Counted from the stretch's first letter, positions 1 to 64,000 are shown. The stretch: 64,000 bases of DNA from Haloarcula sp. DT43 (GCF_037078405.1 NZ_JAYMGZ010000001.1:1054001-1118000), one strand, 5' to 3'. A program made the numbers and translations. The notes: a model not told the origin generated them from the letters alone.

Positions 1-441
1 GGCGACGTGGTGGGACAGGCCCGCGGCGGCGTGCCGCTCCGACTCGAACCGGGCGGCCCGGAGTACAACTACATCGACGCGATTCCGGCCCGCAGCCGCG
101 TCGAGTACGTCACCCTGGGCGAGCTATCGACCGAGGAAGTGGTCGGCGGCGACACGGAGCCGCTGACGGCTGCCGGCGAGCGCGCGCTCTCGGACGTGGT
201 GAAAACGCCGACGCTGTCGGCGTTCATGCAGGCCGCCCGCCGGTTCTCCCGCGAGGCGGACCTGCTGACGCCGGCGGTCAAGGCGGTCATCGACGACGTG
301 GCCGGAGCCGGCGGGGACGCCGCGATGGCGATGCTCGGCGAGACGGTGTTCGCGCTCGGGACCGGCCTCTCCGACGCGGGCTACGACGCCAGCGTCGCCG
401 CCGTCTACCCGCCCGGCGCGACAGTCGAAGACGAAGAGTGA
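1..441 (+). CDS. Pantoate kinase (GHMP family), C-terminal part
   Basis: The reading frame is open from the first base of the window, so this is the last 146 codons of a longer gene. The residues match the C-terminal half of archaeal pantoate kinases (COG1829). An ARGGVPLRLEPG-type strand comes near the start of the fragment, and a Met/Ala-rich AMAMLGETVFALG segment comes near the end. The family phosphorylates pantoate in the archaeal route to coenzyme A. The ATP-binding GHMP motif would lie outside the window. The gene runs into the next one with only about 60 bases between its stop and the preferred downstream start. Confidence 0.72.
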   Translation, partial: GDVVGQARGGVPLRLEPGGPEYNYIDAIPARSRVEYVTLGELSTEEVVGGDTEPLTAAGERALSDVVKTPTLSAFMQAARRFSREADLLTPAVKAVIDDVAGAGGDAAMAMLGETVFALGTGLSDAGYDASVAAVYPPGATVEDEE

Positions 442-500
442 CGACCGTCGGAGAGCCCGCGAACCGTCCCCCTTATCAGCGCGGACCCGTAGCCACAGCT

Positions 501-1229
501 ATGGACTGTCGGCAGTGTGCCACGCCACTGGACCGACCGGGCGACTACTGCCTGGTCTGTCACACTGCTAACACGGACGCCGTCGTCCTCGAACTCGACC
601 GCGAGCGGGCGACGGTGACCGCGCTCTTCGACGGGTCTGTCGTCGGTCAGCGGACGGTGACGACGACGCCGGAGGGCGAGGGCAGCGACGAGGCCGTCGT
701 CGTCGAACTGCGGAACTTCGCCGGCCTCGTCGCCGACGAAGTCCGGCGCAAGCGGCCCGAGGAGGTGTACGTCACGGGCGACCGCGACGTCATCGCCGCC
801 GTCCGGCCCCAGTTGCACTACGAGTTCTTCCGCGTCGAGGGCGAGGACCCGGTCCAGCGAGTCATCGACCGCCAGGGCGAACCCGCACTCGAAGTCGTCG
901 ACGCCGCGCCGGCGGAGAAACTCGGCGGAAGCCACTCGACGCTCATCGGCGGCCGGTCGGGCCAGCGAGTCATCCAGACCGTCGCCGGCCACCCCCACGT
1001 CAAGAAGGTCATCCCCGGCCCCATCGACGCCGGCGGCGCGAGTTCGCCGACGGGCGTCCGGGCGAAGGCGACCCGCGCCGACGACAACGGGAACGTCCGG
1101 GTGCTCATCCGCGACGGCTCCAGCGTCCAGGAGAACCGCGTCGTCACGACGGCCGGCGACCGCGAACTCGGCGAACACGTCCGGGCCGACCTGAACGAGG
1201 CGCTCCGCGAGGCGGAGCTACAGGACTGA
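501..1229 (+). CDS. DUF2103 family predicted metal-binding protein
   Basis: A 242-residue protein beginning MDCRQCATPL. Upstream in-frame starts exist (from 438), but this ATG places the zinc-ribbon pair (CxxC at residues 3-6, second CxxC near residues 17-20) right at the N-terminus, as expected for the family. The middle contains GGSHSTLIGG followed by a GHPHVKKVIPGPI segment, the hallmark of DUF2103 (COG4031). Its function is unknown, and binding of zinc or nucleic acid is only inferred from the ribbon. It lies just downstream of the pantoate kinase gene on the same strand. Confidence 0.72.
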   Translation: MDCRQCATPLDRPGDYCLVCHTANTDAVVLELDRERATVTALFDGSVVGQRTVTTTPEGEGSDEAVVVELRNFAGLVADEVRRKRPEEVYVTGDRDVIAAVRPQLHYEFFRVEGEDPVQRVIDRQGEPALEVVDAAPAEKLGGSHSTLIGGRSGQRVIQTVAGHPHVKKVIPGPIDAGGASSPTGVRAKATRADDNGNVRVLIRDGSSVQENRVVTTAGDRELGEHVRADLNEALREAELQD

Positions 1230-1230
1230 G

Positions 1231-1875
1231 TCACGGCACGGCGGTGCCGACGACGAGGACGCCGGCGACCGCGACTCCGACGACCGCGGTCCGGCCAAAC
1301 GCCGGCACTGCCGTCCGCACGTCGAGAATCAGGGGGGTCGCGTGGAGCACGGCGAGCGCGAGGTAGCCGGCCGGTGCGACCAGCGGGAACGCCACGGCCC
1401 CGACGGCAAGCAGGCCGAGGCCGACGACGCCCGCGCCGAGGTAGCCGCGGCCGCGGACGGGCTGGCCGGCTCCCTCCAGCACGCCCCCGGTCCAGCAGTA
1501 GCCGACCGCCGTCGCTGCGACCCACGCGTACCAGAACGCCAGCCGCTCGGGGACGATGCCGAGGAGCCCGCCGACCGTCAGCGCCGTCGCCGCGGCGTTG
1601 ACCGTCCCCCAGGCCAGCATCGCGTCGGAGAAGCGGACCGAGTCGGGCGCGTGCAGGACGGCCAGGCCGACGAAGCCGCCGAGCAGGACGCCCCACAGCC
1701 CCGCCGCCAACAGCGCGCCGTCGGCGGCGTTCGACCACGTAATCACCTGCGTGCCGCCCCAGCCGACCAGCCCGGCCGCCGCCCCCGAAAGGAGGAACGC
1801 GGAGGGCGTGAGCCGCCCGCTCGTGGCCGGTGCGACCCGCTGGAGACGACTGCGGAGGCCGTCGAACGCTGCCAT
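1231..1875 (-). CDS. Hypothetical multi-pass membrane protein
   Basis: A 214-residue protein with about six strongly hydrophobic segments rich in Ala, Gly, Leu and Val and short polar loops. No catalytic motif is visible. It converges on the DUF2103 gene, with a single base between the two stop codons. The ATG at 1875 gives a short positively charged N-terminus before the first membrane segment, which fits an inside N-terminus. I do not recognise the family. Confidence 0.6.
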   Translation of the reverse strand: MAAFDGLRSRLQRVAPATSGRLTPSAFLLSGAAAGLVGWGGTQVITWSNAADGALLAAGLWGVLLGGFVGLAVLHAPDSVRFSDAMLAWGTVNAAATALTVGGLLGIVPERLAFWYAWVAATAVGYCWTGGVLEGAGQPVRGRGYLGAGVVGLGLLAVGAVAFPLVAPAGYLALAVLHATPLILDVRTAVPAFGRTAVVGVAVAGVLVVGTAVP

Positions 1876-1984
1876 CGACCGGCGGTTCGCCCGCCTCCCC
1901 CTTGAGTGGTTCCTCTGCTACAGTGGCCGGTGAAAACCGAGACACACCCGACCACTGCGGTCGGTGCGGACCTCGTTTCGACTG

Positions 1985-2209
1985 TTACGATAGCTCCGCG
2001 GCCAGCAGGAGGATGCTGGGCGCGACGAGCAAGACGAGGCCGACGAATATCAGCACCGCTGGCACGACGAGCAGTCCCATCTCGGTGAACAGCCACAGCA
2101 CGAGCCCGGCCAGCAGCGCGACGAGACCGACGAGTCGCACCAGCCACGTGACGATACCCTCGAATCCGGAGTCCGCGACGAGGTCGACGACGTCGAGTAG
2201 CTCGTCCAT
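1985..2209 (-). CDS. Small two-helix membrane protein
   Basis: A 74-residue protein with an amphipathic N-terminal segment (MDELLDVVDLVADSGFEG) followed by two hydrophobic helices (about residues 20-40 and 46-72). This size and composition are common among haloarchaeal membrane proteins of unknown function. It is divergent from the ribosomal protein gene that follows, and the intervening region would hold both promoters. Confidence 0.55.
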   Translation of the reverse strand: MDELLDVVDLVADSGFEGIVTWLVRLVGLVALLAGLVLWLFTEMGLLVVPAVLIFVGLVLLVAPSILLLAAELS

Positions 2210-2346
2210 GTCGGCCGGGGGTTGACGACGGAGCCTGTTAGGCTCTGTGGCCGCACACCGGTTCGTCGGCGGCGGGGCGGCCGACGGTCGCGGCGGAACC
2301 GCATCTCGAAGGCCTTATGTGGCCGCTCGGCGGACAACAGACCACT

Positions 2347-2625
2347 ATGGCTAGCAAGAGCGGAAAGACCGGGAGCTCGGGCCGTTTCGGCGCTCGCTAC
2401 GGTCGCGTGTCCCGACGCCGCGTCGCGGAAATCGAATCGGAGATGAACGAGGACCACGCCTGCCCGAACTGCGGTGAGGACCGCGTCGACCGCCAGGGCA
2501 CGGGCATCTGGCAGTGCAGCTACTGCGACTACAAGTTCACCGGCGGCAGCTACAAGCCGGAGACGCCCGGCGGCAAGACCGTCCGACGCTCCATTCGGGC
2601 CGCGCTGTCCGAAGACGAGGAGTAA
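2347..2625 (+). CDS. rpl37ae: 50S ribosomal protein L37Ae (eL43)
   Basis: A 92-residue protein, the usual length for the family. A basic N-terminus ending in [13 protein letters not shown] is followed by a zinc ribbon with CPNC and CSYC pairs around residues 39-60 and a [11 protein letters not shown] tail. The upstream in-frame start at 2317 would add unrelated residues. The ATG at 2347 lies about 30 bases after a TATA-like CCTTATGTGG, consistent with a leaderless transcript. It is a component of the large ribosomal subunit and is followed closely by rpoP and pcc1, a common archaeal grouping. Confidence 0.95.
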
Positions 2626-2651
2626 AGGACCTCCACCCCTATCTCTCAGCT

Positions 2652-2786
2652 ATGAGCTACAAGTGTTCACGCTGTAAGCGCGACGTGACGCTGGACGAGT
2701 ACGGCGGCGTTCGCTGCCCGTACTGCGGACACCGCGTCCTGCTGAAAGAGCGGTCCCCCGACGTCAAGGAAATCGACGTCAACTGA
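2652..2786 (+). CDS. rpoP: DNA-directed RNA polymerase subunit P (Rpo12)
   Basis: A 44-residue protein with the zinc-binding pattern CSRC near the N-terminus and [12 protein letters not shown] later, diagnostic of RpoP/Rpb12. Rpo12 sits on the Rpo3/Rpo10 platform of archaeal RNA polymerase and helps assembly and open-complex formation. The gene starts 26 bases after the eL43 stop and is probably cotranscribed with it. The gene is complete despite its small size. Confidence 0.95.
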
Positions 2787-2887
2787 GACGGCCCGTCGCC
2801 GGCGGTCTCCGGACTGTCGGTGGCGTGACCGGTCGCACCGCGGCGACGACGGCTTTTTCGACGACCACGACACAGCACACGACCAGC

Positions 2888-3133
2888 ATGACTGCGCCAC
2901 ACCGGACCCGCCTCACCGCCGAGTACGACAGCGCCGCCCGTGCCCGCGCAGTCGAGCGCAGCGTCCGCCCCGAAATCGACGACATCGAGGGCGACCGGAC
3001 GACCGCCAGCCTCGACCGTGACGGACGGCGGGTCGAACTCACCGTCGAGGCCACCGACCTCGTGGCGCTTCGGGCCGGCATCAACACGTGGCTGACGCTG
3101 CGCGGCGTCGCGGAGACCGTCGCGGGAAGCTAA
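2888..3133 (+). CDS. pcc1: KEOPS complex subunit Pcc1
   Basis: An 81-residue protein beginning MTAPHRTRLTAEY. The later ATG at 2888 is chosen over 2825 because it gives the family length, and the extra residues are low-complexity Thr. The fold is visible as alternating strands (an RLTAEY strand, a helix with ARAVERSVRPEI, a TASLDRDGRRVELTVEA hairpin) and a final helix with INTWLTLRGVAETV. Pcc1 is the dimerising subunit of KEOPS, which makes N6-threonylcarbamoyladenosine at position 37 of ANN-decoding tRNAs. It follows rpoP in an archaeal information-processing cluster. Confidence 0.85.
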   Translation: MTAPHRTRLTAEYDSAARARAVERSVRPEIDDIEGDRTTASLDRDGRRVELTVEATDLVALRAGINTWLTLRGVAETVAGS

Positions 3134-3234
3134 CGGCTGTTCGCTGTGGACCCACCGCGGTTTCGACGCCACGGGCGGAGACACGGCCGCACCTGCCGAA
3201 CTGGCGCGGTCGCTGTCGTGACCCTGCCGAACAA

Positions 3235-3251
3235 TTATTACCTCTCGGTAA
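3235..3251 (+). promoter_or_regulatory. Promoter and palindrome before the Bat-like regulator
   Basis: An AT-rich TTATTA element at 3235-3240 lies about 38 bases before the ATG of the regulator gene. It overlaps a perfect inverted repeat, TTACC-TCTC-GGTAA, at 3238-3251. A palindrome sitting on or just after the TATA element is a typical place for an archaeal operator. The binding protein is unknown; autoregulation is possible but only inferred. Confidence 0.4.
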
Positions 3252-3276
3252 AGTGGTTGAACAGCACACTAGGGTG

Positions 3277-6018
3277 ATGATTGGGAACGACCTCGACGAC
3301 ATCGCGTTCGCGGGAGGGGGCCACGCCGACGCTACCGGTCGTGAGTTCGAAGTCGTGTATCTCGACACCGACCCGGCGGCGCGACAGCGGGTACGCACGG
3401 CACTGTCGGACCACAGCGCCGACGCGACGGTGACGACCGTGGCGACGACGACGGCCGCGCTGGAGGCGGTCGCGTCGACGGAGGTGGCCTGTCTCGCCCT
3501 CGACCCGGCCGGCCTGGACGATATCCCGGCCGCGCTGGTGTCGAACGACCGCTATCCCGTCGTCGTCTACACCGACGGCGACGACGCTGTCGTCGACGAC
3601 GCGGCGACTGTCGTCAAGAAACAGCGTGGCGAACAGTCGACGTTTCTCGCGGAGAAGGTCGTCAGCGTCGTGTCGGCGTCGGCCGACAGGACCGAGTCCG
3701 CGCTGCGGGAGTCGCTCTCGGGCATCGAATCGCGTGCCGGAGCGGACGAAATCGCCGTCCTGCTGGGGTCCGACGGTGAGGTGCGCTGGTCGAACGCGGC
3801 GGTGTCGGCCTTCGTCGCCGGCATGGACGACACTCGCCGGGTCGACCGTCTCTACGACGCCATGGCCACGGCAGTGCCTGACACGCCCTGTGGCCGCCGG
3901 CAGGTACAGCGGCTCCGGGACGCCCCGACGGAGCCGGTCACCGTCAGGCTCCCCGGCGACGACCACGACCAGTACCTCCTCCGGCACGGGTACGAACTGC
4001 CCGACGCCGCGGGCGGGCTCACGCTCGTCCTGCTCCGGGACGTCACCGAGACCGCCCGGCGTGACGCTCGGACGGCGCTGCTGGACCTCCTCGTCGACCA
4101 GGCACAGGACGGGCTCTACACGCTGGACGAACGCGGCGTCATCGACTTCTGTAACGAGTCGTTCGCGGCGACGCTGGGATACGACCCGGCCGAACTGCGC
4201 GGCGAACACGCCTCGGCGGTCCTCGTCCCGGGGGAGCTCTCGAAGGGGCAGGCGACCGTCGAACGGCTGCTGGAGTCGCCCGCCGAAACGAGTACGACCG
4301 TCGACCTGACGTTCCGCCGGAAGGACGGCACCGAGCGGGAGCTGTCTATCAACTACACGCTGATTCACGACGACGTCGGCAACTACGACGGGCTCGTCGG
4401 CGTCGCCCGGGACGTCACGGAGCGAAAGCACCGCGAGCGGGAGTACCAGGAACTGACCGAGCGGCTGCACTTCGCGCTCGAAGGCGCGGAGCTCGGCGTC
4501 TGGGACTGGAACCCCAAGACCAACGAGGTTACCTTCGACGAGCGCTGGACCGGGATGCTCGGCTACACCACCGACGAACTGGAGCCGCGGTACGAGACGT
4601 GGGCGGACCTCGTCCATCCGGACGACATCGACAGGGCGGAACAGGCCCTCAAGGACCTGAAGACCGGCGAAACCGAGCTGTACCAGTGCGAGTTCCGGAT
4701 GCGGACGAAAGACGGGGACTGGCGGTGGATTCGGGACATCGGGAAGGTGTTCGAGCGGACCGACGACGGCGAGGCGGTCCGTGCGGTCGGAATCCACCAG
4801 GACATCACCGAGGAGCGGCGACGCCAGAACGAGGTCGAACGACAGCGCGACGAACTGGTGACCCTCGACCGGGTCAACGTCCTGATTCAGGACCTCATCC
4901 ACGCGCTCGGGACGACAGCGTCCCGGGACGAAATCGCGGAGACGGTGTGTGAGCGCATCGTCGACTCCGAGCTCTGGAGCCTGGCCTGGATCGGCGAGCG
5001 GACCGGAGCCAGCGACGGCCTCGTCCCGGAGACGGTCGCCGGGGCCGACGACCGCGTCGACGTCGCCACTGACTGGGCGGACCCGGGACCCGGCGAAACG
5101 GCGCTCCGAACGGGGACGCCACAGACGGCGACGGCCGAGAGCGGGGCTGCCGCGTCCTCCGGCGACGCCACGCCGGCCGCGGACGGGGCCGAGTCTGTCG
5201 CGGCTGTCCCCCTGGTTCACGGCGACGTCGTCCACGGCATCCTCTGTGTCTGCGCTGCCGAGCCGGACGCGTTCACCAGCCGTGTCGTCGAGAGCTTCGC
5301 CGTCCTCGGCGAGATGATTGGCTTCGCGTTCACGGCCGTCCAGAACCGGCGGCTGCTCACCCGCGACAGGGTCCTCGAACTGACCTTCGAGTCCCGGAAC
5401 CCCGAGACGCCCCTCGTCTCGGTGTCGAACGCGTACAACTGCCGGGTCGAGGTCGTCGAGTCGGTCGATATCGGGTCGAACCACCTCCTGTACCTCTCCG
5501 TGGACGGTGGGCCGGCCGCCGCAGTCGCGGAGCGACTCGGCTCGCGCGCGGCGGTCGTCGACTCGCGGGTCGTCCGAGCGGACGACGACGGTGGCACCAT
5601 CGAACTGCGGGTCCCGGAAACCATTCAGTCGCTCCTGCTGGATGTCGGTGCCTGTCGCCGGACAGTCGTCGCCGACGGCGGGACGCTCTCGATAACCATC
5701 GAGGCCCCGCCGGACGCCGACTCGCGGACGATACGGGAGACGCTCACCACGCTGGTGCCGGACCTCACGCTGACGGCAAAGCGGGAGTGCGAGCGGGCCC
5801 GCGACGCGGTCGCCGCCGACACGGACCCGAGCGAGAACCTGACGGACCGCCAGCAGGAGGTGCTCCGGACGGCGTTTCTGACGGGCTACTACGCCTGGCC
5901 TCGGGACACCGACGCGGAGCAACTCGCGGAGGCGCTCGGCATCGCGTCGCCGACGCTCCACCAGCACCTCCGACGGGCACAGCGGAACCTCGTCGAGGCC
6001 GTCTTCGATTTCCAGTAG
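3277..6018 (+). CDS. Bat-like sensor-regulator (receiver-like, PAS, GAF, BAT, HTH_10)
   Basis: A 913-residue protein starting MIGNDLDD. An upstream in-frame extension is ignored because it crosses the promoter. Domains in order: a degenerate receiver-like fold (about 24-135), a weak PAS (about 150-265), two clear PAS domains (about 270-390 and 400-515, each ending in a DVTERK or DITEERR-type junction), GAF (about 540-690), the bacterio-opsin activator domain (about 690-845), and a C-terminal HTH_10 (about 855-913, SENLTDRQQEVLRTAF...TLHQHLRRA). Bat of Halobacterium activates the bop gene and has PAS-GAF-BAT-HTH architecture. The halorhodopsin gene lies 1.5 kb downstream with a Bat-type upstream site, so that gene is a plausible target. 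Other HTH_10 family members regulate unrelated genes, so orthology to Bat is not proven. Confidence 0.82.
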   Translation: MIGNDLDDIAFAGGGHADATGREFEVVYLDTDPAARQRVRTALSDHSADATVTTVATTTAALEAVASTEVACLALDPAGLDDIPAALVSNDRYPVVVYTDGDDAVVDDAATVVKKQRGEQSTFLAEKVVSVVSASADRTESALRESLSGIESRAGADEIAVLLGSDGEVRWSNAAVSAFVAGMDDTRRVDRLYDAMATAVPDTPCGRRQVQRLRDAPTEPVTVRLPGDDHDQYLLRHGYELPDAAGGLTLVLLRDVTETARRDARTALLDLLVDQAQDGLYTLDERGVIDFCNESFAATLGYDPAELRGEHASAVLVPGELSKGQATVERLLESPAETSTTVDLTFRRKDGTERELSINYTLIHDDVGNYDGLVGVARDVTERKHREREYQELTERLHFALEGAELGVWDWNPKTNEVTFDERWTGMLGYTTDELEPRYETWADLVHPDDIDRAEQALKDLKTGETELYQCEFRMRTKDGDWRWIRDIGKVFERTDDGEAVRAVGIHQDITEERRRQNEVERQRDELVTLDRVNVLIQDLIHALGTTASRDEIAETVCERIVDSELWSLAWIGERTGASDGLVPETVAGADDRVDVATDWADPGPGETALRTGTPQTATAESGAAASSGDATPAADGAESVAAVPLVHGDVVHGILCVCAAEPDAFTSRVVESFAVLGEMIGFAFTAVQNRRLLTRDRVLELTFESRNPETPLVSVSNAYNCRVEVVESVDIGSNHLLYLSVDGGPAAAVAERLGSRAAVVDSRVVRADDDGGTIELRVPETIQSLLLDVGACRRTVVADGGTLSITIEAPPDADSRTIRETLTTLVPDLTLTAKRECERARDAVAADTDPSENLTDRQQEVLRTAFLTGYYAWPRDTDAEQLAEALGIASPTLHQHLRRAQRNLVEAVFDFQ

Positions 6019-6123
6019 GGCACCGACGTGCCGGCCCGAGCCGGCGGCCGGCGTTTCGGGGACGCCTAGCCACCCTAGGTACAGCGTTGATGTCCTTTGC
6101 CGCGGTTAATTCTGTTCCCACCA

Positions 6124-6531
6124 ATGAGCAATCAAGGGAATGGCGGGCCGCGGAGCGACCGGTGGTGTGGGATGACGCCGGCGGACAGGACGCTGTCCAC
6201 GGCGGATGTCGACGACGTGTTCGAGGTGCTGTCGGACTGGCGACGGCGCGCCGTCTGTCACTACTTCGTGACTGGTGACCGGACAGCCGCCGACGTCGAG
6301 GCGCTCGCGACGGTGCTCTCCGACCGGGGGGACGCGGGCACGGTCGGGGCGTCGGACACGTCGCCGTCGACTATCCGGACACAGCTCCGAGAGGAGCACC
6401 TCCCGGTGCTGCACCGAATCGGTGTCATCGACTACGACGAGCGAAGCGGCGCAGTCAAATACTGGGGATCGCCCACCGTCGAAAAGTGGCTCGACCACGC
6501 ACGGGCGGTCACGCGGCGAACCGACTTCTGA
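6124..6531 (+). CDS. Small winged-helix-type regulator (DUF7344-like)
   Basis: A 135-residue protein. The core DDVFEVLSDWRRRAVCHYFV...LREEHLPVLHRIGVIDYDERSGAVKYWGSP matches the haloarchaeal small HTH family, which begins with an 'LSxxRRR.vL' helix and ends with a wing before a YW-type strand. The ATG at 6124 is preferred; MTPADRTLST at 6172 is an alternative that would remove a non-conserved tail. Location between a Bat-like regulator and the halorhodopsin suggests a role in the same light or energy response, but this is inference only. Confidence 0.65.
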   Translation: MSNQGNGGPRSDRWCGMTPADRTLSTADVDDVFEVLSDWRRRAVCHYFVTGDRTAADVEALATVLSDRGDAGTVGASDTSPSTIRTQLREEHLPVLHRIGVIDYDERSGAVKYWGSPTVEKWLDHARAVTRRTDF

Positions 6532-6601
6532 CAGACGACGGGCGCGGCTGGGGGGACGGCCGGAGCGGTACCCCTTTCTCGCGGCGGTCCAAACCCGGCA
6601 C

Positions 6602-7360
6602 ATGGACCTCCCACCGGTCGGGCTCGGCACGATGGGCATCGAGGACGCGGCCGTCGTTCGGACGGCCATCGACTGTGGCTACCGGCACCTCGACACCGCG
6701 CAGATATACGACAACGAGGCCGTCGTGGGCGCGGGCATCGCCGCTGCTGCCGCCGACCGCGACGACCTGACCGTCGCGACGAAGCTCTGGACCGACGCGC
6801 TCGGAGCGACCGCCGTCCGCCCGGCGACGGAAACGAGCCTCGACCGGCTCGGCCTCGACGCCGTCGACCTCCTGTACGTCCACCGTCCCCGCGGCGACTA
6901 CGACCCCGAGACGACGCTGCCCGCTGTCGAGGCCGTCCGCGAGGCGGGGTTGACCGACCACGTCGGCCTCTCGAACTTCGAGCCCGAACAGCTCGCGGCG
7001 GCGCGCGAGCACGTCGACGTCGCCGCCCACCAGGTCGAGTTCCACCCGCTGTACTGGCGCGAGTCGCTGCTCGCCGACGCCCGTGAGCACGGCTACCCGC
7101 TGGTCGCGTACTCGCCGCTGGCCGGCGGGGGCGTGTTCGAGGACCCGACTATCGTTGACATCGCCGACCGGCACGACACGTCGCCGGCCGCCGTCAGCAT
7201 CGCCTGGGTGACGAGCTACGACAACGTCGTCACGATTCCGAAGGCGTCCTCGCAATCCCATCTCAGCGCCAACCTCGCCGCCGCCGACCTCCAGTTGACC
7301 GACGCCGAGAGAGCCCGCATCGAGGCCATCGAGCGCGAAGAAGAACTGTTCCCGGAGTGA
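6602..7360 (+). CDS. Aldo/keto reductase
   Basis: A 252-residue protein, slightly short for the family (about 270-280). It shows the GLGTM N-terminus, the catalytic DTAQIYDNEAVVG region (Asp and Tyr of the tetrad), a TKLW strand carrying the Lys, VDLLYVHRP with the His, and the cofactor-binding SNFEPEQL, YSPLAGG and TIPKASS segments. It is expected to reduce carbonyls with NADPH in the cytoplasm; the substrate is unknown. The ATG at 6602 is chosen because the longer frame upstream overlaps the preceding gene and is not family-like. Confidence 0.85.
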   Translation: MDLPPVGLGTMGIEDAAVVRTAIDCGYRHLDTAQIYDNEAVVGAGIAAAAADRDDLTVATKLWTDALGATAVRPATETSLDRLGLDAVDLLYVHRPRGDYDPETTLPAVEAVREAGLTDHVGLSNFEPEQLAAAREHVDVAAHQVEFHPLYWRESLLADAREHGYPLVAYSPLAGGGVFEDPTIVDIADRHDTSPAAVSIAWVTSYDNVVTIPKASSQSHLSANLAAADLQLTDAERARIEAIEREEELFPE

Positions 7361-7454
7361 CCGCTCCGCCGCTCCCGGCCAGTCCGGGATGCCGGCTTCG
7401 TACAGCGGTTTCACGCCGTCCGGGCCGGGCGCACCTTCTGACCCGGGTAGTGAT

Positions 7455-7484
7455 ACCGATACCGTTTGGCTACGCGGCTTTACG
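7455..7484 (+). promoter_or_regulatory. Halorhodopsin promoter: Bat-type UAS plus TATA element
   Basis: The sequence ACCGATACCGTTTGG at 7455-7469 matches, with exact spacing (ACC, seven bases, TT, one base, GG), the upstream activating sequence I recall for the Halobacterium bop regulon. It is followed almost at once by a TATA-like CTTTACG at 7478-7484, which is about 27-30 bases before the ATG at 7508. Placement of a UAS directly against the TATA box is as in the bop promoter. The consensus is quoted from memory and the match is by eye. Confidence 0.5.
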
Positions 7485-7507
7485 TGCCCTGTCCGTAGTC
7501 GCCGTAC

Positions 7508-8338
7508 ATGACAGCTGCCAGTCACACTGCAACGACAGTACTCCAGGCCTCACAGTCCGAGGTGTTTCAGGAGATACAGTCGAGTGTCCTCCTGAACTCG
7601 TCGCTGTGGGTGAACATCGCCCTCGCCGGGGTCGCGGTGCTGCTGTTCGTGTTCATGGGCCGAGGGGTCGAGTCCTCCCGCGCGAAACTCATCTGGGTCG
7701 CAACCCTACTGGTCCCGCTGGTCTCGATTTCGAGCTATGCTGGCCTGGCCTCTGGGCTGACGGTCGGCGTCCTCGAAATGCCGCCGGGCCACGCCCTCGC
7801 CGGCCAGGAGGTCCTCTCCCCGTGGGGTCGGTACCTGACCTGGACGTTCTCGACGCCGATGATACTCCTGGCGCTGGGGTTGCTCGCCGACGCCGACATC
7901 GCGTCGCTGTTTACCGCCATCACGATGGACGTCGGGATGTGCGTGACCGGGCTCGCGGCCGCGCTGATTACCTCTTCGCACCTGCTGCGCTGGGTGTTCT
8001 ACGGCATCAGCTGTGCGTTCTTCCTGGTGGTGCTGTACATCCTGCTCGTCGAGTGGCCGGCCGACGCACAGGCCGCGGCGACGGCCGAGATATTCGGGAC
8101 GCTCAAGCTCCTGACCGTCGTGCTGTGGCTCGGCTACCCGATTCTGTGGGCGCTAGGCTCGGAGGGGGTGGCCCTCCTGAGCGTCGGCGTGACCTCGTGG
8201 GGTTACTCCGGGCTGGACATCCTCGCCAAGTACGTCTTCGCGTTCCTGCTCCTGCGCTGGGTGGCCGCCAACGAAGACGCCGTCTCGAACGCCGGTGCGA
8301 GCGTCGGCTCCAGCGGCGCTGTGCCGTCGGACGACTGA
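7508..8338 (+). CDS. hop: Halorhodopsin, light-driven inward chloride pump
   Basis: A 276-residue seven-helix microbial rhodopsin. Helix C reads RYLTWTFSTPMILLALG: the three residues that set ion type are Thr111, Ser115 and Ala122 (Asp85, Thr89 and Asp96 in bacteriorhodopsin), the TSA signature of halorhodopsin. Arg108 is conserved. Helix G carries Asp237 and the retinal Schiff-base Lys241 in LDILAKYVF. The N-terminus has a roughly 30-residue extension. The TSA motif excludes a proton pump. The protein would import chloride using light, aiding osmotic balance and membrane potential. It is preceded by a Bat-type promoter and lies in a block with a Bat-like regulator. Confidence 0.93.
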   Translation: MTAASHTATTVLQASQSEVFQEIQSSVLLNSSLWVNIALAGVAVLLFVFMGRGVESSRAKLIWVATLLVPLVSISSYAGLASGLTVGVLEMPPGHALAGQEVLSPWGRYLTWTFSTPMILLALGLLADADIASLFTAITMDVGMCVTGLAAALITSSHLLRWVFYGISCAFFLVVLYILLVEWPADAQAAATAEIFGTLKLLTVVLWLGYPILWALGSEGVALLSVGVTSWGYSGLDILAKYVFAFLLLRWVAANEDAVSNAGASVGSSGAVPSDD

Positions 8339-8527
8339 GAGACGCGAACCGTCCGCGGTATCCTCGCCATATGTCTCTCCCAGCCGCGCTCGCTCAGTTC
8401 TACTCGTGACGGCCACGAACGCCGGCTGGTGGCTGTTGTAGCCGAACCTGCTCGACGCTCGATTAGTTGTTCCGAAGCCACCGCAGTCAGTAACGAATAT
8501 GGCACGCCGCTCGATTGGCTAGTTCGT

Positions 8528-8716
8528 ATGCCCTCCCCTTTCGAAAACCCGATTGTTCGCTACGGCATCCCACTGGTCAGCGCCACGGTCATCGCGGCTA
8601 TTGCGTTCCTCTTGCTCGATGGAACGATACGATATGTCGCCCTTGGCATCGCCATGCTCGAAGTTGTAGTCACCCCACAGATTCTGAAACAGGCGGCGGC
8701 GAACGAACAGAACTAG
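8528..8716 (+). CDS. Small two-helix membrane protein
   Basis: A 62-residue protein, MPSPFENPIVRYGIPLVSAT..., with two hydrophobic helices (about residues 13-30 and 34-52) and a polar C-terminus. The ATG at 8528 is about 28 bases after an AATATGG TATA-like element. Upstream in-frame starts would give a non-hydrophobic, unlikely extension. It follows the halorhodopsin gene on the same strand after about 190 bases, so it probably has its own promoter. Function unknown. Confidence 0.55.
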   Translation: MPSPFENPIVRYGIPLVSATVIAAIAFLLLDGTIRYVALGIAMLEVVVTPQILKQAAANEQN

Positions 8717-8862
8717 TCGTCCTCCCGTTACCGAGTCGGTCCGACACGATGTAACCCTGCGGCTGTCCACCGCTGCTGTGCCAGACCTGGCGATAGCGCA
8801 CCGCTGTGGGACAGTCCGCTCGCGTCACCGAGGGTCTGAGCCTGCAGCCAGAACCTCGCTTC

Positions 8863-10167
8863 CTACGGGCTCAGCCGCTGCCGGTCGCGCGGGAAGATGA
8901 CCGCTTCCCGGATGTTCTCCAGCCCGAGCATCGTCATGATGAGGCGCTCGCCGCCGAGGCCCCAGCCGGCGTGGGGCGGCATGCCGTACTTGAACATCTT
9001 GGTGTAGTATTCGAAGGCCTCCGGGTCCAGGCCCTGCTGTTCGAACCCTTCGACGAGGTGGTCGAAGCGGTGTTCACGCTGGCCGCCCGAGACCAGTTCC
9101 ATCGAGGGGTGCATCATGTCGAAGCCGGTCGAGACCTCCGCGTCGTCGTCGTGGTCCTTGATGTAGAACGGCTTGATTTCGCTGGGCCAGTCGGTGATGA
9201 AGTAGTGCTCGCCGACCTCCTGGCCGAGGACGTGCTCGGCCTCCGTCGAGAGGTCGTCGCCCCACACGAGCGGCTCGTCGAGCTCGCCCGTGGCGTTGAT
9301 TTTGTCCAGCGCCTCCTCGTAGGTGAGCCGCGGGAAGTCGCCCTCGGGAGCCTCGAACTCGTCTTCGAGGCCGAGCGCTTCCAGCTCCTCGGCGCAGTTC
9401 TCGGCGACGCCCTCGTAGGCAGACTTGACGACGTGTTCGCAGGCGTCCATCGCCTCGGTGTGGTCGTAGAAGGCCGACTCGAAGTCGATGGAGGTCGCCT
9501 CGTTGAGGTGGCGGGGCGTGTTGTGCTCCTCGGCGCGGAAAATCGGGCCGATTTCGAAGACCCGCTCCAGGCCGGAGCCGACCATCAGCTGCTTGAACAG
9601 TTGGGGGCTCTGGTTCATGAACGCCTCGCGGCCGAAGTACGTGATGGGGAACAGCTCGGTGCCGCCCTCGGTCCCCGTGGCGACGATTTTCGGCGTGTTA
9701 ATCTCCGTACAGTCGAGCTCGCGGAAGGCCTCGCGGACCGACCGCAGGACCTCGGCGCGAATCTCGAAGATGGCCTTGACCTCGTCCTTGCGGAGGTCCA
9801 GCGTCCGGTTGTCGAGGCGCGTCGGGAGTTCGGCGTCGACCTTCCCGGAGGGGTCGAGCGGGAGTTCGGGGTCGGCCTCGGAGATGACGTCGACGCTCTC
9901 GGGCGTGACCTCGACGCCGGTCGGGGCGCGGGGTTCCTCCTCGACGGCGCCGGTCACCGAGATGACCGACTCCCGCTGGACGCCGAGACCGGTCTCGACG
10001 AGGTCGTCGTCCATCTCGTCTTTCTCGAACTTGACCTGTATCTTCCCGGTGGTGTCCCGGAGAATGAGGAATGCGATTCCACCGAGGTCTCGGATTTCGT
10101 GGACCCAGCCGGCGACGGTGACCGTGTCACCCGGCGCTGCGTCCGCCGTGTAGGTGCGGTTTTCCAT
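8863..10167 (-). CDS. aspS: Aspartyl-tRNA synthetase, archaeal type
   Basis: A 434-residue class IIb synthetase, the short archaeal/eukaryotic form without the bacterial insertion. An N-terminal OB-fold anticodon domain (about 10-105, with [21 protein letters not shown]) is followed by the catalytic domain. Motif 2 is [14 protein letters not shown]; motif 3 is [15 protein letters not shown] near the C-terminus. The ATG at 10167 (MENRTYTAD) is chosen over an upstream start that reads through a repeat-rich spacer. Because gatB lies 7 kb away, this enzyme may be non-discriminating and charge tRNA-Asn with Asp for later amidation; this is inference. Confidence 0.96.
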
Positions 10168-10480
10168 GGGTGTTGGTTCTTGTGGGCGTAACTTAAGGAC
10201 AGTCTTTCGAAGCGAGGGTGCGAGCAAAGCCAGAACCCTCGTCAGTGCGAGCGGGAGCGATAGCGACACGCGAGCAGCGAGGTCGTGACCGGAGGGACCG
10301 ACCTCGGCACGGCGAACGGTGAACGGAGTGAGCCGTGAGCAGCGAGGAGAGCGAGTGGCCGACCCTCGAGAGCGATGCGGTGACCAACGCGAACCGCAGC
10401 GCAGGAGCGTGACTCTTCGCTTCGCTCAGCGTCGAGAAAACCCGGACACCGGCTTCGAAACGGACGACCTGGGGAACGAC
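10168..10480. repeat. Repeat-rich spacer of GAGCGAG-type sequence
   Basis: The 313 bases between aspS and the GGGP synthase gene hold no convincing gene. They are made of irregular copies of short purine-rich words (GCGAGC, GAGCGA, GAACGGAGTGAGC), as often seen between haloarchaeal genes. A hairpin is visible at 10278-10306 with 8-bp arms CGAGGTCG and CGACCTCG and a 13-base loop. It may end transcription of the GGGP synthase gene or lie in the aspS leader. Confidence 0.5.
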
Positions 10481-11203
10481 TCAGCGGTCCGCGGTGGCGG
10501 CCGCCTGCGCGTCTCTCGCGCCCTCGACGGTCTCCCGGACCGCGTCGACACCCTCGTCGTGGACGAGGTCGCCGACGACGATGGTGTCGGCGTGGGCGGC
10601 CATCGTGCGGGCGGACTCGTAGTCGTGGATACCGCCGCCGTAGAACAGCGTGGCGTCGTCGAGGATGTCGGCCGCGGCGGCGACCTTCTCCGTGTCGCCG
10701 AGCATGCCGGAGTACTCGACGTAGACGATTTCCTGGCCGAGCAGGTGTTCGGCGGCCTCGGCGTAGGCGGCGACCTCGTCGGCGTCCAAGTCGCAGTTGG
10801 CCTGCGTGTAGGCGGCCACGGAGGCGTCGGGGTTCATGACGATGTAGGCCTCGGTGAAGGTCCGGGACCAGTCGATTTCGTCGTCGATGCGTATCCACTC
10901 CTTGTGTGCGCCGGTAATCCACGTCACGTCGCCGGCGTTCATCACGACGGGGATGAGGTAGCCGTCGTGGCGGTCGCTGTGGACGACGGAGGCAGGGTTC
11001 GACGGCTCGATGTAGACGGGGATGTCGTACTTGCCGCAGGCGTCGACGACCCGCTTCATCTTCTCTTCTGTCATGCCGGTCGTCCCCCCGACTTCGATGG
11101 CGTCGGTCCCCGTCGCCGCGACGTCCTCGTAGGTCTCTCCGTCGACCAGCGTCTTGTCGGGGTCTATCTTCACGATGTGGTCCCAGTCCGCCCAGTCGCT
11201 CAT
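10481..11203 (-). CDS. Phosphoglycerol geranylgeranyltransferase (GGGP synthase)
   Basis: A 240-residue TIM-barrel protein of the GGGP synthase/PcrB family. Visible features are [10 protein letters not shown] at the N-terminus, an [11 protein letters not shown] loop, VYIEPSNP, an EYSGMLGD segment and the phosphate-binding [11 protein letters not shown] and [13 protein letters not shown] loops near the C-terminus. It joins geranylgeranyl diphosphate to sn-glycerol-1-phosphate, the first committed step of archaeal ether lipids, at the membrane face. The length and motif order are normal. Confidence 0.92.
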
Positions 11204-11310
11204 ACCTGCCAGACTTGCGCGTGGCCGTATAACCGCTTCGGATACACCGATGACAGGGGCCGCGCCGGCAGTCCCGTCGGTGTCGCTTCGGATATGTACG
11301 TCTCCGAAGA

Positions 11311-11318
11311 TTTATGAT
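11311..11318 (+). promoter_or_regulatory. TATA-like box before the four-helix membrane protein gene
   Basis: TTTATGAT lies 31 bases before the ATG at 11342, the spacing expected for a leaderless haloarchaeal transcript. Confidence 0.45.
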
Positions 11319-11341
11319 GGCTATGTTACAATCGTCAGACG

Positions 11342-11818
11342 ATGACAGCGGACACGCACCGGTACGTCGTCGCCGGCATTCGGGCCGTGCTCGTTCTCAC
11401 CGGCGTCGTCGTGACGGTCGCAGTGCTGTACTCTCTCTCGACGATGCCGACCGCGCCGCCGTCCGGGACCGGCTTCGTCCGCGGGCTCTCGTACCTGTTC
11501 GGCAGCGTCCTGTTCGTCCTCGCTCTGGGCGGGGCCGGACTCGGCATCGCCCTGCCGTCGCTGCTCGGGGCCGAGGACACGCTGGCGTTCGACCGCTGGC
11601 AGCGCCGCTGTCTCCAGAGCGCCGGCGGCCTCTTCGTCGGCGGGTTCGTCGTCGGACTGGGAGTGGGACTGCTCACCGAGTTGCAGTTCGGCCTCCTCCT
11701 CTGGCTGGTCGCCGTCGTCCTCGGCGTGCTCGTGGTCAGTTGCGTGGTGGTCTGGCGACTGTTCGAAGTGTTCGTCACGGCGCTGGTCCGGCTCATCGCA
11801 GCGGAGACCGGCGAGTAA
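11342..11818 (+). CDS. Hypothetical membrane protein, four helices
   Basis: A 158-residue protein with four hydrophobic segments (about 9-31, 48-70, 88-110 and 113-140), a short charged loop WQRRCLQS in the middle, and a C-terminal amphipathic helix. No recognised domain. It is divergent from the GGGP synthase gene and followed on the same strand by the Rieske protein gene after 43 bases, so the two may be cotranscribed. Confidence 0.6.
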   Translation: MTADTHRYVVAGIRAVLVLTGVVVTVAVLYSLSTMPTAPPSGTGFVRGLSYLFGSVLFVLALGGAGLGIALPSLLGAEDTLAFDRWQRRCLQSAGGLFVGGFVVGLGVGLLTELQFGLLLWLVAVVLGVLVVSCVVVWRLFEVFVTALVRLIAAETGE

Positions 11819-11861
11819 CCCCCGTCGGACGGTAACGCTGAAGCGGCCGGCCCCCGAACGT

Positions 11862-12269
11862 GTGGCCGTGCAGCGACTTACGACAGTCGAGACGGTCCAC
11901 GAGGACGGGTCGTGGCTGTTCACCGCCCAAGACCCTTACGGCGACCTCGAAGAAGTCGTCCTCGTCCCCTGCGAGGACGGCGTCGAGGCGTGGGTGAACC
12001 AGTGTACACACGAGGCACAGCGGTTCGACACCGGTCGGGGCGTCCCGATGCGGGACGAGCAGCTCATCTGCCCCCGGCACGGCTCCCTGTTCGACGCCTG
12101 TGACGGCGGCTGTGACAACGGCGAGGCCGCGGGGACGACGCTCCCCGGCGTCGAGATATCGGAGACCCACGGCGACGTGTTCCTCACCGACGACGACTAC
12201 GCCTTCGCCCACGAGGGCGGCATCGACGACGACGACGGCCCGAGTTCCACGTCCCACCTCCAGCTGTGA
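11862..12269 (+). CDS. Rieske [2Fe-2S] ferredoxin-like protein
   Basis: A 135-residue single-domain Rieske protein, read from the GTG at 11862. The cluster ligands are visible as CTH (Cys48, His50) and CPRH (Cys70, His73), followed by GSLFDACDGG, and the domain ends with LPGVEISETHGDVFL. There is no membrane anchor or signal peptide, so it is a soluble electron carrier like those that serve oxygenases or nitrite reductases; the partner is unknown. The C-terminal tail is acidic. A second GTG at 11868 is an equally possible start. Confidence 0.85.
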   Translation: MAVQRLTTVETVHEDGSWLFTAQDPYGDLEEVVLVPCEDGVEAWVNQCTHEAQRFDTGRGVPMRDEQLICPRHGSLFDACDGGCDNGEAAGTTLPGVEISETHGDVFLTDDDYAFAHEGGIDDDDGPSSTSHLQL

Positions 12270-12457
12270 CCGGCGGCCACAGCATCGACCGGGACCGGCT
12301 GCGGGCCGGCGTCGTCGAGTGCCCGCTCTGTGAGCGCCAGATTCCCGACCCGGTAGCACACGCGGTCGTCTACGGCGCGGTCGACGCGGTCACGGCCGAC
12401 AACGCCGAGGCCGTCGAGTGTCCGGTCTGTGACGGCGTGACCTTCGTCGCCGACTGA
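12266..12457 (+). CDS. Small zinc-ribbon protein
   Basis: A 63-residue protein with two CPxC pairs, CPLC near residue 19 and CPVC near residue 52, forming a likely zinc ribbon. The GTG start overlaps the stop of the Rieske gene by four bases (GTGA), so the two are translationally coupled. The family is not recognised. A supporting role for the Rieske protein is inferred from the overlap only. Confidence 0.65.
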   Translation: MTGGHSIDRDRLRAGVVECPLCERQIPDPVAHAVVYGAVDAVTADNAEAVECPVCDGVTFVAD

Positions 12458-12463
12458 GTGCGG

Positions 12464-12862
12464 TCAGCCGCCGGTCCGGACCTCGTCGGCCCTGATTCGG
12501 AGGATGATCCGCTCTGTCTGAATCGGGTTCGGGTACTCGGTTTCGCCCATGTATCGCTTCGCCAGCGCGTCGATGTGTTCGCGCGCGCCCTCCGTGGTCA
12601 CCGTCTCGACCTCGCCCGTGACGGAGAGGAACCGATACGGGTTCTCCGGGTCCGTCATGCTCACCGCGACGCTCGGGTCGGCGTCGACGTTGCGCGCCTT
12701 CTGCCGGCCGCGCTCGGTGTTTATCAACAGCCGGTCGGCCTCGCTGTCGTAATCGACCCAGACCGGCGTGGCGTGTGGCTTCCCGTCCGGCGTCATCGTC
12801 GTCACGTGTGCGATGGTGGCTTTCTCGAACAGGTCGTGGAACGCCTCGGGTATCGATGGCAC
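12464..12862 (-). CDS. PPOX-class F420-dependent oxidoreductase
   Basis: A 132-residue split-barrel flavin/F420-binding protein. The N-terminus HVTTMTPDGKPHATPVWVDYD, followed by LLINTERGRQKARNVDADPSVAVSMTDPENPYRFLSVTGEVE, is the standard layout of the pyridoxamine-5'-phosphate-oxidase-like F420 reductases. The start is GTG at 12862. It may reduce F420-linked substrates in the cytoplasm; the substrate is unknown. It converges with the zinc-ribbon gene, with six bases between the stops. Confidence 0.85.
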   Translation of the reverse strand: MPSIPEAFHDLFEKATIAHVTTMTPDGKPHATPVWVDYDSEADRLLINTERGRQKARNVDADPSVAVSMTDPENPYRFLSVTGEVETVTTEGAREHIDALAKRYMGETEYPNPIQTERIILRIRADEVRTGG

Positions 12863-12905
12863 ACCTGCGACCAGTCCCCCGAGGGGATTAACGGTACCGG
12901 CGGCG

Positions 12906-15437
12906 TCAGGCTTCGAGTTCGTCCTGCCACTCGCGGACCTGTGTGGCGCTGACGCCCTGGACCTCGGTGGCGACGACGTCGGGGTCGGCCTCCCGGAGCG
13001 CCGCCAGCGAGTCGACGCCGGCGTCGCCGAGCTTCTCCGCGGTCGCCGAGCCGATACCGTTCAGGTCCTCCAGGTCCTCGACGGCGGTGCGGGCCTGGTA
13101 CTCCTCGTAGTTGCAGATGGGACAGCCCAGCTCCCAGGGGTCGTCGCTGTCGGCGTCGATGACCAGTTCCGGCAGGTCGTGCTCCTCGCAGACGGCCTCG
13201 GTCACCGAGATGTCGCCGTTGCGCGGCAGCGGCAGCGAGTAGTCACACTCGGGGTAGCGCGTACAGCCGACGAGCCGGGAGCCCGAGCGGAGGTGTTTGA
13301 TGGCGAGTTCCCCACTGTGCTCGTCCCCTCCGGCGGCTTCGCCGCCCTCGCCTCGTTGCTCCTCCGGAGCAACGCCACACTCGGGACACGGCCCGATGAC
13401 CTCGTCCTCGCTCTCGTCGGCCTTCTCGGCCTCACAGCGGGGACAGCCGTGGACGAAGGTGTCCCGGCCGGCGAGCATCTTGACGTGGTGCATGTCGTGC
13501 TCCTCGCAGTGTTCGTCGAGCACTTGCGGCTCGCCCGTGGAAGGCAGCGGGAGCGTGTTGCGACACTCGGGGAAGCCGTCACAGCCGACGAAGTACGACC
13601 CCTGGCGCGAGCGCCGGACCAGCATGTCCTCGCCGCACTTGGGACAGGGGCCGAGCGTCTTGTCGGCTTTCAGCGACTCCTGGAGGTGCTCGCCGATTTC
13701 CTCGCGCGAGTCCCGCAGTTCCTCGAACACGCGCTTGAGCATCTCGCGGGACTCGTCGGCCACCGTATCGAGCGTCTCCTCGCCGTTGGCGATGGCGGTC
13801 ATGTCCGCCTCCAGCTGGGCGGTCATCTCGTCGCTGACGACGTGGTCGGCGAACTCCTCGGCGGCCTCGACGACGGCCATCGCCAGCGTCGTCGGTCGCG
13901 GTGGGTCCCCCTCGATGTAGCCGCGGTCGTACAGTTTCTCGATGGAGTTGTGGCGGGTCGATTTCGTCCCCAGTCCCTTGTCCTCCATCGTCTGGATGAG
14001 CCGCGACTGGCCGTAGCGGCGGGGTGGCTGGGTCTGTTTTTCCTCCATCCGGACCTCCGAGATGGCCAGTTCCTCGCCCTCTTCCACGTCGGGGACGTGG
14101 TTCTCGCTGGCGCTGGAGTAGGGGTAGACCTCGTGGTAGCCCGGTTCGACCAGGCGCTTGCCGTTAGCCTTCAGCGAGCGGCCGCCGGCCTCGGCGACGA
14201 CGCGGAGGTGCTCCCACGTGGCGGCCTCGGCGACCGTGGCGAAGAACCGCCGGACGACCAGTTCGTATATCTCCCACTCGTCGTCGGAGAGGTCGACCCT
14301 CGGCGGAATCTCGCCCGTCGGGTGGATGGGCGGGTGGTCGGTGGTCTCCTCGTCGCCCTCGGTGGCGGTGATGTCGTCCTGTTCCAGCAGCGCCTCGGCG
14401 TCCTCGCCGAAGTGGCCGGCCCCGACGAACTCGTCCAGCAGGGCGTCCTCTTCGAGGTCGTCCGGGTAGACCGTGTTGTCCGTTCGCGGGTAGGTGATGT
14501 AACCGGTGGTGTACAGCTCCTCGGCGATGGACATCGCCTGCTGGGCGGAGTAGCCCAGCGAACTGGCCGCGGAGATGAAGGCGGTGGTGTTGAACGGCGT
14601 CGGCGGGCTGTCGGTGCGGGTCCGGCGGCGGACGCTCGTCACCGTCGCCGCGTCGACGCTCGTCAGGTCCGCGTAGGCGTCGTCGGCGTCGCCCTCGACC
14701 CAGACCCGCTCGGCCTCTTTACCGTCGTCGTCGTAGAAGTACTGGGCTTCGAAAGCCGAGCCGTTCTTCTGGAGGTCGGCGAATATCTCCCAGTAGTCCT
14801 CGGGGTCGAAGGCCTGTATCTCGCGCTCACGGTCGACGATGAGCTTCAGCGTCGGCGACTGGACCCGGCCCACGGAGATGAAGTCGTCGCCCAGTTGCCG
14901 GGCCGACAGCGAGAGGAAGCGCGTCAGCGCCGCGCCCCACACGAGGTCGATAATCTGGCGGGCCTCGCCCGCGGCCGCCAGGTCGAAGTCGATGTCGTCG
15001 GGGGTGGCGAAGGCTTCGCGGACCTCTCGCTCGGTAATCGAGGAGAAACGGACGCGGTCGACGGGCACGTCGGTCTCCTCGCGGATGAGCTCGTAGGCCT
15101 CCTTGCCGATGAGCTCCCCCTCGCGGTCGTAGTCCGTGGCGATGGTGGCCTCGTCGGCCTCCCGGGCCAGTTCCTTGAGCGTCGTGACGATGTTCTCCTG
15201 TGTCGGTTCCTTGGTCACGTCGGCATCGATGAGCTCGACCGGCTCCACGTCGCGCCAGTCGTTGTACTCCTCGGGGAAGTCGACGCCGACGACGTGCCCG
15301 GAGAGGCCGACGACGCGGGTGTTCCCCCACCGATAGACGTTGACGCCGTTCTGCCGGCTCGCGGACGCCCCCCCTTCCGAGAGTATCTCCGCGATACGGC
15401 GAGCGGCGTTGTCCTTCTCGGTGATAATCAGCCTCAT
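12906..15437 (-). CDS. topA: DNA topoisomerase I (type IA)
   Basis: An 843-residue type IA topoisomerase. The Toprim domain has Glu7 in MRLIITEKDNA and the acidic triad in DYDREGE (102-108). The catalytic Tyr316 lies in TGYITYPRTDNT. The C-terminal half has several CxxC zinc fingers (CPKCGEDM, CPRCE, CPECG, CPICN) and ends with a helix-hairpin-helix region (LNGIGSATAEKLGDAG). It relaxes negative supercoils. A Gly/Glu-rich in-frame insert encoded by palindromic DNA interrupts one zinc finger (around 13,320-13,380). The ATG at 15437 is chosen because residues upstream are Arg-rich and not family-like. Confidence 0.95.
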   Translation of the reverse strand: MRLIITEKDNAARRIAEILSEGGASASRQNGVNVYRWGNTRVVGLSGHVVGVDFPEEYNDWRDVEPVELIDADVTKEPTQENIVTTLKELAREADEATIATDYDREGELIGKEAYELIREETDVPVDRVRFSSITEREVREAFATPDDIDFDLAAAGEARQIIDLVWGAALTRFLSLSARQLGDDFISVGRVQSPTLKLIVDREREIQAFDPEDYWEIFADLQKNGSAFEAQYFYDDDGKEAERVWVEGDADDAYADLTSVDAATVTSVRRRTRTDSPPTPFNTTAFISAASSLGYSAQQAMSIAEELYTTGYITYPRTDNTVYPDDLEEDALLDEFVGAGHFGEDAEALLEQDDITATEGDEETTDHPPIHPTGEIPPRVDLSDDEWEIYELVVRRFFATVAEAATWEHLRVVAEAGGRSLKANGKRLVEPGYHEVYPYSSASENHVPDVEEGEELAISEVRMEEKQTQPPRRYGQSRLIQTMEDKGLGTKSTRHNSIEKLYDRGYIEGDPPRPTTLAMAVVEAAEEFADHVVSDEMTAQLEADMTAIANGEETLDTVADESREMLKRVFEELRDSREEIGEHLQESLKADKTLGPCPKCGEDMLVRRSRQGSYFVGCDGFPECRNTLPLPSTGEPQVLDEHCEEHDMHHVKMLAGRDTFVHGCPRCEAEKADESEDEVIGPCPECGVAPEEQRGEGGEAAGGDEHSGELAIKHLRSGSRLVGCTRYPECDYSLPLPRNGDISVTEAVCEEHDLPELVIDADSDDPWELGCPICNYEEYQARTAVEDLEDLNGIGSATAEKLGDAGVDSLAALREADPDVVATEVQGVSATQVREWQDELEA
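13332..13373 (-). repeat. Two palindromes inside topA
   Basis: Two near-adjacent perfect inverted repeats lie in the coding sequence: GGCGGC-TTC-GCCGCC at 13332-13346 and GTTGCTCC-TCC-GGAGCAAC at 13355-13373. They encode the Glu/Gly-rich linker (EEQRGEGGEAAGG) between the two halves of a zinc finger. The DNA resembles the palindromic words common in haloarchaeal spacers, so this may be a repeat element that entered the gene in frame. Confidence 0.5.
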
Positions 15438-15653
15438 CGGACACCACCAGTCTCTGTCATTACCCGTCGCTACGGAGTCAGTTGTTCTAAAGGCTTTCGG
15501 GAAAATCGGCCGACAGCGCGGGTGTGCGGGCGCTTGCGGGGCCGCTCGCGCTCGCGCGAAGGTAGCCCCTTGACAACTCTGGCCGGGTCGGGACCGGCTC
15601 CGGGGGACCGACCCTTTCGACGCACTCTTGGGACTGCCGCCCCGACCGTCTGT

Positions 15654-16202
15654 ATGGACCGTCGGACCACCAAACTCCTCCGCGGAACCGCCGCCGCGCT
15701 CGTGTTCGCCACGGCGGCGTTTCACCTCTGGTGGGGGCTCCCGCGAAGTATCATCTACGCGCAGGCGATGGAGGGACTCCTCGGGCGGGGACTGCCGCCG
15801 GACCCCCGTCCGTTCCTGTTTGTCGCCTTCGCCGCGGTGTTGCTCGCCGGCCCGTACCTCGTCACTCGGGGACTCGTCAGCCTGCGGACCGCCTATCTCG
15901 CCGGGACCGTGCTCATGGTCGCCTCAATCGCCGCCTGGGTGTTCTGGCACGCCACCGGACACGGGGCCTTCCTCGTCGACGGGTTCTCCGCGCCGTCCGC
16001 GGGCGGCAGCGGCCACCACCACGGCGGGAGCACCGCCCTGCTGATACTGGACCACTTCGACACCGAGCCGACCGAATCGGCCGTCAAGACCCTCGAAGCG
16101 CTCGCCGCCGCGATATTCGTGACGTTGCTGTGGAGGGACCCCGCGCTCATCCCGGCCGAGCGACGCGAAAGCGTCGACTCGACCGTCCCGAACGAATCGT
16201 GA
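15654..16202 (+). CDS. Hypothetical membrane protein with His-rich loop
   Basis: A 182-residue protein with about four hydrophobic segments (8-28, 55-72, 81-100 and a weaker one near 147-162). A loop rich in Gly and His (GGSGHHHGGS) after the third segment could bind metal. The ATG at 15654 is the first in-frame start after the divergent topA promoter region. No family is recognised. Confidence 0.55.
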   Translation: MDRRTTKLLRGTAAALVFATAAFHLWWGLPRSIIYAQAMEGLLGRGLPPDPRPFLFVAFAAVLLAGPYLVTRGLVSLRTAYLAGTVLMVASIAAWVFWHATGHGAFLVDGFSAPSAGGSGHHHGGSTALLILDHFDTEPTESAVKTLEALAAAIFVTLLWRDPALIPAERRESVDSTVPNES

Positions 16203-16297
16203 CACTCGGCCCGGTGACACGGGCGGGCTGATCTCTCGGTTAAGAATACCTGTGTGATTCGTGGTCGATTCGCCCGACGAGGTGCCGTATCGTGACA

Positions 16298-16305
16298 TTT
16301 ATTAG
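16298..16305 (+). promoter_or_regulatory. TATA box before the small HTH gene
   Basis: TTTATTAG lies 27-32 bases before the ATG at 16330, consistent with a leaderless transcript. Confidence 0.5.
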
Positions 16306-16329
16306 CAGTAATGTCCCTTCTGTTACAGA

Positions 16330-16659
16330 ATGGTGGACTCTGTCCCGGACGTGATATGGGATACAGGGATGGACCGGGTGTTCGAGGCCCTGTTTACCCG
16401 GCGGCGGCGGATGATTCTGTTCATGCTGAAACGAAGCAGTCCCCGGCCTATCGTCGACTTCCTGCCGAGAAGCGCCGGTGCCCGGAGTACCGAAACCGAA
16501 CTCCGCCACGACGACCTCCCGCGCCTCGCCAGTCTGGCCTACATCGACTGGGACCGGGCCGCCGACGAGGTGTCGCGGGGCGAGCGCTTCGACGAAATCG
16601 AGCCGATGCTTGACCTGCTCGAAGACCACGCCGACGAACTCCCCGACGGCTGGCCCTGA
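16330..16659 (+). CDS. Small HTH-type regulator (DUF7344-like)
   Basis: A 109-residue protein. MDRVFEALFTRRRRMILFML is equivalent to the 'vfevLsdxRRR.vL' helix of the haloarchaeal small HTH family, and LRHDDLPRLASLAYIDWDRAADEV gives the recognition helix and wing. It has the same architecture as the protein encoded at 6124-6531 but diverges strongly in sequence. It has its own promoter. The regulatory target is unknown. Confidence 0.6.
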   Translation: MVDSVPDVIWDTGMDRVFEALFTRRRRMILFMLKRSSPRPIVDFLPRSAGARSTETELRHDDLPRLASLAYIDWDRAADEVSRGERFDEIEPMLDLLEDHADELPDGWP

Positions 16660-16709
16660 CGACGCAGACCGGCATCCGTCCAGGTCCCCGCACAGCAGCC
16701 GCCTCCCCA

Positions 16710-16867
16710 CCTCGGGTACGCTCCCGTCGGTCGCGCACCACTCGTCGAAAAATCCGGACCAAAACGCGCTCGTTCGCTCGCGGCGCTCGCTCACGACCGT
16801 GAACCGTGGCCGGGGGCTACGGATGCTATCCGTCCAGTTCCTCACGCAGTAGTCCGTTCACGTCACC
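16710..16867. repeat. Direct repeat, copy A (old gatB tail and flank)
   Basis: About 158 bases repeated at 16881-17038 with a spacing of 171 bases and seven mismatches by eye. Positions 16826-16867 retain the last 13 codons and the stop codon of gatB on the minus strand. The remainder duplicates the sequence downstream of gatB, which is rich in GCTCG words. No functional gene lies between 16660 and 16996. Confidence 0.9.
16826..16867 (-). pseudogene. Remnant of a second gatB 3' end
   Basis: Read on the minus strand this encodes GDVNGLLREELDG followed by TAG, identical in protein sequence to the C-terminus of the intact GatB encoded just upstream in that direction. It differs from it at three bases, all silent (GGT for GGC, CTA for CTG, CGT for CGC). 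Homology stops upstream of the Gly codon, so only the tail remains. It is not expected to be expressed as a protein. Confidence 0.85.
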
Positions 16868-16880
16868 CCACCTTTTTCGT

Positions 16881-17038
16881 CCTCGGGTACGCTCCCGTCG
16901 GTCGCGCACCACTCGTCGAAAAATCTGGACCAAAAAGCGCTCGTTCGCTCGCGGCGCTCGCTCACGACCGTGAACCGTGGCCGGCGGCCACGGATGCTAT
17001 CCGTCCAGTTCCTCGCGCAGCAGTCCGTTCACGTCGCC
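16881..17038. repeat. Direct repeat, copy B (current gatB tail and flank)
   Basis: Second copy of the 158-base tandem repeat. It contains the true C-terminal codons and stop of gatB (16997-17038) and the downstream flank (16881-16996). About four of 116 flank positions and three of 42 coding positions differ from copy A. Confidence 0.9.
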
Positions 17039-18514
17039 GGGGTCCGCACTCCCGCCGGTCTTCTGCATGACCTGTCCGACGAGGAAGTTGAGCGCGCCGT
17101 CCTCGCCACTGTGGTAGTCGTCGACGGCGTCGGGGTTCTCGTCGATGGCCGCCACGACGGCCTGCTGGACCTCGTCGCCGGAGGTCTTGCCCAGCCCCTC
17201 GCGGTCGACGACCGTGTCGGGGTCGTCGCCCGTGTCGAGCATCTCCCGCAGGACCGTCTCGTGGGCGTTCTTGGCGGTGATTTCGTCCTCGGCGACGAGT
17301 TCGACCAGGCGCGTCACCTCGTCGAAGCGGTCGTCGAGGTCGGTAATCGCCATGTCGCGGTAGTTCAGTTCGCCCAGTAAGTTGTCGGCGACCCACGTCG
17401 CCGCGAGGTCGGCGTCGAAGCGCTCGGCGACGCTCTCGAAGAAGTCCGCGACCTGCTTCGTGCTGGTGAGCTTCGAGGCCGCCTCCTCGCTCAGGCCGTA
17501 CTCGGCGACGAAGCGCTCGCGGCGGGCGTCGGGCAACTCCGGGATTGGGACCTCGTCTTTCCAGTGGCTGACCCGCAGCGGCGGCAGGTCGGCCTCCCGG
17601 AAGTACCGGTAGTCCTTCTCCTCTTCTTTGGAGCGCATCGACACCGTGTTGCCATGGGTCTCGTTGAAGTGGCGGGTCTCCTGCTCGACGGCGCGGCCCG
17701 ACTGGATGAGCTTGCGCTGGCGGGACGCCTCGAACGAGAGGGCCTGCTCCGCCCCCTTGTGGCTGGAGATGTTCTTGACCTCGGTTCGGTTGGCGTCTTC
17801 GAGCACACCGTCGTCGATGTCGCCGGCGTCGTCGACCTCGCTGGCGTCGACCATCGAGAGGTTCGCGTCGATGCGGAGGCTGCCGTCCCGGGTCGCGTCG
17901 AACACGCCCAGGTACTCGAGCACCTCTTCGAGCTTTTCGAGGAACGACCGGACCTCGCCCGGCGCGCGGAAGTCCGGCTCGGTGACGATTTCCATCAGCG
18001 GCGTCCCGGCGCGGTTGTAGTCGACGAGCGTGTAGTCCGCGCGCTCGATGGAGCAGGTCCGGGATTCGAGCGGCCCGGTCCCCTCGCGGACGTGCTTGAT
18101 GGAGCCGGGGTCCTCTTCGAGGTGCGCCCGGCGGATGTCGACGCTGCGGCGCTCGCCCTCGACGGTGAACTCCAGTTCCCCGTCCTGGCAGATGGGGGAG
18201 TCGTACTGGGTTATCTGGAAGTTCTTCGGGAGGTCGGGGTAGTAGTAGTTTTTCCGGTGGAAGGTGGTCTCCTCGGGGATGTCGGCGTCGATGGCCTTGC
18301 CGACCTTCACGGCCGCCTCGACGGCCCCCTCGTTGACCACGGGGAGTGCGCCGGGCAGGCCGAGACACACCGGACACGTGTGGGTGTTGGGCTCGGCGTC
18401 GGCCACGTCGGTCGAACAGCCACAGAATATCTTCGTCTCCGTCTCGAGCTGGACGTGGACCTCCAGCCCGATGACGGCCGCGAGTTCGCGGGACTCGGAC
18501 GCTTGTGCGGTCAT
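16997..18514 (-). CDS. gatB: Asp/Glu-tRNA amidotransferase subunit B
   Basis: A 505-residue GatB. The N-terminus IGLEVHVQLETETKIFCGC is diagnostic, followed by CPVCLGLPGALPVVN (with the FCGC and CPVC cysteines forming the zinc site), HRKNYYYPDLPKNFQITQYD and a DYNRAGTPLMEIVTEPD segment. The C-terminal GatB/YqeY tail domain ends in LNFLVGQVMQKTGG...LLREELDG. GatB binds tRNA and activates the mischarged Glu or Asp for amidation with ammonia from GatA. gatA and gatC are not in this window. The 3' end is tandemly duplicated just downstream. Confidence 0.96.
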   Translation of the reverse strand: MTAQASESRELAAVIGLEVHVQLETETKIFCGCSTDVADAEPNTHTCPVCLGLPGALPVVNEGAVEAAVKVGKAIDADIPEETTFHRKNYYYPDLPKNFQITQYDSPICQDGELEFTVEGERRSVDIRRAHLEEDPGSIKHVREGTGPLESRTCSIERADYTLVDYNRAGTPLMEIVTEPDFRAPGEVRSFLEKLEEVLEYLGVFDATRDGSLRIDANLSMVDASEVDDAGDIDDGVLEDANRTEVKNISSHKGAEQALSFEASRQRKLIQSGRAVEQETRHFNETHGNTVSMRSKEEEKDYRYFREADLPPLRVSHWKDEVPIPELPDARRERFVAEYGLSEEAASKLTSTKQVADFFESVAERFDADLAATWVADNLLGELNYRDMAITDLDDRFDEVTRLVELVAEDEITAKNAHETVLREMLDTGDDPDTVVDREGLGKTSGDEVQQAVVAAIDENPDAVDDYHSGEDGALNFLVGQVMQKTGGSADPGDVNGLLREELDG

Positions 18515-18602
18515 TGTCCGGGGTTCGGCGGCGCGTGGCTAAAGGCTAACGACCCTGTACAGGCGCGGACGTATCAACCGAACTGGTAATGTCTGACGTA
18601 GG

Positions 18603-18608
18603 TATAAG
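18603..18608 (+). promoter_or_regulatory. TATA box deciding the start of the smc-upstream gene
   Basis: TATAAG at 18603-18608 (in GGTATAAGTGCC) lies about 30 bases before the ATG at 18634. It also lies after an earlier in-frame ATG at 18589. This argues for the later ATG and a leaderless transcript that runs on into smc and scpA. Confidence 0.6.
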
Positions 18609-18633
18609 TGCCCAGAATGGCTGGGTAACGGGT

Positions 18634-18933
18634 ATGTGCGGCAACCGAGTCGAGGAACTCGAAACGCGCGTCAGGGAACTGGAAGCGTCGGTCGAGGGGC
18701 TGACCGACGAACTCGTCGAATGCAAGGTCCGCATCCGGGAACTCGAAGCCAGCGTCGACGCGGACAACGGCTTCAGCGCCGAGGAGTCCAACTCGGAGGA
18801 ACCGGCTGCCGCAGTGGAGGCCGACACACCTAACACCGAGGATACCGACGAGGCAGATAACAGGGAGGAAGCCGAGGCCGGGTCGGAGACCGAGGCCGAA
18901 GAGGACTCGGAGTCCGACATCATCGTCGCGTAG
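18634..18933 (+). CDS. Small acidic coiled-coil protein upstream of smc
   Basis: A 99-residue protein starting MCGNRVEELETRV. Residues 5-40 form a leucine-zipper-like heptad pattern (VEELETRVRELEASVEGL, then ...CKVRIRELEASV). The second half is a disordered tail made mostly of Glu, Asp, Ser and Thr, ending in ESDIIVA. Automatic annotations tend to call such proteins bZIP-like, but there is no basic region, so DNA binding is doubtful. It sits 21 bases before smc on the same transcript, suggesting a link to the Smc-ScpA complex. Confidence 0.7.
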   Translation: MCGNRVEELETRVRELEASVEGLTDELVECKVRIRELEASVDADNGFSAEESNSEEPAAAVEADTPNTEDTDEADNREEAEAGSETEAEEDSESDIIVA

Positions 18934-18954
18934 GGCTGTCGGCCACACCACCGC

Positions 18955-21900
18955 ATGCACATCAAAGAGCTCGTCCTCGACAATTTCAAGAGCTTCGGGC
19001 GCAAGACCCGAATCCCGTTCTACGAAGATTTCACTACCATCAGCGGCCCGAACGGCTCGGGCAAGTCCAACATCATCGACGCAATCCTGTTCGCGCTCGG
19101 ACTGGCTCGCACCTCGGGCATCCGCGCCGAGAAGCTCACCGACCTCATCTACAACCCCGGCCACGCCGACGAAGACGCCGAGTACGACGGCGAGCGCCAG
19201 GCCAGCGTCGAGGTGATTCTGTCGAACGACGACCGCACGCTGTCCCGCTCGCAGGTCGTCAACGCCGCCGGCACGGAGGACGTGGGCGACGTGGACGAAA
19301 TCGCCATCAAGCGCCGGGTCAAGGAGACCGAGGACAACTACTACTCCTACTACTACATCAACGGCCGCTCGGTCAACCTCTCGGACATCCAGGACCTGCT
19401 CGCACAGGCGGGCGTCACGCCGGAGGGGTACAACGTCGTCATGCAGGGCGACGTGACCGAGATCATCAACATGACCGCCGGCTCCCGTCGTGAGATTATC
19501 GACGAAATCGCCGGCGTCGCCCAGTTCGACGCGAAGAAGGCCGACGCCTTCGACGAACTGGAGGTCGTCCAGGAGCGCATCGACGAGGCCGAGCTCCGCA
19601 TCGAGGAGAAACAGGAGCGGCTTGACCAGCTGGAAGACGAGCGCGAGACGGCGCTCCAGTACCAGGACCTCCGCGAGGAGAAAGCGGAGTACGAGGGCTA
19701 CCGCAAGGCCGCCGAACTCGAAGACAAGCGCGAGGAACTGGCCGCCGTCGAGGAGACTATCGACGACCTCGAATCCGAACGCACCGAGCTACAGACGGAA
19801 CTCGACGAGCGCCAGGGCGCGGTCATCCGGTTGGAGGACGAACTCCACGAGCTCAACCAGGAAATCGAGCGCAAGGGCGAGGACGAACAGCTCGCCATCA
19901 AGCGGGACATCGAGGAGATAAAGGGCGACATCTCGCGGCTGGAGGACCGAATCGAGTCCGCCGAGGAGACCGTCGAGGCCGCCGAGAACGAGCGCAGGCA
20001 GGCGTTCGTCCAGATAGACCGCAAGCAGGAGACCATCGACGACCTGGAGAGCGACATCCGCGAGACGAAAGTCGCCAAATCCAACGTCAAGGCCGACATC
20101 GCCGAAAAGGAGTCCGAACTCGCCGAGGTCCAGCAGCGCATCGACGAGGTCGGCGAGGAGTTCCAGGAGGTCAAGGACGAACTGGAGGCGAAGCGCTCGC
20201 GCCTGGAGACGCTCAAAAGCGAGAAGAACGACCTCCAGCGCGAGCAGGACCGCCTGCTCGACGAGGCCCGCCGGCGCTCGAACGCCGAAGACGAGAAGCG
20301 CGCTGCCATCGAGGAAGCGGAGGCCGAGATTCCCGACCTCGAAGCCGACATCGAGGACCTGGAGACGGAACTGGAGAAAGCCGAGCAGAACAAGGCGACC
20401 ATCGGCGAGGTCGTCGACGATTTGCGGGCCGAAAAGCGGGCACTCCAGTCGGACCTCGACGACCTCGAAGACGAAATCAGCGCGAAACAGCAGGAGTACG
20501 CCCAGCTAGAGGCGAAGGCCGGCGAGGACGGCGACTCCTCGTACGGCCGCGCGGTGACGGCGATTCTCAACGCCGGGCAGGACGGCGTCCACGGCACCGT
20601 CGGCCAACTCGGCGGGGTCGACCCCGAGTACGCCACGGCCTGTGAGACGGCCGCCGGCGGGCGGCTCGCTCACGTCGTCGTCGACGACGACAGCGTGGGC
20701 CAGCGCTGCATCGAGTACCTCAAGTCACGCAGCGCCGGCCGGGCGACGTTCCTCCCGATTACGCAGATGCAGAACCGCTCGCTGGGCTCGCTCCCGAGCG
20801 CCGACGGCGTCGTCGACTTCGCGTACAACCTCGTGGACTTCGACCCCGAGTACGCGGGCATCTTCTCGTACGTGCTCGGCGACACGGTCGTCGTCGACAG
20901 CATGGATACCGCCCGCGACCTGATGGGCCAGTACCGGATGGTGACCCTCGACGGCGACCTCGTCGAGAAGTCCGGCGCGATGACCGGGGGCTCCTCCTCG
21001 GGCACGCGCTACTCCTTCTCGGGCGGCGCGGGCAAGCTCGAACGGGTCGCCACCCGCATCAACGAACTCGAAGACGAGCGCGCCGACGTGCGCGAGGACC
21101 TCCGGGACGTGGAGGAGCGCCTCGACGACGCCCGCGACCGCGAGTCCGACGCGACCGAACAGGTCCGGGACATCGAGACGAGCATCGAGCGCAAGGAGAG
21201 CGCCCTCGAAGACACCCGCGACCGCATCGGCCAACTGGAGGCCGACCTCGAAGAGATAGCCGCGGAGCGCGAGGACGTGGCCGACCGGATGGACGAACTG
21301 GAGGCCGACATCGAAGAAAAGACCGAGGAAATCGACGCGCTCCAGGGCGACATCGACGACCTGGAGGCCGAGGTCGAGGACTCGGAGCTGCCGGCCCTGA
21401 CCGACCGGCGCGAGTCCATCGAGGCAGACATCGACGCGCTGGAGGACCGCCAGAGCGACCTCGACGCGGAACTCAACGAGTACCAGCTCGAGAAACAGTA
21501 CGCCGAGGAGGCCATCGAGGACCTCCACGACGACATCGAGGCCGCACAGAACCGCAAGGCCGAACACGAGGAACGCATCGACGACCTCGAAGCGAAGGTC
21601 GCGGAGAAGCAGGAACTGAAAGCCGAGAAGGAACAGGCCGTCGCGGACCTCGAGGAGGAACTGGCCGAGCTCAAGTCCGAGCGCGAGGACCTGAAAGCCG
21701 ACCTGCAGGCGGCCAAGGAGGCCCGCGACGAGCAGCAGGCCGCCGTCTCCGAAGTCGAGCGGGACCTCGAATCCGAGCGGGAGACCCAGGAGCGCCTGGA
21801 CTGGGAAATCGACGAACTCGAAGCGCAGGTCGGCGACTACGACCCCGAGGACGTGCCCGACCACGAGACGGTCGAGCAGGAGATAGACCGGCTGGAGACG

Positions 21901-22536
21901 GAGATGGAGAAACTGGAGCCGGTCAACATGCGCGCCATCGAGGAGTACGACCGGGTCGACGACGACCTGCAGGAACTCGAAGACAAGCAGGCGACGCTGG
22001 TCGAGGAGGCCGACGGCATCCGCGACCGCATCGACACCTACGAGGCGCGCAAGAAGGAGACGTTCATGGACTCGTTCACGGAGATAAACGACCAGTTCCA
22101 GGACATCTTCGAGCGGCTCTCGAACGGCACCGGGCACCTCCACCTCGAAGACGAGGGCGACCCCTTCGAGGGCGGGCTGACGATGAAGGCCCAGCCGGGC
22201 GACAAGCCCATCCAGCGGCTGAACGCGATGTCCGGCGGCGAGAAGTCCCTGACCGCGCTGGCCTTCATTTTCGCCATCCAGCGGCACAACCCCGCGCCGT
22301 TCTACGCGCTCGACGAGGTCGACGCCTTCCTCGACGCCGCAAACGCCGACCTCGTCGGCGAACTGGTGGACGAACTCGCCGGCGACGCCCAGTTCGTCGT
22401 CGTCTCGCACCGCTCGGCCATGCTGGAGCGGTCCGAGCGGGCCATCGGTGTGATGATGCAGGGCGACAACGTGAGCGCCGTGACCGGTATCGACCTCTCT
22501 GGCGAGGGTGACGAGGAGGTGCCGGCCGATGACTAG
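18955..22536 (+). CDS. smc: Chromosome segregation ATPase Smc
   Basis: A 1193-residue SMC protein with the full family layout. The N-terminal head has Walker A GPNGSGKSN (residues 31-39). A long coiled coil runs from about 165 to 510, then the globular hinge (about 520-690, including YGRAVTAILNAGQDGVHGTV and GGRLAHVVVDDD). The returning coiled coil continues to about 1030. The C-terminal head has the signature LNAMSGGEKS (near 1093) and Walker B FYALDEVDAFLD (near 1117-1128). Smc dimers, closed by the kleisin ScpA, organise and segregate the chromosome. The 3' end overlaps scpA by eight bases. Confidence 0.97.
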   Translation: MHIKELVLDNFKSFGRKTRIPFYEDFTTISGPNGSGKSNIIDAILFALGLARTSGIRAEKLTDLIYNPGHADEDAEYDGERQASVEVILSNDDRTLSRSQVVNAAGTEDVGDVDEIAIKRRVKETEDNYYSYYYINGRSVNLSDIQDLLAQAGVTPEGYNVVMQGDVTEIINMTAGSRREIIDEIAGVAQFDAKKADAFDELEVVQERIDEAELRIEEKQERLDQLEDERETALQYQDLREEKAEYEGYRKAAELEDKREELAAVEETIDDLESERTELQTELDERQGAVIRLEDELHELNQEIERKGEDEQLAIKRDIEEIKGDISRLEDRIESAEETVEAAENERRQAFVQIDRKQETIDDLESDIRETKVAKSNVKADIAEKESELAEVQQRIDEVGEEFQEVKDELEAKRSRLETLKSEKNDLQREQDRLLDEARRRSNAEDEKRAAIEEAEAEIPDLEADIEDLETELEKAEQNKATIGEVVDDLRAEKRALQSDLDDLEDEISAKQQEYAQLEAKAGEDGDSSYGRAVTAILNAGQDGVHGTVGQLGGVDPEYATACETAAGGRLAHVVVDDDSVGQRCIEYLKSRSAGRATFLPITQMQNRSLGSLPSADGVVDFAYNLVDFDPEYAGIFSYVLGDTVVVDSMDTARDLMGQYRMVTLDGDLVEKSGAMTGGSSSGTRYSFSGGAGKLERVATRINELEDERADVREDLRDVEERLDDARDRESDATEQVRDIETSIERKESALEDTRDRIGQLEADLEEIAAEREDVADRMDELEADIEEKTEEIDALQGDIDDLEAEVEDSELPALTDRRESIEADIDALEDRQSDLDAELNEYQLEKQYAEEAIEDLHDDIEAAQNRKAEHEERIDDLEAKVAEKQELKAEKEQAVADLEEELAELKSEREDLKADLQAAKEARDEQQAAVSEVERDLESERETQERLDWEIDELEAQVGDYDPEDVPDHETVEQEIDRLETEMEKLEPVNMRAIEEYDRVDDDLQELEDKQATLVEEADGIRDRIDTYEARKKETFMDSFTEINDQFQDIFERLSNGTGHLHLEDEGDPFEGGLTMKAQPGDKPIQRLNAMSGGEKSLTALAFIFAIQRHNPAPFYALDEVDAFLDAANADLVGELVDELAGDAQFVVVSHRSAMLERSERAIGVMMQGDNVSAVTGIDLSGEGDEEVPADD

Positions 22537-23515
22537 CGAGGAGAGCGAGGCGCGCCCGGAGGAAGCGCCTCGGGACACTGAAGACGACATCCCCCTCGAC
22601 ATCACCGGGCACGAGGACCGCGACCCGCCCGGGGAGTCAGGCGACGCCGCGGCGCTGCTGGGCGGCGATTCGGACACGGACGACGACCGAGAGCGAGCCG
22701 ACACCACGGACGACGGAACCGGGGACGACAGCGACGAGGACGTCGAACCGGTCGAAGTGCTGGTCCAGCTCGCGGACGACGGCGAAATCGACCCGTGGGA
22801 CATCGACGTGGTGCGTGTCACCGACAAGTTCCTTGACCGTATCGACGACGCGGACCTGCGCACGTCGGGGCGGGCGCTGTTCTACGCGAGCGTCCTGATT
22901 CGGATGAAAAGCGACGCGATGCTCGGCGAGGGCGACGCCGACGAGGAGCCGGCCGAGCCCTGGGAGCAGGCGATGCACGAGGACGCGCCAATCGAACAGC
23001 CCGACCCCTTCGCCGCGCTGGAGTCGGAGATGGACCGCCGGCTCGAACGCCGCCGCGCCCGCGGGATGCCACAGACGCTCGACGAACTGGTCCGGGACCT
23101 CCGGGACGCCGAGCGCGATTCGTGGTGGAAAGAGTCCCGGGAGTACGACACCAGCGACTCCCCGAGCGGGTTCGACCGCGGGACGCAGGAACTGGACTAC
23201 CGCGGGGCCGACGACATGCGGCTGGACGAGGAGCCGTCGGCCGCCGACGTGACCGGGACGGCCCACGCCGAGAACATCGACGACATCATCGCCGACGTTC
23301 ACGACGCCGTCCGCGAGCAGTACGACAAGGGCCGCGAGGAGGTGCTGTACCGCGAGGTCGACACCGCCGGCGGGACCCGCGTCGAGACGTTCCTCGGGCT
23401 GCTCTTTCTGGCCCACCGCGGCCAGGTCCGGCTCCAGCAGGACGACCTCTTCGGCGACCTCTGGATTCAGGACCCCAGCGCCGCCACCAGGTCGGACGAG
23501 GCCGTCGCGGACTGA
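22529..23515 (+). CDS. scpA: Segregation and condensation protein A (kleisin)
   Basis: A 328-residue kleisin. An acidic, disordered N-terminus of about 70 residues is followed by the conserved VEVLVQLADDGEIDPWDIDVVRVTDKFLDRI, then ALFYASVLIRMKSDAML, and a C-terminal winged helix with TRVETFLGLLFLAHRGQVRLQQDDLFGDLWI. It bridges the heads of the Smc dimer. The ATG at 22529 overlaps the smc stop (ATGACTAG), which couples translation. No scpB is seen. Confidence 0.93.
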   Translation: MTSEESEARPEEAPRDTEDDIPLDITGHEDRDPPGESGDAAALLGGDSDTDDDRERADTTDDGTGDDSDEDVEPVEVLVQLADDGEIDPWDIDVVRVTDKFLDRIDDADLRTSGRALFYASVLIRMKSDAMLGEGDADEEPAEPWEQAMHEDAPIEQPDPFAALESEMDRRLERRRARGMPQTLDELVRDLRDAERDSWWKESREYDTSDSPSGFDRGTQELDYRGADDMRLDEEPSAADVTGTAHAENIDDIIADVHDAVREQYDKGREEVLYREVDTAGGTRVETFLGLLFLAHRGQVRLQQDDLFGDLWIQDPSAATRSDEAVAD

Positions 23516-23568
23516 CGACACCGGGGCCGGCAAACAGGTTCAAACGGGTCGAACCCTAAACGGGAGTA

Positions 23569-24672
23569 ATGGCGACCCAGTCCTCGCCGCCGGAGTTGCC
23601 GGACCCGGAAGCGCTCGCGGACACCTTCCACGTCTACGAGGTCGACAGGACCGCCGAGGACGGCGTCCGGTACTACGGGGAGCCGATGACCGAGTCCGAC
23701 CAGGTCGTTCACCGTATCGCGCCGGCGTTCCGCCAGCGCGGGTACCGCGTCGCGCTCAAGCGCGAGATGGGCGAGTGGGTGCTGATAGCGCGGGAGCGGT
23801 CGCTGGGCGTCGACGGGATTCCGTGGCTGAACGTCGGTCTCGCCGCCCTGACGCTCCTGTCGACGCTGTACGCCGGGACTCGCTGGTACGGGCTGTCCGT
23901 CTTCGAGGAGCCGACGGCCATGCTCGAGGCGTGGCCCTTCGCCGCCGCGGCGCTCGGCATCCTCGCGGTCCACGAGTTCGGCCACTACGCCATGAGCCGC
24001 TACCACGAGGTGGAGGCGAGCCTGCCGTACTTCCTGCCGTTCCCGAACGTGCTCGGAACCCTCGGTGCGGTCATCAGCATGAACGACCACATCCCCGACC
24101 GCAAGGCGCTGTTCGACATCGGCGTGGCCGGCCCGCTGGCGGGCCTCGCCGCGACGGTCGTCGTGACTGCCGTCGGCGTGACGCTCCCCCCGGTGGAGGT
24201 GACGCGCGGTATCGTCACGAACATTGAGTTGGGCTACCCGCTCTTACTGCAGGGTATCGCCGCGGCGATGGGCGAACCGCTGGAGTATGCGAACCCGCAA
24301 CTTCTCCCGAACCCAGTCGTCATCGGCGGCTGGGTCGGCGCGTTCGTGACCTTCCTGAACCTCCTGCCGGTCGGACAGTTCGACGGCGCACACGTCGCCC
24401 GGTCGCTGTTTGGCGACCGCCTGTCGCTGGTCCAGCTGGCCGTCCCCGCCGCCCTGTTCGGGCTCGCGGCCTACCTCGTCGCTTTCGAGGGGGGACGGGC
24501 GGCCGGGCTGTGGGCGTTCTGGGGAGTGCTGGCGCTGGTGTTCGGTCGGCTCGGCTCCGCGACGCCGCTGGACGAGACGCCGCTGGGGCCGGGTCGCTGG
24601 GCCGTCGGCCTGGTCACGTTCGTCCTGGGGATGCTCTGTTTCGTGCCGGTGCCGCTCGTCATCACGATGTAA
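23569..24672 (+). CDS. Site-2-protease-like M50 metalloprotease
   Basis: A 367-residue membrane protein. A soluble N-terminal domain (about 1-80) precedes six or more transmembrane helices. The zinc site is visible as HEFGH (His135, Glu136, His139) with a third ligand Asp272 in NLLPVGQFDG, the standard M50 pair. The family cuts substrates inside the membrane, for example anti-regulators. No PDZ domain is seen. It lies 53 bases after scpA on the same strand, but there is no obvious functional link. Confidence 0.9.
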   Translation: MATQSSPPELPDPEALADTFHVYEVDRTAEDGVRYYGEPMTESDQVVHRIAPAFRQRGYRVALKREMGEWVLIARERSLGVDGIPWLNVGLAALTLLSTLYAGTRWYGLSVFEEPTAMLEAWPFAAAALGILAVHEFGHYAMSRYHEVEASLPYFLPFPNVLGTLGAVISMNDHIPDRKALFDIGVAGPLAGLAATVVVTAVGVTLPPVEVTRGIVTNIELGYPLLLQGIAAAMGEPLEYANPQLLPNPVVIGGWVGAFVTFLNLLPVGQFDGAHVARSLFGDRLSLVQLAVPAALFGLAAYLVAFEGGRAAGLWAFWGVLALVFGRLGSATPLDETPLGPGRWAVGLVTFVLGMLCFVPVPLVITM

Positions 24673-24688
24673 CACACCGCGTGGCGGC

Positions 24689-25339
24689 TCACAGCCCGTA
24701 CGGGTCGTACTCGGGCCTGGTGTCGGCGTCGGCGGGAAGGGAGTACCGCTCCCGGAACTCCGCGAGTAGCTCGTCGGCTCCGGCGGTGAACAGCACGGCG
24801 ACGCCGTAGGGGCGGGAGTACGAGCCGGTGTCGGGCGCGTCGGGGTCGAGGAAGAGTGCGTCCGTCGGCGGCTCGCCGATGGTGGGGAGTTCGGTCAGGA
24901 GTGACTCCATCGGCACGAGGCCGGTGAGCACGCTCGGGACGAACGCGCCGCCGGGCAGCGGCGCGCGCGGCTGGACGAAACACTCCGCGACCGCTTTGCC
25001 GTCCTCTTCGAGGACAGTACTCGCCGGGCGTTCAAGCCCCGGTTCCCAGAGGGTCGCCGCCACCTCGGGAACCTCGGTGTCGACGGCGAAATCCATCCGG
25101 ACGCGGTCGCGGCGCTCGAAGGAGAGCAGTGACCAGGCCTCCTCCGAGTCGTCCGGGTCGCCGCCCAGCGTCGCCGCGACCAGGTCGCCCGTCCGGAGGT
25201 CGTCGACCGCCGGCTGGCGCTCGCCGTAGCCGGACTGGTACACGGTGTAGAGGCGCGTCGCGTCGGCGTCGAACAGATTGATGTGCGGGACCGCTTCGAC
25301 GACGCGGTAGACCCTGAACACCCCCGTGCGCTCGTCCAT
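24689..25339 (-). CDS. Conserved haloarchaeal hypothetical protein
   Basis: A 216-residue acidic soluble protein starting MDERTGVFRVYRV. Its N-terminal half resembles an OB-like barrel (RVYRVVEAVPHINLFDAD...DLRTGDLVAATLGG). No cysteines cluster and there is no membrane segment. The ATG at 25339 is chosen over upstream GTG/TTG codons; the alternatives add only two to nine residues. It converges with the M50 protease gene, with 16 bases between. I may be seeing the family called DUF6663 but cannot confirm it. Confidence 0.6.
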   Translation of the reverse strand: MDERTGVFRVYRVVEAVPHINLFDADATRLYTVYQSGYGERQPAVDDLRTGDLVAATLGGDPDDSEEAWSLLSFERRDRVRMDFAVDTEVPEVAATLWEPGLERPASTVLEEDGKAVAECFVQPRAPLPGGAFVPSVLTGLVPMESLLTELPTIGEPPTDALFLDPDAPDTGSYSRPYGVAVLFTAGADELLAEFRERYSLPADADTRPEYDPYGL

Positions 25340-25388
25340 GTTCACCCCGACGGGTTCCACGGCCAAGACTCCGTGGACTCCCCGCCGG

Positions 25389-25625
25389 TCAGTCGGCCGC
25401 CATCAGCCGGAGCCAGTCGGTCATGCAGTCGTCGCTGCAGTGGTGGTGGCGCTGCCGGCCGCCGTCCGTGTCCACCACGCCGGTGACGAGATGCCACTCG
25501 TCGGCGTACACGTGGCCGCCACAGACCACGCAGTCCCTGACCGTCGCGTCGTCGGGGCGTTTCCCGACGGACACCGTCTCGACGTAGTAGGTCCCGCCGA
25601 GGGCGTACGGCACGGGCAGTCGCAT
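25389..25625 (-). CDS. Small zinc-binding protein
   Basis: A 78-residue protein with CVVCGGHV in the middle and CSDDCMTDW near the end, the pattern of a treble-clef or TRASH-like zinc finger, preceded by a His run (RHHH). Function unknown. It lies 49 bases upstream of the preceding minus-strand gene and may be cotranscribed with it. Confidence 0.6.
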   Translation of the reverse strand: MRLPVPYALGGTYYVETVSVGKRPDDATVRDCVVCGGHVYADEWHLVTGVVDTDGGRQRHHHCSDDCMTDWLRLMAAD

Positions 25626-25700
25626 AGCCTCGTCTCCGGGCTACACGCCCCTAAGTACCCCGACGCAACACGGAGGTAGCTCCGGCTCCAAGGAACAGTC

Positions 25701-25964
25701 ATGAGTCAATCCACGGACCTCCCGGACCCGGAACAGCTCCGCGTGGCCGCCGAACGGCTGCTCGACGAGACGGTCGACCGTGACGAGTCGCTCCACGTCA
25801 CGGCCGAGGACCTGTCCATCGCCGTCCCGACGCGGTTCGGCCCGGACGCCCCGCAGGCGACGTGGCGCTTCGACGGCGACGTGACGGTCTCGGTCGACGG
25901 CGTCAGGGGCCCGCTCAGGGAGTGGGTCGAACTCGTCGACAGTCGGACCACGGACACGGAGTGA
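25701..25964 (+). CDS. Conserved hypothetical protein, 87 residues
   Basis: A small acidic soluble protein starting MSQSTDLPDPEQLRVAAERLL. A helix is followed by several strands with TAEDLSIAVPTRFGPDAPQATWRFDGDVTVSVDG. No motif is recognised. The codon usage (GC-rich third positions) fits a real gene. Confidence 0.5.
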   Translation: MSQSTDLPDPEQLRVAAERLLDETVDRDESLHVTAEDLSIAVPTRFGPDAPQATWRFDGDVTVSVDGVRGPLREWVELVDSRTTDTE

Positions 25965-26279
25965 GCCGGGACGACCCAGTCTCCCCGGCGCACCGCTCCC
26001 GGAGCGGACGTGTCACCATATCGTGTGAAATAGGCCACAGTTCTCACGGTCGCATCTCATTTCGGTGTAGTCCAATCGCCGAGTGGACACGGCGGGACGC
26101 CACCAACTGTGTCTGTCAACGAAATCTCCTGGTCCTCGCCGCCGTGTCCGCTGGCCCCATGGCCACTCGGTGACCGTCTGCACCCAGGGAGCCGTGACAC
26201 GCCACGAACGCGGTGGTGCCGCGTTTCCCGCCGAACCCCGCGAGGGACAGCATCGGTCCGACGTAGAGGCCGCCGCCGG
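25965..26279. other. Spacer without a convincing gene
   Basis: These 315 bases lie between two convergent genes. Frames here are open but not protein-like in composition. A short inverted repeat CGCCG/CGGCG occurs at 26077-26094, and an AT-rich ATATCGTG-type patch near 26018. I see no RNA gene or mobile element. Confidence 0.4.
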
Positions 26280-26525
26280 TCAGTCGCTTCTGCTGTGCGA
26301 GTGGCCGACGAGCAGCGACACGGCGTTACAGACGACGAGCGCGACGAACGCGGTCCGCGTCGCCCCGGAGTGGAGCCCGGTGACCAGCAGTGGGAGATAG
26401 AGAAACGGGAGCGCAATCGCTGTCCAGAACGCGATGCCGCGAACCGCGGAGACGAGGGACTCGTCGAACGCTGGCAGGGACTCATCGAACTGGGCGAGTA
26501 ATTCGTAGGCGGACGAACTTGACAT
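26280..26525 (-). CDS. Small membrane protein
   Basis: An 81-residue protein with an acidic N-terminus (MSSSSAYELLAQFDESLPAFDESLVS) and two hydrophobic helices (about 31-48 and 55-73), ending SHSRSD. A TATA-like TTATAAG lies about 35 bases upstream on the minus strand. Function unknown. Confidence 0.55.
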   Translation of the reverse strand: MSSSSAYELLAQFDESLPAFDESLVSAVRGIAFWTAIALPFLYLPLLVTGLHSGATRTAFVALVVCNAVSLLVGHSHSRSD

Positions 26526-26621
26526 GTGGAGGACCTATCCACGGCTTCTACTGGAGATATCTTATAACCTCCAGAGGTTTCCGCCCGTTTCGCTTCGTTT
26601 CACGCTGCATCGCCTGCGATA

Positions 26622-26654
26622 CGTTCGTTTTACGAACGGCTAAGCGAGGCTTAG
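26622..26654. terminator. Two tandem hairpins downstream of the 26737-27168 gene
   Basis: CGTTCG-TTTTA-CGAACG at 26622-26638 is followed immediately by CTAAG-CGAGG-CTTAG at 26640-26654. They lie between the stop of the minus-strand gene at 26737 and the promoter of the next minus-strand gene, a place suited to termination or RNA processing. Archaeal termination does not need hairpins, so a regulatory role is also possible. Confidence 0.35.
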
Positions 26655-26736
26655 ATGTTTTATCCGCCGCGTAGCGTCTGTGGGTGACGCTGTGGCACGT
26701 TCGGCCGGGACGGCGACGCGGTCGGCGGTCCGAGGG

Positions 26737-27168
26737 CTACGGGCCGAGAAGCGACACGGTCACGTCGTGGCCCGTGTCCCCTACTGTGGTGTTATCGACG
26801 ACATAATCCGGCAGGGACGCCCGCCACTCGGCCAGTCGTTGCTCGTGGTAGGTCCGGTGGCGCTCGACCGAGTACGTCTCGTCGTCCGCAGCCCGGAGTT
26901 CGTCGGCAGTGTCGTCCGGCGTCGGGTACGGCGGCGCGTCCGCCGTCAGCAGCGCGTCGGGGGCGAGATGGACCGTTTCGTCGTCTTCGTCCGGCTGGAC
27001 GACGTGGAGACGCGCTCGCATCCGCCCGCTGAATGGCGGCGTGATGCGCAACACGGTCTCCGAGCCGTCCGCGGTCGCCTCGATGGCCGCAACGAGGTCG
27101 GTAGCGCTTATCGCGACTGCTCTGATGTCTGTCGGGTCGGTGTCCGTGGCTGAGTCTGTGGGGTTCAT
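26737..27168 (-). CDS. Conserved haloarchaeal hypothetical protein
   Basis: A 143-residue acidic soluble protein. The core reads VAISATDLVAAIEA...VLRITPPFSGRMRARLHVV, then an acidic linker, then VERHRTYHEQRLAEWRASLPDYVV. No catalytic motif is seen. It starts seven bases after the stop of the PPOX-family gene on the same strand, so the two form an operon. Confidence 0.6.
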   Translation of the reverse strand: MNPTDSATDTDPTDIRAVAISATDLVAAIEATADGSETVLRITPPFSGRMRARLHVVQPDEDDETVHLAPDALLTADAPPYPTPDDTADELRAADDETYSVERHRTYHEQRLAEWRASLPDYVVDNTTVGDTGHDVTVSLLGP

Positions 27169-27175
27169 CGTGCTG

Positions 27176-27613
27176 TCACATCCGGTCGGTGTAGTCCCAG
27201 GTGTGGAGTCGGTCGGGTGTTATCCGTATCCGCACCTCGCGGCGGTCGGGCGCGAGCAACCGTTCGGCGAGCGGCGAGTCGGTTCCGCCGAGATAGCGGT
27301 GTAGCAACTCGGTGAGTACCGTCTTGTCTTCGTCCGCGGTCATCGTCGCCGTCCCGTTGCCCCTGACGCCACGGTACGGCGGCTCGTTCGTCGAGACTTC
27401 GAACGAGACGGCGTCGTCGTAGTCGAGGTAGTCGACGACCGCCGCGTCCGCCCCGGTCGCACACTCGAAGGTCCCGTCGACGAACCGGTACCACAGCGAG
27501 AGCATCCAGGGCTTGTCTGCGGGCGTCCGGCACCCGAGACGGAGTGGGACGGTTTCGGCGTCGAGGAACTGCGCCGTTTCCTCGCGCGTCCACGGTCCGG
27601 AGACGGTCACCAT
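27176..27613 (-). CDS. Pyridoxamine-5'-phosphate-oxidase-like split-barrel protein
   Basis: A 145-residue protein read from the ATG at 27613 (MVTVSGPWTREETAQFLDAE). The segment VPLRLGCRTPADKPWMLSLWYRFVDGTFECAT...YDDAVSFEVSTNEPPYRGVRGNG is typical of FMN/F420-binding split barrels. The ligand and substrate are unknown. An upstream start would add 12 residues without family support. It is the first gene of a two-gene operon. Confidence 0.75.
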   Translation of the reverse strand: MVTVSGPWTREETAQFLDAETVPLRLGCRTPADKPWMLSLWYRFVDGTFECATGADAAVVDYLDYDDAVSFEVSTNEPPYRGVRGNGTATMTADEDKTVLTELLHRYLGGTDSPLAERLLAPDRREVRIRITPDRLHTWDYTDRM

Positions 27614-27732
27614 ACAGACGGCGTACGGCCGCCGCGGTGTTAACAGCACTGGGACGAGTCACCCCGTCGTGACGCGGCGGACACGCCAACGATTCGGTCT
27701 CCTATTATCACATCTGAGAATTGGCTGGGTAG

Positions 27733-27790
27733 ATTTATTTCGGCGTTCAGAAAATTCCCCGCTATAGGCGCCAGTAGGCCGACAGGAGGG
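27733..27790 (+). promoter_or_regulatory. Promoter and ribosome binding site of the HalX regulator
   Basis: TTTATTTC at about 27734-27741 is TATA-like, and GGAGGG at 27785-27790 is a strong Shine-Dalgarno-type site six bases before the ATG at 27797. A leader with a ribosome binding site contrasts with the leaderless arrangement seen for most genes here. Confidence 0.5.
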
Positions 27791-27796
27791 ACAACA

Positions 27797-28381
27797 ATGG
27801 AAAATCGTGTCGAAACGAGGGAGGCAACGGTGCTGATAGTCGACGACGAGCCAGATATCGCGGACCTGTATTCGACGTGGCTGCTGACTGCCCACGACGT
27901 CCGGACCGCATACAGCGGTTCGGAGGCGCTTCGGATGACCGACGAGTCCGTCGACATCGTCTTTCTGGACCGCCAGATGCCCGAGCTGAGCGGCGACGAC
28001 GTACTCGATTCTATCGCGGACCGGGACATCGACCCGGCGGTGGTGATGGTGACGGCCGTCGACCCGGACTTCGACATCGTCGAGATGCCCTTCGACGAGT
28101 ACCTGACCAAACCGGTCAGCCGCGAGGAGCTCCTCGACACCGTCTCCGAGATGCTCGTCCGGAGTACGTACGACGACCGGGTCCAGGAGTACTTCGCGGT
28201 GGCCTCGAAGAAGGCGACGCTGGAGACTCAGAAGGACACGCTGCAACTCGAAGCCAGCGACGAGTACCGGACGGTCAGCGAGCGGGTGGAGGAACTCCGG
28301 CAGACAGCCGACGCCACGGCCGCTGAGATAGACGACTTCGAAGCCGTGTTCCGGCAGTTCCCCGGCAGCGGACTCTCGTAA
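27797..28381 (+). CDS. HalX-domain response regulator
   Basis: A 194-residue protein. The receiver domain (about 10-120) has the acidic pair in IVDDEPD, the phosphoacceptor Asp58 in IVFLDRQMP, a conserved Thr in MVTAVD and Lys in YLTKPVS. The C-terminal HalX domain (about 125-190) is a coiled helix pair with YFAVASKKATLETQKDTL. There is no DNA-binding domain, so output is probably through protein contact with a histidine kinase. The kinase partner is not adjacent. Confidence 0.88.
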   Translation: MENRVETREATVLIVDDEPDIADLYSTWLLTAHDVRTAYSGSEALRMTDESVDIVFLDRQMPELSGDDVLDSIADRDIDPAVVMVTAVDPDFDIVEMPFDEYLTKPVSREELLDTVSEMLVRSTYDDRVQEYFAVASKKATLETQKDTLQLEASDEYRTVSERVEELRQTADATAAEIDDFEAVFRQFPGSGLS

Positions 28382-28454
28382 GGCCGACTGGTCCCGGCTC
28401 GCGAGACACGACTCAGTGGTACGGCCTGCTACCGGTGCGTGAATTTCGGATAAA

Positions 28455-28598
28455 TGCCCGGGGAGGGCTCCGAACCCTCGATCTCCGCATGGCCCAGGTC
28501 TGGGGCGTGACGAGCGCCCCGGGGTCATGACGGGTGCGTGCCGCATGAGTCGAGAGACCCTATGAGTGCGGCGCTATGTCCAGCTAAGCCACCCGGGC
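28455..28598 (-). tRNA. tRNA-Met(CAU), elongator, with 70-nt intron
   Basis: Exon 1 is 28561-28598 and exon 2 is 28455-28490 (minus strand), giving a 74-nt mature tRNA with a perfect GCCCGGG/CCCGGGC acceptor stem and A73. The anticodon CAU is followed by A37, and the intron 28491-28560 enters between positions 37 and 38. A textbook bulge-helix-bulge forms: central helix CUCA/UGGG, bulges UA^G and CC^A, flanked by CCGCA/UGCGG and GGUCU/AGACC. This fixes both splice points. G1-C72 and the intron indicate elongator rather than initiator Met, as in other haloarchaea. Confidence 0.93.
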
Positions 28599-28713
28599 GC
28601 GGGTGCATTCAGCCGTTGGCCGTTAGCCGTCTTGAAGGTTCTCATCTCCGCCGGGACTGTGGAGTAGTCCCACGCCGCGGGCGTCTCATCGCCGCTGATA
28701 ATCGACCCGCGGA

Positions 28714-28719
28714 TTTAAG
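28714..28719 (+). promoter_or_regulatory. TATA-like box before the 28744 gene
   Basis: TTTAAG lies about 27 bases before the ATG at 28744, fitting a leaderless transcript divergent from tRNA-Met. Confidence 0.45.
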
Positions 28720-28743
28720 CCATCACGCAGGTATGCAGGCAGT

Positions 28744-29733
28744 ATGGAGATACCAGACCTCGTCCAGCAGGAACTCGGGGACGAGGAGATTCGGGGCGGT
28801 GTCAACCTCGGCGACGAAGACGCGGCCTGTTTCACACCGACCCGGACGCTCGTCTACCGCGGCGAGGGCCTTCTCAGCGACGAGAAGGTCGCCAGCTACC
28901 CGCACGACTTCGAACGGCTCACCGTCTCGGAAGGGCGACGCAAGACCAAGTTCTCGCTCGTCTACACCGGCGAGAAGCTCGAACTGTCAGTTCCCGGTAG
29001 CCGCGGCGACGCCGTCCTCGAACGGCTCCTCGAAGGGAAACTCACCGTCTCGGGCGGCATCGACGACGACGAGAGCATCAGCGGCGTGTTCCGGTTCAGC
29101 GAACTCACGCTGGTCGTCACCGACCGCCAACTGCTCAAACACATCGGCAACGTCACTTGGGACGCCGACTACGAGGCCTTCTCCTTCGACGACGTGACCG
29201 GCCTGGAGTTCGAGGAGGGCAGCGTCGCGACGGCCGTCGTGCTCTCGTTCAACGAGCGTCCGGAACGCATCAAGGCACCGTCCGAGCAGGCACCGACGGT
29301 CCGGAAGACGCTCGAAGAGACCCTCTTCGCGTACCACGAGGTTGGGTCGCTCGCCGAACTCAACGCCGAAGTCGGCGCGGACCCGGAGGAAGGAGCCGAC
29401 GACGCCGGGAGCGGTTTCGGCCTCGAATCCGGTATCGACCCGCTCGTGAGCAACGATTCGGCGAGCGACGCCGAGGCCGAAAGCGCCAACGCGCAGGCCG
29501 CAGCCGCACCGACCGGCGAGCAGGGTACGACCGCCGAGGCGACGGCCGAGACCGAGTCCAGCGGTTCCGTCGGGATAGACGCCGACACGGACGCCGCCGC
29601 GAACGCCGACGTCGCCGACCTCGAAGCGCAGGTCGCCGAACTGACCGCCGCCGTCGAGGCGCAGAACGAACAGCTCCGGAAACAGGAGCGCACCATCAAA
29701 CAGCTCATCAAGGAACTCCGACAGGGCCGCTGA
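28744..29733 (+). CDS. Conserved haloarchaeal protein with C-terminal coiled coil
   Basis: A 329-residue protein. Residues 1-200 form a beta-rich domain, possibly two PH-like repeats, with RTLVYRGEGLLSDEKV and ELTLVVTDRQLLKHIGNVTW strands. Residues about 205-290 are a low-complexity Ala/Glu/Ser/Asp linker. Residues 290-329 are a coiled coil (VADLEAQVAELTAAVEAQNEQL...) ending in basic KELRQGR. Function unknown. The arrangement suggests a protein that oligomerises through its C-terminus. Confidence 0.65.
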   Translation: MEIPDLVQQELGDEEIRGGVNLGDEDAACFTPTRTLVYRGEGLLSDEKVASYPHDFERLTVSEGRRKTKFSLVYTGEKLELSVPGSRGDAVLERLLEGKLTVSGGIDDDESISGVFRFSELTLVVTDRQLLKHIGNVTWDADYEAFSFDDVTGLEFEEGSVATAVVLSFNERPERIKAPSEQAPTVRKTLEETLFAYHEVGSLAELNAEVGADPEEGADDAGSGFGLESGIDPLVSNDSASDAEAESANAQAAAAPTGEQGTTAEATAETESSGSVGIDADTDAAANADVADLEAQVAELTAAVEAQNEQLRKQERTIKQLIKELRQGR

Positions 29734-29887
29734 GCCGCCGGAGTTCCCGCTTGGTGTTTTTGAGACCTCGACCTGTTGGCGCTACTTGCGGTTCACTTTG
29801 TTCTCTTGCCTCTACAGGCGCGCTTTCGTGGCTCACTTCGTTCGCCGCTCGTCTAACGAGGGCCGCTCCTTCCGGTCGTGGCCCTCG

Positions 29888-30256
29888 CTACTCCCGCCCC
29901 AGCACTTTCCGAATGCACGTCGACCCGAACGGCCCCAGTTCGCCGCCGTCGAACTGGACGAAGTGGCCCGTGCCGATACTCGCCCCGCATCGCTGACACG
30001 AGAACTCGCCCTCGCGGACGACCACGTCGCTGTCGAAGTTCACGTACGACCCCTGTGACCGCGGGCGGACGACGCCGTCCTCGCGTTCGATGAGCCCGCG
30101 CATCACCGCGGTATCGAGTATCTCGCGCTGGACCTGTGGGTTGGTCGTCACCGTCTCGATGCGGTCGAGGGCGTCGGCGACGGACAGCTCCCCGTGTTCG
30201 AGGTGGGCCAGCAGTTCGACGCCGAGTTCGACCGGGTCGCGGTCCTGCTCGGGCAC
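29888..30256 (-). CDS. Small zinc-finger protein with helical N-terminus (DUF5830-like)
   Basis: A 122-residue protein. PVELGVELLAHLEHGELSVADALDRIETVT is a helical bundle resembling a winged-helix domain with REILDTAVMRGLIERE. The C-terminus FSCQRCGASIGTGHFV...GSTCIRKVLGRE is a zinc finger with a CxxC pair and a distal Cys. The GTG at 30256 is chosen because it gives the family-like N-terminus; upstream codons overlap the divergent promoter. Function unknown. Confidence 0.62.
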   Translation of the reverse strand: MPEQDRDPVELGVELLAHLEHGELSVADALDRIETVTTNPQVQREILDTAVMRGLIEREDGVVRPRSQGSYVNFDSDVVVREGEFSCQRCGASIGTGHFVQFDGGELGPFGSTCIRKVLGRE

Positions 30257-30331
30257 AACCGCCGTTTCGACGCCGAACGACCTAAAAGATACCACAAAGC
30301 GTTTGTCGATTGCTACCGCTCGATTGGGTAG

Positions 30332-30991
30332 ATGGACCGCCTCGCGAAGCGACAGCTGGTCGGGACCGCCGGGCTGGTGGCAGTCGTCGCTCTCGTGACG
30401 ACGCTGTTCACGCCCGAGCGGGTGGTCGCCCGGACGATGCACCTAGCGGACCACCCCGTCTACCTCGCCGGCGTCATCGTGGGGCTGTACCTGGTCCGGC
30501 CGTTCTTCGCGTGGCCGACGATGCCGCTGTCCGCGTTCGTCGGCTTCGTCCTCGGCATCGAGTACGGGTTCCCCGTCGCGCTGATGGGCGCGCTCGTCAC
30601 CTGCCTCATCCCCTACCGGTTCGCGCTCCGGGCCGGCGAACAGGGCGGGATGTTCGGCTGGCTGGGCGACTCCGGCCGGCGAATCATCGAGGTGACCGGC
30701 GAGACGCGCGGCGTCCTGGCCGCGCGGCTCTCGCCCGTCCCCGCCGACCCGGTGTCCTACGGGGCCGGGTTCGCCCGCGTCTCGCCCCGGTCGTTCGCCG
30801 TCGGCACCTTCCTCGGCGAGATTCCGTGGGTCGCCGTCGAGGTCACCGCGGGGGCGTCGCTGCGGTCGCTGACACTGACTGGCCTCACTATCGACGCGCT
30901 CCCGCACGTCCTGCTGTTCTCCGCGGCGCTGGCCGTGCTGGTGCTCGCGGGCCCGGCCTACCGCCACGTCAGCTCACCGGACTCGTCGTGA
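30332..30991 (+). CDS. TVP38/TMEM64-family (VTT domain) membrane protein
   Basis: A 219-residue membrane protein with about five helices. The VTT-type core is seen in PFFAWPTMPLSAFVGFVLGIEYGFPVALMGALVTCLIPYRFA, and the later SYGAGFARVSPRSFAVGTFLGEIPWV matches the conserved loop after the re-entrant helix. Related DedA/TVP38 proteins act in membrane lipid or ion homeostasis. It converges with the histidine kinase gene and overlaps its 3' end by 23 bases. Confidence 0.8.
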   Translation: MDRLAKRQLVGTAGLVAVVALVTTLFTPERVVARTMHLADHPVYLAGVIVGLYLVRPFFAWPTMPLSAFVGFVLGIEYGFPVALMGALVTCLIPYRFALRAGEQGGMFGWLGDSGRRIIEVTGETRGVLAARLSPVPADPVSYGAGFARVSPRSFAVGTFLGEIPWVAVEVTAGASLRSLTLTGLTIDALPHVLLFSAALAVLVLAGPAYRHVSSPDSS

Positions 30992-33548
30992 ACTCGAACC
31001 GCGCGCCGCCGGCGTCGCTCTCGGTCACCGACACCGACCAGCCGTGGGCCTGCGCAACCTCGATGACGATTGCCAGCCCGAAGCCGGTCCCCGTGTCGCT
31101 CGTGGTGTAGCCGCGCTCGAACACGTTCTGTCGCTCCGCCGGCGGGATTCCGGCCCCGTCGTCGGCGACGTAAAAGCCGTCGTCCGTCGTGCCGACGGAG
31201 ACGGTTATCGGCGCGGCGTCGCCCGCTGGGGGCCCGTGGTCCATGCTGCCGTCGGCCCCTGTCCGACTGCTCGTGTCACCATGCTCCACGCTGTTCCGGA
31301 ACAGGTTCTCGAACACCGTCCGGAGCCGCGCCGCGTCGGCTTCGACCGTCGCAGTCCCGCGTTTTTCGAGCGTAGCCTCGCCGGTTTCGACGTCGGCCCA
31401 GGCCTGGCCCGCGAGCGCGGCGAGGTCCACCGTCGCCGTCTCGCCGACCGTCTCGCCCTGCCTGGCGAGGGTCAGCAGGTCGTTGATGAGGTCGTCCATC
31501 CGGTCGGCCGCCGACGCCGCCGCGTCGAGGTGTGACACGTCGCCCGACGCCTGGGCGACCGAAATCCGCCCTTTGACCACGTTCAGGGGGTTCCGGAGGT
31601 CGTGACTCACGACGGAGGCGAACTCCGCGAGCTGTCGCTCCCGCTGTTTCCGGTCGCTGATGTCGCGGATGACGCCCGCCGTGCCGTTGAACTCCCCGTC
31701 CGGGGCCGGCAGCAACGCGATGTGGATTTCGATAGGGGTGTTGTCGCCGGACTGGTCGACGATGTCCGTCTCGAAGGTCGCGTTCCGGCGGCTCGGGTCG
31801 GACAGCATCGCCCGGATGAGTTCGCTGCCGCGGTCGATGTCCCCGCCGGTCATGATAGTCGAGATGTGCTCGCCGACGAGCGCGTCCGGCTCGAACCCCG
31901 TCAGTCGTTCCGCCGCTTCGTTCACGTAGGTGAACACGCCCTCGTCGTCGAGCGTGTACACCGGGTCGCCGACAGCCTCGATTATCGTCTCGTAGCGTTC
32001 GAGTTCCCGCTCGCGCTGCTTGCGCTCGGTCGTGTCCCGGAGCACGCCGACGGTCCCGTCGAAGTTCCCGTCCCCGTCGAACAGCGGCGCGACCCTGTCC
32101 TCGTTGACCCGGACCGTCCCGTCAGCCGACACCGTCCGCATCTCGAATACGGCCCACGTCCGCTCGTCGTCTGCGAGCACGTCGCGGATGTGTTCGGTCG
32201 CCGCTTCCACGTCCGACTCCGGCATGAACCGGGCGGGGTCCGAGCCGACTATCTCCGAGCGGTCGTACCCCAAATGGACGGCCATGGCTTCGTTGACCAT
32301 CTCTATTCGCCCGCCGGTATCGAGGACGTACATCGGGTCCCCGACGTTCTCCACCAGCGTCCGGTACTCCCTGAGCGCCCGCTCCCGACGCTTCCGGTCG
32401 GTGATGTCGCGGCCGATACCGGCGATACCGTACAGGTCGCCGCGCTCGTCGTCGATGCGCGTCCCTCGGAACTCGTACTGGAGCGTCTCGCCGTCGGCCG
32501 CCTCGACACCCGCCTCGACGGTCCCGTACCCGGTCTCGATAGTCTCCTCGAACACCTGCCACAGTTTCTCGCGGTCGTCGTCCGCGATGAGGTCGTCGAC
32601 GCCCATCGACGCCAGCTCCGTGTCGGTGTAGCCGGTCACCGAGGGGACGGTGTCGTTCCACCGGACCAGGCTGCCGTCCGGGCCGACGACGTAGAACACG
32701 TCGTCGACGGAGTCGATGAGCTTCTCGGTGAACGCCCGCTGGTCGGCCAGTTCCCGCTCGCGCTCCTCCCGCGCGGTCACGTCGGTGATGAACCCTTCGA
32801 GGAGTTCGACGCCGTCGTCGTCGGTGTCGACGACGCGGCCCCGCTCCCACATCCAGCGGTCCTCCCCGTCGGCCGTCTCCACCCGGTAGGTGACTTCGAA
32901 GGGCTCGCCGGCGTCGATACACGTCTGGACCGTCTTCCAGAGCCGCTCCGTCTCGGACTCTTTGATGAGCGTCCCCCAGGACACCTCGCCGCTTTCGAGC
33001 GCCGCCGAACTGTAGCCCACGAGTTCTGCCGCCCCGTCGCTGACGAACTGCATCGGCCAGTCGGGTTCGTTCCGCGCGCGGTACACCATCCCCGGTAGGT
33101 TCGAGATGAGCGTCGACAGCATCCGCTCGGACTCTTCGAGGGCCGTCTTGGCCCGCCGCTCCCCGACGGCCCGCTCGATGCGGTTCGCCAGCACGGTGTA
33201 CTGGTCCGTCCCGACTCCCTTCTGGAGGTACTCGGTGACGCCGGCGGAGATTGCGTCGCTCGCAATTCCCTCGTTGCCTTTGCCGGTAAAGAGGATGAAC
33301 GGTAACTCCCCGTACTCCTCACGGACGATCTTCAGAAACTCCAGCCCGTCCATGGTGGGCATGTCGTGGTCGCTGACGACACAGTCGAACGCGCGCTCTG
33401 ACAGCCGGTCTAATCCGTCGGCCGCGCTTCGCTCGGTACAGACGGAGATGTCGTCACTGATTCGCTCCAGATGGACCGCAACGAGGTCGCCGAGGTCGGG
33501 GTCGTCGTCGACGTGTAGCACCGAGATTTCGTCCCCCTGGCTACTCAT
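30969..33548 (-). CDS. Hybrid sensor: receiver, four PAS domains, histidine kinase
   Basis: An 859-residue soluble protein. The receiver (1-125) has phosphoacceptor Asp60 in VVSDHDMPTMDG and Lys110. Four PAS domains follow (about 145-275, 285-405, 410-530 and 535-655), each ending in a (D/T)xT(D/E)RK junction. The HisKA domain has the phosphorylated His in FASVVSHDLRNPLN (about 670), and the HATPase ends the protein (N box FENLFRNSVEHG, then DDGAGIPP and GTGFGLAIV). There are no transmembrane segments, so it senses cytoplasmic cues such as redox or light through PAS cofactors. The ATG at 33548 is 27 bases after a TATA box. Confidence 0.92.
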   Translation of the reverse strand: MSSQGDEISVLHVDDDPDLGDLVAVHLERISDDISVCTERSAADGLDRLSERAFDCVVSDHDMPTMDGLEFLKIVREEYGELPFILFTGKGNEGIASDAISAGVTEYLQKGVGTDQYTVLANRIERAVGERRAKTALEESERMLSTLISNLPGMVYRARNEPDWPMQFVSDGAAELVGYSSAALESGEVSWGTLIKESETERLWKTVQTCIDAGEPFEVTYRVETADGEDRWMWERGRVVDTDDDGVELLEGFITDVTAREERERELADQRAFTEKLIDSVDDVFYVVGPDGSLVRWNDTVPSVTGYTDTELASMGVDDLIADDDREKLWQVFEETIETGYGTVEAGVEAADGETLQYEFRGTRIDDERGDLYGIAGIGRDITDRKRRERALREYRTLVENVGDPMYVLDTGGRIEMVNEAMAVHLGYDRSEIVGSDPARFMPESDVEAATEHIRDVLADDERTWAVFEMRTVSADGTVRVNEDRVAPLFDGDGNFDGTVGVLRDTTERKQRERELERYETIIEAVGDPVYTLDDEGVFTYVNEAAERLTGFEPDALVGEHISTIMTGGDIDRGSELIRAMLSDPSRRNATFETDIVDQSGDNTPIEIHIALLPAPDGEFNGTAGVIRDISDRKQRERQLAEFASVVSHDLRNPLNVVKGRISVAQASGDVSHLDAAASAADRMDDLINDLLTLARQGETVGETATVDLAALAGQAWADVETGEATLEKRGTATVEADAARLRTVFENLFRNSVEHGDTSSRTGADGSMDHGPPAGDAAPITVSVGTTDDGFYVADDGAGIPPAERQNVFERGYTTSDTGTGFGLAIVIEVAQAHGWSVSVTESDAGGARFEFTTSPVS

Positions 33549-33570
33549 ACCACATCCCTCGTGGTTCCAG

Positions 33571-33579
33571 AATAATAAA
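33571..33579 (-). promoter_or_regulatory. TATA box of the PAS histidine kinase
   Basis: On the minus strand, a TTTATTATT-type element lies about 27 bases before the ATG at 33548. It sits in the 46-base gap after the small zinc protein gene, so the kinase has its own leaderless promoter. Confidence 0.55.
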
Positions 33580-33594
33580 CCCGTAAGCGACGCG

Positions 33595-33717
33595 TCAGTA
33601 GAACGTGTCCGCACAGTCGTACACGACGCCGTGCTCCGGACAGACGTACTTGCAGTGGCGGTGGTACATCGCGCGGTCACAGCGCGGGCAGGGCCGACCA
33701 CCGGGCTGCTCGTCCAT
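33595..33717 (-). CDS. Tiny zinc-finger protein, 40 residues (HVO_2523-like)
   Basis: The minus strand from the ATG at 33717 encodes 40 residues beginning MDEQPGGRPCPRC and ending YDCADTFY. It has CPRC, then HCKYVC, then a final Cys, with His and Tyr between, matching what I recall as the HVO_2523 family of haloarchaeal micro-zinc-fingers. It is too short for usual gene-length cutoffs. It lies just upstream of the histidine kinase on the same strand. Confidence 0.7.
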   Translation of the reverse strand: MDEQPGGRPCPRCDRAMYHRHCKYVCPEHGVVYDCADTFY

Positions 33718-33822
33718 GCTACCGTAGACCGCCGCCGCTCGCTTGTGTCTTCCGGAGTTTCGGAACGGATTCTGGACGAAATTGGAACAACTCCTTTAGC
33801 GGGATAGGCCGTCAGTACAGCT

Positions 33823-35343
33823 ATGACCGACGACCTCCTCGAAACGCCCGGCGGTCGGCTGCTCGTCAGCGCCGCCGCCGCCGTCGCGGGCCTGGCGGGG
33901 TCCTACGCGGTGACCGGCTACGCCCCGTCGTTCATCGCCTCGCCCATCGAGCGGGCGCTCGCCCGGGCGATGCCCGGTATCGTCGTCTCGACCGCCATCT
34001 CGACGCTCGGCAGCCTCGGCCAGCAGCTGAACCTCCTGCTCGCTATCGCCCTCGCGGGGCTGTTCATCGCGCTGGCGGCCCGGGCAGCCATCCTCACCGG
34101 CCAGCTGGCGAACAACCGAGCCCTCCCGACGGTCGGAACGGCCGTCGTGACCTGGGGCATCGGTGTCGTGCTCACCGGCGAGGTCGCTCTCGCCGCCGGT
34201 CCGGCGGTTGCCGCCGCTGCCGTCGTCGCCCTCGCACAGACCCTGGACGGCTTCGGCACTACGACGACGCCTATCTCCTCGAAGCGACGGCGGGCGCTGT
34301 CGACGGTCGGTGCGGCCGTCGGCGCGGCGACGCTCGGCTACGTGGCCGGGAACCAGCGGACGGTCATCGCGACGGGGGACGACGCGCCGGCACTCACTGC
34401 GCCGGGGGCCGACCTCGCCGACGTCGAGGAGAAGCTCGCCGTCGCAGCCGACTACTCCCTGGAACTGGACGACATCGACCCGCTGGTCAGCGAGAGCTTC
34501 TACGAGGTCGACATCAACTCCATCGACCCGGAGCTGTCGGCCGGCGACTGGTCGCTCTCTATCACCGGTGCCGTCGAGGAGGAAGTCACGCTGGACTACG
34601 CGGACCTCCAGCAGATGGACGCCGAAAACCGGTTCGTCACGCTCCGGTGCGTCGGCGAGCGGCTCAACGGCTACAAGACCGATACCGCGCTGTGGACCGG
34701 CGTGCCCGTCGACAGCCTCCTCGAAGAAGCCGGCGTCCAGAGTGGTTGTGAGTGCGTGATGCTCCGGGCCGCGGACGACTACTACGAGGAGTTCCCCATC
34801 GACGCGCTCCGGGGCGGCCTGCTCGCTTACGGTATGAACGGGACGGTCCTCCCCCGCGGCCACGGCTACCCCGTCCGGGCGCTGGTCCCCGGCCACTGGG
34901 GCGAGGTCAACGTCAAGTGGCTCTCGGAAATCGAAGTCCTCGACCGGGAGGCCGAAGGCTATTGGGAGCAACGCGGCTGGCAGGGGACCGGCCCAGTCAA
35001 TCCGGTCGCCAAACTCCACCACGAATCGACGCGTCCCGACGGCCGCCGGCGCGTCGGCGGCCACGCCTACGCCGGCCTGCGCGGCGTCGAGCGCGTCGAG
35101 GTCTCGACCGACGGCGGCGAGACGTGGGCCGACGCGACGCTGTCGGACCGACTGCCGGCCGCCAGCGGCGACGGCCCCGCCGAGGACGCGTGGCGACAGT
35201 GGGAGTACACCTACGACCCGCCCGCGGGCGGCCACACCGTCGTCGTCCGGATGGTCGACCGGCGCGGCGAGGTACAGCCCGAAGCAGAGACCGACGCCTA
35301 TCCCAGCGGTGCCTCGGGCTGGGTGTCCAAGCAGTACTCGTAG
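33823..35343 (+). CDS. Membrane-anchored sulfite-oxidase-like molybdopterin protein
   Basis: A 506-residue protein. Residues 1-185 contain about four hydrophobic helices (12-32, 66-90, 100-125 and 125-142) plus a short one near 160-175. Residues about 205-395 are a sulfite-oxidase-type molybdopterin domain: the Mo ligand is Cys276 in TLRCVGERLNGY, with SISGAV-like and GYPVRALVPGHWGEVNVKWLSEIEV segments. A C-terminal Ig-like Mo-co dimerisation domain (about 405-490, with VSTDGGETW) completes it. The anchor suggests it acts at the membrane, with the active site probably outside. The substrate is unknown. Confidence 0.85.
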   Translation: MTDDLLETPGGRLLVSAAAAVAGLAGSYAVTGYAPSFIASPIERALARAMPGIVVSTAISTLGSLGQQLNLLLAIALAGLFIALAARAAILTGQLANNRALPTVGTAVVTWGIGVVLTGEVALAAGPAVAAAAVVALAQTLDGFGTTTTPISSKRRRALSTVGAAVGAATLGYVAGNQRTVIATGDDAPALTAPGADLADVEEKLAVAADYSLELDDIDPLVSESFYEVDINSIDPELSAGDWSLSITGAVEEEVTLDYADLQQMDAENRFVTLRCVGERLNGYKTDTALWTGVPVDSLLEEAGVQSGCECVMLRAADDYYEEFPIDALRGGLLAYGMNGTVLPRGHGYPVRALVPGHWGEVNVKWLSEIEVLDREAEGYWEQRGWQGTGPVNPVAKLHHESTRPDGRRRVGGHAYAGLRGVERVEVSTDGGETWADATLSDRLPAASGDGPAEDAWRQWEYTYDPPAGGHTVVVRMVDRRGEVQPEAETDAYPSGASGWVSKQYS

Positions 35344-35349
35344 CCGCCG

Positions 35350-35556
35350 TCACCGCTCGACCCACGCTCCGAGCGACGCGTAGCCGCCCCCGTAACTGAG
35401 ATAGTACGCCACCGGGAGCGTCACCGCCAGCAGGAGCCCCACGGCGAGTAGCTGCGTGTACGGGTCCGGCGGTGTGAGGAGGGCCGCGAGCGGAACGCTC
35501 ACGACGGCTGCCGCCGCGACCGTCACCGCGAACTGTATCAGCGGCGAACTGCCCAT
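35350..35556 (-). CDS. Small two-helix membrane protein
   Basis: A 68-residue protein from the ATG at 35556 (MGSSPLIQFAVTVAAAAVV), with two hydrophobic helices separated by TPPDPYTQ and a YYLSYGGGY segment before a charged end. It converges with the molybdopterin gene. Function unknown. Confidence 0.5.
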   Translation of the reverse strand: MGSSPLIQFAVTVAAAAVVSVPLAALLTPPDPYTQLLAVGLLLAVTLPVAYYLSYGGGYASLGAWVER

Positions 35557-35654
35557 ATCGCTACAACGCAGCCCCGGACCAAGTGTGTTCCCGTACCGGT
35601 GTCGCCGTGCGGATGAAACGAGCGGCACATACCGCTCTGGCCACAAGGACGGCC

Positions 35655-35945
35655 ATGGACGAGACGATTGCAGGCGAGGTCATCCACGTCGTCCCGCCGG
35701 CCGACCACGAGGACTACGACTTCGAGCCCGAGATGGCGTCGCTCGCCGAGTCGCGCTACGTCATCGTCTGCCGAAAGGGCGGGACGCCGTCGTGGCTCGA
35801 ACGGCTGGTCGCGTTCTTCCGCCGCCAGCCTATCGAGCCGGTGACGCTCGTCGCCGACTCCGCGGCCGAGGAGGGCACGGAAATCACGGCGGCCGTCGAG
35901 GAGACGACGATTGCCGGCGTGTACGACGTGACCGAGTTCCGGTAG
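35655..35945 (+). CDS. Conserved haloarchaeal hypothetical protein
   Basis: A 96-residue acidic soluble protein from the ATG at 35655 (MDETIAGEVIHVVPPADHED). The strand-rich core has YVIVCRKGGTPSWLERLVAFFRRQPIEPVTLVA. No motif of known function is seen. Confidence 0.55.
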   Translation: MDETIAGEVIHVVPPADHEDYDFEPEMASLAESRYVIVCRKGGTPSWLERLVAFFRRQPIEPVTLVADSAAEEGTEITAAVEETTIAGVYDVTEFR

Positions 35946-36022
35946 CGGGCGCTCCATAGCGAGAGGGAGCCGCCGCTCGTGTCGCCCCAACGCTTTATTC
36001 CGTCAGGCGGCTGTCACCGTGT

Positions 36023-36313
36023 GTGGACGTGATTCGACGGGTGTTGTTTCGTGAGCCGGCCGGACGACGGAAGGCACTGCTTTTCTCACTCTTTTCGGGC
36101 ATCTGTATCCTCGGGTGGGCGTATTTCGGCGTCGTACTCGACGGCCCCCACATCATGCTCTTCCTGGGTGTCGCGTTTGGATGCTCCGGATACGCTGAGT
36201 CCCTCCCGCAGAACCGACGACGTTCGGCGGCGGTGCTGCGATTCCTCGGTCTCGATGTCCTCGTCGCCCTGACTGGTCTCCTCGTACTGGCTCCGGAACT
36301 GATACTGGACTGA
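36023..36313 (+). CDS. Hypothetical membrane protein, 96 residues
   Basis: Read from the GTG at 36023 (MDVIRRVLFREPAGRRKALLF). It has a basic N-terminus and about three hydrophobic helices (18-38, 40-54 and 72-93). Its base composition is a little lower in GC than its neighbours. Function unknown. Confidence 0.5.
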   Translation: MDVIRRVLFREPAGRRKALLFSLFSGICILGWAYFGVVLDGPHIMLFLGVAFGCSGYAESLPQNRRRSAAVLRFLGLDVLVALTGLLVLAPELILD

Positions 36314-36410
36314 GCGAGCGCAACCTGGACGTGCTCGATGCCCCCGTGGGACAGAGCGAAACGAAAAGAGCGTACAGTCAGTCGCTACGAACGCGGCTGT
36401 AGCGTGTCGT

Positions 36411-39400
36411 TCAGCACTCGGACCAGCCACAGGACTCGCAGGTCTTGCAGCCCTCCGAGTAGTACAGCGACAGCGAGCCACAGTCGGGACACTCCGGGCT
36501 CTCACCGGCGTCGATGATGTCCTGCTGGTCGCCGCCCGCGTCGGCCGCGGCGGCCGCGCCGCCGTCGGTCTGGGTCTGCGTGGCGGGTCCGGTCTCGCCC
36601 TCTTCGGCCTTCTCGGCGGTCTCCTCCAGCGTGGTCTGGTCTGGGTAGGCCTTGTCGACGTCGCCGTCGAGGTAGCGACGCAGGGCGGTGCCGATGGCGT
36701 CCGGGATGGACTGAATCTGCTCGCCCTTGTCCCAGGCGACCTTCGGCGACCGGATGCCCTGCAGTTCGTCGGCGATTTCCTCGGGGTCCACGCCCGAGCG
36801 CAGCGCCGTCGAGATGGTCTTGGCCAGCGCCTCGGTGAACGAGGCCGTGAAGCCGCCGGAGTTGCCGATGTTGGCGAACAGCTCGAACGGCCGGTCGGCC
36901 TCGGGGTCCTCGTTGATGTTGACGTACAGTTTCCCGTAGCCGGTGTCGATGCGCTGGGTGACGCCGTGGAGCACGTCCGGCCGGGTCTGCTTCTTGGCGA
37001 ACTCGGCGTCCGCGTCGCCGTCGGCGACGCTCAGGATTTCCTCGACGGAGTCGTCGAGGGCGGCCTGGACGGCATCGTCTTCGAGGAAGCCCTCGATGCC
37101 GCCGAAGACCTCCTCTATCTGGGCGACGATTTCGTCGGCGTCCATGTCGGCGAACTCCGTGTTCTGGGCGCGCGTGGTCAGCACCTGTTTGCTGCGGGTG
37201 CCGTCGCGGTAGTAGGTGACGCCCTTGCCGCCGTGGTCGTAGATGTACTCGAACACTTCGGCGGCGTCCTCGATGGTGGAGTCGTTGGGGGCGTTGACCG
37301 TCTTCGAGATGGCGGAGTCGACGCCCTCCTGGCAGGCCACCTGGATACCCGCGTGTTCCTTCGCCGAGAGGTCGCCCGTGGTGACGAACAGCTCGCCGAT
37401 GGCGTCCGGGACCGTCGTGAGCCCGTCGACGCCGTCGAACGCGTTGTTCGCCATCTGTTCCTGGGCCTCCTGTTTGACGGCCTCGACGTCGATGTCGTTG
37501 TCCTCCAGGGCCCGCAGGAAGTAGTCGTCGAACTCGACGAGCATCTCGTCGCCCTGGACGTCGTCGGAGACGTTCTTGTAGTAGGCGACGTTGTAGATGG
37601 GCTCACACCCGCCGGTGGTGTTGCCGATCATCGAAGTCGTGCCGGTCGGCGCGATGGTCGTCGTGTTGTGGTTGCGGATGGGGTAGCCATCGGCCCAGTC
37701 GTCGGCGTCCTCGCCGGTCTGCTTCTCGAACCACTCGCGGTACTCCGTCGGGTTCGCGTACTTGGAGTTGTCCCACTCCTCGAAGACGCCGCGGTCCTCG
37801 GCGAGTTCGTGGCTGGTCGCCTTCGAGCCGTGGTTGATGTGGCGCATCGTCTGGCGGGCGATTTCGTTCGCCTCTTCGGTGCCGTAGGCGACGCCCAGCT
37901 GGATGTACAGTTGCGCCAGCCCCATGATGCCGAGGCCGATCTTGCGCATCTCCCGGACCTTCTGCTCTATCTTCTCGACCGGGAAGTCCGACATCGTGAC
38001 CACGTTTTCGAGGAAGCGGGTGCCGAGTTCGATGCGCTGGTCGAACTCGTCCCAGTCGATGGCGTCCTCGAGGAACGCGTCGATGGCGGCCTCCGTCGAG
38101 TCGTACTCGTCGGCGTGGGCCTCGGACCAAACGCGCCAGTCCGGGGCGTCCTCAGCGGCCAGCGTCGAGAGGTTGATGTGGCCGAGGTTACAGGCCTCGT
38201 ACTCCTCGAGGGGCTGTTCGCCACACGGGTTCGTGGCGAGAATCTCGTGTTCGGGGTGTTCCTCCACGTCGAAGGAGTGCTGTTTGTTCACCCGTTCGAG
38301 GTAGATGACGCCGGGCTCGCCGTTTTCGTGTGCGCCCTGGACGATTCGTTCCCAGAGCTTCTCCGCGGGGATGGAGAGCACTTCGCCGGCCTCGACGTAC
38401 TCGCCGAGGTCGAACATCTCGTACAGCTCCTCGGTCTGTTCGGTGGCGACGTGTGGCTCCTCGGTTCGGGGGTTCGTGAACGTGAACTCCTCGCCGTTCT
38501 GGAGCGCGTCCATGAAGTCGTCGGTGATGCCGACGGAGATGTTGAAATTCGAGAGGTGGCCCTCGACGGCGTTACGGAGGTGCTTCGGGACTTTGCCGTC
38601 CTCGTCGATGAGGTCGCGGGCCTCTTCCAGGGCCTCGGCGAAGGAGTTGTGCGTGAAGTCGTCGGGGTCGTTCAGGCGCAGCGTCTCGGCCAGCGAGACG
38701 TCCTTGTTCTTGGCGTGGATGAACTGGATGACGTCGGGGTGAGAGACGCGCATGACGCCCATCTGTGCGCCGCGGCGGGCTCCGCCCTGTGCGATGGTCT
38801 CGCACATCTGGTCGTAGGTCCGCATGAACGTGATGGGGCCGGAGGCGATGCCGCCGGTCGAGCCGACGGGGTCGCCGTACGGGCGCAGTTTCCAGAACGC
38901 GTAGCCCATGCCGCCGCCGGACTGGAAGACCTGCGCGGCCTCCTTGGCGGTCTGGTGGATGTCGTCGATGTCGTCGCCGGGCGAGTCGACGAAACAGGCC
39001 GAGAGTTGCTGGAGTTCGTCGCCGGCGTTCATCAGCGTCGGCGAGTTCGGCATGAAGGAGAGCTGTTCCATCTGCTCCTGGAAGGCGTCGGCGGTCGACT
39101 CGACGTGGTCGCGGACGCTTTCGGGCAGTTCCGGGACGACCGTCTCGTAGGCGAACTTGTTGACGTTGTAGACGGAGAGTTCGGTCTCGACGTCGTCGTC
39201 GACCGACGTTCCCTTGCCGAACACCTCGTCGGCGAGCTCGTCCCGCCGCGGGTGGTCGGGCTTCAGCTGGTCGGGCGAGACGTGTACATCGGCGTCCTGC
39301 TTGTCGGCCTCGAAGACGGCCTCGGCGAGCGCGATGTTCTTCGCGACCCGCTCGAAGAGGTCCTCGGGCTCTTCGATGAGGTCGCCGTTGGCATCCTTCC

Positions 39401-39524
39401 GGAGGTACCGGGCCGGGAGAATGTTGTGGTAGGCGTTGCCTGTGAGCCGCTCTTCGATAGTGTCACCGTCAGTACGTTTGATCGGCAGCGTAATCTCGTC
39501 GGCGGAGAGGTCGCTGTTACTCAT
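36411..39524 (-). CDS. nrdJ: Ribonucleotide reductase, adenosylcobalamin-dependent (class II)
   Basis: A 1037-residue class II enzyme that makes deoxyribonucleotides with a B12-derived radical. An N-terminal ATP-cone-like segment precedes the barrel. The active-site cysteines are Cys177 (LSACFVD), Cys434 (thiyl radical, in NPCGEQPL with Glu436) and Cys445 (EACNLGHINL). The C-terminus has a zinc-ribbon of CxxC pairs (CPDCG...CKTCESCGWSEC), which would carry the redox cysteines that regenerate the active site. There is no intein, although inteins are frequent in haloarchaeal nrdJ. No cobalamin riboswitch is seen upstream. Confidence 0.95.
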   Translation of the reverse strand: MSNSDLSADEITLPIKRTDGDTIEERLTGNAYHNILPARYLRKDANGDLIEEPEDLFERVAKNIALAEAVFEADKQDADVHVSPDQLKPDHPRRDELADEVFGKGTSVDDDVETELSVYNVNKFAYETVVPELPESVRDHVESTADAFQEQMEQLSFMPNSPTLMNAGDELQQLSACFVDSPGDDIDDIHQTAKEAAQVFQSGGGMGYAFWKLRPYGDPVGSTGGIASGPITFMRTYDQMCETIAQGGARRGAQMGVMRVSHPDVIQFIHAKNKDVSLAETLRLNDPDDFTHNSFAEALEEARDLIDEDGKVPKHLRNAVEGHLSNFNISVGITDDFMDALQNGEEFTFTNPRTEEPHVATEQTEELYEMFDLGEYVEAGEVLSIPAEKLWERIVQGAHENGEPGVIYLERVNKQHSFDVEEHPEHEILATNPCGEQPLEEYEACNLGHINLSTLAAEDAPDWRVWSEAHADEYDSTEAAIDAFLEDAIDWDEFDQRIELGTRFLENVVTMSDFPVEKIEQKVREMRKIGLGIMGLAQLYIQLGVAYGTEEANEIARQTMRHINHGSKATSHELAEDRGVFEEWDNSKYANPTEYREWFEKQTGEDADDWADGYPIRNHNTTTIAPTGTTSMIGNTTGGCEPIYNVAYYKNVSDDVQGDEMLVEFDDYFLRALEDNDIDVEAVKQEAQEQMANNAFDGVDGLTTVPDAIGELFVTTGDLSAKEHAGIQVACQEGVDSAISKTVNAPNDSTIEDAAEVFEYIYDHGGKGVTYYRDGTRSKQVLTTRAQNTEFADMDADEIVAQIEEVFGGIEGFLEDDAVQAALDDSVEEILSVADGDADAEFAKKQTRPDVLHGVTQRIDTGYGKLYVNINEDPEADRPFELFANIGNSGGFTASFTEALAKTISTALRSGVDPEEIADELQGIRSPKVAWDKGEQIQSIPDAIGTALRRYLDGDVDKAYPDQTTLEETAEKAEEGETGPATQTQTDGGAAAAADAGGDQQDIIDAGESPECPDCGSLSLYYSEGCKTCESCGWSEC

Positions 39525-40084
39525 CGCCCGCTCCTCCTCCCGACAGCGGCCGTCTGTCGGTCGATACCCCTCGTCGTAGCTACCCGTGATCCTGTCATTT
39601 CTGGCGGCGAATACGTATTCATCGATAGCGTTTAATCCTTCTTGTCTGCGATTCGGCGGCGGCCGTAGCGCTGTCCGGAGTCGCGGCTACGGTGTTCGAC
39701 CAACGGTGCTGGTGACGCGTGAAACGATAGTCGCGTACAACGGAATAGATGCCGTCGATTCTCCTTAATACTGTCCAGACCGAAGTGAAAGTGAAACCCC
39801 GGCCCCGCGAACCGCCGGACACGGTCGAGATATCCAATGGAAACGGGCGGGGGTTTGCGACCGCCGATATACAGTCACTAACGTCACGTAGTCAGACAGT
39901 ACTGTGTTACCAGACGTACCGCCGTAGAGCGGTTTCGCAGAAACCGGCCAGTCGGATACTGCGGCGTCGCTACCGCGTCAGCGCGCGGGCCGATACGGTG
40001 TCGCTCCGGACGGTCTCCCCGCTTCGTTCGGCGGACGACCGGGGAGGCGGGACGCTTACAGGTCTGTGGACCGAACGAGTGTGT
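39525..40084. other. Spacer holding two divergent promoters
   Basis: The 560 bases between nrdJ and the J-domain gene have no convincing gene. On the minus strand a GATTAAA element at 39631-39637 could drive nrdJ with a leader of roughly 80 bases. On the plus strand CGCTTACAGG at 40053-40062 lies about 27 bases before the GTG start of the J-domain gene. A further TTAATAC patch lies near 39764. The central part has mixed composition and no clear repeats. Confidence 0.45.
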
Positions 40085-40648
40085 GTGCAGTACGACGGGC
40101 TCACCAAGGGAATCGCGGTCGTGTTCGGCGGCCTGACAGTCGTCCTGACAGCGGTGGGGCTCCTGGTCAATCCCGCGGTGCTCTTCCTCGCGCTCATGTT
40201 CGGCGCGTCGACGTACTTCATGTACTACCACCTCAGCGGGAAGATGGCCGCCAGCCTCTACGAGCGGGTGGAACGCCAGGCGGCCCAGAACACCGGCACC
40301 AGCCGCCGGGGCGGGTTCGGGGCTGGCCCGCGGGAGGAGTGGGAGCCGCCGCGGGACGGTCGCCGGGCGCGCCGGTCGCGAGCGACCCAGAACGGTCAGC
40401 GCCGCCGTCAGAAGCGACAGCGACGCCAGACGGCGGGCGGCCGGCAACGCCGACAGCCCGTCCAGTCGTCGGGCCCCAGTCCGGCGGAGGCCTACCGGCG
40501 GCTCGGACTCGACGCGGACGCCGACCAGAGTGCCATCAAGCGGGCCTACCGGGAGAAGGTCAAGGAAGTGCATCCCGACACCGACGGCGGGAGCGAGAGG
40601 GAGTTCAAACAGGTACAGGCGGCCTACGAGACGCTGACCGACGACTGA
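40085..40648 (+). CDS. Membrane-anchored J-domain protein with basic linker
   Basis: A 187-residue protein. Two hydrophobic helices occupy about 7-24 and 26-48. Residues about 75-120 form a linker crowded with Arg, Lys and Gln (RRARRSR, RRRQKRQRRQ, RQRRQ), very unusual in a halophile proteome. The C-terminal J domain (about 132-187) has YRRLGLDADADQSAIKRAYREKVKEVHPDTDGG with an intact HPD motif. It should recruit and stimulate DnaK at the membrane. The GTG at 40085 fits the promoter spacing; an in-frame GTG at 40079 is an alternative. Confidence 0.82.
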   Translation: MQYDGLTKGIAVVFGGLTVVLTAVGLLVNPAVLFLALMFGASTYFMYYHLSGKMAASLYERVERQAAQNTGTSRRGGFGAGPREEWEPPRDGRRARRSRATQNGQRRRQKRQRRQTAGGRQRRQPVQSSGPSPAEAYRRLGLDADADQSAIKRAYREKVKEVHPDTDGGSEREFKQVQAAYETLTDD

Positions 40649-40685
40649 CCGTAATCCACATATCCGCCGCTCCGAACCCGGAGGT

Positions 40686-41369
40686 ATGGACAGCGACACG
40701 CCGCCCCTCATTGTCGACATCGACGGGACGCTGACCGACGAGAGCCGTGCGCTCGACCCCCGCGTCGTGCCGGTCCTCCGCGAGTGGCCCGAACGCGTCG
40801 TCATCGCCACCGGCAAGGCGATGCCGTTTCCGGTTGCACTCTGTGAGTTCCTCGGCATCGAACGGACGGTCGTCGCCGAGAACGGCGGCGTAGTGTTCGT
40901 CGAGGCCACCGACGAACTCAGGCTGGAGGGTGACCACGAGGCGGCGCTCGCGGTCGGCGACGCCTACCGGGACCTGGGTCACGACCTCGGATTCGGACGG
41001 GTCGACCTGGCGAACCGGTGGCGCGAGACGGAACTCGTCGTGTCGCTGGACCAGCCCCTCGAACCGCTGGAGGAACTGGCCGCGGCCCACGGGCTCGTCG
41101 TCCTCGACACCGGTTTCGCCTACCACGTGACCGACCCGGTCGTCGACAAGGGAACGGGCCTCGAAGCGGTGTGTGCGGAACTGGACCTCGCTCCGGAGAC
41201 GTTCCTGGCGGTCGGCGACTCGGTGAACGACGCCCAGATGTTCGACCTGGCCGGGGAGGCCGTGGCCGTCGCTAACGCCGACGAGACGGCGCTCGAACGG
41301 GCCGACCGGGTGACCGATGCGAGCTACGGCGACGGCTTCCTCGAAGCGGTCGCGCCGTACCGGGACTGA
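40686..41369 (+). CDS. pgp: Phosphoglycolate phosphatase, archaeal type (HAD)
   Basis: A 227-residue HAD-superfamily phosphatase of the TA0175 type. Motif I is LIVDIDGTLTDE (nucleophile Asp and acid Asp), motif II Thr is in VVIATGKAM, motif III Lys is in DKGTGLEAVC, and motif IV is VGDSVNDAQMF. A type C2 cap lies between. It removes phosphate from 2-phosphoglycolate formed during DNA repair or oxidation reactions; closely related enzymes act on other sugars. Length is normal. Confidence 0.88.
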   Translation: MDSDTPPLIVDIDGTLTDESRALDPRVVPVLREWPERVVIATGKAMPFPVALCEFLGIERTVVAENGGVVFVEATDELRLEGDHEAALAVGDAYRDLGHDLGFGRVDLANRWRETELVVSLDQPLEPLEELAAAHGLVVLDTGFAYHVTDPVVDKGTGLEAVCAELDLAPETFLAVGDSVNDAQMFDLAGEAVAVANADETALERADRVTDASYGDGFLEAVAPYRD

Positions 41370-41589
41370 CGCACTGGTATTCGGACAGCACGGTACGCAG
41401 TCGCTCTCTTGACGAGTCCGTTCACCGGAATCGGGTTCGTCACGCAACCGCGAACCCCGCGTGGCAGCTCAGTCCACGGCCCGTGCTGGCCGCGTCTCCG
41501 TACATAAATATCCGGCCGGGCGCTACTGTGAGAGACACACTCAGCCACTAGCTTCAAGAGTGCTCTGGAGCGTCAAATCCGGGGAAGGC

Positions 41590-41616
41590 TTATATCTACC
41601 CCACAGTAACGGGAGG
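41590..41616 (+). promoter_or_regulatory. TATA box and SD-like site of the GTPBP1-type gene
   Basis: TTATATC at 41590-41596 is 27 bases before the ATG at 41619, which fits a leaderless message, yet GGGAGG at 41611-41616 sits two bases before the start codon. The latter would be useful only if transcription began earlier. Confidence 0.5.
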
Positions 41617-41618
41617 AT

Positions 41619-43250
41619 ATGAGCCCCGACCGGGCTGTCCTCCGGCGCGCGCTTGACCGCGGTGAGCGGGAGGGCGGCAGCGTCGAGTTCAAAGAACGGC
41701 TCACCGAAGAGCTTCACCTCTCCGAGGGGCGACTCGAATCCCTCGCAGCGCAACTCCGCCACCGCGTCCTCTCCGGGGACGGGGAGGCGACCTACGTCGT
41801 CGGCGTCACCGACGACGGCGGCCTCGCCGGCATCTCGCCGTCGGCGTTCTCCGAGTCGATGGACGTACTCAGCCTGCTGGCAGACGAAGCCGGCGCACAC
41901 ATCGAGGAGGTGAAAACGTGGGGCGTCGACGGCGTCTCGGACGACGGGTCGACAGCCACCGACGGCATCGTGGGCGTCGCGACGGTCTCCGAGGGGTCGG
42001 TCCTCGCGGACGACGACCACATCGTCGTGGGCACAGCCGGCCACGTCGACCACGGCAAGTCCACGCTCGTTGGGTCGCTAGTCACCGGCGACGCCGACGA
42101 CGGCGAAGGCGGGACGCGCGGCTTCCTTGACGTGCAGCCACACGAGGTCGAGCGGGGGCTCTCGGCGGACCTCTCCTACGGCGTCTACGGCTTCGACGAG
42201 GACGGCGACCCGATTCGCATGGACAACCCACATCGGAAAGACGACCGCGCACGGGTGGTCGAAGCGTCAGACCGACTCGTCTCGTTCGTCGACACCGTCG
42301 GCCACGAGCCGTGGCTCCGGACGACGATTCGCGGCCTCGTCGGCCAGAAACTCGACTACGGCCTCCTGACCGTCGCGGCCGACGACGGGGTGACCGAGAC
42401 GACGCGAGAACACCTCGGCATCCTGCTGGCGACGGACCTCCCGACCATCGTCGCGCTGACGAAGGTCGACCTGGTCGACGAGGAGCGAGTCGCCGAGGTC
42501 GAACGCGACGTCGAGCAGGCGTTGCGGGAGGTCGACAAGACGCCGCTCCGGGTCGAGCGCCACGGCGTCGACACGGCCATCGACGAGATCTCAGAGACGG
42601 TCGTCCCCGTCGTCACCACCAGCGCCGTCACGAAAGCGGGGCTGGACGACCTCGACGAGATGTTCGAGGCACTGCCCAAAACTGCGGGCGAGGTGGGCGA
42701 GTTCCGGATGTACGTCGACCGCACCTACAACGTCCAGGGGGTCGGCGCGGTCGCGTCGGGTACTATCAAGTCCGGCGAGGTCGAGGCCGGCGACGAACTG
42801 CTACTGGGGCCGATGCAGGACGGGAGCTTCCGCGAGGTCGAGGTCCGCTCCATCGAGATGCACTACCACCGGGTCGACGAGGCCAAGGCCGGCCGCATCG
42901 TCGGTATCGCGCTGAAGGGCGTCCGCGAGGCGGACATCGAGCGCGGAATGGTCCTGTTGCCGGGCGACGCCGACCCCTCGCCGGTCCGGGAGTTCGAGGC
43001 AGAGGTGATGGTGCTGAACCACCCGACCCGCATCGGCGACGGCTACGAGCCCGTGGTCCACCTCGAAACGGTCAGCGAGGCCGCGGCCTTCCACCCGGAC
43101 GGGGGCCAGTTGCTCCCGGGGGACGCCGGGAAGACCCGCGTCCGGTTCAAGTTCCGGTCCTACCTCGTCGAAGAGGGCCAGAAGTTCGTCTTCCGCGAGG
43201 GTAGTTCCAAGGGCGTCGGGACCGTCACCGACATCGACCCGGCGGAGTAG
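41619..43250 (+). CDS. GTPBP1-family translational GTPase
   Basis: A 543-residue GTPase. An N-terminal domain (1-130) has EGGSVEFKERLTEELHLSEGRLESLAAQLRHR and precedes the G domain. G1 is GTAGHVDHGKST (138-149), G3 is DTVGHE (225-230), G4 is TKVD (281-284), and G5 is near TSAV. Two EF-Tu-like beta-barrels follow (with VGAVASGTIKSGEV and a VRFKFRSYLVEEGQKFVFREG segment). GTPBP1 relatives bind aminoacyl-tRNA and act in mRNA surveillance or ribosome rescue. The archaeal role is not established. Confidence 0.85.
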   Translation: MSPDRAVLRRALDRGEREGGSVEFKERLTEELHLSEGRLESLAAQLRHRVLSGDGEATYVVGVTDDGGLAGISPSAFSESMDVLSLLADEAGAHIEEVKTWGVDGVSDDGSTATDGIVGVATVSEGSVLADDDHIVVGTAGHVDHGKSTLVGSLVTGDADDGEGGTRGFLDVQPHEVERGLSADLSYGVYGFDEDGDPIRMDNPHRKDDRARVVEASDRLVSFVDTVGHEPWLRTTIRGLVGQKLDYGLLTVAADDGVTETTREHLGILLATDLPTIVALTKVDLVDEERVAEVERDVEQALREVDKTPLRVERHGVDTAIDEISETVVPVVTTSAVTKAGLDDLDEMFEALPKTAGEVGEFRMYVDRTYNVQGVGAVASGTIKSGEVEAGDELLLGPMQDGSFREVEVRSIEMHYHRVDEAKAGRIVGIALKGVREADIERGMVLLPGDADPSPVREFEAEVMVLNHPTRIGDGYEPVVHLETVSEAAAFHPDGGQLLPGDAGKTRVRFKFRSYLVEEGQKFVFREGSSKGVGTVTDIDPAE

Positions 43251-43262
43251 CGACCCGGCGGT

Positions 43263-43760
43263 TCACGGGGCCGTCCGGCCGCCGGTCGGTCGCCTGTATC
43301 CGGCAGCCGTTTTCTCGACGAGTCCGAACAGCACAGCCCACTCCAGCAGGCGGCCGGTCCGTTCCCGCCAGACAGCTTCCCAGTCGGCGTGGCGCTCGCG
43401 CTCCCAGCGTGGAACTTCGCCCCGGAGCGCGTCGAACGCGGCGTCGGCGTCTACCGGCTCCGGCCCGAGCGCGGCGATGAGCACGTCGGCGCCGAAGACC
43501 GATTCCTCGAACGCTGTCCCGAGAGCTGTCCGGTCGGGGTCGGTCCGCGTCCGGTAGTAGCCCCGCTGGCTCTCGGCGACAAGCCCCAGCGCCTGCAGGA
43601 ACACCAGGTACTCCTGTGCCGTTTCGCGGTCGGACACGTCGGTCGCCGTCTGTATCGCCCGACAGCAGTCGGCCTCGCTGTCGGGGACGAGCGGAATCGC
43701 GTCGCGGACAGTCTCTAGAAACGCACGCGAGCGGACCGGCGGCGCGACCTTGTAGCGCAC
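43263..43760 (-). CDS. Unknown protein cotranscribed with mch
   Basis: A 165-residue protein read from the GTG at 43760, two bases after the mch stop. Helical segments such as SRAFLETVRDAIPLVPDSEADCCRAIQTATDVSDRETAQEYLVFLQALGLVAESQRGYYRT look like a winged helix, with a helical C-terminus (WEAVWRERTGRLLEWAVLFGLVEKTAAGY). No enzyme motif is seen. Tight coupling to mch suggests a regulatory or supporting role in the same C1 step. Confidence 0.65.
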   Translation of the reverse strand: MRYKVAPPVRSRAFLETVRDAIPLVPDSEADCCRAIQTATDVSDRETAQEYLVFLQALGLVAESQRGYYRTRTDPDRTALGTAFEESVFGADVLIAALGPEPVDADAAFDALRGEVPRWERERHADWEAVWRERTGRLLEWAVLFGLVEKTAAGYRRPTGGRTAP

Positions 43761-43762
43761 GG

Positions 43763-44695
43763 TCAGAGGCCGAAGCTCTCGGCCAGCAGGCCGTCGCTCG
43801 TCCCGCCGACGACGTGTGTGTCGCCGCCGACGACGTCGATAGTGACAGCGGCGGGGCCGAACAGCTCGACGGGGAGCTCCGCGAAGTCCCAGTCCACGTC
43901 CTCGAAGACGCCTTCGAGCGGCTCGCCGTACTCCCGGGCGGCGACGGAGGGCACCTCCTCGAAGCGGTCGAACGGCTCGTCGACAGTGAGGTGAACCTCG
44001 CTGCCGTAGGCGAGCGCGTCCGTCGTCCGGGCCATCGCGGTCGCCTCGTCTCCGGCGACCGGCGCGACCGGCGCGCGGCCGGTGGCCGACAGCACCGATA
44101 CCGGGTCGAAGCCGAGCTCGGCCAGCCGGAAGACGGCCAGTTCGGCGGCCCGCGCCGCGGCGACGACGCTTCCCGTGACGCTCGCCGTCGCAAACGACGG
44201 CAGGAACACGCCGGTCTCGGGGACGCCGGTTCGCTCGGCGACCTGGGCGGCGACGCTCTCGTCCGGCAGCTCGTCGGTTTCCAGGGCCAGCACGGCGAAG
44301 TCGGCGTCCTCGCGGTAGCCGATACGCTGGAAGGCTTCCTCTTCGGCGACCAGCGCGCGTGCGGGGCCGCTCCCGAGCGCCTCGAAGCCGTCGACGGCCA
44401 GTTCCCAGCCGCCCTTCTGTGAGCACAGCAGGGCCAGCGCCGGGTGGTCGGTCGACAGTTCGACGTGGTTCAGCGGCGCGCCGCCGACGGTGTCCATCGT
44501 GGACTGGACCGTGGCCAGCCCGGCCGTCTGGATTTCCGCGAGCAACATGCCGGCCTCGACAGCGCCCGGCACCTCGACGCCGAAGTCGAGCACCGCCGCG
44601 TCGCCCTCCAGCGCGTGTACGTCTATCGTGAGTTCGTCGGCGAAGTCGATGGCCTCGTCGACTAGCTCGGTGGCCATCCGGTTGAGACTATCCAT
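43763..44695 (-). CDS. mch: Methenyltetrahydromethanopterin cyclohydrolase
   Basis: A 310-residue protein of the Mch family: MDSLNRMATELVDEAIDFAD at the N-terminus, GAVEAGMLLAEIQTAGLATV, HVELSTDHPALALLCSQKGGWEL in the middle, and a C-terminal GGDTHVVGGTSDGLLAESFGL. In methanogens Mch interconverts methenyl- and formyl-tetrahydromethanopterin. Haloarchaea use folate-type carriers, so the true substrate here is uncertain. It is the second gene of an operon with the thiamine-binding protein and the unknown 43263 gene. Confidence 0.9.
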   Translation of the reverse strand: MDSLNRMATELVDEAIDFADELTIDVHALEGDAAVLDFGVEVPGAVEAGMLLAEIQTAGLATVQSTMDTVGGAPLNHVELSTDHPALALLCSQKGGWELAVDGFEALGSGPARALVAEEEAFQRIGYREDADFAVLALETDELPDESVAAQVAERTGVPETGVFLPSFATASVTGSVVAAARAAELAVFRLAELGFDPVSVLSATGRAPVAPVAGDEATAMARTTDALAYGSEVHLTVDEPFDRFEEVPSVAAREYGEPLEGVFEDVDWDFAELPVELFGPAAVTIDVVGGDTHVVGGTSDGLLAESFGL

Positions 44696-44719
44696 ACGCC
44701 GTCTTTGGCACCCTCCCCT

Positions 44720-45052
44720 TTAATCTCCGCCTTCGGCGGCGTCGCTCCGCGCTTCGCGTCCGAGGTGCGCCTCGACGGCGTCGACCTTGTCCCGCGCCCG
44801 CTGGTCGACCGTCCGCTTGTCGTCTATCTTCAGGAACGTACTCACGCGGTCGGTCTGTTCGCCGACGGCCTCGTGGGCGGCGTGGGTGGCCGCGAACAGT
44901 TCCTCGCTGTCCTCCGCCTCGATTATCGTCCCCATCGGCGTCGTCTCGTACTCGACGTCGAAGGCCTCCAGCGCCGCGACGGCGTCGGCGACGTACGACG
45001 ACATGCTGCCTTCGACGACCGGTGCGACCGAGAGGAACCCTATGCAGGTCAT
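44720..45052 (-). CDS. Thiamine-binding protein, MTH1187/YkoF type (DUF77)
   Basis: A 110-residue protein from the ATG at 45052 (MTCIGFLSVAPVVEGSMSSYVADAV). The family features VEYETTPMGTIIEAEDSEELFAATHAAHEAV are complete, and the protein ends in a charged helix. Members form a ferredoxin-like dimer that binds thiamine or a related ligand. It starts the operon leading to mch, with 24 bases between the genes. A start four residues earlier is possible but less conserved. Confidence 0.88.
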   Translation of the reverse strand: MTCIGFLSVAPVVEGSMSSYVADAVAALEAFDVEYETTPMGTIIEAEDSEELFAATHAAHEAVGEQTDRVSTFLKIDDKRTVDQRARDKVDAVEAHLGREARSDAAEGGD

Positions 45053-45125
45053 ATCGGTCCACACGCGCGCCCGCGACCTAACCGCTGTGGTGCTCGTGAA
45101 CTGAAGAAGCCGCCGTCCGAGGCGC

Positions 45126-45776
45126 TTACTCGCTGTCTTCGACCGGTGCGCCGCGCGCGTTCGTCTTCACGCTCTGGAGGCCCTGTTTCGCCTTCTGCTT
45201 GGAGGCGTAGCCCTGCCCGCAGTCGGCGATTATCTCCCCGTTGTCGTGGCGGAGCCGCCAGCGGGCCTTGTCCTCGCTGTCTTTGAACAGTTCGAACGTC
45301 GCCTTGCTGCCGCCGTCGTCGTCGGGTGCCGTCTCGTCTTTGGTCTCGTCGACGACGTACGCACCGGGCGCGTTGTCCTTGACGCTCTGGAGGCCCTGTT
45401 TCGCTTTCTGCTTCGAGGCGTAGCCCTCGCCGCTGTCGGCGATGATGTTCCCGTTGTCGTGACGGAGCCGCCAGCGGTACTGCTCGGCGCTGTCCTCGTA
45501 CACCTCGAACGTGGCTTTGCTCGCCACGACTTCGGTCTCGACCTCGCCGTCGGCCTCCTCCCATTCCATCTCGATTTCGAGCGTGACGGTACCGTCCTCG
45601 CGTTCGACGCCGACCTCGAAGTCGGATTCGGCCGGCGGGTCGACAGTCACAGTCTGTTCCTCGTCGGCCGGCACTGGCTCGCCGCGGCTGAGCCTGTTTG
45701 CCAACCGCCGGAAGTACGACGCGATTCCTCTTCGACTCCGCATTTCCTGTGACTCGTGGACCGTCTCGTCTGTCAT
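45126..45776 (-). CDS. Tandem DUF1508 protein (HVO_2922-like)
   Basis: A 216-residue protein from the ATG at 45776 (MTDETVHES). An acidic region of about 90 residues precedes two DUF1508/YegP repeats (about 94-150 and 161-216). Both repeats contain RWRLRHDNG, IIAD and GYASKQKAKQGLQSVK, nearly identical to each other. YegP-type domains are small beta-rich modules of unknown function, often in tandem. I recall this layout as the HVO_2922 family. Confidence 0.8.
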   Translation of the reverse strand: MTDETVHESQEMRSRRGIASYFRRLANRLSRGEPVPADEEQTVTVDPPAESDFEVGVEREDGTVTLEIEMEWEEADGEVETEVVASKATFEVYEDSAEQYRWRLRHDNGNIIADSGEGYASKQKAKQGLQSVKDNAPGAYVVDETKDETAPDDDGGSKATFELFKDSEDKARWRLRHDNGEIIADCGQGYASKQKAKQGLQSVKTNARGAPVEDSE

Positions 45777-45992
45777 GCAACAACACTGTCGACGGGACAA
45801 CGGATAACGCTACCCCCAATTCGTCAGCCGACGGTGCAGTCCGCTACGGGTTCCTGTAACTCAAAGAGTGAGTCGGTGGCCGACGCGACCTGCCGGCTCG
45901 TCGGTCGGCATCAGCAAAACTGCGCTGGCCGGGGTTGCAGCCAGTACGCGGCGCGGCGAGACGCCTCGCTTGCCAACGTGGCTGAAGAGAAA

Positions 45993-46064
45993 TGCGCTGG
46001 CTGGGATTTGAACCCAGGTTGTGACCATGGCAAGGTCACGTGATACCAACTACACTACCAGCGC
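45993..46064 (-). tRNA. tRNA-Gly(GCC)
   Basis: A 72-nt intronless tRNA including the discriminator A. The acceptor arms GCGCTGG and CCAGCGC pair fully. The anticodon stem TGACC/GGTCA encloses the loop TTGCCAT with anticodon GCC, and the T arm has TTCAAAT between CTGGG and CCCAG. CCA is not encoded, as usual in archaea. Confidence 0.95.
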
Positions 46065-46412
46065 GTACTTCGGCTGCCCTGACCCTCGCGGCCGTCGGCC
46101 GCTCGGTACCAGCGCGCAACGCCTCGTTGCAATCAAATCTGGCGAGGGTGAGAGTAAAAAGCCTTCCGTTTTCCGGGGGAAACCGTGGGAAGTGAGGCCA
46201 ATCGTCGCTCCCACTGCCGGCCCAGGCATGTGATGCTGTCACGGGCCACGGTCTTTCGGAAGCGGCAAACCGCTCAGCGAGCGTATCGGGTCCGAACCGG
46301 CATGACGGACCATGTGAACGCGACTCACCGCGAACACGAAACGGGGTCTTTTTAAGTCCGGGAAGGGGAGATATCGGCACAGTCTAGTGGCGCGACGTGG
46401 AAGCGTCACGGC
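46065..46412. promoter_or_regulatory. Divergent promoter region of tRNA-Gly and the S10 operon
   Basis: The 348 bases contain no convincing gene. On the minus strand GGCTTTTTAC (46154-46163) is TATA-like, about 90 bases before tRNA-Gly, implying a leader. On the plus strand CTTTTTAAG at 46348-46356 is a good TATA element about 57-65 bases before the first ATG (46413), so the ribosomal operon message would have a leader of about 30-35 bases. Confidence 0.55.
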
Positions 46413-47258
46413 ATGACGACCAGCGTACTCGTGCCGTCTTCCCTCGCACGGGAAGCCGAAGACAGACGCGAGGCGACTCGCAAACTCGGTTACGTGGCCC
46501 GCGCGGCCGCGGTCTACCGGGTCGATCGGCTGACAGTGTACCCCGACCCAGACGGGGCGGGGAAGTGGGAAGACGGGTTCGTCGAAACCGTGCTGCGGTA
46601 CGCCGCGACGCCCCCGCACCTCCGAAAGGAGATGTGGGGCAAGCGGGACGAACTGGAGTACGTCGGCGTCCTGCCGCCGCTCCGCGTGCGTTCACAGACC
46701 GGCTCCGGATCTGAGGGTTCGGGGTCGTTAAGACAGGGAATCGTGACCGAGGTCGGAGCTGATGGGCGCGTCCGGGTCAATTGCGGCATGCAACACCCGA
46801 TCTCCCTTCCCGTCCCAGCGGATATGGACGTGGACCAGGGGGAGCGCGTGACCGTCAGGGTCTCTTCGCGACGGCCGGTCCGGGCGAAGCTCGTCGACGT
46901 CCCCACAACGGGATTCGACGTTGTCGCCGCGGACCTCGATGCGGCACTCTCGCGCGACGATGCCGGGCTCACTATCGCGTCCTCGCGATACGGCGAGCCG
47001 GTAACGTCGACCCGTCTCGGCCAGCTGGCCGAGCGGCGAGGCGCCGAAGGCGGCATGACCGTCGCCTTCGGGGCACCCGAGCGCGGGTTACCGTCGATAC
47101 TCGACGTCGCCCCGGACGCCGTCGGGGGAGACCAGACGAGCGACGAACCAGAAGGGTTCGACCTCTGGCTGAATACGGTTCCGAACCAGGGCAGTGAGGT
47201 CGTGCGGACGGAGGAAGCTCTGTTCGCCTCCCTCACCTGTCTAACCCTCACGGAGTAA
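46413..47258 (+). CDS. SPOUT-class RNA methyltransferase (DUF171; putative uridine N3-methyltransferase)
   Basis: A 281-residue protein preceding uL3, a position widely conserved in archaea. The N-terminus SVLVPSSLAREAEDRREATRKLGYVARAAAVYRVDRLTVY and the AATPPHLRKEMW segment are typical. An inserted OB-like domain (about 105-160) lies in the middle, and a SAM-binding SPOUT knot closes the protein (TVAFGAPERGLPSIL...DLWLNTVPNQGSEVVRTEEALFASLTCL). It probably modifies rRNA, but the position is not known from this sequence. It opens the long ribosomal operon, with four bases before uL3. Confidence 0.85.
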   Translation: MTTSVLVPSSLAREAEDRREATRKLGYVARAAAVYRVDRLTVYPDPDGAGKWEDGFVETVLRYAATPPHLRKEMWGKRDELEYVGVLPPLRVRSQTGSGSEGSGSLRQGIVTEVGADGRVRVNCGMQHPISLPVPADMDVDQGERVTVRVSSRRPVRAKLVDVPTTGFDVVAADLDAALSRDDAGLTIASSRYGEPVTSTRLGQLAERRGAEGGMTVAFGAPERGLPSILDVAPDAVGGDQTSDEPEGFDLWLNTVPNQGSEVVRTEEALFASLTCLTLTE

Positions 47259-47262
47259 ACGA

Positions 47263-48279
47263 ATGCCACAACCAAGCAGACCACGCAAAGGCTCGCTGGG
47301 CTTCGGCCCGCGCAAGCGCTCGACGAGCGAGACGCCTCGCTTCAACAGCTGGCCGTCCGACGACGGCCAGCCGGGCGTCCAAGGGTTCGCCGGCTACAAG
47401 GCAGGCATGACACACGTCGTGCTCGTCAACGACGAACCCAACTCCCCCCGCGAGGGGATGGAGGAGACTGTCCCGGTGACAGTCATCGAGACGCCACCGA
47501 TGCGCGCCGTCGCCCTGCGAGCGTACGAAGACACGCCGTACGGTCAGCGTCCGCTGACGGAAGTCTGGACCGACGAGTTCCACTCGGAGCTCGACCGGAC
47601 CCTGGACGTTCCGGAGGACCACGACCCGGACGCTGCTGAGGAACAGGTACGCGACGCACTCGAGGCCGGTGACCTCGGGGACGTGCGACTCATTACGCAC
47701 ACCGTCCCCGACGCCGTCCCGAGCGTCCCGAAGAAAAAGCCCGACGTGATGGAGACTCGCGTCGGCGGCGGGTCCGTCTCGGACCGCCTCGACCACGCCC
47801 TCGACCTCGTCGAGGACGGTGGCGAACACGCCATGAACGACATCTTCCGCGCCGGCGAGTACGCCGACGTGGCCGGTGTCACGAAAGGCAAGGGGACGCA
47901 GGGTCCCGTCAAGCGGTGGGGCGTCCAGAAGCGGAAGGGCAAGCACGCCCGCCAGGGATGGCGCCGACGGATCGGCAACCTCGGTCCGTGGAACCCGTCC
48001 CGCGTGCGCTCGACGGTCCCCCAGCAGGGGCAGACCGGCTACCACCAGCGCACCGAGCTCAACAAGCGCCTCGTCGATATCGGCGAGGGCGACGAGCCCA
48101 CCGTCGACGGCGGTTTCGTCAACTACGGCGAGGTCGACGGGCCGTACACGCTCGTGAAAGGCTCCGTGCCCGGTCCGGACAAGCGCCTGGTGCGCTTCCG
48201 GCCCGCGGTGCGTCCGAACGACCAGCCGCGCCTCGACCCCGAGGTGCGCTACGTCTCCAACGAATCGAACCAGGGATAA
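47263..48279 (+). CDS. rpl3: 50S ribosomal protein uL3
   Basis: A 338-residue protein starting MPQPSRPRKGSLGFGPRKRS, the length known for Haloarcula. The conserved GVTKGKGTQGPVKRWGVQKRKGKHAR loop reaches the peptidyl-transferase centre, followed by GYHQRTELNKRL. It nucleates 50S assembly. It is followed by rpl4 after three bases. Confidence 0.97.
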   Translation: MPQPSRPRKGSLGFGPRKRSTSETPRFNSWPSDDGQPGVQGFAGYKAGMTHVVLVNDEPNSPREGMEETVPVTVIETPPMRAVALRAYEDTPYGQRPLTEVWTDEFHSELDRTLDVPEDHDPDAAEEQVRDALEAGDLGDVRLITHTVPDAVPSVPKKKPDVMETRVGGGSVSDRLDHALDLVEDGGEHAMNDIFRAGEYADVAGVTKGKGTQGPVKRWGVQKRKGKHARQGWRRRIGNLGPWNPSRVRSTVPQQGQTGYHQRTELNKRLVDIGEGDEPTVDGGFVNYGEVDGPYTLVKGSVPGPDKRLVRFRPAVRPNDQPRLDPEVRYVSNESNQG

Positions 48280-48282
48280 CCT

Positions 48283-49023
48283 ATGCAGGCAACAATCTAC
48301 GACCTGGACGGCAACACAGACGGCGAGGTCGACCTGCCGGACGTCTTCGAGACGCCGGTCCGGTCCGACCTCATCAGCAAGGCTGTACGTGCCGCACAGG
48401 CCAACCGGAAGCAGGACTACGGGTCCGACGAGTACGCCGGCCTCCGAACGCCGGCCGAGTCCTTCGGTAGCGGCCGCGGCCAGGCACACGTCCCGAAGCA
48501 GGACGGCCGTGCCCGCCGCGTCCCGCAGGCGGTCAAGGGGCGACGCGCCCACCCGCCGAAAGCCGAGAAGGACCGCTCGCTCGACCTCAACGACAAGGAA
48601 CGGCAGCTGGCCGTTCGCTCGGCGCTGGCCGCGACGGCCGACGCCGACCTCGTCGCCGACCGCGGCCACGAGTTCGACCGCGACGAAGTCCCCGTCGTCG
48701 TCTCCGACGACTTCGAGGACCTCGTCAAGACGCAGGAAGTCGTCTCGCTGCTGGAGGCGGTGGACGTCCACGCGGACATCGACCGCGCCGACGACACGAA
48801 AATCAAGGCCGGACAGGGGTCGGCCCGCGGACGGAAGTACCGCCGTCCCGCTTCGATTCTCTTCGTGACCAGCGACGAGCCGTCGACGGCCGCCCGCAAC
48901 CTCGCGGGGGCCGACGTGGCGACCGCCAGCGAGGTCAACGCCGAGGACCTCGCGCCCGGCGGCGCGCCCGGTCGACTCACAATCTTCACGGAATCCGCAC
49001 TCGCGGAGGTGGCCGAGCGATGA
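48283..49023 (+). CDS. rpl4: 50S ribosomal protein uL4
   Basis: A 246-residue protein. The archaeal loop (residues about 48-95, GLRTPAESFGSGRGQAHVPKQDGRARRVPQAVKGRRAHPPK) lines the exit tunnel, and RKYRRPASILFVTSDEPS is in the C-terminal globular part. Its stop overlaps the rpl23 start by four bases (ATGA). Confidence 0.97.
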   Translation: MQATIYDLDGNTDGEVDLPDVFETPVRSDLISKAVRAAQANRKQDYGSDEYAGLRTPAESFGSGRGQAHVPKQDGRARRVPQAVKGRRAHPPKAEKDRSLDLNDKERQLAVRSALAATADADLVADRGHEFDRDEVPVVVSDDFEDLVKTQEVVSLLEAVDVHADIDRADDTKIKAGQGSARGRKYRRPASILFVTSDEPSTAARNLAGADVATASEVNAEDLAPGGAPGRLTIFTESALAEVAER

Positions 49024-49277
49024 GCTGGGACGTCATCAAGCATCCGCACGTCACTGAGAAGGCCATGAACGACATGGACTTCCAGAACAAGCTTCAGTTC
49101 GCCGTCGACGACCGCGCCTCCAAGGGCGAAGTCGCCGACGCCGTCGAGGAGCAGTACGACGTGACGGTCGAACAGGTCAACACGCAGAACACGATGGACG
49201 GCGAGAAGAAGGCCGTCGTTCGCCTCTCCGAGGACGACGACGCCCAGGAAGTCGCCTCCAGAATCGGGGTGTTCTAA
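49020..49277 (+). CDS. rpl23: 50S ribosomal protein uL23
   Basis: An 85-residue protein starting MSWDVIKHPHVTEKAMNDM, with NKLQFAVDDRASKGEVADAVEEQYDV and the VNTQNT loop. It sits at the tunnel exit and contacts SRP and the Sec translocon. Translation is coupled to uL4 by overlap. Confidence 0.97.
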   Translation: MSWDVIKHPHVTEKAMNDMDFQNKLQFAVDDRASKGEVADAVEEQYDVTVEQVNTQNTMDGEKKAVVRLSEDDDAQEVASRIGVF

Positions 49278-49279
49278 CG

Positions 49280-50002
49280 ATGGGACGACGAATCCAAGGA
49301 CAACGGCGCGGTCGCGGGACCTCCACGTTCCGTGCGCCGTCACACCGTTACAAGGCAGATCTGGAGCACCGCAAGGTCGAGGACGGCGACGTCGTCGCCG
49401 GCACGGTCGTCGACATCGAGCACGACCCTGCCCGCTCGGCCCCGGTCGCCGCCGTCGAGTTCGAAGACGGCGACCGTCGGCTCATCCTCGCGCCGGAAGG
49501 CGTCGGGGTGGGCGACGAGCTACAGGTCGGCGTCAGCGCCGAAATCGCACCCGGGAATACGCTCCCGCTGGCGGAAATCCCCGAGGGGGTCCCGGTGTGC
49601 AACGTCGAGTCCAGCCCCGGTGACGGCGGGAAGTTCGCCCGCGCGTCGGGCGTCAACGCCCAGCTGCTCACCCACGACCGCAACGTCGCGGTCGTCAAGC
49701 TCCCCTCCGGGGAGATGAAGCGGCTCGACCCGCAGTGCCGTGCTACTATCGGCGTCGTCGCCGGTGGCGGCCGGACTGACAAGCCGTTCGTGAAGGCCGG
49801 CAACAAGCACCACAAGATGAAAGCGCGAGGGACGAAGTGGCCCAACGTCCGCGGTGTGGCGATGAACGCCGTCGACCACCCGTTCGGTGGCGGCGGCCGC
49901 CAGCACCCCGGCAAGCCCAAGTCCATCTCGCGGAACGCCCCGCCTGGCCGTAAGGTCGGGGACATCGCCTCGAAGCGAACAGGTCGAGGTGGCAACGAAT
50001 GA
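49280..50002 (+). CDS. rpl2: 50S ribosomal protein uL2
   Basis: A 240-residue protein starting [22 protein letters not shown]. The C-terminal [24 protein letters not shown] contains the conserved His needed near the peptidyl-transferase centre. It overlaps rps19 by four bases. Confidence 0.97.
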
Positions 50003-50421
50003 GCTCAGAATATCAAATCGGCCACGAAGGAGAGTTCTCCTTCCGCGGCCACACGCTCGACGAGCTGCAGGAGATGGAGCTCGAGGAAGTCGCGGAACTG
50101 CTCCCCGCTCGACAGCGGCGAAGTATCGAACGCGGCCTGTCCGAGGAGAAACACAAGCTCCTCGAGAAGGCCCGCGAGGCCGGCGAAGAGGAGACAGCCA
50201 ACGACCCCATCCGGACGCACCTGCGCGACATGCCGGTGCTGCCGGAGATGGTCGGGCTGACCTTCGCCGTCCACGACGGCCAGAACTTCGAGCGTGTCAA
50301 GGTCGAGCCCGAGATGCTCGGCCACTACCTCGGTGAGTTCCAGCTCACCCGGAGTAGCGTCGAACACGGTCAGGCCGGTATCGGAGCGACACGCTCCTCG
50401 AAGTTCGTACCGCTCAAATAA
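49999..50421 (+). CDS. rps19: 30S ribosomal protein uS19
   Basis: A 140-residue archaeal uS19 with a long N-terminus ([35 protein letters not shown]). The universal [29 protein letters not shown], then [33 protein letters not shown], fix the identity. It binds the 30S head near the A-site finger. Only two bases separate it from rpl22. Confidence 0.97.
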
Positions 50422-50423
50422 TC

Positions 50424-50891
50424 ATGGGAATCAGTTACTCAGTCGAAGCCGACCCGGACACGACGGCCAAAGCGATGCTCCGGGAGCGGCAGATGAGCTT
50501 CAAGCACAGCAAGGCCATCGCCCGCGAGATCAAGGGCAAAACGGCCGGCGAGGCTGTCGACTACCTCGAAGCGGTTATCGAGGGCGACCAGCCCGTTCCG
50601 TTCAAACAGCACAACTCGGGCGTCGGCCACAAGAGCAAGGTCGACGGCTGGGACGCCGGTCGCTACCCGGAGAAGGCCAGCAAGGCCTTCCTCGACCTGC
50701 TGGAGAACGCAGTCGGCAACGCCGACCACCAGGGGTTCGACGGTGAATCCATGGAGATAATGCACGTCGCCGCCCACAAGGTCGGCGAGCAGCAGGGTCG
50801 CAAGCCCCGCGCGATGGGGCGTGCCTCGGCGTGGAACAGCCCGCAGGTCGACGTGGAACTCATCCTCGAAGAACCGGAGGTCGAAGACTAA
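50424..50891 (+). CDS. rpl22: 50S ribosomal protein uL22
   Basis: A 155-residue protein starting MGISYSVEADPDTTAKAMLRERQMSFKHSKAIAREIKG. The beta-hairpin region near the C-terminus (QQGRKPRAMGRASAWNSPQVDVELILEE) lines the exit tunnel. The stop and the next start overlap as TAATG. Confidence 0.97.
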   Translation: MGISYSVEADPDTTAKAMLRERQMSFKHSKAIAREIKGKTAGEAVDYLEAVIEGDQPVPFKQHNSGVGHKSKVDGWDAGRYPEKASKAFLDLLENAVGNADHQGFDGESMEIMHVAAHKVGEQQGRKPRAMGRASAWNSPQVDVELILEEPEVED

Positions 50892-51805
50892 TGGCCGACG
50901 AACAACAGTTCATCGAGGACGGACTTCAGCGGACCCAGATAGACGAGTTCTTCGCGGAGGAACTCGGTCGCGCCGGCTACGGCGGCATGGACGTCGCCAA
51001 GACGCCGATGGGGACCCAGATAGTCCTGAAAGCCGAGAAGCCAGGGATGGTCATCGGCAAGGGCGGAAAGAACATCCGGAAGATAACGACGGAACTCGAA
51101 GACCGGTTCAACCTCGACGACCCGCAGGTCGACGTGCAGGAAGTCGACGAGCCGGACCTCAACGCTCGCATCGTCGCGGACCGACTGGCTAACGCCTTAG
51201 AGCGTGGCTGGTACTTCCGCAAGGCGGGCCACACCACCATCGACCGCATCATGGAGTCGGGCGCGCTCGGCGCGGAGATCGTCCTCTCCGGGAAGGTCAC
51301 CGGTGCGCGCTCGCGCGTGGAGAAGTTCAACCGCGGCTACGTCAAGCACAACGGCGAGCCCGCGGAGGAAATCGTCGACAGCGGCGTCGGCGTCGCCGTG
51401 ATGAAGCTCGGCACCATCGGGGTCCGAGTCAAGATCATCCCGCCGGACGCGGAGCTCCCCGACGACTTCGAAATCTACGAGGACGTCGACGTCGAGGACT
51501 ACGTGGCCGACACCGACGGCGAGTCCGTCGAGGAACTCCTCGAAGGCGAGCCCGAAGACAGCGAGACGGCCGAAGAACTCGACGAGGACGTGGCCGCCGG
51601 GGCCGACGACGACTCCGAGGCCGACGAGGAGTTCGTCGACGAGGAAATCGTCGAGGAAGACGTCGAAGTCCCGACTGACGACGACGTCGAGGACGTCGAT
51701 GTCGACGAACTCGAAGAAGCCGTCGACGAGGAACTCGACGAGGACGTCGAGGCGGAAGCCGAAGAGCTGATGGACGAGATGGACGAGGAGGGTGACGACG
51801 AATGA
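50891..51805 (+). CDS. rps3: 30S ribosomal protein uS3 with acidic tail
   Basis: A 304-residue protein starting MADEQQFIEDGLQRTQIDEFF. The KH domain has VIGKGGKNIRKIT (GXXG loop), followed by the C-terminal uS3 domain. From about residue 210 to the end the sequence is almost only Asp and Glu, a tail of about 90 residues found in Haloarcula-type uS3. It lines the mRNA entry channel of the 30S head. The tail function is not known. Confidence 0.96.
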   Translation: MADEQQFIEDGLQRTQIDEFFAEELGRAGYGGMDVAKTPMGTQIVLKAEKPGMVIGKGGKNIRKITTELEDRFNLDDPQVDVQEVDEPDLNARIVADRLANALERGWYFRKAGHTTIDRIMESGALGAEIVLSGKVTGARSRVEKFNRGYVKHNGEPAEEIVDSGVGVAVMKLGTIGVRVKIIPPDAELPDDFEIYEDVDVEDYVADTDGESVEELLEGEPEDSETAEELDEDVAAGADDDSEADEEFVDEEIVEEDVEVPTDDDVEDVDVDELEEAVDEELDEDVEAEAEELMDEMDEEGDDE

Positions 51806-52017
51806 CCGTCCTGCACGTCCAGGAGATTCGGGACATGACGCCCGCCGAACGCGAGGCGGAACTCGACGACCTGAAGACCGAACTGCTGAACGCCCGGGCC
51901 GTCCAGGCTGCGGGTGGTGCGCCGGAGAACCCCGGTCGCATCAAGGAGCTGCGGAAGGCCATCGCCCGCATCAAGACGGTGCAGGGTGAAGAAGGCGACC
52001 TGCAGGAGAACGAATAA
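51802..52017 (+). CDS. rpl29: 50S ribosomal protein uL29
   Basis: A 71-residue two-helix protein starting [21 protein letters not shown], with [19 protein letters not shown] and [15 protein letters not shown]. It overlaps rps3 by four bases and shares a base with rnp1. Confidence 0.96.
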
Positions 52018-52301
52018 TGCCACTGACACCCGAGACGCTCCCACGACACGAACTCGTCGGCCTCGACTGCGAGGTCGTCGCGGCGTCCAACCCGGACGCC
52101 GTCGGTATCAGCGGAACTGTCGTCATGGAGACGACACAGATGCTGACAGTCGAGGGAGCCGACCGGGTGTGGCACGTGCCGAAGGACGGGGCGACCTTTT
52201 CGTTTGCCGTCTCCGGACAGCGAGTCCGAGTCGACGGCGACCGACTCGTCGCGCGTCCCGCTCGTCGCACAGAGAACACAGGAGATTCACTATGGCGCTA
52301 G
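52017..52301 (+). CDS. rnp1: Ribonuclease P protein component 1 (Rpp29)
   Basis: A 94-residue Sm-like barrel. [38 protein letters not shown] and the [10 protein letters not shown] strand are typical of archaeal Rpp29, a protein of RNase P, which matures tRNA 5' ends. This position between uL29 and uS17 is conserved in archaea. It overlaps rps17 by ten bases. Confidence 0.93.
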
Positions 52302-52645
52302 GACTGAACGTACAGGAACCGGAGGAAGCCTGTGCCGACCAGAACTGCCCGTTCCACGGAGAGCTCTCCGTGCGCGGACAGACACTGAACGGCGAGGTAG
52401 CCTCCACTGACATGGAGAAGACCGTCGTCGTCGAACGCGAGTACGACGTGAAGGTGCCCAAATACGACCGCTTCATGAAGCGGCGGAGCCGCGTCCCGGC
52501 TCACGCACCGGACTGTCTCGACCTCGCGGTCGGCGACACGGTCACGATAGCAGAGTGTCGACCGCTCTCGAAAACGAAAAGCCACGTCGTCGTCAGCGTG
52601 GGCTCGGACGAGCTCACAGACGGCGAACAGGACGGTGATGCCTGA
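52292..52645 (+). CDS. rps17: 30S ribosomal protein uS17
   Basis: A 117-residue archaeal uS17 from the ATG at 52292 ([29 protein letters not shown]). [46 protein letters not shown] carries the 16S-binding core. The upstream frame within rnp1 is a shadow. The stop overlaps the rpl14 start by one base. Confidence 0.96.
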
Positions 52646-53043
52646 TGGAAGCACTCGGTGCCGACGTCACGCAGGGTCTTGAGAAGGGCTCGCTCATCAC
52701 GTGTGCGGACAACACGGGTGCGCGAGAGCTCAAGGTCATCTCCGTCCACGGCTACTCGGGAACGAAGAACCGCCACCCCAAGGCTGGGCTGGGCGACAAG
52801 ATCACGGTCTCGGTCACCAAGGGGACGCCGGAGATGCGTCGCCAGGTGCTCGAAGCCGTCGTCGTCCGCCAGCGAAAGCCGATCCGTCGGCCCGACGGCA
52901 CCCGCGTCAAGTTCGAAGACAACGCGGCCGTCATCGTCGACGAGAACGAGGACCCGCGCGGGACCGAGCTGAAAGGTCCCATCGCACGGGAAGTCGCACA
53001 GCGATTCGGCAGTGTGGCATCAGCAGCGACGATGATCGTATAG
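52645..53043 (+). CDS. rpl14: 50S ribosomal protein uL14
   Basis: A 132-residue protein starting [79 protein letters not shown] is universal. It forms part of the subunit interface and factor-binding surface. Confidence 0.97.
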
Positions 53044-53047
53044 AACC

Positions 53048-53410
53048 ATGAGCGAGCAACCAGACAAACAACGCAAGAGTCAACGACGTGCCCCGCTTCA
53101 CGAGCGGCACAAGCAGGTCCGGGCGACGCTCTCGGCCGACCTCCGCGAGGAGTACGGCCAGCGCAACGTCCGCGTCAACGCCGGCGACACCGTCGAGGTG
53201 CTCCGCGGCGACTTCGCCGGCGAGGAAGGCGAAGTCCTGACCGTGGACCTCGACGCCGCCGTCATCCACGTCGAGGACGTCACGCTCGAGAAGACGGACG
53301 GCGAGGAGGTCCCGCGACCGCTGGACACCTCGAACGTCCGCGTGACGGACCTGGACCTCGAAGACGAGAAGCGCGAGGCGCGTCTCGAATCGGAGGATGA
53401 TTCCGCATGA
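53048..53410 (+). CDS. rpl24: 50S ribosomal protein uL24
   Basis: A 120-residue protein starting [30 protein letters not shown] motif ([25 protein letters not shown]) and the terminal [19 protein letters not shown] are typical. It is an assembly initiator protein at the tunnel exit. It overlaps rps4e by four bases. Confidence 0.97.
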
Positions 53411-54111
53411 GTAACCACCAGAAGCGACTCTCTGTGCCAAACAGTTGGCCCGTAGAGCGCAAGACAGCGACGTTCACGGTGAAAGCCGGTGCCGGCCCGC
53501 ACGGTGAGTCGGGGGTTCCCCTGCTCATCGTCCTTCGGGACGTGCTCGGCTACGCCGACAACCGCAAAGAAGCCCGCTACGCCCTCAACGAGGACAACGT
53601 CCTCATCAACGGGAAGGCCATCTCCGACGAGGAGCGTCCCGTCGGGATGTTCGACATCCTGGCCTTCACCGAGCGCGAGGAGTACTACCGCGTGTTCCCC
53701 GGCGAGGGCGGTCGGCTGGCGCTGACCGCAATCGACCCGGACGCGGCCGAGTCCAAGCTCGGCAAAATCGTCACCAAGACCCACGTCTCCGGTGGCGACG
53801 TCCAGCTTGGCCTCCACGACGGCGAGACGCTCGTCGTCGAGGACGACCAGACCTACGACGCCGGCGACTCCATCGTCGTCGACAACGAGGACGGCGAGGT
53901 CGTCGCCCACTTCGAGTACGAGGAGGGCGCGCTCGTCACCGCCGTCGACGGTGCCCACGCGGGCGAAGTCGGCGAAGTCGAGGAGATTCAGGTCACGCCG
54001 GGGTCGGCCCAGAACAACGTGCTGGTCTCCCAGGACGAGGGCGAGGGCTTCGAGACGGTCGAAGAGTACGTCGTCGTCATCGACGAGAACTTCACGGGTG
54101 ATGACGAATGA
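53407..54111 (+). CDS. rps4e: 30S ribosomal protein eS4
   Basis: A 234-residue protein starting [34 protein letters not shown]4-like motifs ([36 protein letters not shown]) and a C-terminal KOW-type region are visible. Specific to archaea and eukaryotes. It overlaps rpl5 by four bases. Confidence 0.96.
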
Positions 54112-54641
54112 GCTCCGAGAGCGAAGCCGGCGGCGACTTCCACGAGATGCGCGAACCGCACATCGAGAAGGTCGTCGTCCACATGGGCATCGGTCACGGT
54201 GGCCGCGACCTCGCCAACGCCGAGGACATCCTCGAAGAGATCACCGGGCAGACGCCGGTGCGGACGAAGGCCAAGCGGACCGTCGGCGAGTTCGACATCC
54301 GCGAGGGCGACCCCATCGGCGCGAAGGTCACGCTTCGCGCCGAGATGGCCGAGGCGTTCCTCGAGACCGCCCTGCCGCTGGCCGAACTGGCGACGAGCCA
54401 GTTCGACGACACCGGCAACTTCAGCTTCGGCGTCGAGGAACACACCGAGTTCCCGAGCCAGGAGTACGACCCGAGCATCGGAATCTACGGGCTGGACGTG
54501 ACGGTCAACCTCGTCCGTCCCGGCTACCGCGTCGCCAAGCGCGACAAGGCGTCGCGCTCGATTCCGACGAAGCATCGACTCAACCCGGCGGACGCGGTCG
54601 CCTTCATCGAGTCGACCTACGACGTGGAGGTGAGCGAATGA
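54108..54641 (+). CDS. rpl5: 50S ribosomal protein uL5
   Basis: A 177-residue protein. [46 protein letters not shown] is the universal core. It binds 5S rRNA and the P-site tRNA. It overlaps rps14 by four bases. Confidence 0.97.
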
Positions 54642-54823
54642 GCGAAAGTGAAACCACAGACGAGCCCGATTCCGAGACGGCAACCAGCGAGCGGACTGGC
54701 CAGCTCGAGTCCTGTCAGCGCTGCGGGCGCGAACAGGGACTCGTCGGCAAGTACGACATCTGGCTGTGCCGCCAGTGCTTCCGCGAGATTTCGCGGGGCA
54801 TGGGCTTCAAGAAGTACAGCTAA
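54638..54823 (+). CDS. rps14: 30S ribosomal protein uS14, zinc-binding form
   Basis: A 61-residue protein from the ATG at 54638 ([13 protein letters not shown]). [36 protein letters not shown] gives the two CxxC pairs of the zinc form. An acidic N-terminal extension of about 20 residues is a halophile feature. It is followed by rps8 after two bases. Confidence 0.96.
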
Positions 54824-54825
54824 CA

Positions 54826-55218
54826 ATGACAGGGAACGACCCATTCGCCAACGCACTGTCGGCGCTTAACAACGCCGAGAGCGTCGGGCACCTAGAGCAG
54901 ACAGTATCGCCCGCTTCGAACGAGATCGGCAGCGTCCTCGAGGTCTTCTACGACCGCGGGTACATCGACGGATTCAGTTTCGTCGACGACGGCAAAGCCG
55001 GCGAGTTCGAAGTCGAACTGAAAGGAGCCATCAACGAGTGTGGCCCGGTCAAGCCCCGCTATTCCGCGGGCGCAGACGAGTTCGAGAAGTGGGAGAAGCG
55101 GTTCCTCCCCGCCCGTGACTACGGGACCCTCGTCGTCACGACCAGCCACGGCATCATGAGCCACTACGAGGCTCGTGAGCAGGGCGTCGGTGGCCAAGTC
55201 ATCGCGTACGTATACTAA
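54826..55218 (+). CDS. rps8: 30S ribosomal protein uS8
   Basis: A 130-residue protein from the ATG at 54826 (MTGNDPFANALSALNNAE). The RDYGTLVVTTSHGIMSHYEAREQGVGGQVIAYVY C-terminus is universal. It binds helix 21 of 16S rRNA. Confidence 0.97.
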   Translation: MTGNDPFANALSALNNAESVGHLEQTVSPASNEIGSVLEVFYDRGYIDGFSFVDDGKAGEFEVELKGAINECGPVKPRYSAGADEFEKWEKRFLPARDYGTLVVTTSHGIMSHYEAREQGVGGQVIAYVY

Positions 55219-55220
55219 CA

Positions 55221-55757
55221 ATGCCACGAGTAGAACTGGAGATTCCGGAGGACGTGGACGCCGAGCAGGACCATCTCGACATCACCGTCGAGGGGGACAA
55301 CGGCAGCGTCACGCGTCGGCTCTGGTACCCTGACATCGACGTGTCCATCGACGGCGACACGGTCGTCATCGAGTCCGACGAGGACGACGCCAAGACGATG
55401 TCGACGATAGGTACCTTCCAGAGCCACATCGAGAACATGTTCCACGGCGTGACCGAGGGCTGGGAGTACGAGATGGAAGTCTTCTACTCCCACTTCCCGA
55501 TGCAGGTCGACGTCGAGGGTGACGAAGTCGTCATCGAGAACTTCCTGGGCGAGAAGGCCCCCCGCCGCACGACGATTCACGGCGACACTGACGTCGCCAT
55601 CGACGGCGAGGAGCTGACCATCAGCGGCCCCGACATCGAGGCCGTCGGCCAGACCGCCGCGGACATCGAACAGCTCACGCGCATCAACGACAAGGACGTG
55701 CGCGTGTTCCAGGACGGGGTGTACATCACCCAGAAACCGAACCGAGGTGACGCCTGA
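55221..55757 (+). CDS. rpl6: 50S ribosomal protein uL6
   Basis: A 178-residue protein starting [39 protein letters not shown]. Two repeated uL6 folds are present, with [43 protein letters not shown] and [18 protein letters not shown]. It lies near the sarcin-ricin loop. The stop overlaps the rpl32e start by one base. Confidence 0.97.
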
Positions 55758-56608
55758 TGGCGGACAATCCCGAGAACACGAGCAGTGACGCCGACGCCAA
55801 CGAGGAGGGGCTTCCCCAGGGCGACGTGCCCGAGGAAGACATCGAGTCCGAGCAGCCACACGACGGGGCGCCGGCCGAGGACCCCGACCAGGTGGCCGAG
55901 GAAGCCGAGGACGAAGACGAGTACCTCGAACTGACCGACATCAGCGGTGTCGGCCCGTCCAAGGCGGAGTCGCTCCGCGAGGCCGGCTTCGAATCCGTCG
56001 ACGACGTCCGCGGTGCCGACCAGTCCGCGCTCGCCGACGTCAGCGGCATCGGGAACGCGCTGGCGGCCCGTATCAAGGCCGACGTGGGCGGACTCGAAGT
56101 CGAGTCCGAGACCGAGGCCGAAGTCGAGGAGGAAGGCGGCGAGGAAGCGCCCGACGAGGACGTGGAGACAGAACTCCAGGCCCGCGGGCTCGCCGACAAG
56201 ACGCCGGACCTCTCCGACGAGGAGGCGCGGCTGCTGGCCCAGCGACACCGGGTCGGCAAGCCGCAGTTCAACCGCCAGGACCACCACAAGAAAAAGCGCG
56301 TCTCGACCTCGTGGCGCAAGCCCCGCGGCCAGCTCTCGAAGCAGCGCCGCGGCATCAAGGGCAAGGGCGACACGGTCGAGGCGGGCTTCCGCTCGCCGAC
56401 CGCGGTGCGGGGCAAACACCCCTCCGGCTTCGAGGAGGTCCGCGTGCACAACGTGGACGACCTCGAAGGCGTCGACGGGGACACCGAGGCCGTCCGTATC
56501 GCCTCGAAGGTCGGCGCTCGCAAGCGCGAGCGAATCGAAGAGGCAGCCGAGGACGCCGGCATTCGCGTCCTCAACCCCACCTACGTCGAAGTCGAGGTGA
56601 GTGAGTGA
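55757..56608 (+). CDS. rpl32e: 50S ribosomal protein eL32 with N-terminal HhH extension
   Basis: A 283-residue protein, about 40 residues longer than the Haloarcula marismortui protein as I recall it. Residues 1-50 are acidic and disordered. Residues about 52-110 form two helix-hairpin-helix motifs ([17 protein letters not shown] and [17 protein letters not shown]). A further acidic linker leads to the eL32 domain (about 155-283, with [33 protein letters not shown]). The HhH unit resembles DNA-binding modules of nucleases, but its role in the ribosome is unknown. Confidence 0.95.
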
Positions 56609-57057
56609 TGACAGACCTCTCCGCACAGAAGCGACTCGCGGCCGACGTCCTCGACGTCGGGCAGAACCGCGTCTGGTTCGACCCCGAGCGACAGGGCGAC
56701 ATCGCCGACGCGATTACCCGCGAGGACGTCCGCGAACTGGTAGATGAGGGCGCCGTTCAGGCGAAAGACAAGAAAGGCAACTCCCGTGGACGCGCCCGGG
56801 AGCGCCAGCAGAAGCGTGCGTACGGCCACCAGAAGGGAGCCGGCTCCCGGAAGGGCAAGGCTGGCGCACGGCAGAACTCCAAGGAGGACTGGGAGTCACG
56901 CATCCGCGCACAGCGCAAGAAGCTGCGCGAACTGCGTGACGAGGGAACGCTTTCGAGTTCGCAGTACCGCGACCTGTACGACAAGGCCGGCGGTGGCGAG
57001 TTCGACAGCGTTGCCGACCTCGAACGTTACATCGACGCAAACCACGGTGACGCATAA
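56608..57057 (+). CDS. rpl19e: 50S ribosomal protein eL19
   Basis: A 149-residue helical basic protein from the ATG at 56608 ([27 protein letters not shown]). The KDKKGNSRGRARERQQKRAYGHQKGAGSRKG region is typical. The stop and the next start overlap as TAATG. Confidence 0.96.
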   Translation: MTDLSAQKRLAADVLDVGQNRVWFDPERQGDIADAITREDVRELVDEGAVQAKDKKGNSRGRARERQQKRAYGHQKGAGSRKGKAGARQNSKEDWESRIRAQRKKLRELRDEGTLSSSQYRDLYDKAGGGEFDSVADLERYIDANHGDA

Positions 57058-57620
57058 TGGCGACAGGACCACGATACAAAGTACCGATGCGGCGACGCCG
57101 CGAGGCCAGAACCGATTACCATCAGCGGTTGCGCCTGTTGAAATCCGGCAAGCCACGTCTCGTTGCTCGAAAGAGCAATAAACACGTCAGGGCGCAGCTG
57201 GTGACGCTTGGCCCCAACGGCGACGACACCCTCGCGTCCGCTCACTCGAGCGACCTCGCCGAGTACGGCTGGGAGGCTCCGACGGGCAACATGCCCTCGG
57301 CGTACCTCACCGGCCTGCTCGCCGGGCTTCGCGCACAGGAAGCGGGCATCGAGGAGGCAGTGCTCGACATCGGACTCAACAGCCCGACCCCCGGAAGCAA
57401 AGTATTCGCAATACAGGAAGGCGCAATCGACGCCGGCCTGGACATCCCGCACAACGACGACGTACTCGCCGACTGGCAGCGCACGCGCGGTGCCCACATC
57501 GCCGAGTACGACGAGCAGCTCGAGGAGCCGCTGTACAGCGGCGACTTCGACGCTGCCGATCTCCCGGAGCACTTCGACGAGCTCCGCGAGACCCTACTGG
57601 AAGGTGACATCGAACTATGA
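57057..57620 (+). CDS. rpl18: 50S ribosomal protein uL18
   Basis: A 187-residue protein starting [47 protein letters not shown]. It binds 5S rRNA with uL5. It overlaps rps5 by four bases. Confidence 0.97.
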
Positions 57621-58255
57621 GTGCTAACAACGGATGGGAGCCACGGACACGCCTCGGCAAGCAGGTCGTCGAGGGCGAAATCGACTCCATGCAGGAGGCG
57701 CTGAACTCCGGGCTCCCGCTGAAAGAATCGGAAGTCGTCGACCAGCTCGTTCCCGACCTGGAAGACGAAGTGCTGGACATCAACATGGTCCAGCGGATGA
57801 CAGACTCCGGCCGCCGCGTGAAGTTCCGCTGCGTGGTCGCCGTCGGCAACCGTGACGGCCTCATCGGCTACGCAGAGGGGCGTGACGACCAGGTCGGCGG
57901 TGCCATCCAGAAAGCCATCGACATCGCGAAACTGAACATCATCGACGTCTCCCGCGGTTGCGGGTCCTGGGAGTGTGGCTGTGGCCGTCCGCACACGGTC
58001 GCGCTGCGCACCGAGGGCAAGGCCGGGAGCGTCGAGGTCGAGCTCCAGCCGGCCCCGCGCGGGCTGGGCCTGGCGGGCGGGGAGACCGTCCGAAAGGTGC
58101 TCGAACTCGCCGGTATCGAGGACATCTGGACACGCAGTAGCGGGAACACGCGCACCACGGTCAACTTCGCGAAGGCGACGTTCAACGCCCTCCAGAACAC
58201 GGCCGAGGCGCGCGTCCCCGAACGGACCTTCGAGAAACGAGAGGTGATCGAGTGA
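57617..58255 (+). CDS. rps5: 30S ribosomal protein uS5
   Basis: A 212-residue protein. The double-stranded-RNA-binding fold has [40 protein letters not shown], and the C-terminus [40 protein letters not shown]. It shapes the mRNA channel and decoding fidelity. The stop overlaps the rpl30 start. Confidence 0.97.
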
Positions 58256-58719
58256 TGCACGCGCTCGTCCAGCTCCGTGGCGAAGTCAACATGCACAGCG
58301 ACATCCAGGACACCCTGGAGATGCTCAACATCCACCACGTGAACCACTGCACGCTCGTCCCCGAGACGGACGCCTACCGCGGCATGGTGACGAAGGTCAA
58401 CGACTTCGTCGCCTTCGGCGAGCCGAGCCAGGACACCCTGGAGACGGTTCTGGCGACGCGTGCCGAACCCCTCGAGGGCGACGCCGACGTCGACGACGAG
58501 TGGGTCGCGGAGAACACCGAGTACGACGACATCGCCGGGCTCGCGTGGGCGCTCCTCTCCGAGGAGACGACGCTGCGCGAGCAGGGCCTGTCCCCGACAC
58601 TCCGTCTCCACCCGCCGCGTGGCGGCCACGACGGCGTCAAACACCCCGTCAAGGAGGGCGGACAGATCGGGAAACACGACACCGACGGAATCGACGACCT
58701 CCTGGAGGCGATGCGATAA
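58255..58719 (+). CDS. rpl30: 50S ribosomal protein uL30
   Basis: A 154-residue archaeal form from the ATG at 58255 ([45 protein letters not shown]). The C-terminal extension RLHPPRGGHDGVKHPVKEGGQIGKHD is archaeal. A GTG one codon earlier is less likely. The stop overlaps rpl15 by one base. Confidence 0.97.
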   Translation: MHALVQLRGEVNMHSDIQDTLEMLNIHHVNHCTLVPETDAYRGMVTKVNDFVAFGEPSQDTLETVLATRAEPLEGDADVDDEWVAENTEYDDIAGLAWALLSEETTLREQGLSPTLRLHPPRGGHDGVKHPVKEGGQIGKHDTDGIDDLLEAMR

Positions 58720-59216
58720 TGACGAGCAAAAAGAAACGACAGCGCGGTTCGCGCACGCACGGCGGCGGCTCGCACAAGAACCGACGCGGTGCCGGCCACC
58801 GCGGTGGGCGCGGCGCTGCAGGCCGCGACAAACACGAGTTCCACAACTACGAACCGCTCGGCAAGAGCGGCTTCAAGCGGCCGGAGAAGGTCCAGGAAGA
58901 GGCCGCGACCGTCGACGTCCGCGAGATAGACGAGAACGTCACGCTGCTTGCCGCCGAAGACGTCGCCGAAGCCGACGGCGACGGCTACCGCGTCGACGCT
59001 CGTGACGTGGTCGACGACGCCGACGACGCCGACTACGTGAAGGTACTCGGTGCCGGCCAGGTTCGCCACGAACTCACGCTCGTCGCCGACGACTTCTCCG
59101 AGGGCGCTCGCGAGAAGGTCGAGGCCGCTGGCGGCAGCGTCGAACTGACCGACCTCGGCCAGGAGCGCCAGGCCGAGGCCGAGACAGACGACAACGCGGA
59201 CGCGGACGAGGAATAA
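58719..59216 (+). CDS. rpl15: 50S ribosomal protein uL15
   Basis: A 165-residue protein from the ATG at 58719 (MTSKKKRQRGSRTHGGGSHKNRRGAGHRGGRG). The glycine/arginine-rich N-terminus is buried in 23S rRNA, and the C-terminus VLGAGQVRHELTLVADDFSEGAREKVEAAGGSV is typical. An acidic tail closes it. secY follows after seven bases. Confidence 0.97.
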   Translation: MTSKKKRQRGSRTHGGGSHKNRRGAGHRGGRGAAGRDKHEFHNYEPLGKSGFKRPEKVQEEAATVDVREIDENVTLLAAEDVAEADGDGYRVDARDVVDDADDADYVKVLGAGQVRHELTLVADDFSEGAREKVEAAGGSVELTDLGQERQAEAETDDNADADEE

Positions 59217-59223
59217 CAGAACG

Positions 59224-60687
59224 ATGAGCTGGAAGGACACCGCCGAACCACTGCTTGTCCGGATGCCCGCCGTCCAGCGACCGGACGGTCACGTCCCGTT
59301 CAAGCGCAAGCTCACCTGGACAGGGGGCGTGCTCCTGCTGTATTTCTTCCTGACGAACGTGAAACTGTTCGGGCTGGACATCGACGCCAGCCAGCAGGTG
59401 TTCGGGCGCTTCTCCTCGATTCTGGCCTCCGGCCAGGGGAGCATCATGCAGCTAGGTATCGGTCCCATCGTCACGGCGTCCATCGTGTTACAGCTCCTCG
59501 GTGGTGCGGACCTGCTCGGCCTGAACACCCAAGACGACCCGCGTGACCAGATCCTCTATCAGGGGCTCCAGAAGCTGCTGGTGCTCGTGATGATCTGTCT
59601 GACCGGGCTTCCGATGGTGTTCGCCGGCGGCTTCCTCCCGGCTGACACGGCCGTCGCGAGATCCCTGGGTATCGGTACGACCGGCGTCCAGTGGCTCATC
59701 TTCGGCCAGATGTTCGTCGGCGGTGTCCTCATCCTGTTCATGGACGAGGTCATCTCCAAGTGGGGCGTCGGCTCCGGTATCGGGCTGTTCATCGTCGCCG
59801 GCGTGAGCCAGCGGCTCATCGGGGGCGTCCTGACCACGCCGTTTATCGGCAACAGCGAAGGCATCATCTACACCTGGTACCTGTTCATCACCGGCCAGCG
59901 GGGCACCGGGCCAGTGCTGGCCGCTGACGGCCTTCAGACCGTGTTGCTCCAGGGCGAACTCTTGGGCCTGGTGACGACCATCCTCATCTTCTCGGTGGTC
60001 GTCTACGCCGAGTCCGTCCGCGTCGAGATTCCGCTGTCGAACGCCCGCGTGAAAGGTGCGCGTGGCCGGTTCCCGGTCAAGCTCATCTACGCGAGCGTCC
60101 TGCCGATGATTCTCGTCCGGGCGCTGCAGGCGAATATCCAGTTCCTGGGCCGGATTCTGAACGCCCAGCTGGGCTCGATGCCCGCGGTCCTTGGGACCTA
60201 CTCCAACGGCCAGCCCACCGGCGGGCTGTTCTACTTCCTCGCCCCCATCCAGAGCCGTGGCGACTGGATGTGGTGGCTCGAAGGGACCGCTCAACCGGTC
60301 TGGCAGATTCTGACCCGCGTCGGTATCGACCTGTTCATCATGCTGGTCGGCGGCGCTATCTTCGCCGTGTTCTGGGTCGAGACCACCGACATGGGCCCGG
60401 AAGCGACGGCCAAGCAGATTCACAACTCCGGGATGCAGATTCCCGGCTTCCGACAGAACGTCGGCGTCATCGAGAAGGTTCTCGAGCGATACATCCCGCA
60501 GGTGACTGTCATCGGCGGCGCGCTCGTTGGACTGCTCGCCGTGATGGCCAACATGCTGGGCACCATCGGCGGCGTCTCCGGTACCGGACTGCTGCTGACG
60601 GTCTCCATCACGTACAAGCTGTACGAGGAGATCGCCGAAGAGCAGCTCATGGAGATGCATCCGATGATGCGCCAGATGTTCGGATAG
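59224..60687 (+). CDS. secY: Preprotein translocase subunit SecY
   Basis: A 487-residue ten-helix translocon channel. The first helix is preceded by VPFKRKLTWTGGVLLLYFFLT; the plug and helix 2b region are around ASGQGSIMQLGIGPIVTASIVLQLLGGADLLGL, with the NTQDDPRDQILYQGLQK loop. Cytosolic loops 6/7 (SVRVEIPLSNARVKGARGRFPVKLIYASVLPMILVRALQAN) and 8/9 (IHNSGMQIPGFRQNVGVIEKVLERYIPQ) contact the ribosome. It moves proteins across or into the cell membrane. It is the last gene of the ribosomal operon in this window; adk, which often follows, is absent. Confidence 0.97.
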   Translation: MSWKDTAEPLLVRMPAVQRPDGHVPFKRKLTWTGGVLLLYFFLTNVKLFGLDIDASQQVFGRFSSILASGQGSIMQLGIGPIVTASIVLQLLGGADLLGLNTQDDPRDQILYQGLQKLLVLVMICLTGLPMVFAGGFLPADTAVARSLGIGTTGVQWLIFGQMFVGGVLILFMDEVISKWGVGSGIGLFIVAGVSQRLIGGVLTTPFIGNSEGIIYTWYLFITGQRGTGPVLAADGLQTVLLQGELLGLVTTILIFSVVVYAESVRVEIPLSNARVKGARGRFPVKLIYASVLPMILVRALQANIQFLGRILNAQLGSMPAVLGTYSNGQPTGGLFYFLAPIQSRGDWMWWLEGTAQPVWQILTRVGIDLFIMLVGGAIFAVFWVETTDMGPEATAKQIHNSGMQIPGFRQNVGVIEKVLERYIPQVTVIGGALVGLLAVMANMLGTIGGVSGTGLLLTVSITYKLYEEIAEEQLMEMHPMMRQMFG

Positions 60688-61517
60688 AACAGCCGAATAT
60701 CTACACTTCTTTCTAGATAGGACCGCTAAACCGCTGCTTCACCCTCACTCTTTATTGCTTGGGTGTAGTTGACGTGAACAACAGTGCCACCGCTTCGAAT
60801 GGCGGGCAACCTCTTTTTACCGAGCACGGCCTGAAATTGTACTGGGTCGCAGTGAACTCCTATTTAGGGTTTTGAGGGGGACTCGGGAGAGATGGAGAAA
60901 CACTCTGCGGATAGTAATAGGACGTTCAGCCGACACTGTTTAGTTCTGAATGTATCCAATTGGTGTTTCTGAATTAACAGTTGACTTGGACACTGTGGCT
61001 GTAGTGTTGCATGAGGCGTTGCAAACACTGGTTGACGTTAGGTGGACTACTCTGATAAAACAAATGAAAGCGGTTGATTCGGCTGAAAACAATTTAGAAG
61101 TGTGTCTCAATATGGCTTCAAGTTTAATTATCAGGCACCCTTCAATTATTCACGAGGAGGAGGAGGAACTCTGTATGGATTGATTGTGCTCTTCCGCGAC
61201 CCGTTACGGGTACACTGTTTGGATGAATTTCGGTTTCGATTGGATACCGAGATCCACTGTTACTGTGAAAGACGCAGACTGAGTCCTGTGAACGCTGATT
61301 ATGTCGACATCAACCAATACTTCGTTTAAGTATATTTGGCTATATAAGGCGGCTTTCGTATCAACTCCTGTTTATTGTTTTTAATCAACTGCAACCATCC
61401 AACTGTCCTACCTGGTTATTTTGAGCTTTAAACAGGTCTGACCCATTCTATCACACTTTCATAGTGGTTATCCAATGCGACCGCCACGTACTTATCAGTC
61501 CGGACAAACCGAAGCAC
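60688..61517. other. AT-rich 830-base region without a convincing gene
   Basis: GC content drops abruptly after secY. Thymine-rich runs at about 60700-60712 and CTCTTTTTACC at about 60810-60820 may end the ribosomal operon transcript. Short open frames at 60950-61183 (77 residues) and 61102-61329 (75 residues) lack haloarchaeal codon preference and recognisable domains; they may be remnants. A textbook TATATAA lies at 61341-61347 and a TTTAAAC at 61427-61433. Confidence 0.5.
61341..61347 (+). promoter_or_regulatory. Strong TATA box without a nearby start codon
   Basis: TATATAA inside GGCTATATAAGGCGG would start transcription near 61370, about 150 bases before the glycosyltransferase ATG. It could drive that gene with a long leader, or a small RNA. 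A weaker CTTATC element about 27 bases before the ATG at 61518 could give a leaderless message instead. Confidence 0.45.
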
Positions 61518-62600
61518 ATGCGCATCCTTCGTGTCGCGCAGAAACTCTATCCGGAGGTTCCCGGTGGCGGACCGTATCACGTACATGCCATGTCGCGGGA
61601 CCAGGCCGCACTAGGGCATGATGTGACTGTTTTGACTGTTTATGACAACCAATCACTTCCCCGACGCGAACGACGAGATGGGTACACCGTGGTTCGTCAA
61701 CCGAGGACGGCGTCCATGCTTGGTAATGACCTCTCGATCGGAATAGGTAGATTCCTGTGGACTGCCGACGAATACGATATTATCCACGCTCACTCACATT
61801 TGTATGCTTCGACGAACTTGGCTGCGGTGAAACGGCGATTTGATGACATTCCGCTCGCAATAACGAATCATGGGCTGTACAGCCAGACTGCCCCAGAATG
61901 GACGTTCGACCTGTATCTCAGAACCGCTGGTCGCTGGACGTTTAACCAAGCAGACGCGATTTTCTGCTATACAGATGAGGACCGCAGTCGCGTCCAGAAC
62001 TTCGGGGTAAAGTCCCCTATCAAGGTAATCGCGAACGGTGTTGATACGGACCGATTCACGCCCACAGGGCCGACAAGCGACCGGATCAACCACGATGGGC
62101 CAGTCGTGTTGTTTGTGGGGAGGCTGGTTGAGGGAAAACGGCCCCAAGATGCGGTGAAAGCAGTGAAACAGCTTCCGGATGGACTGAACGCACAACTGTA
62201 CCTGGTCGGTGATGGCCCGATGCGGCCGGAGCTTGTTCAAATGGCGTCGGAGTCGGTGGAGTTTCTCGGACAGGTCTCGTACGACGAGATGCCAAGCATA
62301 TATCGCTCTGGCGACGCAATTGTGCTGCCGAGTCGGGCCGAAGGATTACCCCGAACCGTCCTGGAGGCGTTCGCATCGGGTGTTCCAGTTGTATCTAGCC
62401 ATTTAGAACACACCGCATCGATTGTCGAGCAGGCCGGTGAAACCGTAGATATCGGTGATGTCGAGGGATACCGAGAAGCGCTGAAACGCGTGCTCAATAC
62501 CTCAAATTCGGGGGCAGCCGGTCGAGAAATCGCCGCTGATGGGTTCCGTTGGGAAACCACCGTCAAACAAACTACCAGAGCACTTCGGGAACTACTGTAA
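61518..62600 (+). CDS. Glycosyltransferase, family 4 (GT-B)
   Basis: A 360-residue retaining-type glycosyltransferase from the ATG at 61518 (MRILRVAQKLYPEVPGGGPYHVHAMSRDQAALGHDV). The acceptor-binding domain has the PGGG loop and DIIHAHSHLYAS. The sugar-nucleotide domain has VIANGVDTDRF, VVLFVGRLVEGKRPQDAVKAV and the E(X7)E-type PSRAEGLPRTVLEAFASGVPVV. It would add a sugar to a glycan or lipid carrier at the inner membrane face; donor unknown. A GTG at 61464 is in frame but adds a non-conserved tail. Base composition is much lower in GC than the upstream genes. Its 3' end overlaps the convergent next gene by nine bases. Confidence 0.9.
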   Translation: MRILRVAQKLYPEVPGGGPYHVHAMSRDQAALGHDVTVLTVYDNQSLPRRERRDGYTVVRQPRTASMLGNDLSIGIGRFLWTADEYDIIHAHSHLYASTNLAAVKRRFDDIPLAITNHGLYSQTAPEWTFDLYLRTAGRWTFNQADAIFCYTDEDRSRVQNFGVKSPIKVIANGVDTDRFTPTGPTSDRINHDGPVVLFVGRLVEGKRPQDAVKAVKQLPDGLNAQLYLVGDGPMRPELVQMASESVEFLGQVSYDEMPSIYRSGDAIVLPSRAEGLPRTVLEAFASGVPVVSSHLEHTASIVEQAGETVDIGDVEGYREALKRVLNTSNSGAAGREIAADGFRWETTVKQTTRALRELL

Positions 62601-64000
62601 ATAACCGAGTTCCTCTAGCCGGGACTTCGTACTAGCGCTCATTGAGACATCGGATACGTTTTCGGCATGTTTGAACGAATCGAGCCACGTGTCGAGCTGC
62701 TCGTCCAACTCAACGACTTTTTTAGACTCTCTGTCAGCAATATCGTTTGTTTCATCGGAGTCTAACTGGATCTCGTAGAGTTCCCGTGACCCATCAGATC
62801 CACGAATGTATTTATATCGATCAGTGCGAATCGTACGGAGGGTTCGATCATATATATGGACCTCTGGGGGGAGTTCGCCGACGCGCTTTTCGAGTGCGGC
62901 CATCGATGGTTGGGGAGCAAGGTATTCGGCGACCGCGTGCTCACGCGTCGCCTCGGAATCGGGGTGAAACGAGATTCCCTGAAATTGTTTCCGTGCATCA
63001 AGCGCATCGATATCGAGTACGTCAAGCACGGTAGGAGGGATATCGAGGAGTTGGACGAGGTCGTGGATATCATTGCCCCCGAACGGACCGCCGTGAACAA
63101 TTAGTGGGACATTCAGGAGTGTTTCGTAGAGCGCGTACTGGTGGTCCATCAGATCATGTTCGCCAATATTCTCTCCATGGTCGCTTGTGACAATAAAAAG
63201 TGTATCCTCCCATTTCCCAGCTGTTTTGAACATATCGATAAGGGATTCGATCTTCTCGAAGAGATATGCGATTTCAGCCCTGTATAACGCCCGAAGGATG
63301 ACGAAATCTTCCTCTGACATTTCGACGTCGCCGGCAATATATCTCCACGCATCTTGTGAAACGTCCATCGCTTCGTTGAAGCTTATGCCCTCGGGAAGCT
63401 GTTCCTTTGCGTGTTGCTTGGCAGGGCGATATTCGAGATGGGGTTCGATGTAGTTGATGAAGAGGAAGAACGGCCGTGTGTCGTCTCGTGTCTTGAGCCA
63501 GTCATGAACCCATTTGTTGGTTTGGGCAGCGCCATCGTCCTCATTCTTTCGTAGGAACTGACCGTAGATAGCGTTTGTCAGGTTCGTCACCGGGTTTCCA
63601 TTGAACAATGCTTCGGTAGCTTTTTTAAGTTTGTCGACTCCCTCTTCTTGCCGAGCGATTTTTCCGAGGTCTGTGTTGGACTGGACATACTGCCAAGTCT
63701 TGTAGAACGTTTCGAATCCTCTTTCGAAGCCGAACTCTCCGCTTATCCAGGTGTTGTTGGAGACAGCGACTGTTTCGTAGCCTTGGTTTTGGAGAATTTC
63801 GGAAATTGTGGTAAGATCATCGCTGAGGTGTTTATGACCCGCATGAGCGCCGTGCTTTGATGGTGTCGTCCCAGTGAAAAGCGACGCATGAGATGGTAAC
63901 GTCCACGGTGCTGAGGAGATGGCTCTTCTGTAGGTTGTGGCTGTCGCAAGAGTACTTTCCGACTCTTCTGCAGCCGATTTTGCGTCTAACAGCCCGTAGC
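62592..64000 (-). CDS. Sulfatase/alkaline-phosphatase-superfamily enzyme, 5' end cut by window
   Basis: The frame runs through the right edge, so at least 469 residues with the true start outside. Near the edge it reads SSAPWTLPSHASLFTGTTPSKHGAHAGHK, the active-site region of sulfatase-like proteins. Later come FFLFINYIEPHLEYRP, then IVTSDHGENIGEHDLMDHQ (metal ligands Asp and His) and the C-terminal RTIRTDRYKYIRGSDGSRELYEIQLDSDETND. Where a sulfatase has Cys/Ser-x-Pro-x-Arg, this has Thr-Leu-Pro-Ser-His. It may therefore use Thr as nucleophile and be a phosphohydrolase or transferase. It probably modifies surface glycans, as suggested by the neighbouring glycosyltransferase. Confidence 0.85.
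   Translation of the reverse strand, partial: YGLLDAKSAAEESESTLATATTYRRAISSAPWTLPSHASLFTGTTPSKHGAHAGHKHLSDDLTTISEILQNQGYETVAVSNNTWISGEFGFERGFETFYKTWQYVQSNTDLGKIARQEEGVDKLKKATEALFNGNPVTNLTNAIYGQFLRKNEDDGAAQTNKWVHDWLKTRDDTRPFFLFINYIEPHLEYRPAKQHAKEQLPEGISFNEAMDVSQDAWRYIAGDVEMSEEDFVILRALYRAEIAYLFEKIESLIDMFKTAGKWEDTLFIVTSDHGENIGEHDLMDHQYALYETLLNVPLIVHGGPFGGNDIHDLVQLLDIPPTVLDVLDIDALDARKQFQGISFHPDSEATREHAVAEYLAPQPSMAALEKRVGELPPEVHIYDRTLRTIRTDRYKYIRGSDGSRELYEIQLDSDETNDIADRESKKVVELDEQLDTWLDSFKHAENVSDVSMSASTKSRLEELGYLQ

Follow-up and report, generated by a model that had tools for sequence, protein, structure and literature searches.

The bop regulon of Halobacterium is the best-studied archaeal regulon, and the targets known so far supply bacteriorhodopsin and retinal. 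Halobacterium Bat acts through an upstream site to activate bop, brp, and crtB1 under low oxygen and light (PMC1885257, PMC1502140, PMC1447603), and Brz, a small zinc-finger protein, is needed for bop and crtB1 (PMC2253796). For the halorhodopsin gene hop, a 2007 survey reported no linkage pattern outside N. pharaonis (PMC1885257). We did not find hop as a regulon member in the literature searched, a search with most subscription journals outside its scope. The site and the bop/Bat regulon are already known.

We analyzed a stretch of 64,000 nucleotides (the window; G000:C1:1054001-1118000) from a 3.75-Mb genome of the Haloarcula group. The original prediction described a PAS-PAS-GAF-BAT-HTH_10 protein, a small protein, an aldo/keto reductase, and a TSA-type halorhodopsin in one stretch, and all four were found by Pfam and opsin matches. 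Start codons were assigned by homology, and some are uncertain. The features are as follows.

3227-3240, + strand: CCGAACAATTATTA, conserved BRE/TATA-like element of P0001 (weak match to the upstream-site matrix)
3277-6018, + strand: P0001, Bat-like regulator of 913 aa with an ATG start (Pfam, tree, adjacency to hop)
6124-6531, + strand: P0003, small DUF7344 protein of 135 aa (Pfam; conserved with P0001 and P0004)
6602-7360, + strand: P0004, aldo/keto reductase of 252 aa (Pfam)
7455-7469, + strand: Bat-type upstream site of hop, ACCGATACCGTTTGG (pattern, conservation, matrix)
7478-7484, + strand: TATA-like element of hop, CTTTACG (TTA conserved in the Haloarcula promoters)
7508-8338, + strand: hop, halorhodopsin (Bac_rhodopsin) of 276 aa with the TSA motif (Pfam, opsin matches)
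8528-8716, + strand: small hydrophobic protein of 62 aa with two probable membrane helices (conserved in Haloarcula genomes, downstream of hop)

The hop product belongs to the Bac_rhodopsin family and carries T, S, and A at the three pump positions, in RYLTWTFSTPMILLAL. It matched solved halorhodopsins at about 350 bits (351 to 5ahy) compared to about 110 bits for bacteriorhodopsins, and it is 86 to 88% identical to the halorhodopsins of Haloarcula vallismortis, japonica, argentinensis, and others. Light-driven chloride transport would be expected from its family.

In an alignment of seven Haloarcula genomes, P0001, the DUF7344 gene, the reductase gene, and hop are each preceded by their own conserved promoter-like element. 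Therefore, hop is probably transcribed alone, as its own transcription unit. P0001, the DUF7344 gene, and the reductase gene form a conserved three-gene module that is also found without an adjacent hop (L278, L279, L280, L281, and L285). Upstream of the DUF7344 gene, an inverted repeat, CCTAG-N4-CCTAGG at 6065-6079, is kept in all seven aligned genomes (CCTAG...YCTAGG in relatives) and looks like the gene's own operator. The 62-aa protein downstream of hop is 80 to 86% identical across Haloarcula and has no Pfam family. We considered it as the opsin-associated protein Bap and rejected this, since profile comparison gave no relation and the likeness is one of size and topology only. At the far end of the window (60001-64000), G+C falls from about 0.66 to 0.53 past a SecY-like gene (59224-60687), and glycosyltransferase-like and sulfatase-like genes (named by eye) make a variable cell-surface locus probable there.

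The original prediction placed an ACC-N7-TT-N-GG site directly before the hop TATA element, and its coordinates proved exact: ACCGATACCGTTTGG is at 7455-7469, with CTTTACG (7478-7484) and the ATG (7508) downstream of it. The TATA-like element lies about 27 bp ahead of the ATG, a leaderless-type spacing, and an imperfect 14-bp dyad, CCGATACCGTTTGG, occupies 7456-7469. Two ATACCG words had been described as overlapping and as allowing two registers of binding. The words abut (7453-7458 and 7459-7464) with no overlap, and the second is replaced by ATACAG, ATACGG, or ATACGA in sister species. Because the sister-species sites differ there, the second word is, on this comparison, a local state and not a conserved second binding register, and we rejected binding in two registers.

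A genome scan for ACC-N7-TT-N-GG had been proposed as a check. The bare pattern occurs 6 times in the window against 6.1 expected and 224 times in the 3.75-Mb genome against 185 for the reversed control. Being at chance-level frequency, it is no evidence by itself, in agreement with a published count in which as many as 108 Halobacterium genes carry the motif (PMC1502140). The weight rests on position and conservation.

Within the genus, conservation of the element is strong. Among 14 Haloarcula hop promoters, 17 of the 18 columns over the element are invariant, compared to 11 of the remaining 82 columns of the last 100, and those 11 lie mostly in the TATA region. Sister species retain a recognizable hop site, as in GTACCGATACAGTTTGG (L219), GTACCGATACGGTTCGG (L221), and GTACCGATACGATTCGG (L214), and the extension TTTGG-S-TAYGC is common to bop and most hop sites in Haloarcula.

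To follow the site across haloarchaea, we used a palindromic 14-column matrix trained on bop promoters only, with this genus left out (46 promoters; effective number, 28). Its consensus, CC-N-AAC-TA-GTT-N-GG, presumably agrees with the mutagenized Halobacterium bop site. The test set comprised 74 nonredundant hop promoters from outside Haloarcula sensu stricto, all held out of training. The best matrix match started at -60 to -50, the bop position, in 33 of these against 7 expected (binomial p of 3e-15, a value that overstates the count of independent events because phylogenetic dependence remains among hop promoters). Zones scoring at least 6 bits were found in 38% of hop promoters versus 0.3% of random zones, and those scoring at least 8 bits in 32% versus 0.1%. 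Such sites include CCCAACTAGTTGGG (L194), CCAAACCAGTTTGG (L226), CCTAACTGGTTTGT in Halobiforma (L027), and CCAACCCTGTTGGG in Halomicroarcula (L018). The hop site of the window itself scored 4.5 bits with this matrix, a score reached by about 1% of random positional zones and about 4 to 7% of other genes.

High scores were rare elsewhere. Among the loci fetched, with 292 gene starts, a score of at least 8 bits was reached by six zones, four of them at bop or hop. The other two precede a gamma-glutamyltransferase-like gene (named from reading the sequence) and P0001. We rejected the P0001 promoter as a regulon member, as its match coincides with the BRE/TATA region and is probably core promoter only.

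The distribution of the site across hop genes is uneven. About half or more of the nonredundant hop promoters have no recognizable site. Halobacterium hop is among these (L168 to L170), including that of G161, whose bop product is 100% identical to that of H. salinarum; two of these Halobacterium genomes have bop, and one has bat and brp beside bop (L168, L169, and L126). The hop site is present in three other genomes, G176, G259, and G185, for which no bop match was obtained at 1e-50. The prediction had taken the Bat logic to be fitted to a chloride pump here. A Bat-type site on hop was borne out, while the local scope was not, as hop genes of many families have the site. Since bop and hop are homologs, their common site may go back to an ancestor instead of being a new adaptation to the chloride pump.

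We then compared hop with the other phototrophy genes of the same genome, where hop is one of three opsin genes, the others being a DTD-type bop and an SRII-like gene. The bop site, ACCTAATATTTTGGG at -57 from the ATG on C2, matches in full. The crtB operon comprises crtB, a lycopene-cyclase-like gene, and the genome's only Brp/Blh gene (brp), and its promoter has CCCGAAGCAGTTTGG followed by CTTATCC, with one mismatch to the pattern; all 14 Haloarcula genomes examined have the same 14-mer there, CCGAAGCAGTTTGG. No site was found upstream of the SRII-like gene, and the matrix gave nothing at 7 bits or more upstream of the genome's own bat. The dyad of hop lies just upstream of its TATA-like element in a genome in which bop and the crtB-brp operon also have the site, so one sequence element is common to retinal synthesis and to both the proton and the chloride pump, three transcription units in all. 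The Bat-type site at crtB is also kept in G018, G008, and G015 (L158, L163, and L167), which gave no opsin match at the cutoff used; carotenoid synthesis may therefore be governed by the site whether or not rhodopsins are present.

The gene beside hop had been taken for a Bat-like regulator by its domains, and P0001 does have PAS, PAS, GAF, BAT, and HTH_10. However, the genome encodes 18 BAT-domain proteins, and best match, tree, and synteny rule out P0001 as Bat. With Halobacterium Bat from the bat-brp-bop locus of G166 (L126) as the query, the best match was a 526-aa protein (G000:C1:725964-727544) at 195 bits versus 137 bits for P0001. This protein groups with Halobacterium Bat (tree support of 0.98, or 0.70 with more paralogs), and its gene lies directly ahead of crtB with brp nearby. 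P0001 falls in a separate paralogous clade (support of 1.0) and lacks the linkage to crtB, brp, or bop. We also considered whether G010 and G023 use P0001 for a missing Bat and rejected this, since each has a diverged sister of the Bat clade (L250). The gene is in a single frame in G010 (L282) and in two frames in G023 (L286:4932-6913), possibly a frameshift or pseudogene.

Taken together, we believe it likely that hop is a member of the bop/Bat regulon, with the Bat ortholog most likely acting in trans. In our model, a Bat-family HTH_10 activator would bind the imperfect dyad just upstream of the hop TATA and recruit transcription. The crtB promoter and the bop site (C2, -57) would answer to the same activator, so both pumps and the retinal supply would rise together. 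The most likely activator would be the ortholog at G000:C1:725964-727544, and P0001, which shares the HQHL helix core, may add to or substitute for it at hop. By analogy with Halobacterium Bat, the signal would be low oxygen and light, and Bat binding and activation at hop are likewise expected by analogy. Brz may act at the hop site too.

The genus-level data raise the question of whether P0001, not Bat, regulates hop through the same type of site, giving the chloride pump its own sensor input. In 23 of the 28 genus genomes with hop, P0001 precedes it by 0.7 to 1.5 kb on the same strand, and of the 18 BAT-domain proteins in this genome, Bat and P0001 alone carry HQHL in the recognition helix. 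Moreover, G011 has a degraded hop site and a strong bop site, and this genome is without a P0001 relative. However, the trio of P0001, DUF7344, and reductase genes is intact in four genomes without hop (G008, G015, G018, and G021) and in G020, with hop at a distance of 0.8 Mb. The promoters of P0001 and hop are separate, and for most site-bearing hop genes outside the genus, the family searched includes no close relative of P0001. We consider control by P0001 unlikely, and because the trio persists without hop or with hop elsewhere, we rank Bat in trans first and P0001 second.

A different reading is that the site is a relic of an ancestral opsin promoter, or a part of the core promoter (BRE region), with no activator function at hop. 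The homology of bop and hop, the equal distance of their sites from the ATG, and the missing site at Halobacterium hop would all fit, and a promoter inherited from their common ancestor could have been retained with no present control by Bat. Yet the site is invariant in Haloarcula while its flanks have diverged, it is also found at crtB, a nonopsin gene, and few other genes carry it; its place is also upstream of that of the BRE. This makes a relic rather improbable. Finally, a loose pattern might happen to precede hop by chance, as the chance-level frequency of the bare pattern and the low stand-alone score of the window site would allow. The positional clustering in held-out hop promoters and the invariance within Haloarcula both speak against this, and the comparative data already disfavor a chance origin, which we regard as very improbable.

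About one-third of the other haloarchaea examined have hop with a bop-type site, and judging from these promoters, one regulator probably turns both pumps on. Whether this joint control is old is a more tentative matter. Joint Bat-type control of both pumps may be an old, widespread haloarchaeal state, found even in some genomes that have hop and no detected bop (G176, G259, and G185), with loss of the hop site in H. salinarum, the species behind the textbook regulon, and we hold this to be conceivable, at somewhat less than even confidence. Should many lineages have hop as a target, the regulon would be a general phototrophy program coupling ion balance to proton pumping, and the picture from the model species would be incomplete.

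Compared to the halorhodopsins of H. salinarum and N. pharaonis, the window protein is ordinary, with the TSA motif and a near-full-length match, and the promoter is what differs. Like Bat, P0001 has GAF-BAT-HTH_10 and the HQHL core of the recognition helix; it differs from Bat in its two PAS domains, its long N-terminal part, and its separate clade, the ortholog being another gene. The Halobacterium Bat/UAS regulon (bop, brp, bat, and crtB1; PMC1447603, PMC1502140, and PMC2253796) has the same dyad at the same distance from the start as found here. As in that regulon, bop and crtB-brp carry the site in this genome, and the Bat ortholog lies beside crtB and brp. In contrast to an H. salinarum-type genome (G161, with hop lacking the site), the regulon here appears to include hop.
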